Positions 1 to 34,050 of a stretch of DNA of 34,050 nucleotides are shown piece after piece (the first letter of the stretch is position 1; each line of letters starts with the position of its first letter). The notes beneath the pieces are model-generated. The model made no database searches, was not told the origin of the DNA, and saw nothing but the letters and a program-made list of their open reading frames with translations. A program made the translations under genes and the position numbers. The stretch spans positions 1-34,050 of the forward strand of contig JACZJL010000052.1 of assembly GCA_014860585.1 (NCBI GenBank). The letters are read 5' to 3'. Origin of the DNA: Bacteroidales bacterium (GTDB lineage: Bacteria; Bacteroidota; Bacteroidia; Bacteroidales; 4484-276).

Positions 1-1
1 C

Positions 2-1975
2 TGGAAAGTAATTTCGGTCGGCGCTGGTGGGCAGGAAGTGGAGGCTTTTGATTCGAAAAATCCGTTGAAAGTCAGGAACCTGACTACGCTACCGTGTTCA
101 ATTGATGAAAATATGGTGCTGACTGCTGAAAGTTCACCATACCTGGTCAATTGTAATGTGACGGTTGAACCTGCGGCAACACTTACTATTGAAGAAGGAG
201 TTATCCTGCTTTTCGAGGCAGCCACCCATTTGAAGGTTGAAGGGGGATTTCAGGTTAACGGTTCAAAGCAAAACCCGGTTTATATTGAACCAGTTGCCAA
301 TAATGGCACTTTTGACAGCATTGTTTTTATGCAACCCCAACACGACATTCTAATCAATCATTTAATGATGACTGATGGAGTAATCCATGCCCAAAATGCA
401 AATGTGACATTAAACCATTGTGAATTGATCCTTCGGAATAAGGCGCTGGTTTATCAAAATGTGGCGTATGGTCATTATTATGGTAATGGAATTTTTACAA
501 ACAGCAGGCTGATCGGAAATCATACCGGACAGGGGCTGGAATATGGGTGGTGTGAATCAGTTATCATTGAAAACAGCCATTTTACAGATATTGATGACCC
601 GATGGAGTTCATATCAGTTTACAGCGGCTATGTGAAGAACAATATAGCCATTAACTCAAACGACGATGGCATTGACTTCAATAATTGTAAAAATATGGCC
701 ATTGAGGGAAACCAATTGTACAACTGTTCGGACAATGGGGTGACCATTGGGAATGAGTTTAACGGGCCATGTGAAAATATTCTAATCAAAAACAACCTGA
801 TCGTGAACTGTTCCATCGGCATCACTGTGAAGGACGGAAGCACTGCGGTCAGCTCAAGAAACACACTGTTTGGTAATCAAACGGGCATCAAACTTTGGGA
901 GAAAAACCCGGGGCTTGGAGGGGGACTTCTTGCTGTTGAGAATACCATCATTTCATCTACCGCAGGAATAGTGCTGGATATTGATGATATCTCCATCTGT
1001 AATCTTGTTTATACCTTATGTGATAGCGAACTTCTGGAAGGCGCCGGAAACCTCTTAGATGATCCAAAATTTCAATCAGCGACTTCATTTAACTTTCAAC
1101 TTCAACCCGATTCACCCTGTATTGATGCAGGAAACCCCGGCAGCCAGGCTGACTCCGATGGAACTGTAGCCGATATGGGGGCTTTTTTCTTTAACCAGGG
1201 AAGCTTTAACATTGTTTTCAACGAGATCAACTACAAGTCTTCGTCGGAATTTGATACCGGAGACTGGATTGAGTTGTACAATCCGGATTCCATACCTGCC
1301 AACATTTCGGGATGGGAATTCAAGGATGAAGATGACAATCATGTTTTCAACATCCCTTATGGAACTGTGATCCAGCCGGGAGGTTATCTGGTACTTTGCA
1401 ACAATTCGCAATTGTTTGAACAAAAGCACCCAGACCTTGACTGTTTTATTGGAGATTTTGAATTTGGACTCAGCACCAATGGGGAGCTACTCAGGCTTTT
1501 CAATAATACCGGAGAACTGATTGATCAGGTGAACTATGGCGCCGAATTGCCATGGCCCGAAGAGCCCAATGGACAGGGGCCAACCCTCGAACTGAAAAAC
1601 CCGTTCCTGGATAATTCGCTGCCTGAAAGCTGGTGTGCCTCATCCAGCTATGGTACACCGGGTGAGGTGAACAGTTGCACTGTTTACACTGTCGTTAATA
1701 ATGACCTTTTCCCAATCACAACAGCGGTCTTTCCTAATCCGGCAACTGGAAGAACTAATGTTAAAGTCAATCACCTTAAAGAAGGAGAATTAACCATCCA
1801 GGTTTTCAATTCAAAAGCCGAACAAATATTGAATACAAGAACAATGTTGCACGGAACCGGTGAATCCATGATTGAGATCAAATTACCTTCTGAAGCAGGT
1901 ATTTATTTGGTTCGTTATGCTTTTATCGGTGCAGCAGACAATTACACCGGGTCAGTTAAACTGCTCGTTTACTGA
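2..1975 (+). CDS. Secreted beta-helix / lamin-tail / T9SS-sorted protein, 5' end outside the window
   Basis: The reading frame is open from base 2 without a stop, so the gene almost certainly begins upstream; a GTG at 38 is the first possible start but probably internal. The visible part has three modules. From about residue 40 to 385 (counted from the GTG) it is rich in Asn/Gly turns and short hydrophobic strands, like right-handed parallel beta-helix proteins, and closes with the phrase DSPCIDAGNPG that often ends such domains. Residues 390-500 form a lamin-tail domain (FNEINY, DWIELYN, PGGYLVLC). Residues from about 565 are a type A T9SS C-terminal sorting domain (VFPNPATG, ending GIYLVRY then KLLVY). 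The product should cross the outer membrane by type IX secretion and be surface-attached or released. The N-terminal part is unseen; a CotH domain is possible, as in the gene at 18064. Substrate unknown. Confidence 0.85.
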   Translation, partial: WKVISVGAGGQEVEAFDSKNPLKVRNLTTLPCSIDENMVLTAESSPYLVNCNVTVEPAATLTIEEGVILLFEAATHLKVEGGFQVNGSKQNPVYIEPVANNGTFDSIVFMQPQHDILINHLMMTDGVIHAQNANVTLNHCELILRNKALVYQNVAYGHYYGNGIFTNSRLIGNHTGQGLEYGWCESVIIENSHFTDIDDPMEFISVYSGYVKNNIAINSNDDGIDFNNCKNMAIEGNQLYNCSDNGVTIGNEFNGPCENILIKNNLIVNCSIGITVKDGSTAVSSRNTLFGNQTGIKLWEKNPGLGGGLLAVENTIISSTAGIVLDIDDISICNLVYTLCDSELLEGAGNLLDDPKFQSATSFNFQLQPDSPCIDAGNPGSQADSDGTVADMGAFFFNQGSFNIVFNEINYKSSSEFDTGDWIELYNPDSIPANISGWEFKDEDDNHVFNIPYGTVIQPGGYLVLCNNSQLFEQKHPDLDCFIGDFEFGLSTNGELLRLFNNTGELIDQVNYGAELPWPEEPNGQGPTLELKNPFLDNSLPESWCASSSYGTPGEVNSCTVYTVVNNDLFPITTAVFPNPATGRTNVKVNHLKEGELTIQVFNSKAEQILNTRTMLHGTGESMIEIKLPSEAGIYLVRYAFIGAADNYTGSVKLLVY

Positions 1976-1988
1976 TCGATCAGGTAAA
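1968..1988. repeat. Near-perfect palindrome over a stop codon between convergent genes
   Basis: TTTAC-TGATC/GATCA-g-GTAAA forms ten base pairs with one bulged G and spans the TGA stop of the upstream gene, 25 bases from the stop of the convergent lipoprotein gene. It has no T-run, so it is at best a weak two-way transcription barrier. Confidence 0.3.
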
Positions 1989-2012
1989 ATTGACTCAACT
2001 TCTTCCGAACAA

Positions 2013-2657
2013 TCAAAACTTGATTTTGATCCCTGTTTTGGATTTCTTTTCCAGGATATCTGCAACATTTCCCCTGTATTTTACCGTATGCCCATCATGA
2101 AGCAAGGTTGCGTTCTTTACGGAAACACTTTTTGCAGAGCGTGGAAGGTTGATTTCATAAGTATAATTGATGAAGGATGGTAAGATTTCCTGACCTTCTT
2201 CCTCAAGTAGCATTTCTAATAAAGGTGTCATGTTCATTTTCCTGAATGATTTTGCTTTCACTTTGTAAACAGCAGGTTTGAAAAGCGTCTTTTGAAGCCC
2301 TGCAGCAGCATACAAAGCCCGGTTTAGTTGGCGCTGGTTATCGAAATCAAATGACAGTCGGACGCTTTCGTTCTTCTTATCTCTCATAACTTTTACGTTA
2401 TGGATTCCGTCGCTGACTGAAAGTAATCCTGCATACCCTTCAGCCACATCTTCAACATCATCAAGCACATCCACTTCACCACCAAATTTAATGAGTCCCA
2501 AGAGTAAATTCCCCTCGGATATAGATACCGACAAGCTGATACTTCCCGATCTGTCTTCGTTTACGTCAATTCGTTCCGTAATTTCGATGCAACCCTGCAT
2601 GAAAAACAAAGGTAAAGCGAGCAGAAAAATGTGAATTCTCTTTAACCGTAGGTTCAA
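2013..2657 (-). CDS. Lipoprotein of unknown function
   Basis: The 214-residue protein starts with a basic n-region, a hydrophobic stretch and a lipobox ending FFMQGC (Cys near residue 23), so it should be lipidated and exported. The mature part opens with ITERIDVNEDRSGS, the pattern of a short beta-strand followed by a charged turn that resembles LppM/DUF3153-type lipoproteins; this resemblance is from memory and weak. The rest alternates short strands with a basic helix-rich middle (residues about 110-160) and ends in a lysine-rich tail. It lies 75 bases downstream of the HD-domain gene on the same strand and may be the last gene of that operon. No catalytic motif is visible and I cannot assign a role. 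Confidence 0.75.
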   Translation of the reverse strand: MNLRLKRIHIFLLALPLFFMQGCIEITERIDVNEDRSGSISLSVSISEGNLLLGLIKFGGEVDVLDDVEDVAEGYAGLLSVSDGIHNVKVMRDKKNESVRLSFDFDNQRQLNRALYAAAGLQKTLFKPAVYKVKAKSFRKMNMTPLLEMLLEEEGQEILPSFINYTYEINLPRSAKSVSVKNATLLHDGHTVKYRGNVADILEKKSKTGIKIKF

Positions 2658-2732
2658 TAGAATTGTTTTTGATTTGAAGCCTTATAACGATCAGGCGGGT
2701 AAAACATTACAAAAAGGCTGAATTGTGGTTAG

Positions 2733-3296
2733 TCAGGCATTTTTTAAGAGGGAGGCAATCTTTACTATCTCTTCAAAACTCTCCAGGTTGTGTTTGTTGG
2801 TGGCGTAGTACAATTGCCTGGCAAACTCAATCTGATGATGGGTTTGGGGAAATCTGAGATACTCTGGCCTGAGGTCGTCATTGCTGATCCTGATCCGGTC
2901 CAGGGCGTCGGCATCCTTTAGCAGAGCTACCGTCTTGTAATCTGGATGGTCTTTACTGATCTCATTATGCACGGAATGATTTGTAACAGCCAGTTTTATC
3001 GTCTCCAGCCCATCCCGTGTAACGCCAATGGTGAGGAACAAATCGCTGAACAGGGGTAGTTTACGTTGTGCCGACCAGGCCCCATGCGCCTGGCAGAATC
3101 CATCATGTTTTCGTGCCATGTCGTGAATAAAGGCAGCACAAAACGCCTCCCTGATCTCATGATTCAGGCTGGCCAGTTTTCCAAGTTCCAGTACATGAAG
3201 CATCACCCTGTAAGTATGATTGATCCCGTGCAACAGGCTGGGGTGGTCGAAGTGATCGGCCCGGACACAAAATTTATTATAGTGGTGATCAAGCAT
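2733..3296 (-). CDS. HD-domain metal-dependent phosphohydrolase
   Basis: This 187-residue single-domain protein carries the HD superfamily metal ligands in order: His27 in HGINHTYRV, the His58-Asp59 pair in AAFIHDMARKHDG, His107/His110 in TNHSVH, and Asp128 in LKDADALDRIRI. The DADALDRIR motif is characteristic of small HD phosphohydrolases acting on nucleotides or other phosphoesters. No signal peptide or membrane segment is seen, so it should be cytoplasmic. It starts 14 bases after the stop of a small membrane protein gene and is co-directional with that gene, its paralogue and another HD-fold hydrolase, which suggests one transcript. The substrate cannot be told from sequence. Confidence 0.85.
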   Translation of the reverse strand: MLDHHYNKFCVRADHFDHPSLLHGINHTYRVMLHVLELGKLASLNHEIREAFCAAFIHDMARKHDGFCQAHGAWSAQRKLPLFSDLFLTIGVTRDGLETIKLAVTNHSVHNEISKDHPDYKTVALLKDADALDRIRISNDDLRPEYLRFPQTHHQIEFARQLYYATNKHNLESFEEIVKIASLLKNA

Positions 3297-3310
3297 CAGA
3301 AAGACTATTA

Positions 3311-3739
3311 TTATCTCATCATTTTTGTGTGCATCCCTATAATGACAATGACTGCAACCGCGATTGACATGTTGAGCGGGTCATACACCTTGAAAAAGAA
3401 AATCAGCACTGCAAGCATAATGGCCTGAGCGGATGCATAGAAATAAAACCCCATTTTTTTCATCAACCATAGCAAAATCAATCCAAAAAGGGAAATACTG
3501 AAGATAATCGCGCCGGAAAGTGTGATGGCAAGTGCTGTATAATCAGGGAGTAAAACCTGTTTAAAATATTGCTGTAAAACGTCCAGCACAATTTCCTTCG
3601 AAAATAACCCGACCACCATGACAATCAGCAGCAATACATTGTATGCAAAAGAGAAGATCAATAAAATTGACAGGCCCAGGGATCGTCGTTTATTCAGTTT
3701 CTCAACCGGCTTCATTTCAAGGTGATCTTGCTGTTCCAT
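3311..3739 (-). CDS. Small four-helix membrane protein (paralogue of the next gene upstream)
   Basis: The 142-residue protein has a charged N-terminal tail and four predicted membrane helices at about residues 20-46, 68-92, 97-116 and 122-138. The second and third helices are joined by LLWLMKKMGFYFYASAQ, which matches the motif LMWQLRKIGFHFYTASQ at the same place in the neighbouring gene, so the two are tandem paralogues that have diverged strongly elsewhere. The family seems common in Bacteroidota but I know of no function. It sits 15 bases downstream of its paralogue and 14 bases upstream of an HD hydrolase gene, so it is probably co-transcribed with both. Confidence 0.8.
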   Translation of the reverse strand: MEQQDHLEMKPVEKLNKRRSLGLSILLIFSFAYNVLLLIVMVVGLFSKEIVLDVLQQYFKQVLLPDYTALAITLSGAIIFSISLFGLILLWLMKKMGFYFYASAQAIMLAVLIFFFKVYDPLNMSIAVAVIVIIGMHTKMMR

Positions 3740-3754
3740 AGTAGTTTATTATAA

Positions 3755-4192
3755 CTAACTCATTAATTTCAGAAATCTTGAATAGAACAAAATGAAGATG
3801 GCAGTTATTGACGCTTCCAGCAATGGAAAAGGAAACCCTTTTATGTAAACGACAGGTAGCAGCACCAGCATGATCTGTGAAGCAGTATAAAAATGGAATC
3901 CTATTTTCCGGAGTTGCCACATCAGGCTTGCACCCACCAATGATAAAAAATAGAGGATAAAGCCGGTGAGAAAAAAATTCCTTCCTGCTGATGCAAAAAG
4001 CTCCATTCCAGGCACTATGCTGCCAAATTCTTTCATCAACGGGAGTGCCTCTTCATAAGAAAAGTAAATCATCAGGAAAGAAATGTTACTCATTCCGCTT
4101 CCTATGAAAGTAAGGATACAGAGTGCAGTGAGCCAGTTAGGGCGTGTCTGCTTACCGCTGGGTTGTCCGTTTTCACCTTTAAGTTCATTCAT
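3755..4192 (-). CDS. Small four-helix membrane protein (paralogue of the next gene downstream)
   Basis: This 145-residue protein has a hydrophilic N-terminal tail (Lys, Gly, Gln, Pro rich, about 18 residues) and four membrane helices near residues 20-45, 73-92, 98-116 and 124-141. The loop between helices two and three carries the motif LMWQLRKIGFHFYTASQ, shared with the adjacent paralogue. Its start codon overlaps the stop of the RelA/SpoT-like HD gene by four bases (ATGA type), which implies translational coupling. A possible role is a membrane partner or sensor for one of the flanking hydrolases; that is inference from gene order only. Confidence 0.82.
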   Translation of the reverse strand: MNELKGENGQPSGKQTRPNWLTALCILTFIGSGMSNISFLMIYFSYEEALPLMKEFGSIVPGMELFASAGRNFFLTGFILYFLSLVGASLMWQLRKIGFHFYTASQIMLVLLPVVYIKGFPFPLLEASITAIFILFYSRFLKLMS

Positions 4193-4755
4193 TGCCTTTC
4201 CATCCCTCTTTTGTAAGTTTCAAGGTAGAGTCTGCGCCGTTCTACGAGGTCTTTTACTTCGATGGCCATGAATTCGTTGACTTCCTGTGCCATGGGGTAA
4301 ATATATTTCATTGACTGGTCGAGATAGCTGGCCATTTTTTCTTCAATAATCACATCCAGATGCAGATCGGTAAGGTTGCTGATGCGATCAGCTACTTTAA
4401 GGATTTTGGCTTCCTTTGAGCCATCATTTAGAATTTTAATCAGGTAATCTTCTTTAGCTTCACCCGGCATTCTGGTCACTTCTTCCACGAGTTTAACAAC
4501 ACGTTTTCCATCTGTCAGCTCCATGATTTCCAATTTGTTGGTTTCCGGAATATCCTCAAACAGGTCATGTATAAGAGATGCTTTAAGCAGCACATGATCG
4601 GTGTAATGGTAATCTATCAGAATAGTGAAGGTGGCCATCATGTGCCTGAACTGGTTCCCCCCAACCTTTCGGGCTTTTCCTATCAGCGCTGTGGCCTTCT
4701 GAATGTAGGGCGCAACGATCAGTTGTATGAGTTCCTCTTTTTCTCTGTCTTCCAT
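4189..4755 (-). CDS. Small RelA/SpoT-like HD hydrolase (MESH1-type, possible (p)ppGpp hydrolase)
   Basis: The 188-residue protein has the complete metal-binding set of the RelA/SpoT hydrolase domain: His38 in FRHMM, His63-Asp64 followed by Glu67-Asp68 in IHDLFEDIP, and Asp123/Asn127 in KVADRISNL. Spacing between these motifs agrees closely with human/fly MESH1, and VVKLVEEVT also matches that family. No synthetase, TGS or ACT domain follows, so it belongs with small alarmone hydrolases. Known members remove the 3'-pyrophosphate of (p)ppGpp; MESH1 also acts on NADPH, so the substrate here is open. It is cytoplasmic by sequence. Its stop overlaps the start of a membrane protein gene, and it lies 62 bases after the hutH-like gene. 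Confidence 0.8.
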   Translation of the reverse strand: MEDREKEELIQLIVAPYIQKATALIGKARKVGGNQFRHMMATFTILIDYHYTDHVLLKASLIHDLFEDIPETNKLEIMELTDGKRVVKLVEEVTRMPGEAKEDYLIKILNDGSKEAKILKVADRISNLTDLHLDVIIEEKMASYLDQSMKYIYPMAQEVNEFMAIEVKDLVERRRLYLETYKRGMERQ

Positions 4756-4817
4756 TTGTGTATATGAATTAAGAATACTGACAACATTTGATCAATACGG
4801 AAACTGGCATCATGGTT

Positions 4818-6341
4818 TTACTCCAACGAACCAATAACTTTCTCAACCTCTTCAAGTATCTCGCATGATTTAACCAGCTTTTTCATGGCATTATGATCGT
4901 CATAAAGCGGACGGTCAACATCGAGAAACTCCACATGCCGGCGCACAACCTCTTTTGCCTTGGTTGTCCCCTTGCCAAAGTTATACTCCCTGAAATCGAG
5001 TGCCTGAGCGGCAGCCATGATTTCAATCCCAAGTATTCCATAAGCATTGTCGAGTATCTGGAAATTCTTAATGGCTGTGTTCATCCCCATGGACACGAAA
5101 TCTTCCTGATCGGCGGCAGCCGGAATAGATTGGATAGAAGCAGGGGCACTCAGGATGCGTTGTTCAACAATTTGCATATCTGCGGTGTACTGACTGAGCA
5201 TAAGACCGGAAAACATACCTGCTCCTTTGGTGAGGAAAGCGGGTAATCCCACACTCAGGGCCGGATTATTCAACCGGTTCATCCGCCGTTCTGACATCAC
5301 ACTAACCATCGTTATGGCTATCCCGGCCATATCCATTGGGAGCGAAACGGGTGAACCCTGGAAGTTGGCGCCCGTGAGCTGGAGGTTTTCCTCTGCGAAA
5401 AAGATCGGGTTATCGCCAACGCCGTTCAATTCGATCTCAACCTGAGAGCGGGCATAAGCCAATGCATCATGCGCTGCCCCGATCACCTGGGGGGTTGAGC
5501 GCATTGAATACGCATCCTGTACCTTACATTTCACCCTTTTTTCGGCCAGGTCGCCACCAGCAACCATTTTCCTGATGGCTTCTGCACTGCGAACCGCACC
5601 TTTGAAACCACGTACTTCGTGGAGTTTTGCTTCATAAGGTCTCATATTGGCTTTGAGTGCTTCCAGTGACATGGCAGCAGCTATTTCAGCTTGCTTGAGC
5701 CAACGGTTGGCGTCATAAAGAAAAATCGCACTCATGGCAGTCAACACATTTGAACCGTTGATTGTGCCCAGGCCATCACGTGCTTTTAGCCCGGGAACCG
5801 GAATTCCGGCTTTATCCATAGCCTCTTTTCCACTGTACAATTCCCCTTTAAAATAGGCACGCCCCTCACCCATCATCAGCAGTGCAATTTGCGACATGGG
5901 GGCAAGGTCTCCGCAGGCGCCAACCGATCCTTTATCACAAACCCAGGGGGTTACTCCCTTGTTAAGCATCTCAACCAAAGTCTGGGTGATTTCCGGACGT
6001 ATTCCGGAGTTGCCATGTGCATGGACATTGATACGCCCAAGCATGGCTCCGCGCACATACTCTTCGTGCAATGGCTCTCCAATGCCGGCGGCATGGTTGT
6101 AAATGAGGTACTTTTGGAAATCCTTTACCTGGTCGTCGGTGAGTACAACCTCCGAAAATTCGCCAATGCCGGTATTTACGCCATACATAATTTCGCCAGC
6201 AATGATTTTCTTTTCCAGCATCGCCCGGCACTTTTTTATCCGTTCGATGGCATCAGGGTGCAATTCAACCCTTTCATGATGTCGTGCAACGTTCACCACA
6301 TCTTCAATTTTCAGGTTTGATCCTGTAATAATAAGTGTCAT
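4818..6341 (-). CDS. hutH: Histidine ammonia-lyase family protein with an unusual Ala-Cys-Gly cofactor motif
   Basis: The 507-residue protein aligns over its full length with MIO-dependent aromatic amino acid ammonia-lyases. Recognisable active-site positions, which coincide with Pseudomonas putida HutH numbering, are Tyr53 (MYGVNTGIG), His83 (YNHAAGIG), INGSN near residue 195, QDAYSMRSTPQ, and QEDFVSMG near the C-terminal third. The family removes ammonia from histidine to give urocanate, or acts on Phe/Tyr in other subfamilies. Two departures stand out: the MIO precursor triad is Ala142-Cys143-Gly144 instead of Ala-Ser-Gly, and the usual HutH QEDH is QEDF. His83 favours histidine as substrate, the Phe is less typical, so specificity is uncertain. 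No hutU, hutI or formiminotransferase gene is in the window. It is the first gene of a possible six-gene minus-strand operon. The ATG at 6341 gives the usual family length. Confidence 0.88.
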   Translation of the reverse strand: MTLIITGSNLKIEDVVNVARHHERVELHPDAIERIKKCRAMLEKKIIAGEIMYGVNTGIGEFSEVVLTDDQVKDFQKYLIYNHAAGIGEPLHEEYVRGAMLGRINVHAHGNSGIRPEITQTLVEMLNKGVTPWVCDKGSVGACGDLAPMSQIALLMMGEGRAYFKGELYSGKEAMDKAGIPVPGLKARDGLGTINGSNVLTAMSAIFLYDANRWLKQAEIAAAMSLEALKANMRPYEAKLHEVRGFKGAVRSAEAIRKMVAGGDLAEKRVKCKVQDAYSMRSTPQVIGAAHDALAYARSQVEIELNGVGDNPIFFAEENLQLTGANFQGSPVSLPMDMAGIAITMVSVMSERRMNRLNNPALSVGLPAFLTKGAGMFSGLMLSQYTADMQIVEQRILSAPASIQSIPAAADQEDFVSMGMNTAIKNFQILDNAYGILGIEIMAAAQALDFREYNFGKGTTKAKEVVRRHVEFLDVDRPLYDDHNAMKKLVKSCEILEEVEKVIGSLE

Positions 6342-6395
6342 TTCGGTAAATATTTTTTGATTTTTGTTAGAAATTCATCAGGAATTTATGAACAT

Positions 6396-6423
6396 CAAAG
6401 GAACAAAATTTCCGGCAATCCAA
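6396..6423 (-). promoter_or_regulatory. Possible promoter of the hutH-like gene
   Basis: On the minus strand TTG (6421-6423), a 17-base spacer and TTCCTTTG (6396-6403) resemble the Bacteroidota TTTG / TAnnTTTG promoter, with one mismatch in the -7 element. It lies about 55 bases upstream of the start codon. Nothing else is recognisable from 6424 to 6634. Confidence 0.3.
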
Positions 6424-6634
6424 GTCAGGTATTTCTTCCGAAAATTCCCCAAACTTAGAGATTCTGATGATGAAAATATGCCAGATCACGCGTTAATCAG
6501 GCAAGGATAAAGCACTTAGGCAAACTCACGGTCAACCTTGCTGGGTTGAAATTTGGAATCATTTTAAAATGCAGGATAGCTATTTATCCGATGTTCGAAG
6601 AAATTGACTTATTATGTGTGTACAACTTCATGAA

Positions 6635-6990
6635 ATGAATTAAATATCATTGATTTTATTGTTTGCATTGCTTTTTTCAGCCTGCGAAAAACGCGGTGAA
6701 AAGCTGTTGAAATACCTTGCCACGGGGGCTGTACCGGAATTCACTCTTGCATTCAGGGACCCGACAGGAAATATATGAACAAAAACTGTACAACCCCAAA
6801 GCAGTCAGAACAAATGGGAGTACTCATTTTTAGCTGAGCAGGGTGATTTCATGTATGTTTCGGGGAACTATAAAGACATCAACTCAGCCCTAAAAGTGAT
6901 GATCATGTTAGATGGAAAGGTTTTTAACAGGTATCCACCAGGTACGACACCGTGAAATACATTGCCGTTTCGGGGACTATTCCTTATTAA
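6635..6990 (+). pseudogene. Decayed small lipoprotein gene with two stops and a frameshift
   Basis: From ATG 6635 one frame reads M-N-stop-ISLILLFALLFSACEKRG, a good lipoprotein signal peptide and lipobox, interrupted at codon 3 by TAA (AAA to TAA would repair it). The same frame continues EKLLKYLATGAVPEFTLAFR and on to GNI, meets a second stop (TGA 6776-6778), and continues in frame with WEYSFLAEQGDFMYVSG and MIMLDGKVFNR. Near 6930 the coding signal passes to another frame, giving YDTVKYIAVSGTIPY and a natural-looking TAA at 6988-6990. The intact protein would have been about 118 residues with a short extracytoplasmic beta-rich domain of unknown function. I infer a recent pseudogene because the frame is otherwise well preserved; sequencing error could explain one lesion but hardly all three. 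Confidence 0.65.
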
Positions 6991-7068
6991 CCTGTAAAAA
7001 TATTTATTGCTCCAACGTCGTTTTTCTCAGGTAATACGTTCCATTTAACCTCAAATTGTATTCAGCGA

Positions 7069-7920
7069 ATGACCCCGTCAAAGTCCAAAATTGGTTTATC
7101 GATTTTTACTGCATTTTTTACTTTCCTGCTATTTGTTTCTTGTTCCGACGATAAAGATCAACCAGAAGCGGAAACCGGTAGTATTGAATTCACATTTACA
7201 CATTACGTTGACAACGAGCCGCTGCAAATTGACACGATGAAATATGTCAATGCAGCAGGGAATCATTACCTGGTGAACGAAATTCAATATTTCATTTCAG
7301 ATGTAAAATTGCATAATAGCAATGGCAATTATCTTTTAATTGATGACTGGAACACCATCCATTACGTGGACACCGACTTGCCTGAGACCCATACCTGGAA
7401 GGTTTACGATCCAATAGCGACGGGTGATTACCAGAAAATTTCCTTTATTTTTGGTATTTCAGAAGAAAAAAATCAAAGCCTGATGTTTGTGAATCCACCT
7501 GAGCGGGACATGTTCTGGCCTGAGATTTTGGGCGGGGGCTACCATTATCTTAAACTCAACGGTAAGTGGATGGCTGCCAACCGGCAAGTATTGCCATTTA
7601 ATTTTCACCTCGGTATTGGCCAGATATACTCTGGTGGAGTCATTGTTCCCGATTCGATCACCGGTTTTATTCAAAACTATTTTGAGGTGGAACTGCCAAA
7701 CTCAGCCTTCAACATTGCTAAAGGTGAGTCACTGCAATTGGAGATCAGAATGAATGTGGCCAACTGGTTTCAACACCCGCACATCTACAATCATGACGAA
7801 TGGGGAGGTGACATTATGCAAAACCAGGCAGCCATGAAGATTGGGTGTGAGAATGGTAAACAGGATGTATTTTCGCTAATACTAAAATCTGATCTTGTTA
7901 TTAATCATAAAACAGATTGA
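7069..7920 (+). CDS. MbnP-family copper-associated lipoprotein
   Basis: The 283-residue protein starts with a signal peptide ending LLFVSC (Cys25), so it is a predicted lipoprotein. The mature part matches the MbnP family as I know it: a first strand SIEFTFTHYVDNEPL, then YLVNEIQYFISDV, a central DMFWPEILGGGYHYLKLNG region, and a C-terminal segment ANWFQHPHIYNHDEWGGD with clustered His and Asp. In the methanotroph system MbnP is a copper protein whose Trp is converted to kynurenine by the di-haem enzyme MbnH. The next gene, starting 14 bases downstream, encodes an MbnH-like enzyme, which supports the call. Candidate modified tryptophans include Trp150 and Trp167; the sequence alone does not show which. 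The ATG at 7069 gives a complete signal peptide. Confidence 0.85.
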   Translation: MTPSKSKIGLSIFTAFFTFLLFVSCSDDKDQPEAETGSIEFTFTHYVDNEPLQIDTMKYVNAAGNHYLVNEIQYFISDVKLHNSNGNYLLIDDWNTIHYVDTDLPETHTWKVYDPIATGDYQKISFIFGISEEKNQSLMFVNPPERDMFWPEILGGGYHYLKLNGKWMAANRQVLPFNFHLGIGQIYSGGVIVPDSITGFIQNYFEVELPNSAFNIAKGESLQLEIRMNVANWFQHPHIYNHDEWGGDIMQNQAAMKIGCENGKQDVFSLILKSDLVINHKTD

Positions 7921-7934
7921 ACCGAGGCTTAATT

Positions 7935-9095
7935 ATGAACCATAAACAGAAAAATAGAAAGACTTTTTTCCATTGTTTTCAATTTCAGGATCAACAACTT
8001 GTGTCAGGAAGGTTAGCAATGATATTTTTGGCCCTCTTTTTTCTCTTCTCCTGCTCCGAAACGAACAATCCGGAGCCTTACTCTCCGACATCTTACCAAA
8101 TTGAAATCCCTTATGGTTTTCCAACCAATCTGAATGTTCCTGAAGATAACCCCATGACAGTTGAGGGCATCGAACTTGGAAGAATGTTGTTCTATGATGG
8201 CCGTCTGAATGGCCGCACCCATCCAGATTCGCTGATGAGTTGCGCTACGTGCCATAGGCAGGAAAACAGTTTTGAAGTGGGTCTCCCCCGGCCTCATCCT
8301 TTCGGGATTACAGGACAAGCCACTCATCACGCCATGTTGCCACTGATTAATCTGGTGTGGAACATGGGAAATTATGGATGGAATGGGAGTGTCGGCTCCA
8401 TTGAAGCTGATGTAACCGGCGTAATTTATGATCCTTCAGAATTTGACTCAACTCCTGAAAAGGTTGTAAACACAATAAAAAGTATTGACGGCTATCCGGA
8501 GCTTTTTCAAAAAGCCTTCGGAACCAACGAAGTAACAGCTGACGGTATCGCAAAAGCGATAGCTCAATTTGTCAGGACATTGATTTCGGCCAACTCGAAA
8601 TTTGACCGGTACATGCGCGGTGAGTACCAGCTTAGTCCTGAAGAACTACGCGGCTTTGTGCTGTTCACAACCGAGGAGGGCGCTGACTGCTTTCATTGTC
8701 ATGGCGGGTTTGGCAATCCATTGTTTACAACAAATCTTTTTTACAACAATGGCAAAGACACCGAATTTAATGATCCGTCCGACCGTTACAGCATCACGGG
8801 TAACCCTGCTGATAAAGGGGCTTATAAGGCTACAACCCTGCGAAACATCGAACTGACCGGCCCTTATATGCATGATGGCCGTTTTGCAACCCTCGATGAA
8901 GTGATTGAATTTTACTCCCACCACGTTCAAAATTCACCCTACATTGACCCGCTCATGCACCATGTAGCCAACGGCGGTATTCAACTTACCCCAAATGAAA
9001 AAACCGACCTGATGGCATTTATCAAAGCTCTGAAAGATGAAACGTTTTTGACCAACCCTGATTTTGGTAAACCCGATAATTTGCCGGGACTTTAA
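7935..9095 (+). CDS. MbnH-like di-haem cytochrome c peroxidase/MauG family lipoprotein
   Basis: Two CxxCH haem c sites are present, CATCH (8248-8262) and CFHCH (8688-8702), spaced as in bacterial cytochrome c peroxidases and MauG. Other family marks are GRMLFYDGRLNG before the first haem, RTLISANSKFDRY between haems, and TLRNIELTGPYMHDGRF near the C terminus. The hydrophobic stretch IFLALFFLFSC is a lipobox, so the enzyme should sit in a membrane facing the periplasm. Paired with MbnP, it probably oxidises a Trp of that partner. Start choice is uncertain: a TTG at 7917 overlaps the mbnP-like stop, ATG 7935 is used here, and GTG 8001 (giving a short lysine/arginine-led signal peptide) or ATG 8019 behind AGGAAGG are also credible because the n-region from 7935 is unusually long. 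Confidence 0.87.
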   Translation: MNHKQKNRKTFFHCFQFQDQQLVSGRLAMIFLALFFLFSCSETNNPEPYSPTSYQIEIPYGFPTNLNVPEDNPMTVEGIELGRMLFYDGRLNGRTHPDSLMSCATCHRQENSFEVGLPRPHPFGITGQATHHAMLPLINLVWNMGNYGWNGSVGSIEADVTGVIYDPSEFDSTPEKVVNTIKSIDGYPELFQKAFGTNEVTADGIAKAIAQFVRTLISANSKFDRYMRGEYQLSPEELRGFVLFTTEEGADCFHCHGGFGNPLFTTNLFYNNGKDTEFNDPSDRYSITGNPADKGAYKATTLRNIELTGPYMHDGRFATLDEVIEFYSHHVQNSPYIDPLMHHVANGGIQLTPNEKTDLMAFIKALKDETFLTNPDFGKPDNLPGL

Positions 9096-9133
9096 CAATC
9101 AATTCCTCCTCTGCGCAGGCACAATAGTTTACG

Positions 9134-9141
9134 TACCTTTG
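9134..9141 (+). promoter_or_regulatory. -7 promoter element for the ABC-F gene
   Basis: TACCTTTG followed by CA matches the Bacteroidota -7 consensus TAnnTTTG exactly and lies 33 bases before the ATG. No good -33 TTG is seen at the expected distance. Confidence 0.5.
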
Positions 9142-9159
9142 CAGCCAAATTTTTGATAA

Positions 9160-10788
<1,629 letters not shown>

Positions 10789-10883
10789 AAGGAGAATTGG
10801 CAGAACTGTGTTTTTGATGAGAAAGAAGGATTCACTTGAATCAGAGATACAACTGGTCCAATAATTTTCAATTTCTAACAAAA

Positions 10884-10891
10884 TACCTTTG
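10884..10891 (+). promoter_or_regulatory. -7 promoter element for the SDR gene
   Basis: TACCTTTG fits TAnnTTTG exactly and stands 48 bases upstream of ATG 10940. The upstream -33 region is AT-rich without a clear TTG at standard spacing. Confidence 0.45.
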
Positions 10892-10939
10892 AACGAAATT
10901 TCCATTTAATCTTGCAGCTTAATTATAAATAATACAACT

Positions 10940-11863
10940 ATGCAAACAATCCTTGGCGCCGGTGGAAATATCGGCAATGAACTGGCAAAATCCCTGACGA
11001 AATTTACAACAGACATTCGCCTGGTAAGCCGCAACCCGAAAAAAGTCAACAACACCGATCAAATTATGGCTGCTGACCTCACTGACCCCAATCAGGTTGA
11101 TAAGGCTGTCGAAGGATCGGAGGTGGTTTATGTAACCATTGCTTTCGATTACAAAGCCAAAATCTGGAAAGAAACATGGCCACCGCTGATGAAAGCCGTA
11201 ATTCAAAGTTGTAAAAAGCATAAGGCAAAGCTGGTTTTCTTCGACAACATGTATATGTATGATTGCAATCATTTATCAACGATGACCGAAGAAACCCCGG
11301 TCAGACCAACAAGCGAAAAAGGCGAAGTCCGTCGGCAGGTGGCGGCGATGGTAATGGATGAGGTTAATAATGGAAATCTTACCGCATTGATTGCCAGGGC
11401 GCCCGATTTTATTTCACCCACAAACAGCATACTAACCCAGAGCGTTTATGGAAATCTGAAAAAAGGAAAAAAAGCTGACTGGTTTGCTGATGCAGATAAA
11501 ATCCATAACTTCATTTACTGGGTGGATGCAGCCAAAGCTACAGCATTACTCGGAAACACCCCGGATGCATATGGCCAGGTGTGGCATTTGCCATCAATCA
11601 AAGACAAACTTACTGGTAAACAATGGGTTGAACTTGTTGCCAAAGCGCTGAATGACGAACCTAAAATTGCAGTGCTTCCGGTCTGGATGATGAGCATTGT
11701 TGGACTATTTATTCCGATCATCAGGGAATTCAGGGAAATGGCTTACCAGTACGATCGGGATTATTATTTCGACAGCAGCAAGTTTGAGAAAAGATTCGGT
11801 TACCAGGCTTTTACTGCAGAAGAAGCGATCAGAGAACTCATCCGGTACATGGAGAAAAAGTAA
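10940..11863 (+). CDS. Atypical short-chain dehydrogenase / NAD-dependent epimerase family protein
   Basis: The 307-residue protein begins almost at once with the nucleotide-binding loop LGAGGNIGNELAKSL (GxxGxxG), followed by RLVSRNPKK where the ribose-recognising basic residue lies, AADLTDPNQVDKA, and VVYVTIAF, as in extended or atypical SDRs (NmrA/epimerase-like). YMYDCN stands where the catalytic Tyr region would be, but no clear YxxxK follows, so it may be a non-canonical reductase or a redox-sensing binding protein. The C-terminal half contains HNFIYWVDAAKATALL and QVWHLPS, typical of sugar-epimerase relatives. No signal peptide; cytoplasmic. It is a single-gene unit between its own -7 element and a strong terminator. 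Confidence 0.82.
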   Translation: MQTILGAGGNIGNELAKSLTKFTTDIRLVSRNPKKVNNTDQIMAADLTDPNQVDKAVEGSEVVYVTIAFDYKAKIWKETWPPLMKAVIQSCKKHKAKLVFFDNMYMYDCNHLSTMTEETPVRPTSEKGEVRRQVAAMVMDEVNNGNLTALIARAPDFISPTNSILTQSVYGNLKKGKKADWFADADKIHNFIYWVDAAKATALLGNTPDAYGQVWHLPSIKDKLTGKQWVELVAKALNDEPKIAVLPVWMMSIVGLFIPIIREFREMAYQYDRDYYFDSSKFEKRFGYQAFTAEEAIRELIRYMEKK

Positions 11864-11925
11864 AAAAATCAATTTTACTGCGCTTTTCTTCAGTGAACAG
11901 GGGCATAGTGTAAAGCAAAAAAAAC

Positions 11926-11965
11926 AAAAACCCACTGACGGTCAATGCCATTCAGTGGGTTTTTT
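11926..11965. terminator. Bidirectional rho-independent terminator
   Basis: AAAAACCCACTGA (11926-11938) and TCAGTGGGTTTTT (11952-11964) form a perfect stem around a 13-base loop. The stem is flanked by a T-run on one strand and by the complementary A-run on the other, so it can end transcription of the SDR gene (+) and of tRNA-Cys (-). Confidence 0.88.
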
Positions 11966-11970
11966 AGTTG

Positions 11971-12041
11971 AGGTACCAAGCGGATTCGAACCGCTGTACA
12001 CGGTTTTGCAGACCGTTGCCTAACCACTCGGCCATGGTACC
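11971..12041 (-). tRNA. tRNA-Cys (anticodon GCA)
   Basis: The minus strand folds into a full cloverleaf of 71 bases. The acceptor stem pairs GGTACCA with TGGTACC, the D arm carries GCCGAGTGGTTAGGC, the anticodon arm is ACGGT-CTGCAAA-ACCGT with anticodon GCA, and the T arm is GCGGT-TCGAATC-CGC plus T. The discriminator base is U73, the identity element of tRNA-Cys. The CCA end is not encoded. The terminator at 11926-11965 lies six bases downstream. Confidence 0.97.
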
Positions 12042-12060
12042 TTGTGTATTTTCAGGGGTG

Positions 12061-12068
12061 CAAAAATA
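12061..12068 (-). promoter_or_regulatory. Possible -7 element for tRNA-Cys
   Basis: On the minus strand this reads TATTTTTG, matching TAnnTTTG, 19 bases upstream of the mature tRNA 5' end. No TTG at -33 was found. Confidence 0.35.
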
Positions 12069-12340
12069 AAGTTTTTATCTATTTGGAAGTCACCTTAATC
12101 AAATAAACTTGAAATTTTTAAATAAATGAGATCAACAGGCTGTTTTTCGCCAATTCAAAAGCAAGACAGTTTGGGAAGACAACAGGTAGTAGATTCTGAT
12201 CTTGCCTGAAGTAGCATGAATGAGAGCAGAATTCCATTGAATGTATCACTAAAAAGTGCAGTTGAACTGGATTTGATGAATTTTCGCAACTAAGTTCTAT
12301 CATGCAGTTTGGTATCATTCAGTAATCACACCTGTAAAAA
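12069..12340. other. Intergenic stretch without recognisable content
   Basis: This AT-rich segment lies downstream of the DUF2490-like gene and upstream of tRNA-Cys. A 66-codon minus-strand frame (12118-12318) crosses it, but its composition (Cys, Ser, Phe rich, no motif) does not look like protein. Confidence 0.5.
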
Positions 12341-13042
12341 TCAATTGACCCTGAAGTACCAGCTCAAGGTGAACCAAAGCACTTGGTTAATACCATTATA
12401 AGTAATATCCGACATGCGAAAATCAGGTCCGATTTCAACCTTGTTTTGTTTATCAACTTCATAGCCTATCAGCGCCACCAGTCTTATTTCAAGGCCGGTT
12501 TCATTGTTTTCGAATTCACCAAGATATTCGTTGCTTGCTTTAAAGTAAAACTCTTTGGGGTCAACATTATCGCCCGAAAGTGGTTTTTCGGCTGTAATCC
12601 GGTAACGGGCACGGATTTCCCAGTTGCCATCCGGATCTAAGGTCTGGTCTGAAGCAAACCGATGTCCCAACCGGAATGCATCTAAATTATTGACGATCGA
12701 ATATTGTTGAATAAACCTGTGGAAGATTTGGTCTTCGCGGCTCCGGTAAAGATATCCTCCAGTGAGGGAATGATTTAAATGGGTTTTGAGGGACAAATAT
12801 ACCGCGGCATCAACAACCTGAATCTTGTAATCAAATTTACCTTCTCCGTTGCCCGGATTATCATACAAAAGATTTCGTGATTCTATATTTCCGGTCAACT
12901 TAAGATCACCGGATATCTTCGCTGATACATTGATTTTTGGGAGAATTCCTGCTCTGAACCGATCCTGTACAAAACCATTCAAACCATAAATCATGAAGAT
13001 CATAAGCATGAGCCATCTGTACATCTTAACCCTTTCTCCCAT
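12341..13042 (-). CDS. DUF2490-like outer-membrane beta-barrel protein
   Basis: The 233-residue product has an N-terminal hydrophobic signal peptide (first 25 residues; an alternative start at Met7, base 13024, would give a tighter one). The mature part consists of alternating-residue amphipathic strands with basic and aromatic residues, for example GGYLYRSREDQIFHRFIQQY, LGHRFASDQTL, WEIRARYRITAEKPL and a last strand ending in aromatic WFTLSWYFRVN, which fits an outer-membrane barrel and the DUF2490 pattern of R-H-R-rich hairpins. Function unknown. It follows the PepSY-like exported protein gene with only three bases between them, so the two are co-transcribed and may work together at the envelope. 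Confidence 0.75.
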   Translation of the reverse strand: MGERVKMYRWLMLMIFMIYGLNGFVQDRFRAGILPKINVSAKISGDLKLTGNIESRNLLYDNPGNGEGKFDYKIQVVDAAVYLSLKTHLNHSLTGGYLYRSREDQIFHRFIQQYSIVNNLDAFRLGHRFASDQTLDPDGNWEIRARYRITAEKPLSGDNVDPKEFYFKASNEYLGEFENNETGLEIRLVALIGYEVDKQNKVEIGPDFRMSDITYNGINQVLWFTLSWYFRVN

Positions 13043-13045
13043 CTT

Positions 13046-13627
13046 TTAAAACTCCATATTGTTCATGTTCCGCAGGTCGATTTCAAGCATTTTTTCCAGA
13101 CCACCACTGTCGGAAAACAAAAGTTCAAATGCAGCAAAATGATGTTCAGTGCGGGTTTCGATCACCAACTCATATTTTTGTTCAAAGGTTTTTGAGGAGC
13201 CTCCCGAAACAATCAATTCCGATAGCACCGGTTCAGGAGCTACCCACTGCACCTGGGTTTTAAGCACCTTATAGGTCCCGAATTTTTCGATCAATAAATC
13301 GGTAATCTGTTGTTTTATTAAAAAAGTCAGACTGTCGAATTCAATGGTTTTTTCCACGTCGAGCAACATACCAGCCGAATCGAATTCAATACTGAATTTG
13401 TAACCGCGGAATTTTGTTTTAGCCTCTAACGTTTTACCATCATGGCTTTCCTCAGCATACCATTTTACTTTAACACCCGGCAGGGTTAAATTGGTAAAAT
13501 TCAAGGCATTTTCGGGAACCTGCTTTTCTTTGATGCGATACTCGCGCTCAAATTTCACCTGTCCGAAAAGGTCTTCTGAAAGAAGTAATACAAAAATCAA
13601 TAATCCTAAATACGAAACCAGCTTCAT
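13046..13627 (-). CDS. Exported PepSY-like domain protein
   Basis: Start at ATG 13627 gives MKLVSYLGLLIFVLLLSEDL followed by FGQ, a clean Sec signal peptide; an upstream ATG at 13663 would add twelve residues before it and is less likely. The mature part (about 170 residues) repeats the pattern of PepSY-like/beta-lactamase-inhibitor-like domains of Bacteroidota: VKWYAEES, YKFSIEFDSAGMLLDVEKTI (strand, acidic turn, strand) and a helix before VQW. Such proteins are periplasmic and of poorly known function. The gene is directly upstream of the DUF2490-like barrel gene. The domain call is from pattern memory and is moderate. Confidence 0.7.
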   Translation of the reverse strand: MKLVSYLGLLIFVLLLSEDLFGQVKFEREYRIKEKQVPENALNFTNLTLPGVKVKWYAEESHDGKTLEAKTKFRGYKFSIEFDSAGMLLDVEKTIEFDSLTFLIKQQITDLLIEKFGTYKVLKTQVQWVAPEPVLSELIVSGGSSKTFEQKYELVIETRTEHHFAAFELLFSDSGGLEKMLEIDLRNMNNMEF

Positions 13628-13706
13628 AAAATGATTTAAACCTTTTGATTTGTATGTAAACAAAAATAGGATTTAAAAGTTGATCAAGGTATCAAATAGT
13701 CCGTAG

Positions 13707-13880
13707 AGGGGGATTTTGTTACCGCTGAAGGTGTCAAAAGGTTACTTAGTCTTCATGGAATCATCGGTTGAAGACTTGAAAGAAATCTACTGTTACATAG
13801 CGACTGAACCTGTTCGTTTCGCATCCATAACTGTCAGCAAAGTATACAACAGAGCTCAAATATTGGCTTTTAATCCGTAA
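13707..13880 (+). pseudogene. Truncated ParE/RelE-type toxin remnant
   Basis: A short plus-strand frame (open from the TAG at 13704; ATG at 13755) encodes YLVFMESSVEDLKEIYCYIA and then ASITVSKVYNRAQILAFNP before TAA 13878-13880. The order, strand plus a DLxxIxxYIA helix, then a helix with VxxxxxRAxxL and FxP, is that of the first half of ParE-family toxins. The C-terminal half, with the GR and arginine-rich strands, is missing, because the frame stops seven bases before the convergent gene's end. No antitoxin gene accompanies it. I take it as a deletion remnant of a toxin-antitoxin locus; an expressed 41-residue peptide is possible but unlikely. Confidence 0.5.
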
Positions 13881-13886
13881 TTACTT

Positions 13887-14069
13887 CTAAGCCCCCACCG
13901 CCTTCAGCGCTTCGTAAACCAAAAATGCCGGCCAGACCAGCGCTTTGAGAAATCCGAGCACTCCCATCCAAAAAGAAGTTGCTGTTGAAATGAAATAAAT
14001 GGCTGCGCCGATTAATCCCAGCCCGTAAACTGCACTGGCCGAGCCGCTTCCGTGATCCTGAGTTTTCAT
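13887..14069 (-). CDS. Small conserved membrane protein (60 residues)
   Basis: The product has a short polar N terminus (KTQDHGSGSAS), one hydrophobic helix (AVYGLGLIGAAIYFIS), and a second helix with GVLGFLKALVWPAFLVYEAL. I recall near-identical small proteins with the same FLKALVWPAFLVYE core in many bacteria, annotated as hypothetical. No function is known to me. It is 31 bases downstream of the CCPxFDPxPWD gene and shares a leader element with it, so they are probably co-expressed. Confidence 0.75.
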   Translation of the reverse strand: MKTQDHGSGSASAVYGLGLIGAAIYFISTATSFWMGVLGFLKALVWPAFLVYEALKAVGA

Positions 14070-14092
14070 AATTTTCTGCTTTAAAGTTGATT

Positions 14093-14104
14093 GTTAATGG
14101 TTAA
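14093..14104 (-). repeat. Leader 12-mer TTAACCATTAAC, copy 1
   Basis: This minus-strand 12-mer lies 23 bases before the start codon of the 60-residue membrane protein gene and overlaps the stop of the preceding gene. The same sequence precedes that preceding gene (14601-14612). Confidence 0.5.
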
Positions 14105-14583
14105 CTAATTTGTCCAATGATCACTACGTAGTTTTTCCCCCATTTTTTGGAACATTTGGGGCAGGTGGTGTACCAGGTGTAGGTTTTCTTCAGGTCGTGG
14201 CCCCTCCCTTTTACATAGGCAGCGAAATCCTTCATCCATTTCCCGGTATCTTTAAATGGTCCTTCGTAAACTTTGCTGAGAAATTTCCCTGAGAGATTTA
14301 AATTCTCAGCATTTTTCACTTCCCGGTCAACGGCGAGGTAAAGATCCATGTTCCACATCGAAGTGTGGTCGGAAAGGCAGAGCCAGTCAGGCATTTTGGC
14401 GCCAGCGGCATCCACTTTGGCGTTCAGCCGTTTCATGGCAGCGCCAAAATTCACCGGCATGTAAAACAGGGTGAAAACCTTGTCTTTAATAAACTGTTTA
14501 TTGTTCCATTCGAAAAGCTTGTCATCCCAGGGAGCCGGATCGAACTGCGGGCAACATTCCGGAGTTTCATCTTTTTGTGTCAT
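14101..14583 (-). CDS. Conserved CCPxFDPxPWD family protein (often labelled hydrolase)
   Basis: The 160-residue protein opens with ECCPQFDPAPWDDKLFEWNN and closes with YTTCPKCSKKWGKNYVV, the two signature blocks of a widespread bacterial family that databases often call hydrolase without proof. Between them are PVNFGAAM, a MPDWLCLSDHTSMWNMDLYL segment and LSGKFLSKVYEGPFKD, which recall the GyrI-like small-molecule-binding fold. The paired cysteines at both ends could bind metal. No signal peptide or membrane helix is seen, so it is cytoplasmic. The co-directional 60-residue membrane protein gene follows after 31 bases. Biochemical role unknown. Confidence 0.8.
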   Translation of the reverse strand: MTQKDETPECCPQFDPAPWDDKLFEWNNKQFIKDKVFTLFYMPVNFGAAMKRLNAKVDAAGAKMPDWLCLSDHTSMWNMDLYLAVDREVKNAENLNLSGKFLSKVYEGPFKDTGKWMKDFAAYVKGRGHDLKKTYTWYTTCPKCSKKWGKNYVVIIGQIS

Positions 14584-14600
14584 AGCTTAATTTTTTAAAG

Positions 14601-14612
14601 GTTAATGGTTAA
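14601..14612 (-). repeat. Leader 12-mer TTAACCATTAAC, copy 2
   Basis: The second identical copy lies 17 bases before the ATG at 14583; both copies are followed downstream by CTTTAAA before the start codon. Confidence 0.5.
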
Positions 14613-14623
14613 GAAGAAATTTT

Positions 14624-14637
14624 AGGTCAGTTGACCT
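14624..14637. terminator. Hairpin downstream of the TonB-dependent receptor gene
   Basis: AGGTC-AGTT-GACCT is a five-to-six base-pair hairpin 26 bases past the receptor stop. It has a T5 run on the plus strand and an AAAATTTC tail on the minus strand, so it is a weak terminator for the receptor at best. Confidence 0.35.
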
Positions 14638-14662
14638 TTTTCAGGCCTCAAAATTACACTTT

Positions 14663-17014
14663 TCAGAATTCAATCTTGTAAGAAATTTGAGGGAAAAGCA
14701 ATCTTTCCTTATCCTCCTCAATCTGATTGGTTTTCAGGTTGTATTTGTATCCGTAAAACTCGTCACTTCCGATAATATTGACCAATTGCACCGACCAGAT
14801 ACTTGCAAATTTCGGCTTGTTTTTGCGGTAATTGAATCCAAGATGGAGGTGGAAGTTATCCGGTTTTTGGTCGGAAAATGCCTGCCTTTCGTCGTAAATG
14901 ATATCTCTGGCCTGGTGTGATGCAGCTTCATCCACCGGACTAATTTTATCGCCGCCCATCATCACGAACCTGCCATTGAGACTCAACTGATTTTTATTCA
15001 TTTTCCCTACATTCCATTCTTTTCCGGCCAGCAGGTTCAGCACATAGCCTTTGTTAAACCGCGAATCCCTGCGGATGCCATCTCCGCCTTCGTATGTTGA
15101 CTGAAACAGCGAGCCGGTAACCAGGTAATAAAAGCCACGACGCATAAATTGTTCCAGCGTCAGGTCAATCCCGAAATTATCCCCTTTTCCGTTGTTGATG
15201 AGCATTTCATCAATGAACCAGTCCATTTCGAGGTTGATCATCGAAAATGAAGAACTGTCAATGACCGGTATGTTGTACAATTGCTGATAGTAGGGTTCAG
15301 CCGTGAAATGGGTAAATTCGTTGATGTTCCATTTGTAGGCAAACACCAGGTGATTCGCACGGCCGGGTTTCAGGTCGTTGTTTGGAAACATAGTTATACC
15401 TTCATCTTCACGGGTAATAAAATAGACCTGAAGCATTTCCATCATGCTGTGATTGCTGATGCCCAGACCAATGGAATGTTGGGGTAAAAACTGGTAATTC
15501 AGGCCAATCCTCGGTTCAAAGGTGAGCGATCCGTTCAGGGTAAAGTGCTGGAGATAGGCGCCTGCGTTCAAGGTCAGTTGGTTGCTGAAGGCATAATTTG
15601 ATTGCGCATAACCCTGTAACAGGTAACTATTTCCATCGCTTTTGGAGATTTGCTGTAATGGAGCTCCCAGTGTTTCTGCTTCCCGGATATCCACCCGGTA
15701 AAAGAGATTGCTTACTGTAACGCCGCTTCGCAACGTGTGTTTGGCACTCAGCTTTTTGTTGACATAAGTTGAAAAGGCAATTTTAACCTGATCATTGACA
15801 ATGTATTGGTCTTGCTGCAGGACATTATTTCCATCCAACTGATCCTGAATCCATTCAAGACCGTTTCCTGTAACCGAAAGTGAACTGTTGATGTAGGCCG
15901 AGTTACCCAAAACTTTCCGGTAATTCAGGCCGGTTGCTCCCATATATTGCCGGTTTAAAAGTTCCTGTAAATCCTGGGCATACTGCCTGTCGTCCGGATC
16001 ATTGGGTTCAAGTCCTGAAATATCCCATGCGCCGATTCCCCACCATGAGAGGACGCCGCCTTTTTTAAGAGGAAAATTCAGCTTGAACGACAAATCCTGG
16101 AAGCGGTTGCCTGCAGCGTCATCAGGGAGCAATGGGGCAATGAAAACGAAAGTGGAGAAGCGATAATTGAACAGATAGGAAGACTGCGAAACTTTTGAAA
16201 AAGGCCCTTCAGAAGCGATGTCAATACCAAGGGTCCCCAGTTGAACAGCATGTTCGTATTTTTCATTGTTACCGGTTCTCATCCTGATATCGAAAACCCC
16301 CGAAAGACCATTGCCATATTCTGCCGGCCAGGCGCCGGTGTAGAAGTCCGAGTTGGCCAACAGTTGCGCACTTAAAGCAGTAAACGCCCCACCCCCAAAT
16401 GAAATGACATTGGCATAGTGATTAGGATTGGCAATTTGCACTCCTTCCATCTGCCACAAAATTCCTTTGGAGGCATTTCCCCTGACGATGATGGCGTTGC
16501 CATTCAACCCGCCGGCTACTCCTGCAAACGACTGCACAAGTTGGGCCGGGTCATCCACGCTGCCGGCATACCGGCGCGCTTCTTCAACACTGATTTGCCG
16601 CGCACTTACCGTAGCCATCGAATTCAGTGGCTTGTCTTTGTCCTGTCCGGCTACAATTTCCACAACATCCATCTGCTGTATGGATTCCTTCAAACCGGCA
16701 TTGATAATCACTTCTTTCGCCGACCCTACAACAATCTCCCGCAACCAAAGCGGCTCATAACCGACGAATCGCACCACTATGTCATAACGCCCAACCGGAA
16801 CTTTCTCAATCTGGAAATATCCGTCCTGATCAGTGGAAGACCCGATCAGCGGGTCTGTGCCATTCAGAACTACGGTAGCTCCCGGCAGTGAAATTCCGGA
16901 CTCGCTGTCAACCACCCGACCTTTCACAGTTTGATGTAATTGCTGCGCTGTGCTGATCCCATGAATTGAAATAAGGATCAGTAAAAACCAAAACTTCTTT
17001 TTAAACATGTCCAT
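14663..17014 (-). CDS. TonB-dependent receptor with N-terminal carboxypeptidase-like domain
   Basis: The 783-residue protein has a signal peptide ending near ISTAQQ, a carboxypeptidase-regulatory-like domain (residues about 28-112: VKGRVVDSESGISLPGATV, DQDGYFQIEKVPVGRYDIVV), a plug domain (about 120-245: VQSFAGVAGGLNGNAIIVRG, WPAEYGNGLSGVFDIRMRTG) and a C-terminal barrel with closing aromatic strand FPQISYKIEF. No SusD partner is adjacent, so it is not a typical polysaccharide-utilisation receptor; a siderophore, metal complex or other small ligand is possible. The plug motif SARQISVEEARRYAGSVDDP resembles receptors whose family lacks a known ligand. Divergent from a PAS-LuxR regulator, which is its likely controller. 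Start may also be Met3 (base 17008). Confidence 0.92.
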   Translation of the reverse strand: MDMFKKKFWFLLILISIHGISTAQQLHQTVKGRVVDSESGISLPGATVVLNGTDPLIGSSTDQDGYFQIEKVPVGRYDIVVRFVGYEPLWLREIVVGSAKEVIINAGLKESIQQMDVVEIVAGQDKDKPLNSMATVSARQISVEEARRYAGSVDDPAQLVQSFAGVAGGLNGNAIIVRGNASKGILWQMEGVQIANPNHYANVISFGGGAFTALSAQLLANSDFYTGAWPAEYGNGLSGVFDIRMRTGNNEKYEHAVQLGTLGIDIASEGPFSKVSQSSYLFNYRFSTFVFIAPLLPDDAAGNRFQDLSFKLNFPLKKGGVLSWWGIGAWDISGLEPNDPDDRQYAQDLQELLNRQYMGATGLNYRKVLGNSAYINSSLSVTGNGLEWIQDQLDGNNVLQQDQYIVNDQVKIAFSTYVNKKLSAKHTLRSGVTVSNLFYRVDIREAETLGAPLQQISKSDGNSYLLQGYAQSNYAFSNQLTLNAGAYLQHFTLNGSLTFEPRIGLNYQFLPQHSIGLGISNHSMMEMLQVYFITREDEGITMFPNNDLKPGRANHLVFAYKWNINEFTHFTAEPYYQQLYNIPVIDSSSFSMINLEMDWFIDEMLINNGKGDNFGIDLTLEQFMRRGFYYLVTGSLFQSTYEGGDGIRRDSRFNKGYVLNLLAGKEWNVGKMNKNQLSLNGRFVMMGGDKISPVDEAASHQARDIIYDERQAFSDQKPDNFHLHLGFNYRKNKPKFASIWSVQLVNIIGSDEFYGYKYNLKTNQIEEDKERLLFPQISYKIEF

Positions 17015-17037
17015 TTTTTTACGTTAATTTGAAGCTG

Positions 17038-17068
17038 CAAAATTGCGATTGCGGCCAGGATGCTGCAA
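17038..17068 (-). promoter_or_regulatory. Probable promoter of the TonB-dependent receptor gene
   Basis: On the minus strand TTG (17066-17068), a 20-base spacer and CAATTTTG (17038-17045) match the Bacteroidota promoter with one change in the -7 box (C for T). It gives a leader of roughly 20-25 bases. The -33 box touches the inverted repeat at 17067-17086. Confidence 0.5.
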
Positions 17069-17086
17069 TACTGAAAAATCAGTATT
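17067..17086. repeat. Perfect inverted repeat, candidate operator or start-codon hairpin
   Basis: AATACTGA-AAAA-TCAGTATT is an eight-base perfect inverted repeat with a four-base spacer. It overlaps the -33 box of the divergent receptor promoter and ends two bases before the ATG of the regulator gene. It could be bound by the regulator as DNA, or fold in its mRNA and block the start codon. Confidence 0.5.
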
Positions 17087-17088
17087 TT

Positions 17089-17865
17089 ATGAATGAACGT
17101 TTAGCCAAAGCTCTAAAAAAGTACGATCAAATATTTAAGGCTCAGCATTTTGATGAGTCGGAACTGGATTATTCTATCATGGAGCAGCAGGCGCCGTTTT
17201 TTGACATGCTCGACAAGATTGACAACAGCATCATCACCGTATTTGATCTCTTTAAACGCAAGCATATTTATATTTCGCCGAAGTTTGAAACTTTTTTGGG
17301 TTACAGTGTTTCCACTGCCCACGAAACCGGAACTGATTACTTCAACCAAATGATCCATCCCGAGGATTTTATCTTGCTCACCGAAGCAGGTGTTTACTTC
17401 ATGGAAATGGGGTTAAACTTACCGGCAGAAAAAATCAGGGAGTATAAGCTCATTACTTCATTCAGAATGAAAAAGGCTGATGGCGCTTTAATCCGTGTCC
17501 TCGAGCAGCAAAGCCTGCTGGAGTTTGATAAACGGGGAAATTTTTGGCTAGCGCTGAGTGTTTTGGATTTTTCGCCTGAACAGGATTTGGAATCACCGGC
17601 ACAATCGCGGCTATTGAACTTTAAAACCGGCGAGTTGTATCATTTCCCTCCGAAAAATTTCATTGCAAACGACGAACTGCTCACCAACAGGGAAAAAGAG
17701 GTACTCGCATTGCTCTCGAAGGGATTTATCAGCAAGCAGATTGCCGACAAACTTTTCATCAGCGTAAACACCGTAAATACCCACCGTCAGCGAATCATCG
17801 AAAAGCTTGATGTAGCCAACACTGCCGAGGCCATCAATTACAGTCTGAAAATAGGATTGATTTAA
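17089..17865 (+). CDS. PAS-like sensor with LuxR-type DNA-binding domain
   Basis: The protein is 258 residues from ATG 17089 (a TTG at 17029 would add 20 residues and run through the inverted repeat, so I reject it). An N-terminal helical stretch is followed by a PAS-like domain at about residues 45-165, with ITVFDLFKRKHIYISPKFET, LGYS and MIHPEDF, the PAS-fold pattern with the conserved H-P-D turn. The C-terminal 60 residues are a LuxR/GerE helix-turn-helix: LTNREKEVLALLSKGFISKQ then IADKLFISVNTVNTHRQRI. No receiver domain is present, so it probably responds to a ligand or redox cue directly. Divergent arrangement with the TonB-dependent receptor suggests it regulates that gene and itself. 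Confidence 0.87.
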   Translation: MNERLAKALKKYDQIFKAQHFDESELDYSIMEQQAPFFDMLDKIDNSIITVFDLFKRKHIYISPKFETFLGYSVSTAHETGTDYFNQMIHPEDFILLTEAGVYFMEMGLNLPAEKIREYKLITSFRMKKADGALIRVLEQQSLLEFDKRGNFWLALSVLDFSPEQDLESPAQSRLLNFKTGELYHFPPKNFIANDELLTNREKEVLALLSKGFISKQIADKLFISVNTVNTHRQRIIEKLDVANTAEAINYSLKIGLI

Positions 17866-18014
17866 GCTAATAAATGGCAGGACTGATTTCCCGCATAATT
17901 GATGAAATTTGCCATTTTGTTGTTGTTGTTTTTTAATGTGTGTGATTCAGCGGCAATTCACACCAGAATGTTTCTGAAAAAATGAAACAATCAAGGAACT
18001 GATTCACCGGGTGG

Positions 18015-18041
18015 TTGTTTTAGGAAAATTTATTAATTTTG
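18015..18041 (+). promoter_or_regulatory. Promoter of the CotH/T9SS protein gene
   Basis: TTG (18015-18017), a 16-base spacer and TAATTTTG (18034-18041) fit the Bacteroidota promoter consensus. The start codon at 18064 follows 22 bases after the -7 box. Confidence 0.5.
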
Positions 18042-18063
18042 AAATCATTAATTATCGGTGAAA

Positions 18064-20352
18064 ATGAAGAAATTACAATTGATTGTCCTCTTTTTTTGGT
18101 TTATTGCAACCAATGGTTTCAGCCAGGAATTTTATAACATCAATGTGATCAATACCATCGAAATCGAGTTTGAAGAAGAAAACTGGAACCAGATTTTGCA
18201 CCAGCTTGTTGCCAATGGTCTTGAAGAACGATTGGTGGGATTGGCAATCATCAATGGCGTAAGTTACGACAGTGTGGGGGTGCGTTACAAAGGCAACAGC
18301 TCTTACAGTCCTAACAGGGTTAAAAATCCCCTCAACATCAAACTGGATTACATCATTGATGACCAAAAACTTGATGGTTATGGCACCCTGAAACTGTCCA
18401 ACGGATTCAAAGATCCCAGTCTGGTGCGCGAAACACTGGGCTATGAAATTGTCCGAAAGTACCTGCCTGCCAGCCTTTCCAATTATGCCAATGTGTACAT
18501 CAACGGTTTACATTTAGGGCTTTATACCAGCAACCAGGATGTGGATAACTTCTTCATGCATACGCACCTTGGTGTGAGCGACAAAGCACGGATAAAAGGC
18601 GAGATGTCTGGGCCTAACCAGGGTGTATGGAAATACCTTGGTGCTGATTCGGCAATTTATGCTACTCAGTATCAACTCGAATCGGATTATGGCTGGTTAA
18701 AGCTGGTGAATTTCATTGACACGCTGAATAACCATAACGAGCATGTGGAAAATTTGCTGAACGTGGATCGTTTGCTGTGGATGCTGGCTTACGATATTTT
18801 GTTGGTTAATCTTGACGCGCCTGTTAACATGCCCCAGAACTATTATCTTTTTGAAGATTTGGCCGGCAGATTCAATATCATTCCCTGGGATTTGAACGAA
18901 ACCTTTGGCGTATTTGCCAGTGTTGCCGGTGGCCAGCCCCTTAATCTTTACCAGCTGCAGACGCTTGACCCTTTTTTCAATATCAACAACATCAATTACC
19001 CAATCATCAACAAAATCCTGAATAATCAGCGGTACAAAAGAAGTTACATTGCCCACATGAAGACGATTCTTGAAGAGCTGTTTGCAAGCGGCTGGTATCT
19101 CCAACGGGCATTGGAAATTCAGGCCATCATTGATCAGGCGGTTCAAAACGATCCAAACAAATTATACACCTACGAACAATTTCTGAACAACATTCACAAT
19201 ACTGTGGGAGGAGGTCCGCCGCCCAACCAGATGCCTGTTCCGGGGATTACCCAGGTTATGGAAACACGTATTCAATTCCTGAACAACCATCAATGGTTTC
19301 AGGCCATCGCTCCTGAGATCACAAATATTGAATATTCACCCGAACTTATCAATGCCGGCGATGAAATTTGGATAAAGGCACAGGTAGAAAGTGCTACCCT
19401 TGTGGAACTGGCTTACCGATCTGAAAATAGCCCGGTTTTTCAAAGGGCGCCAATGTTTGATGATGGCAACCACAATGACGGGCTTGCAGGCGACGGTATT
19501 TTCGGAGTTTCGGTAATTGCTGGATATACTGAAATTATCTATTTTATTTTCGCCGAAAACAGCGTGGCAGCCTCTTTTTCTCCAGAACGCGCAGAATATG
19601 AATTCTATAAAATCCCTGTTTTAAGTGGCTTGGTGATTAATGAGTTTATGGCCGATAATGTTTCAATTGTAACTGACCAGGATGGAGATTATGATGACTG
19701 GATTGAGCTATTTAACAACGGCACAGAAACCCTTAACCTTGAGGGCTATTTTCTAAGCGACAAATTGGATCAACCAGACAAATGGGCATTTCCGGATACA
19801 ACCATCTCACCCGGAGGATTCCTCATCGTTTGGGCCGACGAGGATTTAGAACAAGTCGGGCTTCATGCTGATTTTAAACTTTCAAAATCAGGAGAAAGCA
19901 TACTCTTGTCAAATCCAGAACTCGAAGCGGTGGATGTGCTCACTTTTGGCCAGCAGCAAACCGATATCTCGACGGGAAGATTCCCGAACGGAACCGGAGA
20001 ATTCATTTTAATGATCCCAACTTTTGGTGTAGAGAATGTTGATATTCTGACCAATGGTGATGAGCCGGATATTAGCAGTCATCTTTCAATGGAAGTCTTT
20101 CCAAACCCTTTCGGCAATAGCCTGAGTATTACATTTGATATTGATCAGAATGCCCAAATAAGTTTGGTAATGATGAATCTCTTCGGGCAGTCAAAAATGA
20201 TCATTAATAACCTCAGCCTGCCTTCCGGTACTCACAAGTACCAAATCGAAACCACGACTCTTCCTCCTGGTTTATGGATTGTCAGGTTGGCCGCCAATGG
20301 TCGCATAAATGATGATATTATGGTTAAAGCCATAAGATATCAAACACCGTGA
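18064..20352 (+). CDS. Secreted CotH-kinase-like protein with lamin-tail domain and T9SS sorting domain
   Basis: ATG 18064 gives a Sec signal peptide (KKLQLIVLFFWFIATNGFSQ); a GTG two codons earlier is possible. The 762-residue product contains a CotH domain at about residues 25-400 with VRYKGNSSYS, LKLSNGFKDPSLVRETLGYE, YINGLHLGLYT and IPWDLNETFG; the last corresponds to the active-site region of CotH spore-coat protein kinases. A spacer domain follows (APMFDDGNHNDGLAGDGIFG), then a lamin-tail domain near 520-640 (LVINEFMADN, DWIELFNNGTE, SPGGFLIVWADED) and a T9SS type A C-terminal signal (VFPNPFGNSLS to the end). It should be secreted by type IX secretion. Kinase activity on an extracellular protein is family knowledge, not shown. 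It shares its lamin-tail/T9SS tail with the first gene of the window. Confidence 0.92.
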   Translation: MKKLQLIVLFFWFIATNGFSQEFYNINVINTIEIEFEEENWNQILHQLVANGLEERLVGLAIINGVSYDSVGVRYKGNSSYSPNRVKNPLNIKLDYIIDDQKLDGYGTLKLSNGFKDPSLVRETLGYEIVRKYLPASLSNYANVYINGLHLGLYTSNQDVDNFFMHTHLGVSDKARIKGEMSGPNQGVWKYLGADSAIYATQYQLESDYGWLKLVNFIDTLNNHNEHVENLLNVDRLLWMLAYDILLVNLDAPVNMPQNYYLFEDLAGRFNIIPWDLNETFGVFASVAGGQPLNLYQLQTLDPFFNINNINYPIINKILNNQRYKRSYIAHMKTILEELFASGWYLQRALEIQAIIDQAVQNDPNKLYTYEQFLNNIHNTVGGGPPPNQMPVPGITQVMETRIQFLNNHQWFQAIAPEITNIEYSPELINAGDEIWIKAQVESATLVELAYRSENSPVFQRAPMFDDGNHNDGLAGDGIFGVSVIAGYTEIIYFIFAENSVAASFSPERAEYEFYKIPVLSGLVINEFMADNVSIVTDQDGDYDDWIELFNNGTETLNLEGYFLSDKLDQPDKWAFPDTTISPGGFLIVWADEDLEQVGLHADFKLSKSGESILLSNPELEAVDVLTFGQQQTDISTGRFPNGTGEFILMIPTFGVENVDILTNGDEPDISSHLSMEVFPNPFGNSLSITFDIDQNAQISLVMMNLFGQSKMIINNLSLPSGTHKYQIETTTLPPGLWIVRLAANGRINDDIMVKAIRYQTP

Positions 20353-20533
20353 AATCTGCAAAAAGAATAATAAGATTCGATGAATGGCATATCATTTTAT
20401 TGTCGATTTTTACTGTACCGGCAGATCATCAAATTTTGTCAACCGTTTCGTCGAAATAATAAATGTCTTGATCGAAATACACCATTTTTGATGGAATAAA
20501 CGTTTTTTCAGACAACCTCTAAAGCAATTCAAA

Positions 20534-21115
20534 ATGAAAACAAATGTTGCATTGATCGCTTTCTGCATTTTTCTCGTTTTTCTTGCAGGGTGTATTCCCT
20601 CCATTCACCCACTCTATCATGAGGAAGATATCGTCTTTAAACCCGAACTGCTTGGCTCGTGGCAACAGGACGATGCAAAATGGGTATTTGAGCAAAGTGG
20701 TGAAGATGGCTACTTGCTAAAGTTTTATGAAGACAACAATTTGATCAATGAAAACCAAACCTATTCCGATTTTGACGTCACGCTGGTGAAATTGGGTGGA
20801 AATTTTTACCTCGACATCTATCCAGGGGAGAATGAACAGATTGAATTTTCAACCCTGCTCCTGTCAACTTTATTGCCTGTGCATGCTTTTGCAAAGATTG
20901 ATTTTCTTGAGGAAGGTATTGAAATCAAATTCCTAAACAGGGATTGGCTGGAAGAGCTGTTGAAAGAAAACCCCATGATAATTGCCCACGAAAAAACACC
21001 CGACTATTTGGTATTGACAGCGTCAACAGATGAATTACAAGAATTTATCATGAAATACTCAAACGTTGAGGAAGCTTTTGTTGAATCATCACTTTTAAAA
21101 AGAATCACCGGTTAA
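20534..21115 (+). CDS. Lipoprotein of unknown function
   Basis: The 193-residue protein has a classical lipoprotein signal peptide with lipobox VFLAGC (Cys20), then IPSIHPLYHEEDIVFKPELL and GSWQQDD. The sequence SIHPLY...ED.VF.P.LLG.W is one I associate with a family of small bacterial lipoproteins whose role is unknown. The mature part appears beta-rich in the middle (WVFEQ, YLLKFYE, FYLDIYPG) with a C-terminal helix near residues 170-185. It has a 181-base upstream gap with no clear promoter match and is followed by a possible lipoprotein remnant. Confidence 0.8.
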   Translation: MKTNVALIAFCIFLVFLAGCIPSIHPLYHEEDIVFKPELLGSWQQDDAKWVFEQSGEDGYLLKFYEDNNLINENQTYSDFDVTLVKLGGNFYLDIYPGENEQIEFSTLLLSTLLPVHAFAKIDFLEEGIEIKFLNRDWLEELLKENPMIIAHEKTPDYLVLTASTDELQEFIMKYSNVEEAFVESSLLKRITG

Positions 21116-21127
21116 TTACCCGGTCAG

Positions 21128-21338
21128 ATGAACGCAAAGCACAAAATGAATGGCGTTTTCAATTAGCATGGGTGTTGCTGGTTCTTCCTTCCTGCATTTC
21201 TAACAGTAATCAGCCCGCAAGTCCCGGACGATTAATCCTGGCCCTGTTTCATTCAACTGGTGTAAACCTATTAATTATGAAGAGGGAATTTACATCCCAA
21301 CTGATGAGAAAACCAAAAGAGTATATATGTGCAAATGA
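21128..21338 (+). pseudogene. Possible frameshifted remnant of a small lipoprotein gene
   Basis: Three pieces of protein-like sequence follow each other in three frames: MNAKHKMNGVFN from ATG 21128; LAWVLLVLPSCISNSNQPAS, a lipobox-like signal sequence; and NYEEGIYIPTDEKTKRVYMC ending with TGA at 21336-21338. Together they read like a broken lipoprotein gene of about 70 residues. Each piece is short, so chance is a real alternative. A 71-codon frame starting at GTG 21172 covers the middle piece only. Confidence 0.3.
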
Positions 21339-21367
21339 GCATATATTTTGTGGGTTGACAGCGTACT

Positions 21368-21694
21368 TTACAAAATACCTGAAATGACTTTTTCAACTGC
21401 TTTGTTTAACACATCTATCGCCCCGTTTATCGCTTTTTGGGTGATGGCTTTCGACAACACAGCGATTGCATTCAATTCTGCCTCAAGGATCAACTTTTCA
21501 TCCTCCAGCCGCGATTCGAACCTGGCCTGGGTAATTTCGCCTGAAATCCTCATTTTGGCCAGCATTTCGAGCCGTTCCTTTTTACGGTTAAAAAAGTTGG
21601 TGGAAACAGCTTCCATATCTTTCCAATGCTCTTTGGCTGTTCCGCTCATTACGGCGAGCATCTCTTTCAGGGTTTCTTCGATGTTGAATTTCAT
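21368..21694 (-). CDS. Short coiled-coil protein of unknown function
   Basis: The 108-residue product is almost entirely helical, with heptad-like charged and aliphatic residues (FFNRKKERLEMLAKMRISGE, then LILEAELNAIAVLSKAITQK). It has no signal peptide or membrane helix. It begins 21 bases after the stop of a lipoprotein gene and probably forms a two-gene unit with it. I recognise no family. Confidence 0.65.
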   Translation of the reverse strand: MKFNIEETLKEMLAVMSGTAKEHWKDMEAVSTNFFNRKKERLEMLAKMRISGEITQARFESRLEDEKLILEAELNAIAVLSKAITQKAINGAIDVLNKAVEKVISGIL

Positions 21695-21715
21695 GATAAT
21701 TAGGTTTTTAAGTGA

Positions 21716-22192
21716 TTAATTTGGTGGATTTGTCACGATTTCTTTGGCTTTTTCGGCCACCTGCATGGCGTAGAAAAGGTCAGAAAAGGTTTGTCGGTTA
21801 AGCTCTATCATTCCGTCTGGCAGGCTGTTGTCTTCTTTATGCTCCATCTTATATTTTTGCCACAATTGAAGGGTGATCTCGCAAATCCTGGTACTATTTT
21901 CATTCAGCGGTCTGATCTTGTTTTTGTTCAACAGATAATTCAATTCAACCTCAATATTTACATAATCTTCAGCGAACAACTCGTACGCTCTTCCCCCACT
22001 TGTGTTACTGGTGGTTTCGAGCATCACAAGATAAAACTTGTCAACCGCTTTTGAGGTTTCGTCAATTTGTTCCATGATCACTGCATCGTAAGGAGGAACG
22101 AGCGTTACGCGGCAGGAGTAGATTGCCATCAGGCTAATCAACGCCATGATGAATAGCATTGGCCTGGTTTTTTCAATTGTAATGTGTTTCAT
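21716..22192 (-). CDS. Lipoprotein of unknown function
   Basis: The 158-residue protein has a basic n-region, a hydrophobic core and a lipobox SLMAIYSC (Cys27). The mature part is mostly helical: VIMEQIDETSKAVDKFYLVM, an acidic YELFAEDYVNIEVELNYLLN, then LWQKYKMEHKED and a C-terminal helix. Such four-helix lipoproteins are frequent in Bacteroidota and lack known function. It is the upstream partner of the coiled-coil gene at 21368-21694. Confidence 0.75.
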   Translation of the reverse strand: MKHITIEKTRPMLFIMALISLMAIYSCRVTLVPPYDAVIMEQIDETSKAVDKFYLVMLETTSNTSGGRAYELFAEDYVNIEVELNYLLNKNKIRPLNENSTRICEITLQLWQKYKMEHKEDNSLPDGMIELNRQTFSDLFYAMQVAEKAKEIVTNPPN

Positions 22193-22302
22193 AAAGAATT
22201 TAGATTAGGTTAAGAAATTGGCGGTAAACATACAACTTTTTCTATTCATAAGGAATAATTACAAATAATGTTTTGAAGTATTCCGCCATTTAAGCTATTT
22301 GG

Positions 22303-22334
22303 ATCAGTGTAAATCCCTATTATCAGTGTAATCC
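22303..22334. repeat. Imperfect direct repeat in the gap before typA
   Basis: ATCAGTGTAAATCC (22303-22316) and ATCAGTGTAATCC (22322-22334) lie 19 bases apart, with a weaker copy AGAGTGTAAATCA at 22384. This wording resembles dispersed intergenic repeats seen in other Bacteroidota. Apart from the typA -7 element, the 369-base gap from 22193 to 22561 holds nothing else I recognise; a 62-codon minus-strand frame over the repeats looks non-coding. Confidence 0.4.
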
Positions 22335-22515
22335 GTGTTCGACTTTCATAACTTTTGCCGTTCCTGTGGTTTCTTCCGCGCAAAGAGTGTAAATCACGAA
22401 CCGGGAATGTGGCCCGAAGCAAATGAATACCCATTTAATGCTTTTTGAATCATCTTCATATCAGCAGTGCATAAAATCGGAATTTAAACTAATACAGTGG
22501 TATCAGCTTTTAACG

Positions 22516-22523
22516 TACTTTTG
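22516..22523 (+). promoter_or_regulatory. -7 promoter element for typA
   Basis: TACTTTTG followed by CC matches TAnnTTTG and stands 38 bases before the typA start codon. The -33 region is not recognisable. Confidence 0.5.
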
Positions 22524-22561
22524 CCAGCCCAAAAAATCACGGGTTTTTTTAGATAAACACC

Positions 22562-24370
22562 ATGCTAAACATCAGAAACATCGCCATCATCGCTCACGTT
22601 GACCACGGAAAAACCACTTTAGTCGACCGCATTTTACACCAGGTAAAACTGTTTCGCGACAACCAGGAAATGGGGGAACTCATTCTGGATTCAAATGACC
22701 TTGAGCGCGAACGCGGAATTACCATTTTAGCCAAAAACGTAGCTGTACGCTATAAGGACACAAAGATAAATATCATTGATACCCCTGGTCACACCGATTT
22801 TGGCGGAGAGGTGGAACGGGTGCTCAACATGGCCGACGGCGTGCTGCTGGTTGTGGACGCCTTTGAAGGCCCGATGCCACAAACCCGGTTTGTGTTGCAA
22901 AAAGCGTTGAACCTTGGATTGAAACCCATTGTGGTAATCAACAAGGTGGACAAGCCCAACTGTGCACCCGACGAGGTACAGGAAGCGGTTTTCGACCTGA
23001 TGTTCAACCTGGGCGCCACCGAAGACCAGATCAATTTTCCCACTGTTTTTGGCTCTTCAAAAAATGGCTGGATGGCGCCCGACTGGAAGGAACCATCCAC
23101 AGATGTCAGCTACCTGCTTGACATGATTATCGAACACATCCCTGCACCGCAAGACCAGCCGGGAAACCTCCAATTACAGATCAGTTCGCTGGATTATTCC
23201 TCCTATCTTGGCAGGATTGCAGTTGGGCGAATCACGAGGGGAAAAATAAAAATGGGGATACAGGTTTCGCTGATGAAGGCCAATGGAACCATCCAAAAAT
23301 CGGTGATCAAAGAACTTTATCGGTTTGAAGGATTGGGCAAGGAGAAGGTGAAGTTTGAACTGGAAGCAGGGGAAATTTGCGCTGTGCTTGGTCTTGAGAA
23401 TTTCGACATCGGTGATACCATTGCCGATATTGATGCACCGGAAGCGCTTACTCCTATTGCTGTTGACGAGCCAACCATGAGCATGTTGTTCACCATCAAC
23501 AACTCGCCCTTCTATGGAAAAGAGGGGATTTATGTCACTTCAAGGCATATCCGTGACCGGCTTTTTAAGGAAACAGAGAAGAATCTTGCCCTGCGTGTTG
23601 AAGAAACTGATTCTCCCGATCGACTCATGGTGTTTGGCAGAGGTATTTTACACCTGAGCATCCTTGTGGAGACCATGCGCCGTGAAGGTTATGAGTTTCA
23701 GATCGGACAACCGCAGGTGCTTATTAAAGAAATGAACGGGGTGAAACATGAACCGGTTGAAACCCTCACTGTCCAGGTCCCGGAAGCGTTTGCAGGCAAA
23801 GTGATTGAAATCGCAACCCGTCGCCGCGGTGAAATCGTTCAGATCGAAACAAAAACCGATCGGGTTGTGCTGGAGTTCGATATTCCGGCGCGTGGTATTA
23901 TCGGACTAACGAACCCGATACTTACCGCCACCGAAGGAGAAGCCGTTGTTTCTCACCGGTTCAAAGCTTACGAACCCTGGAAAGGCGACATTCCAAACCG
24001 CAACAACGGCGCATTGATCGCCATGGAAACAGGTACTGCTATCGCTTACAGTATCGATAAATTACAGGACCGCGGCACATTTTTCATTTTTCCAAGAGAA
24101 GAGGTGTATGCCGGTCAGGTGATCGGAGAAAACTCCCGTGGTGACGACCTCATGGTGAATGTGATCAAAACAAAAAAACTGACCAACATCAGGGCATCGG
24201 GAACTGACGAAAAAGCGGCTATCTTCCCACCGGTCAGATTTTCGCTCGAGGAGGCCATGGAATATATCCGAAACGATGAATATGTGGAGGTTACACCAAA
24301 ATCTATCCGTATCCGTAAGATTATCCTTGACGAAAACGAGCGCAAAAGAAAAAGTAAATCACAGGTATAA
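22562..24370 (+). CDS. typA: Translational GTPase TypA/BipA
   Basis: The 602-residue protein has all GTPase motifs of the family: G1 [13 protein letters not shown], the G2 region RERGITI, G3 [12 protein letters not shown] and G4 NKVDKP. These are followed by the EF-G-like domains III and V ([36 protein letters not shown]) and the BipA-specific C-terminal domain ([44 protein letters not shown]). BipA binds the ribosome and aids 50S assembly and growth at low temperature or under stress. Length is normal for the family. It is a single-gene unit, convergent with the FabH-like gene. Confidence 0.98.
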
Positions 24371-24582
24371 AAAGTGACGGTGGCTTTAGTGTGAAACCGG
24401 AACCTGATCAACTTTTGCTGACACGATTTAGCCCCAGCAAGAAAACTCCTTTTGTTGAAAATCAAATTTAGGGTGCTTTCTTGATGACACGTATCAGGCA
24501 TCAGAATTCATCAATAAAAATCATTCAGCTCCAACCCATGTCATCTGAACAATGGATTTCATGAAATTTCAATAATGAAAAA

Positions 24583-25659
24583 TCAATACCTGTAAGTAAT
24601 AGCGTTGATGTTCATACCGGCTCCTACAGAGGCAAACATGATCACATCTCCTTTATTGAATTCATGTCCATCGATTTGTTTTTTCCTGATCAGATCGAGC
24701 AGCGTTGGCACTGTAGCCACGGAACTGTTGCCCAACTTCTGAATGATCATGGGCATGATATAATCCGGAACCTGCCTGATGCCATAAAGTTTGTAAAATC
24801 TTTTAATAACCTCGGAGTCCAGTTTTTCGTTGGCCTGGTGAATGAGTACTTTTTTCAGGTCGTGAATATCCACACCGGCTTTGTCTAAACTTTCCTTCAT
24901 CGCATCCGGCACGTGTTTTAATGCAAATTCATAAACCTTGCGGCCATACATTTTAATATATTTTACGTTGGGGTCGGAATCGTCAATATTACTTTTACCA
25001 AAGTAAAGAAAATACGCTTCCTCATTGGCAAATGAAGCCATACTCGAAGATAAAAAACCCTGCGGCCGGTCGGATTCAATTCCTTCAACGATGCAGGCGC
25101 CGGCTCCATCAGAATAAAGCATGGAATCACGATCATGCTGGTCGATCACCCTTGAAAGGGTTTCAGTGCCAATGACCAGGCACTTCTTTGCCAGTCCGGA
25201 CCTGATGAATGAGTGGGCGTGAATCATTCCCTGAATCCATCCCGGGCAACCAAAAACCAAATCATAAGCCACGCAGCCGGGATTTTCAATGTTTAGTCTG
25301 TGTTTGATGCGTGAGGCGATGCTTGGCACAGAGTCGGTTTGTATTGCCCCTTTGCTCACATCGCCGAAGTTTTGTGCCACGATGATCTGGTCAATTTCTT
25401 CTTTGTTGATACCAGCGTCCTCAATGGCGCGCTCAGCAGCAATTGCGCCGATATCGGACGAAAGCAGATCTTCACTGGCATAGCGGCGCTCTAGTATTCC
25501 TGTAATGGCAATGAACTTCTCTGCAATCTCTTCATGCGGAATGTCGAAGGGAATACCAGTAATATCATAAAATTTGTTGGTTGAAAAGTGCTGGTTGGTT
25601 ACGACCACAGTTGGGATGTAACTACCTGTACCTGTTATAATTGTGTTCAAATGTTGCAT
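24583..25659 (-). CDS. 3-oxoacyl-ACP synthase III (FabH-like) ketosynthase
   Basis: The 358-residue protein has the thiolase-fold catalytic triad of FabH-type enzymes: Cys138 in VFGCPGWIQGM, His274 in LIHQANEKLD and Asn311 in KLGNSSVATVPTLL. These enzymes condense an acyl-CoA (or acyl-ACP) with malonyl-ACP. It is longer than E. coli FabH (317 residues); part of the extra length lies in an N-terminal insertion around residues 25-45 (STNKFYDITGIPFDIPHEE). Such insertions occur in Bacteroidota paralogues that may use other acyl substrates. No other fatty-acid or polyketide genes are beside it, so it need not be the main fabH. It is transcribed alone on the minus strand, after a 193-base AT-rich gap in which I see no gene. 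Confidence 0.9.
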   Translation of the reverse strand: MQHLNTIITGTGSYIPTVVVTNQHFSTNKFYDITGIPFDIPHEEIAEKFIAITGILERRYASEDLLSSDIGAIAAERAIEDAGINKEEIDQIIVAQNFGDVSKGAIQTDSVPSIASRIKHRLNIENPGCVAYDLVFGCPGWIQGMIHAHSFIRSGLAKKCLVIGTETLSRVIDQHDRDSMLYSDGAGACIVEGIESDRPQGFLSSSMASFANEEAYFLYFGKSNIDDSDPNVKYIKMYGRKVYEFALKHVPDAMKESLDKAGVDIHDLKKVLIHQANEKLDSEVIKRFYKLYGIRQVPDYIMPMIIQKLGNSSVATVPTLLDLIRKKQIDGHEFNKGDVIMFASVGAGMNINAITYRY

Positions 25660-25852
25660 AATAAAATCTAAATTTCCGAATTAAAACGTGATTATTAAAT
25701 AATAGATAACTTAAAGGGGTTATTGGTTATTTTTTAAATAGTTGATTTTTTAGAATTCATGTTTACTCATTAACAGCAAATTTAAAAGCCAGTTCATAAA
25801 TTTCATCAAAAAAACAAAAGGAGTTACCTTATTCTCTATTTAGTTTTATAAT

Positions 25853-26389
25853 TTATTGATTATCATATTTTTCCACTTCATGGTGAATGAAATCTATGGT
25901 TACGCCGGCCTGGGTGAACATCTCTTCGGATTCGCTGCCGGCGTGGTATTTGCGTTCGCAGACCACCCGCTTGATCCCACAGTTGATAATGAGCATGGCA
26001 CAAGTGCGACACGGTGTCATGCGGCAATATAAAGTACCGTTGTCAAGTGAAATACCTAATTTGGCTGCCTGGCAGATGGCATTTTGCTCGGCATGGACGG
26101 TTCTTACGCAATGCTGGGTGATGCGTCCATCTTCGTGGGTCACTTTTTTCAGAAGATGGCCAACGTCATCGCAATGGGGCAGTCCAAGCGGTGAGCCGAC
26201 ATAACCGGTTACCAGCACTTGCTTGTTTCTTACAATAACACACCCACTGCGACCACGATCGCAGGTAGCGCGCTTTGCAGCAGTGTTAGCCAGTTCCATG
26301 AAGTATTCATCCCAGGTCGGGCGGCGGTATTTTTCAGGGGTTGCAGAAGGTTCCATAGTGATATGTTGTTTAGTAGGTTTATTCGGCAT
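25853..26389 (-). CDS. Deoxycytidylate (dCMP) deaminase
   Basis: The 178-residue protein carries the cytidine/deoxycytidylate deaminase zinc motif: His99 and the proton-shuttling Glu101 in HAEQN, and Cys127 and Cys130 in PCRTC. RPTWDEYFMELANTAAKRAT, CVIVRNKQVLVTGYVGSPLG and LPHCDDVGH are diagnostic of dCMP deaminases (ComEB/DCD1 type), which convert dCMP to dUMP for dTMP synthesis. The start at 26389 overlaps the upstream kinase-like gene by 11 bases; Met12 (base 26356) is an alternative start without overlap. It is the last gene of a three-gene nucleotide-related operon. Confidence 0.94.
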   Translation of the reverse strand: MPNKPTKQHITMEPSATPEKYRRPTWDEYFMELANTAAKRATCDRGRSGCVIVRNKQVLVTGYVGSPLGLPHCDDVGHLLKKVTHEDGRITQHCVRTVHAEQNAICQAAKLGISLDNGTLYCRMTPCRTCAMLIINCGIKRVVCERKYHAGSESEEMFTQAGVTIDFIHHEVEKYDNQ

Positions 26390-26939
26390 TGATTGAGCGG
26401 ATGACCTCCTCCACTTTCATTTCAAGCTCCGCTACTGATCCTGTATTTTCAAAAACAAAATCTGCCATTTGGATGCAATGCTTCAGGTTCTGCTTGTTGG
26501 GATCGTTTGTTGTCATCTCACGCTTTTCGTTTTGGATAAAAGTAGCAAAATCGATGTGATCGGTTTCGGATGCACGTTTTTTTATCCGATCAAATCTCAC
26601 TTGCGGTGGGGCATCAACGGCAAAAAGGAAGAAGTTGCCTTTGGCTTTAAGGCTATCTATCTCCCCGGGTGTACGCAAGCTCTCGATCACGCTGTTTTTA
26701 CCTGTTTTTAACGCTTCCCTGTGAAGTTCGTCAACGATATATGAGGATGAATTTTTTGCCCTGAGGTCGTTCGCCACATCGGTCATACTGTTTCTGTCAA
26801 CGGTTAACCCTCGTTTTAGGATTTCCCGGATGAGGTAGTCTCTGACTGAAAAGTGGACAAATTCTTTTTGTTTCACCAGGAAATCCACAATGGTTCCTTT
26901 GCCTGCGCCGAGCGTTCCTGTTATTCCGATGATCAGCAT
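26379..26939 (-). CDS. P-loop nucleotide kinase-like protein (dephospho-CoA kinase/NMP-kinase fold)
   Basis: The 186-residue protein begins with a beta-strand and Walker A, MLIIGITGTLGAGKGT, then FVHFSVRDYL. It has ENTGSVAEL near the end, where dephospho-CoA kinases and relatives have a similar Asn-containing motif. VIESLRTPGEIDSLKAKG and FLFAVDAPPQVRFDRIKKRA, with its Arg-rich lid, match the NMP-kinase/CoaE-like group. It is probably a soluble small-molecule kinase; the substrate is not clear. Its coding end overlaps the dCMP deaminase gene by 11 bases, and it starts five bases after the LOG-family gene. As I recall, fungal dCMP deaminases carry a P-loop domain like this at their N terminus, which makes a role beside the deaminase likely. 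Confidence 0.82.
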   Translation of the reverse strand: MLIIGITGTLGAGKGTIVDFLVKQKEFVHFSVRDYLIREILKRGLTVDRNSMTDVANDLRAKNSSSYIVDELHREALKTGKNSVIESLRTPGEIDSLKAKGNFFLFAVDAPPQVRFDRIKKRASETDHIDFATFIQNEKREMTTNDPNKQNLKHCIQMADFVFENTGSVAELEMKVEEVIRSINAE

Positions 26940-26944
26940 GATTT

Positions 26945-27535
26945 TCAGATTAGATCAAGTTTGAGTCGATCGATCCACTTTTCGGCTTTCATGGGATGGT
27001 ATTGTTCGAGCCGCTGAAGGAGGTTGTTTTCGTCATCGTCGATAATCAGATTCCGCTGATGTTCGGCTCTTACAAACTTTTCGTCAACCGCATGCCCGAT
27101 AAATTTTATCAGATGGTCGAAATAGCCTTCAATATTAAGTAAGCCTGTTGGCTTACTGATGATTTCCAACTGGTTCCAGGTCATGATCTCGAACAACTCG
27201 TCGATCGTTCCAAATCCGCCGGGGAGGGCAATGAAAGCGTCGGATAGATCGGCCATCATTGCTTTGCGCTCGTGCATGCTATTGACCACATACAAGTGGG
27301 TAATATTCTGATGAGCAATCTCTTTGTCTACTATGTGCCGGGGCATAACGCCAATTACCTCTCCCCCGCTTTCAAGCACACTGTCGGCAACCTCCCGCAT
27401 CAGCCCGATGTTCCCGCCACCGTAAACCAGTTTCAGGTGTTTACCGGCAATGAGTTTCCCGAGATTTCTCGCCCTTGCGCTATATTCAGGCTGTCGCCCG
27501 ACACTCGATCCACAAAAAACGCAAACAGATTTCAT
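26945..27535 (-). CDS. LOG-family nucleotide 5'-monophosphate phosphoribohydrolase
   Basis: The 196-residue protein has the two LOG-family signatures: VYGGGNIGLMREVAD and the catalytic/phosphate-binding LPGGFGTIDELFEIMTW, together with MHERKAMM just before. VCVFCGSSVG at the N terminus is also typical. LOG enzymes cleave the N-glycosidic bond of nucleoside monophosphates (cytokinin ribotides in plants; AMP and other NMPs in bacteria), releasing base and ribose-5-phosphate. It is cytoplasmic. It is the first gene of an operon with a P-loop kinase-like protein and a dCMP deaminase, which suggests a job in nucleotide turnover rather than cytokinin formation. Confidence 0.93.
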   Translation of the reverse strand: MKSVCVFCGSSVGRQPEYSARARNLGKLIAGKHLKLVYGGGNIGLMREVADSVLESGGEVIGVMPRHIVDKEIAHQNITHLYVVNSMHERKAMMADLSDAFIALPGGFGTIDELFEIMTWNQLEIISKPTGLLNIEGYFDHLIKFIGHAVDEKFVRAEHQRNLIIDDDENNLLQRLEQYHPMKAEKWIDRLKLDLI

Positions 27536-27551
27536 GATCAGAAATTTGCAG

Positions 27552-27559
27552 CAAAACTA
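27552..27559 (-). promoter_or_regulatory. -7 element for the LOG/kinase/dCMP deaminase operon
   Basis: On the minus strand this reads TAGTTTTG, a match to TAnnTTTG, 16 bases before the start codon. A TTG (27584-27586) lies 24 bases upstream, slightly beyond the usual spacing. Confidence 0.4.
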
Positions 27560-27624
27560 AGGGTTTTGGTGATAATATTCACCCAATGGCTAAATATCGA
27601 TGTTTAATTTCTAAACTTGAGTTT

Positions 27625-30600
27625 TTACTCAACCACTACCCTGATCCCTTGTGAATGCGATGAAAACTCGGGTGCGTACATACATTGGATGGTAGATATG
27701 CCGTTGGAGAAATTACCTGTTTGTGAAGCCACCAAAGGATATTCAAATACATAAACACCTTTCCGCAGGTAATCGAAGAAGAAGTTGGTGGCGGCATCAC
27801 GGGTGCTTTGGTAGTAACCGAGCCCGCCTTTGTATTTGTAGCCGGACAGAACATTGACCGGCTCGAATGCCGAAGCCCGCATGTCCTGCATGTGAACGAA
27901 TTCCATGTCACGGTCAATCCGCAGTTCAATCCGGACGACAACTTTCTCGCCGATCCTGAGTTTATCCCCATCATTTAATGGCTCCAGTATAGTTCCTTCA
28001 GGTTTGTTCCGCTCGACAAACAGCTCTTTTTTGAGCGAAAGTGGAGTTTCATGCGCAGTGATTTTATCCAGGTTTTCAAAATACTGCCAGTAAACGGCTC
28101 CCCAGGCTATCCCTTCGTCGGTTTTGGTCACGCTGATATTTCCCATTTGCGGAGTAATTTCGCCTTTACTCCACGAAGTCTGGAAATAACCGGTCCCTGC
28201 CTCAATCTGGCCAACATCTTTAGTATCCAGTTTTTTACCTGCCATCTCAATTTCCACCAACTTATCGCTTGCAAGCAGGTCGGAACCACGCCTGATAAGG
28301 GCATAAACTGCCTCTACTGTTGCCCGGCTGGTTTTCCAATCTTGTGTTTGCTTCTGTTTTAGCAACCAAATTTTCATCTGGTCAACAGCATTTTTATCGC
28401 CTGCAACTTCGTCAAAAGCCTCAATCATCATGGCTTGCGTTTCAACCGGCGATTGATACCAGAAGTAACCCCGGTCAAGTTTCCAGTACATACCCATTTC
28501 TTCATTTTTGAGTGACCGCTCCCTCAGCGATTTAATGATGAGTGGCGGAACATCCCGATTTTCATAACGGGTAAGTGCAATGGCCAACATCCCTTGCAGG
28601 TATATGTTTTGCTTTTGCCAGTATTTACCCGCCTGGGTTTTGAAATAATTAAATGCCGTCTCGCTGTTTGGATTCATCATGATAAATGAAAAAAAGCTGC
28701 GGGCATACAGGAACTGAATATGTGTTGCCGAGAGGTGGTCTTCATCCATTTTATCCTTATTGTATTTGAGGATTTCCTCATAATCTTCCCTGATGCGGTC
28801 ATCCAGATAACGCACCGCCTTGCTCATCATCCTGTTGACCCGTTCATCACCCAGAGCATCAATAATACGCATCTGGTGCAACTTTCCAAGTCCTTCCACC
28901 ACATTTTGAGTGATATAGCGGCTGTCGGGCATCCCTTCAAACCAGGGGAACCCTCCGTTGGGAGATTGCATTTGCGATAACATCCTGATGGTTGCATCCA
29001 ACCGGTTGTTCATATTGTTCAGGTCGAAAAGCAAGGCAACCCGCTGTTTACGTTCAGCTTCGCTGCGGGCCTGCAAGATCCAGGGTGTTTGTTCCAGTAG
29101 TAAAGCTTTGAGGTCCTGGTTCTTTTCCAGGTTCGAAAGAAAGGTTTCGGGGGTCTGGTTCTTCCAGCTATCGAACACCCGTTTGATCTTTGGATTGGCA
29201 TTGGCCATGAAAAAGGCAATACTGTTGGCGTAAAAAGCGGCAAATACCGACAGCGTGTTTTTGTGGATGGGTTCAGCAATCACAGGCAATGCCTGAATGG
29301 CGTACCATGCGGGATTCGAAGTAAACTCAATAGTCAGGTTCTGATGCTTCAGCGATGTACTTTTATCAGAATCGACAAGTTTTTCAAACCGGAAAGTCTT
29401 CGTCCCAATGCCATTGATTGGCATTGGCAACGACTCAGTAACCAGCATTCTGTTTGGCAGCACCGGGATCGACTTTTCCTCACCATCGGTATAATTTCCT
29501 GCGGTGGCTTTTATACGGTAAGTGATCACCCCATAATCTTCAGGGATAATGATCCGCCATTTGACTGAGGTACTCCGGTTGGCTTCGATAGTAAAATTAT
29601 GGTTATCATTAACTATTTGAAGTTGTTCGTTAATGGGTTGCATGGAAACGGCATCAAAAAATTCAATTGTCGTTGTTCCATTCAGTGCTTCATCCGAAAG
29701 ATTGGTAATTCTTGACGAGAACTGAAGCGTGTCACCCATCCTGAAAAAGCGTGGTGCATTTGGCATCACCATCAGCTTTTTACTGGCCGTAAATTCCTGT
29801 TCGAGCATTCCGGTCATCAAATCCCTGGTATAACCCAATCCCATGAACCGCCATCGGGTAAAAGATTCTGGCAGTGTGAAGCTGATCACTACTTCGCCCT
29901 GCTCGTTGGTTTGTAATTCCGGGTAAAAGAAAGCAGTTTCGTTGAAGTCCCTTCTGACCTGCATTTCATCAAAAACAGTTTTAGCCTTTGGAGGTTCTGC
30001 AGGGGGAGGGGTTACAACACCTGAGCTACTTTCCATCTCTTCCATTTTCAATTCTACCCCCGAATCCATCGAAACATCCATCTCATTTGCTACTGCCATT
30101 CTCGATTTTGGGCCTCCTTCTCCAAGTGAATAAAACATATCAAAACCCATTTCATTAAACCCAAACCAGTTCAGCCGGTCGTATTCATTGATGTTATATG
30201 ACTTGTACTGCCGTAGGGCAAAATCCCACCGGTTTCCTCTTGATACCGAAATGCACCCAAATGACTGCCATGGCGTGATCTGGCCATACTGATGATAAAT
30301 ATCGAAACTCCAGCCATGAGGGACAAAAGCATCGAGCGATGCATCGTACATCGAAGCAAGCATCTGTGCCACCACCTGCTCACCCTTTTTGTTCCTGATA
30401 GTGACTTTCCATTCTTCGCGACTACCTGGCTCCAACTGGCTGCGGAACGTTTCAAAGGCAAGGTCGAGTTGCTTGTTGGTGTAAGGAACGGTAATAATCA
30501 TCGAATTTTTGAATTCTCTTCCGGCGATTACATAAGTGATCTGTACAGAGAAATTCCCTCTGTACTCTTCTTTAATCGGAACTTTTATATGTTTTTGTTC

Positions 30601-33600
30601 TCTGTCGAGCGTAAGCCATTCACGGCTAATCGTTTTCCCCCGATGCTGCACTTCATAAAGTGCCTTTATACTGCGGGCGGCTGTACCGATAAGGAAAGCG
30701 GCTTCTTCGCCCGGCTCGCCGGATGATTTCAAAGGGGTGAACCAGGAGTATTCGATGAGTGGCGGCTGTTTGTCGGCAGGGCTGAAGACAGTAAAAAATT
30801 TCAGGGTTTCCACCGGATTCCCAAATACATCAGTCGCTGTAAGTTTTATTGAATACTTTCCTGCCTTCCAGGTTGAAAGATTTTCGGGATTCAGCAGCGA
30901 ATCGGTTTTGGTATTCAGTGTTTTAGAAAATACGATTTCAACTTTTTCCCACTTTTCAGGGTTTGTTTCATCGCTATATATCCGATCAGGAAAATCCAAA
31001 CTAAAAGTTTCTTGATCCATTAAAAAGAAATCAGGCTTTCCCCAGAGCCGGTCAATATAGAGTTTACCCGGGTCTTTGAGTAATGAAATTTCTGCTTTTA
31101 CTGTTGTTTCCTGTTTTACTCCGTTTAAGTTAACGGATTCAAGATTAAATTTTTGTTTAACAGAACGATCGAGTTTTTCAGGGATATCCACGTTGAGGAA
31201 AAGCGCGTCATAGCCAACGGATACACTATGTTCGCCAGCCTGAGTTTCGCCACTGACATCGGTTACTGATGCATACACCGTGTATTGGAAAACCGGCTTA
31301 TGATCCCGGCTTAACGACTGATCAGGAATGGCATTGAAACTTATGTTGAATTTTCCATTCCCGTCGGTAATGGTTTCACCAGAGAGCAATTCCATCTCTG
31401 GTGAATCCGGGAAAAAGCCGCGATAATACATCCATCTGTAAGGGAAAGTACTCCGGCGAACGACCCGGTATTTAACATTCGCGCCGTCGATCACATTTCC
31501 TGCATATCCTTTCACTGTTCCGTCAACTGTGACTTCGGTGTTGAGCTTGAAACTACCGGTTACCGGTTCGAAAGTCACTTCAAAAGTGGGTCTTTTATAA
31601 TCTTCTACACTGAAAACGGCGCTTCCGGAGCTGTTCCTGATGGTCATCTGGCCGTTGAGCATTCCGGTCGGAATTGTAAACGAACCATTCACGGCGCCAT
31701 ATTCGTTTGTTTTGAGATCCAGGGCTGAAATCATTTGATAGTTGACATCAAAAAACTCAATCCGGGTGGGGTGTCCTGCTTTAATCTCCTGCTTATCTCC
31801 GGTTCTTTCCAAAACAATGGCTTTGAAATAAACTGTCTGTCCCGGGCGATAAATAGCCCTGTCGGTAAAAAAGAAAGTCCTCAGTTCAGGTCTGGCCTCA
31901 ATTCCTCTTTGTGGCCCGACATAGAAATTAGATGCAGGGAAAAATACATCGTCTTTTTGAATAAATTCCAACGTAACCGTGGCATTTCCTTGAGTATTGA
32001 CAGGCTCAATCCTGAAATAACCATTGCGATCAGTGGTGTAGGTTTTCATGAGATTGTCGATGTATTCCCTGGTTTTGAAATCGTAATCGCGGGTAAAAGC
32101 TCTTACGGTTACATCGCGCAGCGGGGTTCCTTTCCCGCGGTCGAGCACATAAAACTCATGTCCGCCATTTTCCATGCGCTGAGCGATGAATGTCAGTTTT
32201 GTCTCCCAGAAATCAGCCCAGGCCACTTCGGCGTCTTTGCCGTTAAAACTCTCGCTGCCAGATGCCATCAGGATGTAGAAACCGTTGCTGAGTGCTGGGA
32301 TTTTGAATTCGGTGGAATGGTTCTGGAAGTCCAATTCGTTGGGGACAACAAGCTGCCAGGTTTGTTCGGGCTGGATTTTCAATAACCTTGTAGCCAGGTC
32401 GGCGGCAGGCACCCTCCAGGCAATTTTCTGGTATTCACGATAATCCATCCTGATCAACCGGAAATAGATTTTACTGTAATTTCTCCAATTCAGTAAGCCA
32501 ACAGAGGGCTTTCCGGGTAAATTGGCAAATTCAGTCTGAAGAGATAGGCCGGGCTTGACAAGTTCATCAACTAGAATCCGGCAATTTTCAGCGCCCGCCG
32601 ATGTCGGAAATTTTTTGATGGCTTCCTCGCAAATCTCGACCGCTTTTTTACGTTCCCATCGAAAATCATCACCAGTTTGCGGGTTATATTTTCCAGCCTG
32701 CATTTCGTGATATTTGGCCAGTTCAAACGACACATCTGCTGAATGTTCTGAAGTATTATATTTCTGTTTAAGGCTGGTCAGTGCATTGAAATAAAGTCCG
32801 TCAGCATTGTCAATAACGGCATTAGCCCTGATAAACTCAAGGCGTTTCAGGTCTGCGTCAATCAATGCCTGCGGGTTTTTATCGCCAAGGTGAAATTTCA
32901 ACAATTGCTGGTAAATAATGATGATCTGTGCGGTGAAAGTGCTTTCCCTGTTTTCGGGTCTCGTTAGGTTGATAAACCGCCCGGCACTAGCGAAATAGTC
33001 AGGGTTGTCGGGTTTAAACTGGTCGGCAGCAACCGTTATTCCTGACTCTCCCGAAGCAAAAAAATCGATGGCCCGGTAAGCCAGGAAATCAAAAAGGGTA
33101 GGTCTGAATAATTTGGAATCTTTTTTCTCCTCCAGAATGGCTGAGAAAGCGTTCAGATCAATTTCCTGAAGTTGCTCGGCAGGCTTGATGGAAGCCTTGT
33201 AGTGTGCAGCGGCTGTTGAGAGCAAAGTGTGCGCATCCCAGGTTCGGAAATCTTCACCGGGAACACCTTGTATTCTTCCTCTATCCATAATCTGGTAACG
33301 GTTGACCTGGAAATAGCGCATGTACAGGTCGCCCAGTATCGAATGTAAAATCTCCTGTCCGGGGAAAGTGGCCGTTTCGATCTCTTTTTTTGTGTTTTCG
33401 ATCACTTTGTACAAATGATCTTCTTCAAAATCTGCCATCAGTTTAATGCGATACAAATTGGCCTTAATTATCTGCGGAGTATTTTGCCCGTCCTTTGCCA
33501 TCCGATAAACATCGTCGACAATTTCAAGGGCTGAGCGGGGTTGGCCAATATTGGCGAGTGAATCAACCTTTTTCCAGTTCTCAGCAAAATCGTTTTCCAT

Positions 33601-33678
33601 GGGGGGTTTGTTTGCGGTGATAAAAATGATCAGAGCGATAATAGCTGCTGCGAGCAACGCCGGTTTCAATAACTTCAT
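27625..33678 (-). CDS. Large alpha-2-macroglobulin-like envelope protein without the thioester motif
   Basis: The 2017-residue protein starts with KLLKPALLAAAIIALIIFIT, an uncleaved anchor or signal peptide without a lipobox Cys. Residues about 30-380 are helical repeat-like. The macroglobulin part follows: TDRAIYRPGQTVYFKAIV near 610 (MG2-like), several beta-domains, an acidic Met/Ser/Pro-rich stretch before PPPAEPPKAK (around 1210-1235, bait-like), and the A2M core (AFFYPELQTNEQGEVVISFT, FTRWRFMGLGYT). The thioester domain is present (about 1430-1850, with QMQSPNGGFPWFEGM, SRATVEAVYALI), but where relatives have CxEQ the protein reads Asn1474-Thr-Leu-Ser1477. Bacterial A2Ms trap proteases in the periplasm, often with a PBP1C partner; none is present here. 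It would act as a non-covalent trap or in another way. Length is normal for Bacteroidota A2Ms. Monocistronic. Confidence 0.9.
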   Translation of the reverse strand: MKLLKPALLAAAIIALIIFITANKPPMENDFAENWKKVDSLANIGQPRSALEIVDDVYRMAKDGQNTPQIIKANLYRIKLMADFEEDHLYKVIENTKKEIETATFPGQEILHSILGDLYMRYFQVNRYQIMDRGRIQGVPGEDFRTWDAHTLLSTAAAHYKASIKPAEQLQEIDLNAFSAILEEKKDSKLFRPTLFDFLAYRAIDFFASGESGITVAADQFKPDNPDYFASAGRFINLTRPENRESTFTAQIIIIYQQLLKFHLGDKNPQALIDADLKRLEFIRANAVIDNADGLYFNALTSLKQKYNTSEHSADVSFELAKYHEMQAGKYNPQTGDDFRWERKKAVEICEEAIKKFPTSAGAENCRILVDELVKPGLSLQTEFANLPGKPSVGLLNWRNYSKIYFRLIRMDYREYQKIAWRVPAADLATRLLKIQPEQTWQLVVPNELDFQNHSTEFKIPALSNGFYILMASGSESFNGKDAEVAWADFWETKLTFIAQRMENGGHEFYVLDRGKGTPLRDVTVRAFTRDYDFKTREYIDNLMKTYTTDRNGYFRIEPVNTQGNATVTLEFIQKDDVFFPASNFYVGPQRGIEARPELRTFFFTDRAIYRPGQTVYFKAIVLERTGDKQEIKAGHPTRIEFFDVNYQMISALDLKTNEYGAVNGSFTIPTGMLNGQMTIRNSSGSAVFSVEDYKRPTFEVTFEPVTGSFKLNTEVTVDGTVKGYAGNVIDGANVKYRVVRRSTFPYRWMYYRGFFPDSPEMELLSGETITDGNGKFNISFNAIPDQSLSRDHKPVFQYTVYASVTDVSGETQAGEHSVSVGYDALFLNVDIPEKLDRSVKQKFNLESVNLNGVKQETTVKAEISLLKDPGKLYIDRLWGKPDFFLMDQETFSLDFPDRIYSDETNPEKWEKVEIVFSKTLNTKTDSLLNPENLSTWKAGKYSIKLTATDVFGNPVETLKFFTVFSPADKQPPLIEYSWFTPLKSSGEPGEEAAFLIGTAARSIKALYEVQHRGKTISREWLTLDREQKHIKVPIKEEYRGNFSVQITYVIAGREFKNSMIITVPYTNKQLDLAFETFRSQLEPGSREEWKVTIRNKKGEQVVAQMLASMYDASLDAFVPHGWSFDIYHQYGQITPWQSFGCISVSRGNRWDFALRQYKSYNINEYDRLNWFGFNEMGFDMFYSLGEGGPKSRMAVANEMDVSMDSGVELKMEEMESSSGVVTPPPAEPPKAKTVFDEMQVRRDFNETAFFYPELQTNEQGEVVISFTLPESFTRWRFMGLGYTRDLMTGMLEQEFTASKKLMVMPNAPRFFRMGDTLQFSSRITNLSDEALNGTTTIEFFDAVSMQPINEQLQIVNDNHNFTIEANRSTSVKWRIIIPEDYGVITYRIKATAGNYTDGEEKSIPVLPNRMLVTESLPMPINGIGTKTFRFEKLVDSDKSTSLKHQNLTIEFTSNPAWYAIQALPVIAEPIHKNTLSVFAAFYANSIAFFMANANPKIKRVFDSWKNQTPETFLSNLEKNQDLKALLLEQTPWILQARSEAERKQRVALLFDLNNMNNRLDATIRMLSQMQSPNGGFPWFEGMPDSRYITQNVVEGLGKLHQMRIIDALGDERVNRMMSKAVRYLDDRIREDYEEILKYNKDKMDEDHLSATHIQFLYARSFFSFIMMNPNSETAFNYFKTQAGKYWQKQNIYLQGMLAIALTRYENRDVPPLIIKSLRERSLKNEEMGMYWKLDRGYFWYQSPVETQAMMIEAFDEVAGDKNAVDQMKIWLLKQKQTQDWKTSRATVEAVYALIRRGSDLLASDKLVEIEMAGKKLDTKDVGQIEAGTGYFQTSWSKGEITPQMGNISVTKTDEGIAWGAVYWQYFENLDKITAHETPLSLKKELFVERNKPEGTILEPLNDGDKLRIGEKVVVRIELRIDRDMEFVHMQDMRASAFEPVNVLSGYKYKGGLGYYQSTRDAATNFFFDYLRKGVYVFEYPLVASQTGNFSNGISTIQCMYAPEFSSHSQGIRVVVE

Positions 33679-33886
33679 AAGTGATGATTTTTTTAAATTT
33701 CCGGATTATTAAACAACAATTGTGCAAAAGGAACAATCAACCTATTTTGTTTCATTCGCCAACAAAGGTGCAACAATTGAACGAAATGGAAATGGGAATC
33801 GAAGGAATTTTTGAACGACGATTGGATCATAACCCAATGCTAGCATACAAATTGGGAGAAAAATGCACTATTTTCTTTAGCTTCTG

Positions 33887-34050
33887 TTAGTAAAACATTC
33901 CTTTTAAATACGATTTTGTTTTTTCCATTTTCGGGTCTTCAAAAATTTGTTTTGCCGGGCCTTGTTCGATGATCTCACCAAGATACATGAAGATGACGTG
34001 ATCGGCGATGCGCCTTGCCTGGCGGAGGATGTGGGTAACAAGAACAATCG
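33887..34050 (-). CDS. pstB: PstB-like phosphate ABC transporter ATPase, C-terminal part only
   Basis: The frame enters from beyond the right edge and ends at TAA 33887-33889. The visible 54 codons encode the end of an ABC ATPase: [20 protein letters not shown] (the H-loop His in VTH), then [20 protein letters not shown] and a tail ending YLKGMFY. The MYLGE, E-x-G-P and QIF-x-x-P-K elements are those of PstB, the ATPase of high-affinity phosphate import. The Walker motifs lie outside the window, so another member of the family is possible. The 208 bases between its stop and the alpha-2-macroglobulin start hold no clear gene. Confidence 0.75.

Follow-up and report, generated by a model that had tools for sequence, protein, structure and literature searches.

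In this work, a second HutH-like aromatic amino-acid ammonia-lyase of Bacteroidota was characterized in which the middle residue of the MIO-forming triad (residue 143) is either cysteine or serine, has switched repeatedly between the two, and is surrounded by otherwise invariant catalytic residues. The gene lies in a 34,050-nucleotide stretch of DNA from a Bacteroidales bacterium (assembly GCA_014860585.1, contig JACZJL010000052.1), which was analyzed as a whole and is called the window below. HAL* is our label for the subfamily to which the gene belongs, a second and strongly conserved group of ammonia-lyases in Bacteroidota. We consider it highly probable that HAL* is a working histidine ammonia-lyase whose MIO methylidene residue can be either Cys or Ser. 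The gene and the residues on which this reading depends are located in the window as follows.

4818..6341, minus strand: HAL* gene, second HutH-like aromatic amino-acid ammonia-lyase, 507 aa (PF00221, PRK09367)
6183..6185, minus strand: Tyr53, catalytic, in 201 of 201 HAL* rows
6093..6098, minus strand: Asn82-His83, Asn-His in 201/201 HAL* and Ser-His (the "SH motif") in 53/53 HutH
5910..5918, minus strand: Ala142-Cys143-Gly144, at the place of the MIO-forming Ala-Ser-Gly, residue 143 aligned with Ser143 of P. putida HAL
5757..5759, minus strand: Asn195 of the INGSN block, from the alignment, invariant in 201/201 HAL*
5499..5519, minus strand: QDAYSMR block with Gln275, Tyr278 and Arg281 (Q277, Y280 and R283 of P. 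putida HAL), 201/201
5361..5363, minus strand: Phe327 (F329 of P. putida HAL), 201/201
5352..5354, minus strand: Ser330, covarying with residue 143 as the strongest of 133 and of 123 columns
5097..5108, minus strand: Gln412-Glu413-Asp414-Phe415, QEDF in place of the HutH QEDH, Glu413 being E414 of P. putida HAL, 201/201

The open reading frame (6341-4818) is an intact Lyase_aromatic gene of 507 aa, and codons 142-144 on the minus strand are GCC (5918-5916), TGC (5915-5913) and GGA (5912-5910), giving Ala-Cys-Gly within KGSVGACGDLAPMSQ. Re-reading of the locus returned exactly the cysteine codon and the triad given in a preliminary description of this DNA, and Tyr53, His83, INGSN, QDAYSMR, QED and the final Phe of QEDF were all found as described there. 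A sequencing error or a pseudogene was ruled out, because the Cys recurs in many other genomes and the frame is intact. The window protein matches the PF00221 profile over its full length (537 bits, profile positions 1-465 of 466) and reaches 535.4 bits with PRK09367, the NCBIfam histidine ammonia-lyase subfamily, above the cut-off of 524. Among three further HAL* proteins, L075 passes this cut-off (535.1), and L136 (512.2) and L308 (518.4) fail it. Its score for the hutH equivalog TIGR01225 is 509.6 bits, below the cut-off of 539.15, which counts against histidine, and at the place where Ser is expected as the middle residue of the MIO triad it has Cys143.

The AlphaFold2 model, built from 29 sequences, has a mean pLDDT of 90.8 and a pTM of 0.92, and the best 39 rows of a VIA-align fold search with it were all MIO enzymes matched over the whole length (Z 34.6-47.5). 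The top folds were tyrosine aminomutase (2ohy, Z 47.5), T. acidophilum HAL (7tqr, 46.0), ergothionase (6s7j, 46.0) and P. putida HAL (1gkj, 45.3), with about 500 residues of the two HAL structures aligned at 1.9-2.0 Å. The fold search supports a predicted MIO-enzyme fold, not a substrate. Compared with HutH (P. putida HAL 1B8F/1GKM; T. acidophilum HAL 7TQR), HAL* is alike in family, length, fold, catalytic residues and the genomic link to urocanase, but its residue 143 is Cys or Ser, Asn82 replaces Ser82, and QEDF replaces QEDH. It shares the MIO family and the fold with tyrosine 2,3-aminomutase and the flexirubin-type tyrosine ammonia-lyase, but the window protein is far below the cut-offs for TIGR03832 (365 bits, cut-off 501) and NF053541 (332.8 bits, cut-off 700), and the QEDFVS of HAL* is replaced by NQDIVS or NQDVVS in the TAL-like proteins of relatives. 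The ergothionase of Treponema denticola (6S7J) resembles it in fold and by phmmer (3.2e-68), with a sequence score for the window protein below that of HAL (233.9 vs 332.9 bits). Sequence cut-offs and gene neighbours count against ergothionase, aminomutase and TAL identities; the fold search cannot separate these. A third PF00221 type, resembling the flexirubin-type tyrosine ammonia-lyase, was seen in L117, L124, L127, L129, L131, L132 and L137, with GASGDLVQL (GSSGDLVQL in L129), NQDIVS or NQDVVS, and Ser at the triad in 7/7.

HAL* shares 32-36% identity with the canonical HutH found in its order. A search of genome contigs found at least 80 HAL* loci (L033-L112) at about 84-92% identity to that of the window, and of those listed 44 have Cys and 36 have Ser. 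The titles of six of these records (L054, L059, L079, L085, L093, L106) name archaea, Alphaproteobacteria, Deltaproteobacteria or Zixiibacteriota, with HAL* about 84-86% identical to the window's; they are possibly mislabelled or contaminated bins, or cases of recent transfer. For a census, 393 genomes from the order of the window were searched with a DNA pattern whose middle codon was NSN, so Thr, Ala, Gly, Pro, Arg and Trp were also permitted. The pattern matched 123 genomes, and one (G040, GASGDFTTM) was excluded as a chance match. Of the remaining 122 HAL* genes, 68 encode Cys at residue 143 and 54 encode Ser, and none has another residue; the codons are TGC (37), TGT (31), Ser TCN (34) and Ser AGY (20). 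The canonical HutH pattern has matches in 199/393 genomes, and among the 150 matches listed the MIO serine is TCN in 138 and AGY in 12, with no Cys. These 12 AGY genes among the 150 listed (G173, G356, G042, G347, G281, G089, G170, G062, G186, G277, G083, G297) are switches of serine codon set at the catalytic residue in which no Cys was seen. Phylum-wide, the Cys pattern matched 29/395 genomes, all 29 of them with HAL* (the window's and 28 others at 67-80% identity); the 28 rows, having been retrieved by the Cys pattern, were excluded from the Cys:Ser counts. Cys at residue 143 is confined to HAL* within the one order and the one phylum sampled.

Residue 143 was masked to build a tree with 94 HAL* rows, on which parsimony counts 14 changes between Cys and Ser; at least four changes of the Cys label are forced by the well-supported branches alone. 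It was a quick tree of 101 rows, and the duplicates L116, L119, L120, L121 and L125 and the partial copy L023 were left out. Larger sets require 23 changes (201 rows) and 24 changes (174 rows), so residue 143 has switched repeatedly between Cys and Ser, with 14-24 switches by parsimony. A single origin of Cys was rejected, as forcing the Cys rows into one clade made the lnL worse by 184 (p-AU 0.000123). The closest Cys/Ser pair is 94.7% identical and differs at this codon by one base (AGC vs TGC). The label is still clustered, and the nearest neighbour has the same residue in 183/200 rows. In a three-state codon model, TCN-Cys, Cys-AGY and direct TCN-AGY changes are all required. Therefore, the two serine codon sets are not bridged by Cys alone: the lnL is -121.2 without the direct TCN-AGY change and -110.8 with it (10.4 units), and the 12 AGY and no Cys among the 150 HutH matches listed also disfavour a Cys-only bridge. 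The need for a direct TCN-AGY change even in the best three-state model, where single-base steps alone are insufficient, would fit another explanation, in which two or three old alleles were spread by gene transfer, so that Cys and Ser became mixed without repeated mutation. We regard such transfer as improbable, because the tree is one of the HAL* protein without residue 143; whole-gene transfer would not part label from tree, and the mismatch would take very short conversion tracts.

The variation at residue 143 stands in an otherwise fixed active site. Y53, H83, N195, Q275, Y278, R281, F327 and E413 are invariant in 94/94 and in 201/201 full-length HAL*, as are N82, E61 and F415 in 201/201, and the HAL-type catalytic set (Y53, H83, N195, Q277, Y280, R283, F329 and E414 in P. 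putida numbers) is complete. By comparing the 25 loci with both genes, the mean pairwise identity of HAL* (85.7%) is higher than that of HutH (67.1%), and it is higher in 300/300 pairs. The invariant catalytic residues together with this identity indicate strong selection on the gene, with residue 143 varying only between Cys and Ser, which agrees with the earlier impression from the sequence that the enzyme is probably functional. The preliminary description had also suggested that the Cys perhaps brings a different specificity; a substrate tied to Cys is not supported, as Ser-type and Cys-type proteins have identical pocket residues. The pocket of HAL* differs from that of HutH at fixed positions, namely F59I, E61, S82N, T197S, Q198N, P279A (query 277), H330Q (query 328) and H416F (query 415). 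As to histidine, the Met at GkHAL position 380 has been linked with histidine ammonia-lyase (PMC11432326), and the equivalent residue, taken as P. putida 382 by alignment, is Met in 201/201 HAL*. The same source links the Ser-His motif with histidine recognition (PMC11432326); its absence from HAL* (Asn-His in 201/201) and the Phe after QED both count against histidine.

The preliminary description noted that the window has no other hut genes, which added to its doubt about the substrate. The absence is correct for the window but not for the genome, which contains a second, ordinary hutH with a TCC serine codon (contig C137, cut by the contig end), hutU on C131, and hutI and ftcD both on C12, so a doubt about histidine on this ground is not supported. 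Co-occurrence with urocanase was compared in 80 HAL*-positive genomes chosen from the 122 (at least 90% complete, one or a few per genus) and 80 HAL*-negative genomes from the remainder of the 393. A score of at least 595 bits was taken as HutH, our own limit within the gap from 559 to 599.8; two genomes with HutH fragments (G057 and G211, both with urocanase) were excluded, and the urocanase fragments of G180 and G016 were scored as present. Urocanase was found in 40/42 genomes having HAL* without HutH, which span 27 family codes (Cys type 27/28, TCN 12/13, AGY 1/1). It was found in 34/36 genomes with both genes, 39/42 with HutH only, and 3/38 with neither. The Fisher p for HAL*-only genomes against those with neither is 9.5e-17, and for the Cys type alone 4.3e-14, for genomes that share ancestry and are not independent. 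Two HAL*-only genomes without urocanase (G068, G027) count against histidine. In G069, G082 and G099, urocanase was found and neither HutH nor HAL*; G099 has a PF00221 protein of 490 bits.

The gene neighbourhood was compared across HAL* loci. A hisS gene lies no more than 8 kb upstream of HAL* in 50/98 loci (representative TIGR00442, 419.6 bits), and a HutH-type gene is directly or second upstream in 26/98, the 98 loci including five duplicate genomes (L116, L119, L120, L121, L125). Neither neighbour is present around HAL* in the window. No hutU, hutI or ftcD was found beside HAL* at E 1e-20 or 1e-5 in 109 loci (L033-L141), many of them short or cut by contig ends, in which the control query HAL* matched 109/109. 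Downstream of HAL* in the window lie three genes.

4189..4755, minus strand: HD_4-domain protein (RelA/SpoT-like hydrolase fold, PF13328), next downstream
3755..4192, minus strand: small membrane protein, first of two paralogues (cluster c1, no Pfam match)
3311..3739, minus strand: small membrane protein, second paralogue (cluster c1, no Pfam match)

The HD_4 gene (cluster c11) adjoins HAL* in 10 loci, of near relatives only, and the small membrane protein is a frequent downstream neighbour (57/98 loci). SusC/SusD-like genes (clusters c3 and c4) follow HAL* in about 30 loci; this naming is our own reading, and the SusD-like representative had no NCBIfam match. Upstream of HAL* in the window, on the opposite strand (7069-9095), is a copper-linked pair of an MbnP-like protein and an MbnH/MauG-like di-haem enzyme, and such a pair (clusters c93 and c94) also adjoins HAL* in L118, of the same genus. 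The window further encodes two secreted proteins that contain Lamin Tail Domains and end in T9SS-type C-terminal sorting signals (38-1975 and 18058-20352, plus strand), one with beta-helix repeats and one with a CotH kinase, the second signal being just below the Pfam cut-off, and a bacterial alpha-2-macroglobulin-like protein of 2017 aa (27625-33678, minus strand).

Several of these observations could also be read as signs that HAL* forms MIO from Cys or Ser and acts on another histidine-like or aromatic substrate (a histidine derivative, or in an aminomutase reaction), urocanase being there otherwise. The fixed pocket differences from HutH, the downstream SusC/SusD-like genes and the presence of tyrosine aminomutase and ergothionase besides HAL among the nearest folds would fit such a substrate. 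HutH also stands alongside HAL* in 36/80 genomes, and therefore HAL* could have another role there. On the other hand, urocanase is equally frequent in HAL*-only and HutH-only genomes, hisS and hutH recur upstream of HAL*, and the invariant residues include His83 and Glu413, which we take to be the imidazole side of the HAL pocket. Another substrate is thus unlikely, and histidine is probably the substrate of HAL*.

MIO is made by ring closure between Ala142 and Gly144, after which the leaving group of residue 143 is lost. We hypothesize that in HAL* the chain folds and the Gly144 amide attacks the Ala142 carbonyl, so that the ring closes, and that residue 143 would then shed H2S (Cys) or H2O (Ser) to give the same didehydroalanine-derived MIO. 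As both routes would give the same MIO, the mature active site should be identical. The MIO would take the amino group of L-histidine, urocanate and ammonia would be released, and the urocanate may feed the hutU-hutI-ftcD pathway. Only the discarded atom would differ between the two types, and therefore selection would tolerate either Cys or Ser and the codon could be switched many times; the same product from Ser and Cys would also account for only these two residues occurring here and interchanging. The neighbouring residue 330 (Ser/Thr) may adjust to the residue in use at 143. The preliminary description had proposed that a natural Cys could still give MIO, and this is consistent with only Cys and Ser occurring among the 122 genes beside invariant catalytic residues, and with the urocanase kept in 27/28 Cys-type genomes without HutH. 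The S143C mutant of P. putida HutH is also reportedly active; it has the same Ala-Cys-Gly, but it is a laboratory mutant, whereas the Cys of HAL* is natural, widespread and interchanging with Ser. A serine-to-alanine exchange at the MIO triad caused a more than thousandfold loss of activity (PMC3903478). Where reviews treat the triad, its middle residue is given as Ser only (PMC9002059, PMC3903478), in line with which Cys143 might stay uncyclised, leaving Cys-type proteins inactive or with a thiol used in other chemistry. This is very improbable, because the remainder of the protein is strongly conserved, Cys exchanges freely with Ser and no third residue is seen, and the Cys-type HAL*-only genomes have urocanase. 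The reported activity of S143C likewise speaks for cyclisation.

Residue 330 is the candidate partner of residue 143. By comparing dependent and independent two-trait models over 133 variable columns, column 330 was first (likelihood ratio 53.7; next 33.6; median 10.4), with column 330 left in the tree. When the phylum-wide rows were removed (174 rows) and columns 143 and 330 were both masked, it was again first, of 123 columns (46.3; next 25.5; median 8.2). The covariation rests on likelihood models and quick trees in which background columns also give sizable ratios, and therefore the link is judged by rank and not by the chi-square value. In the 174 rows, Cys143 occurs with Ser330 in 79/96 and Ser143 with Thr330 in 60/78, and the window protein pairs Cys143 with Ser330. 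The link is weak in other classes, where 27 Cys rows have Ser330 in 12 and Thr330 in 15, and the correlated-change test on well-supported branches had only five independent pairs, too few for significance. Residue 330 lies three positions past Phe327, the F329 of P. putida HAL, of which the mutants F329A and F329G were crystallised according to the structure titles. In HutH, position 330 is Gln or Glu. The F329A and F329G mutants are said to have been made for a study of cyclisation, and autocatalytic cyclisation in HAL was reportedly the subject of Baedeker and Schulz in 2002. Residue 330 may influence MIO formation, and the fixed pocket differences, including position 330, are candidates for why the HutH listed never shows Cys. 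We doubt the more specific idea of alternating selection, in which the Cys type releases sulfide (or holds its thiol until folded or reduced), MIO formation is tuned to redox or sulfide, and Ser330 or Thr330 in the active-site wall is matched to it.

Published accounts call the serine in the middle of the MIO triad strictly conserved (PMC3903478), or give the triad with Ala, Ser, Cys or Thr in the first place and Ser fixed in the second (PMC9002059). The literature searched, mostly outside subscription journals, yielded no natural Ala-Cys-Gly MIO enzyme. The kind of enzyme is known, with histidine ammonia-lyase as its most likely function, and the natural Cys/Ser variant is new. The reported laboratory precedent makes the variant less surprising, and its scale, the repeated switching and the covariation with residue 330 make it more so. 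Within one orthologous family, Cys and Ser occur in roughly equal numbers with the rest of the active site untouched, which suggests a catalytic residue that can vary freely because only the discarded side-chain atom differs. The natural matched pairs, up to 94.7% identical, could be used in studies of MIO formation, with the second-shell residue as a target for tests. Moreover, annotation rules requiring Ser would wrongly label HAL* enzymes as inactive, and HAL* is likely the histidase of many Bacteroidota without HutH.
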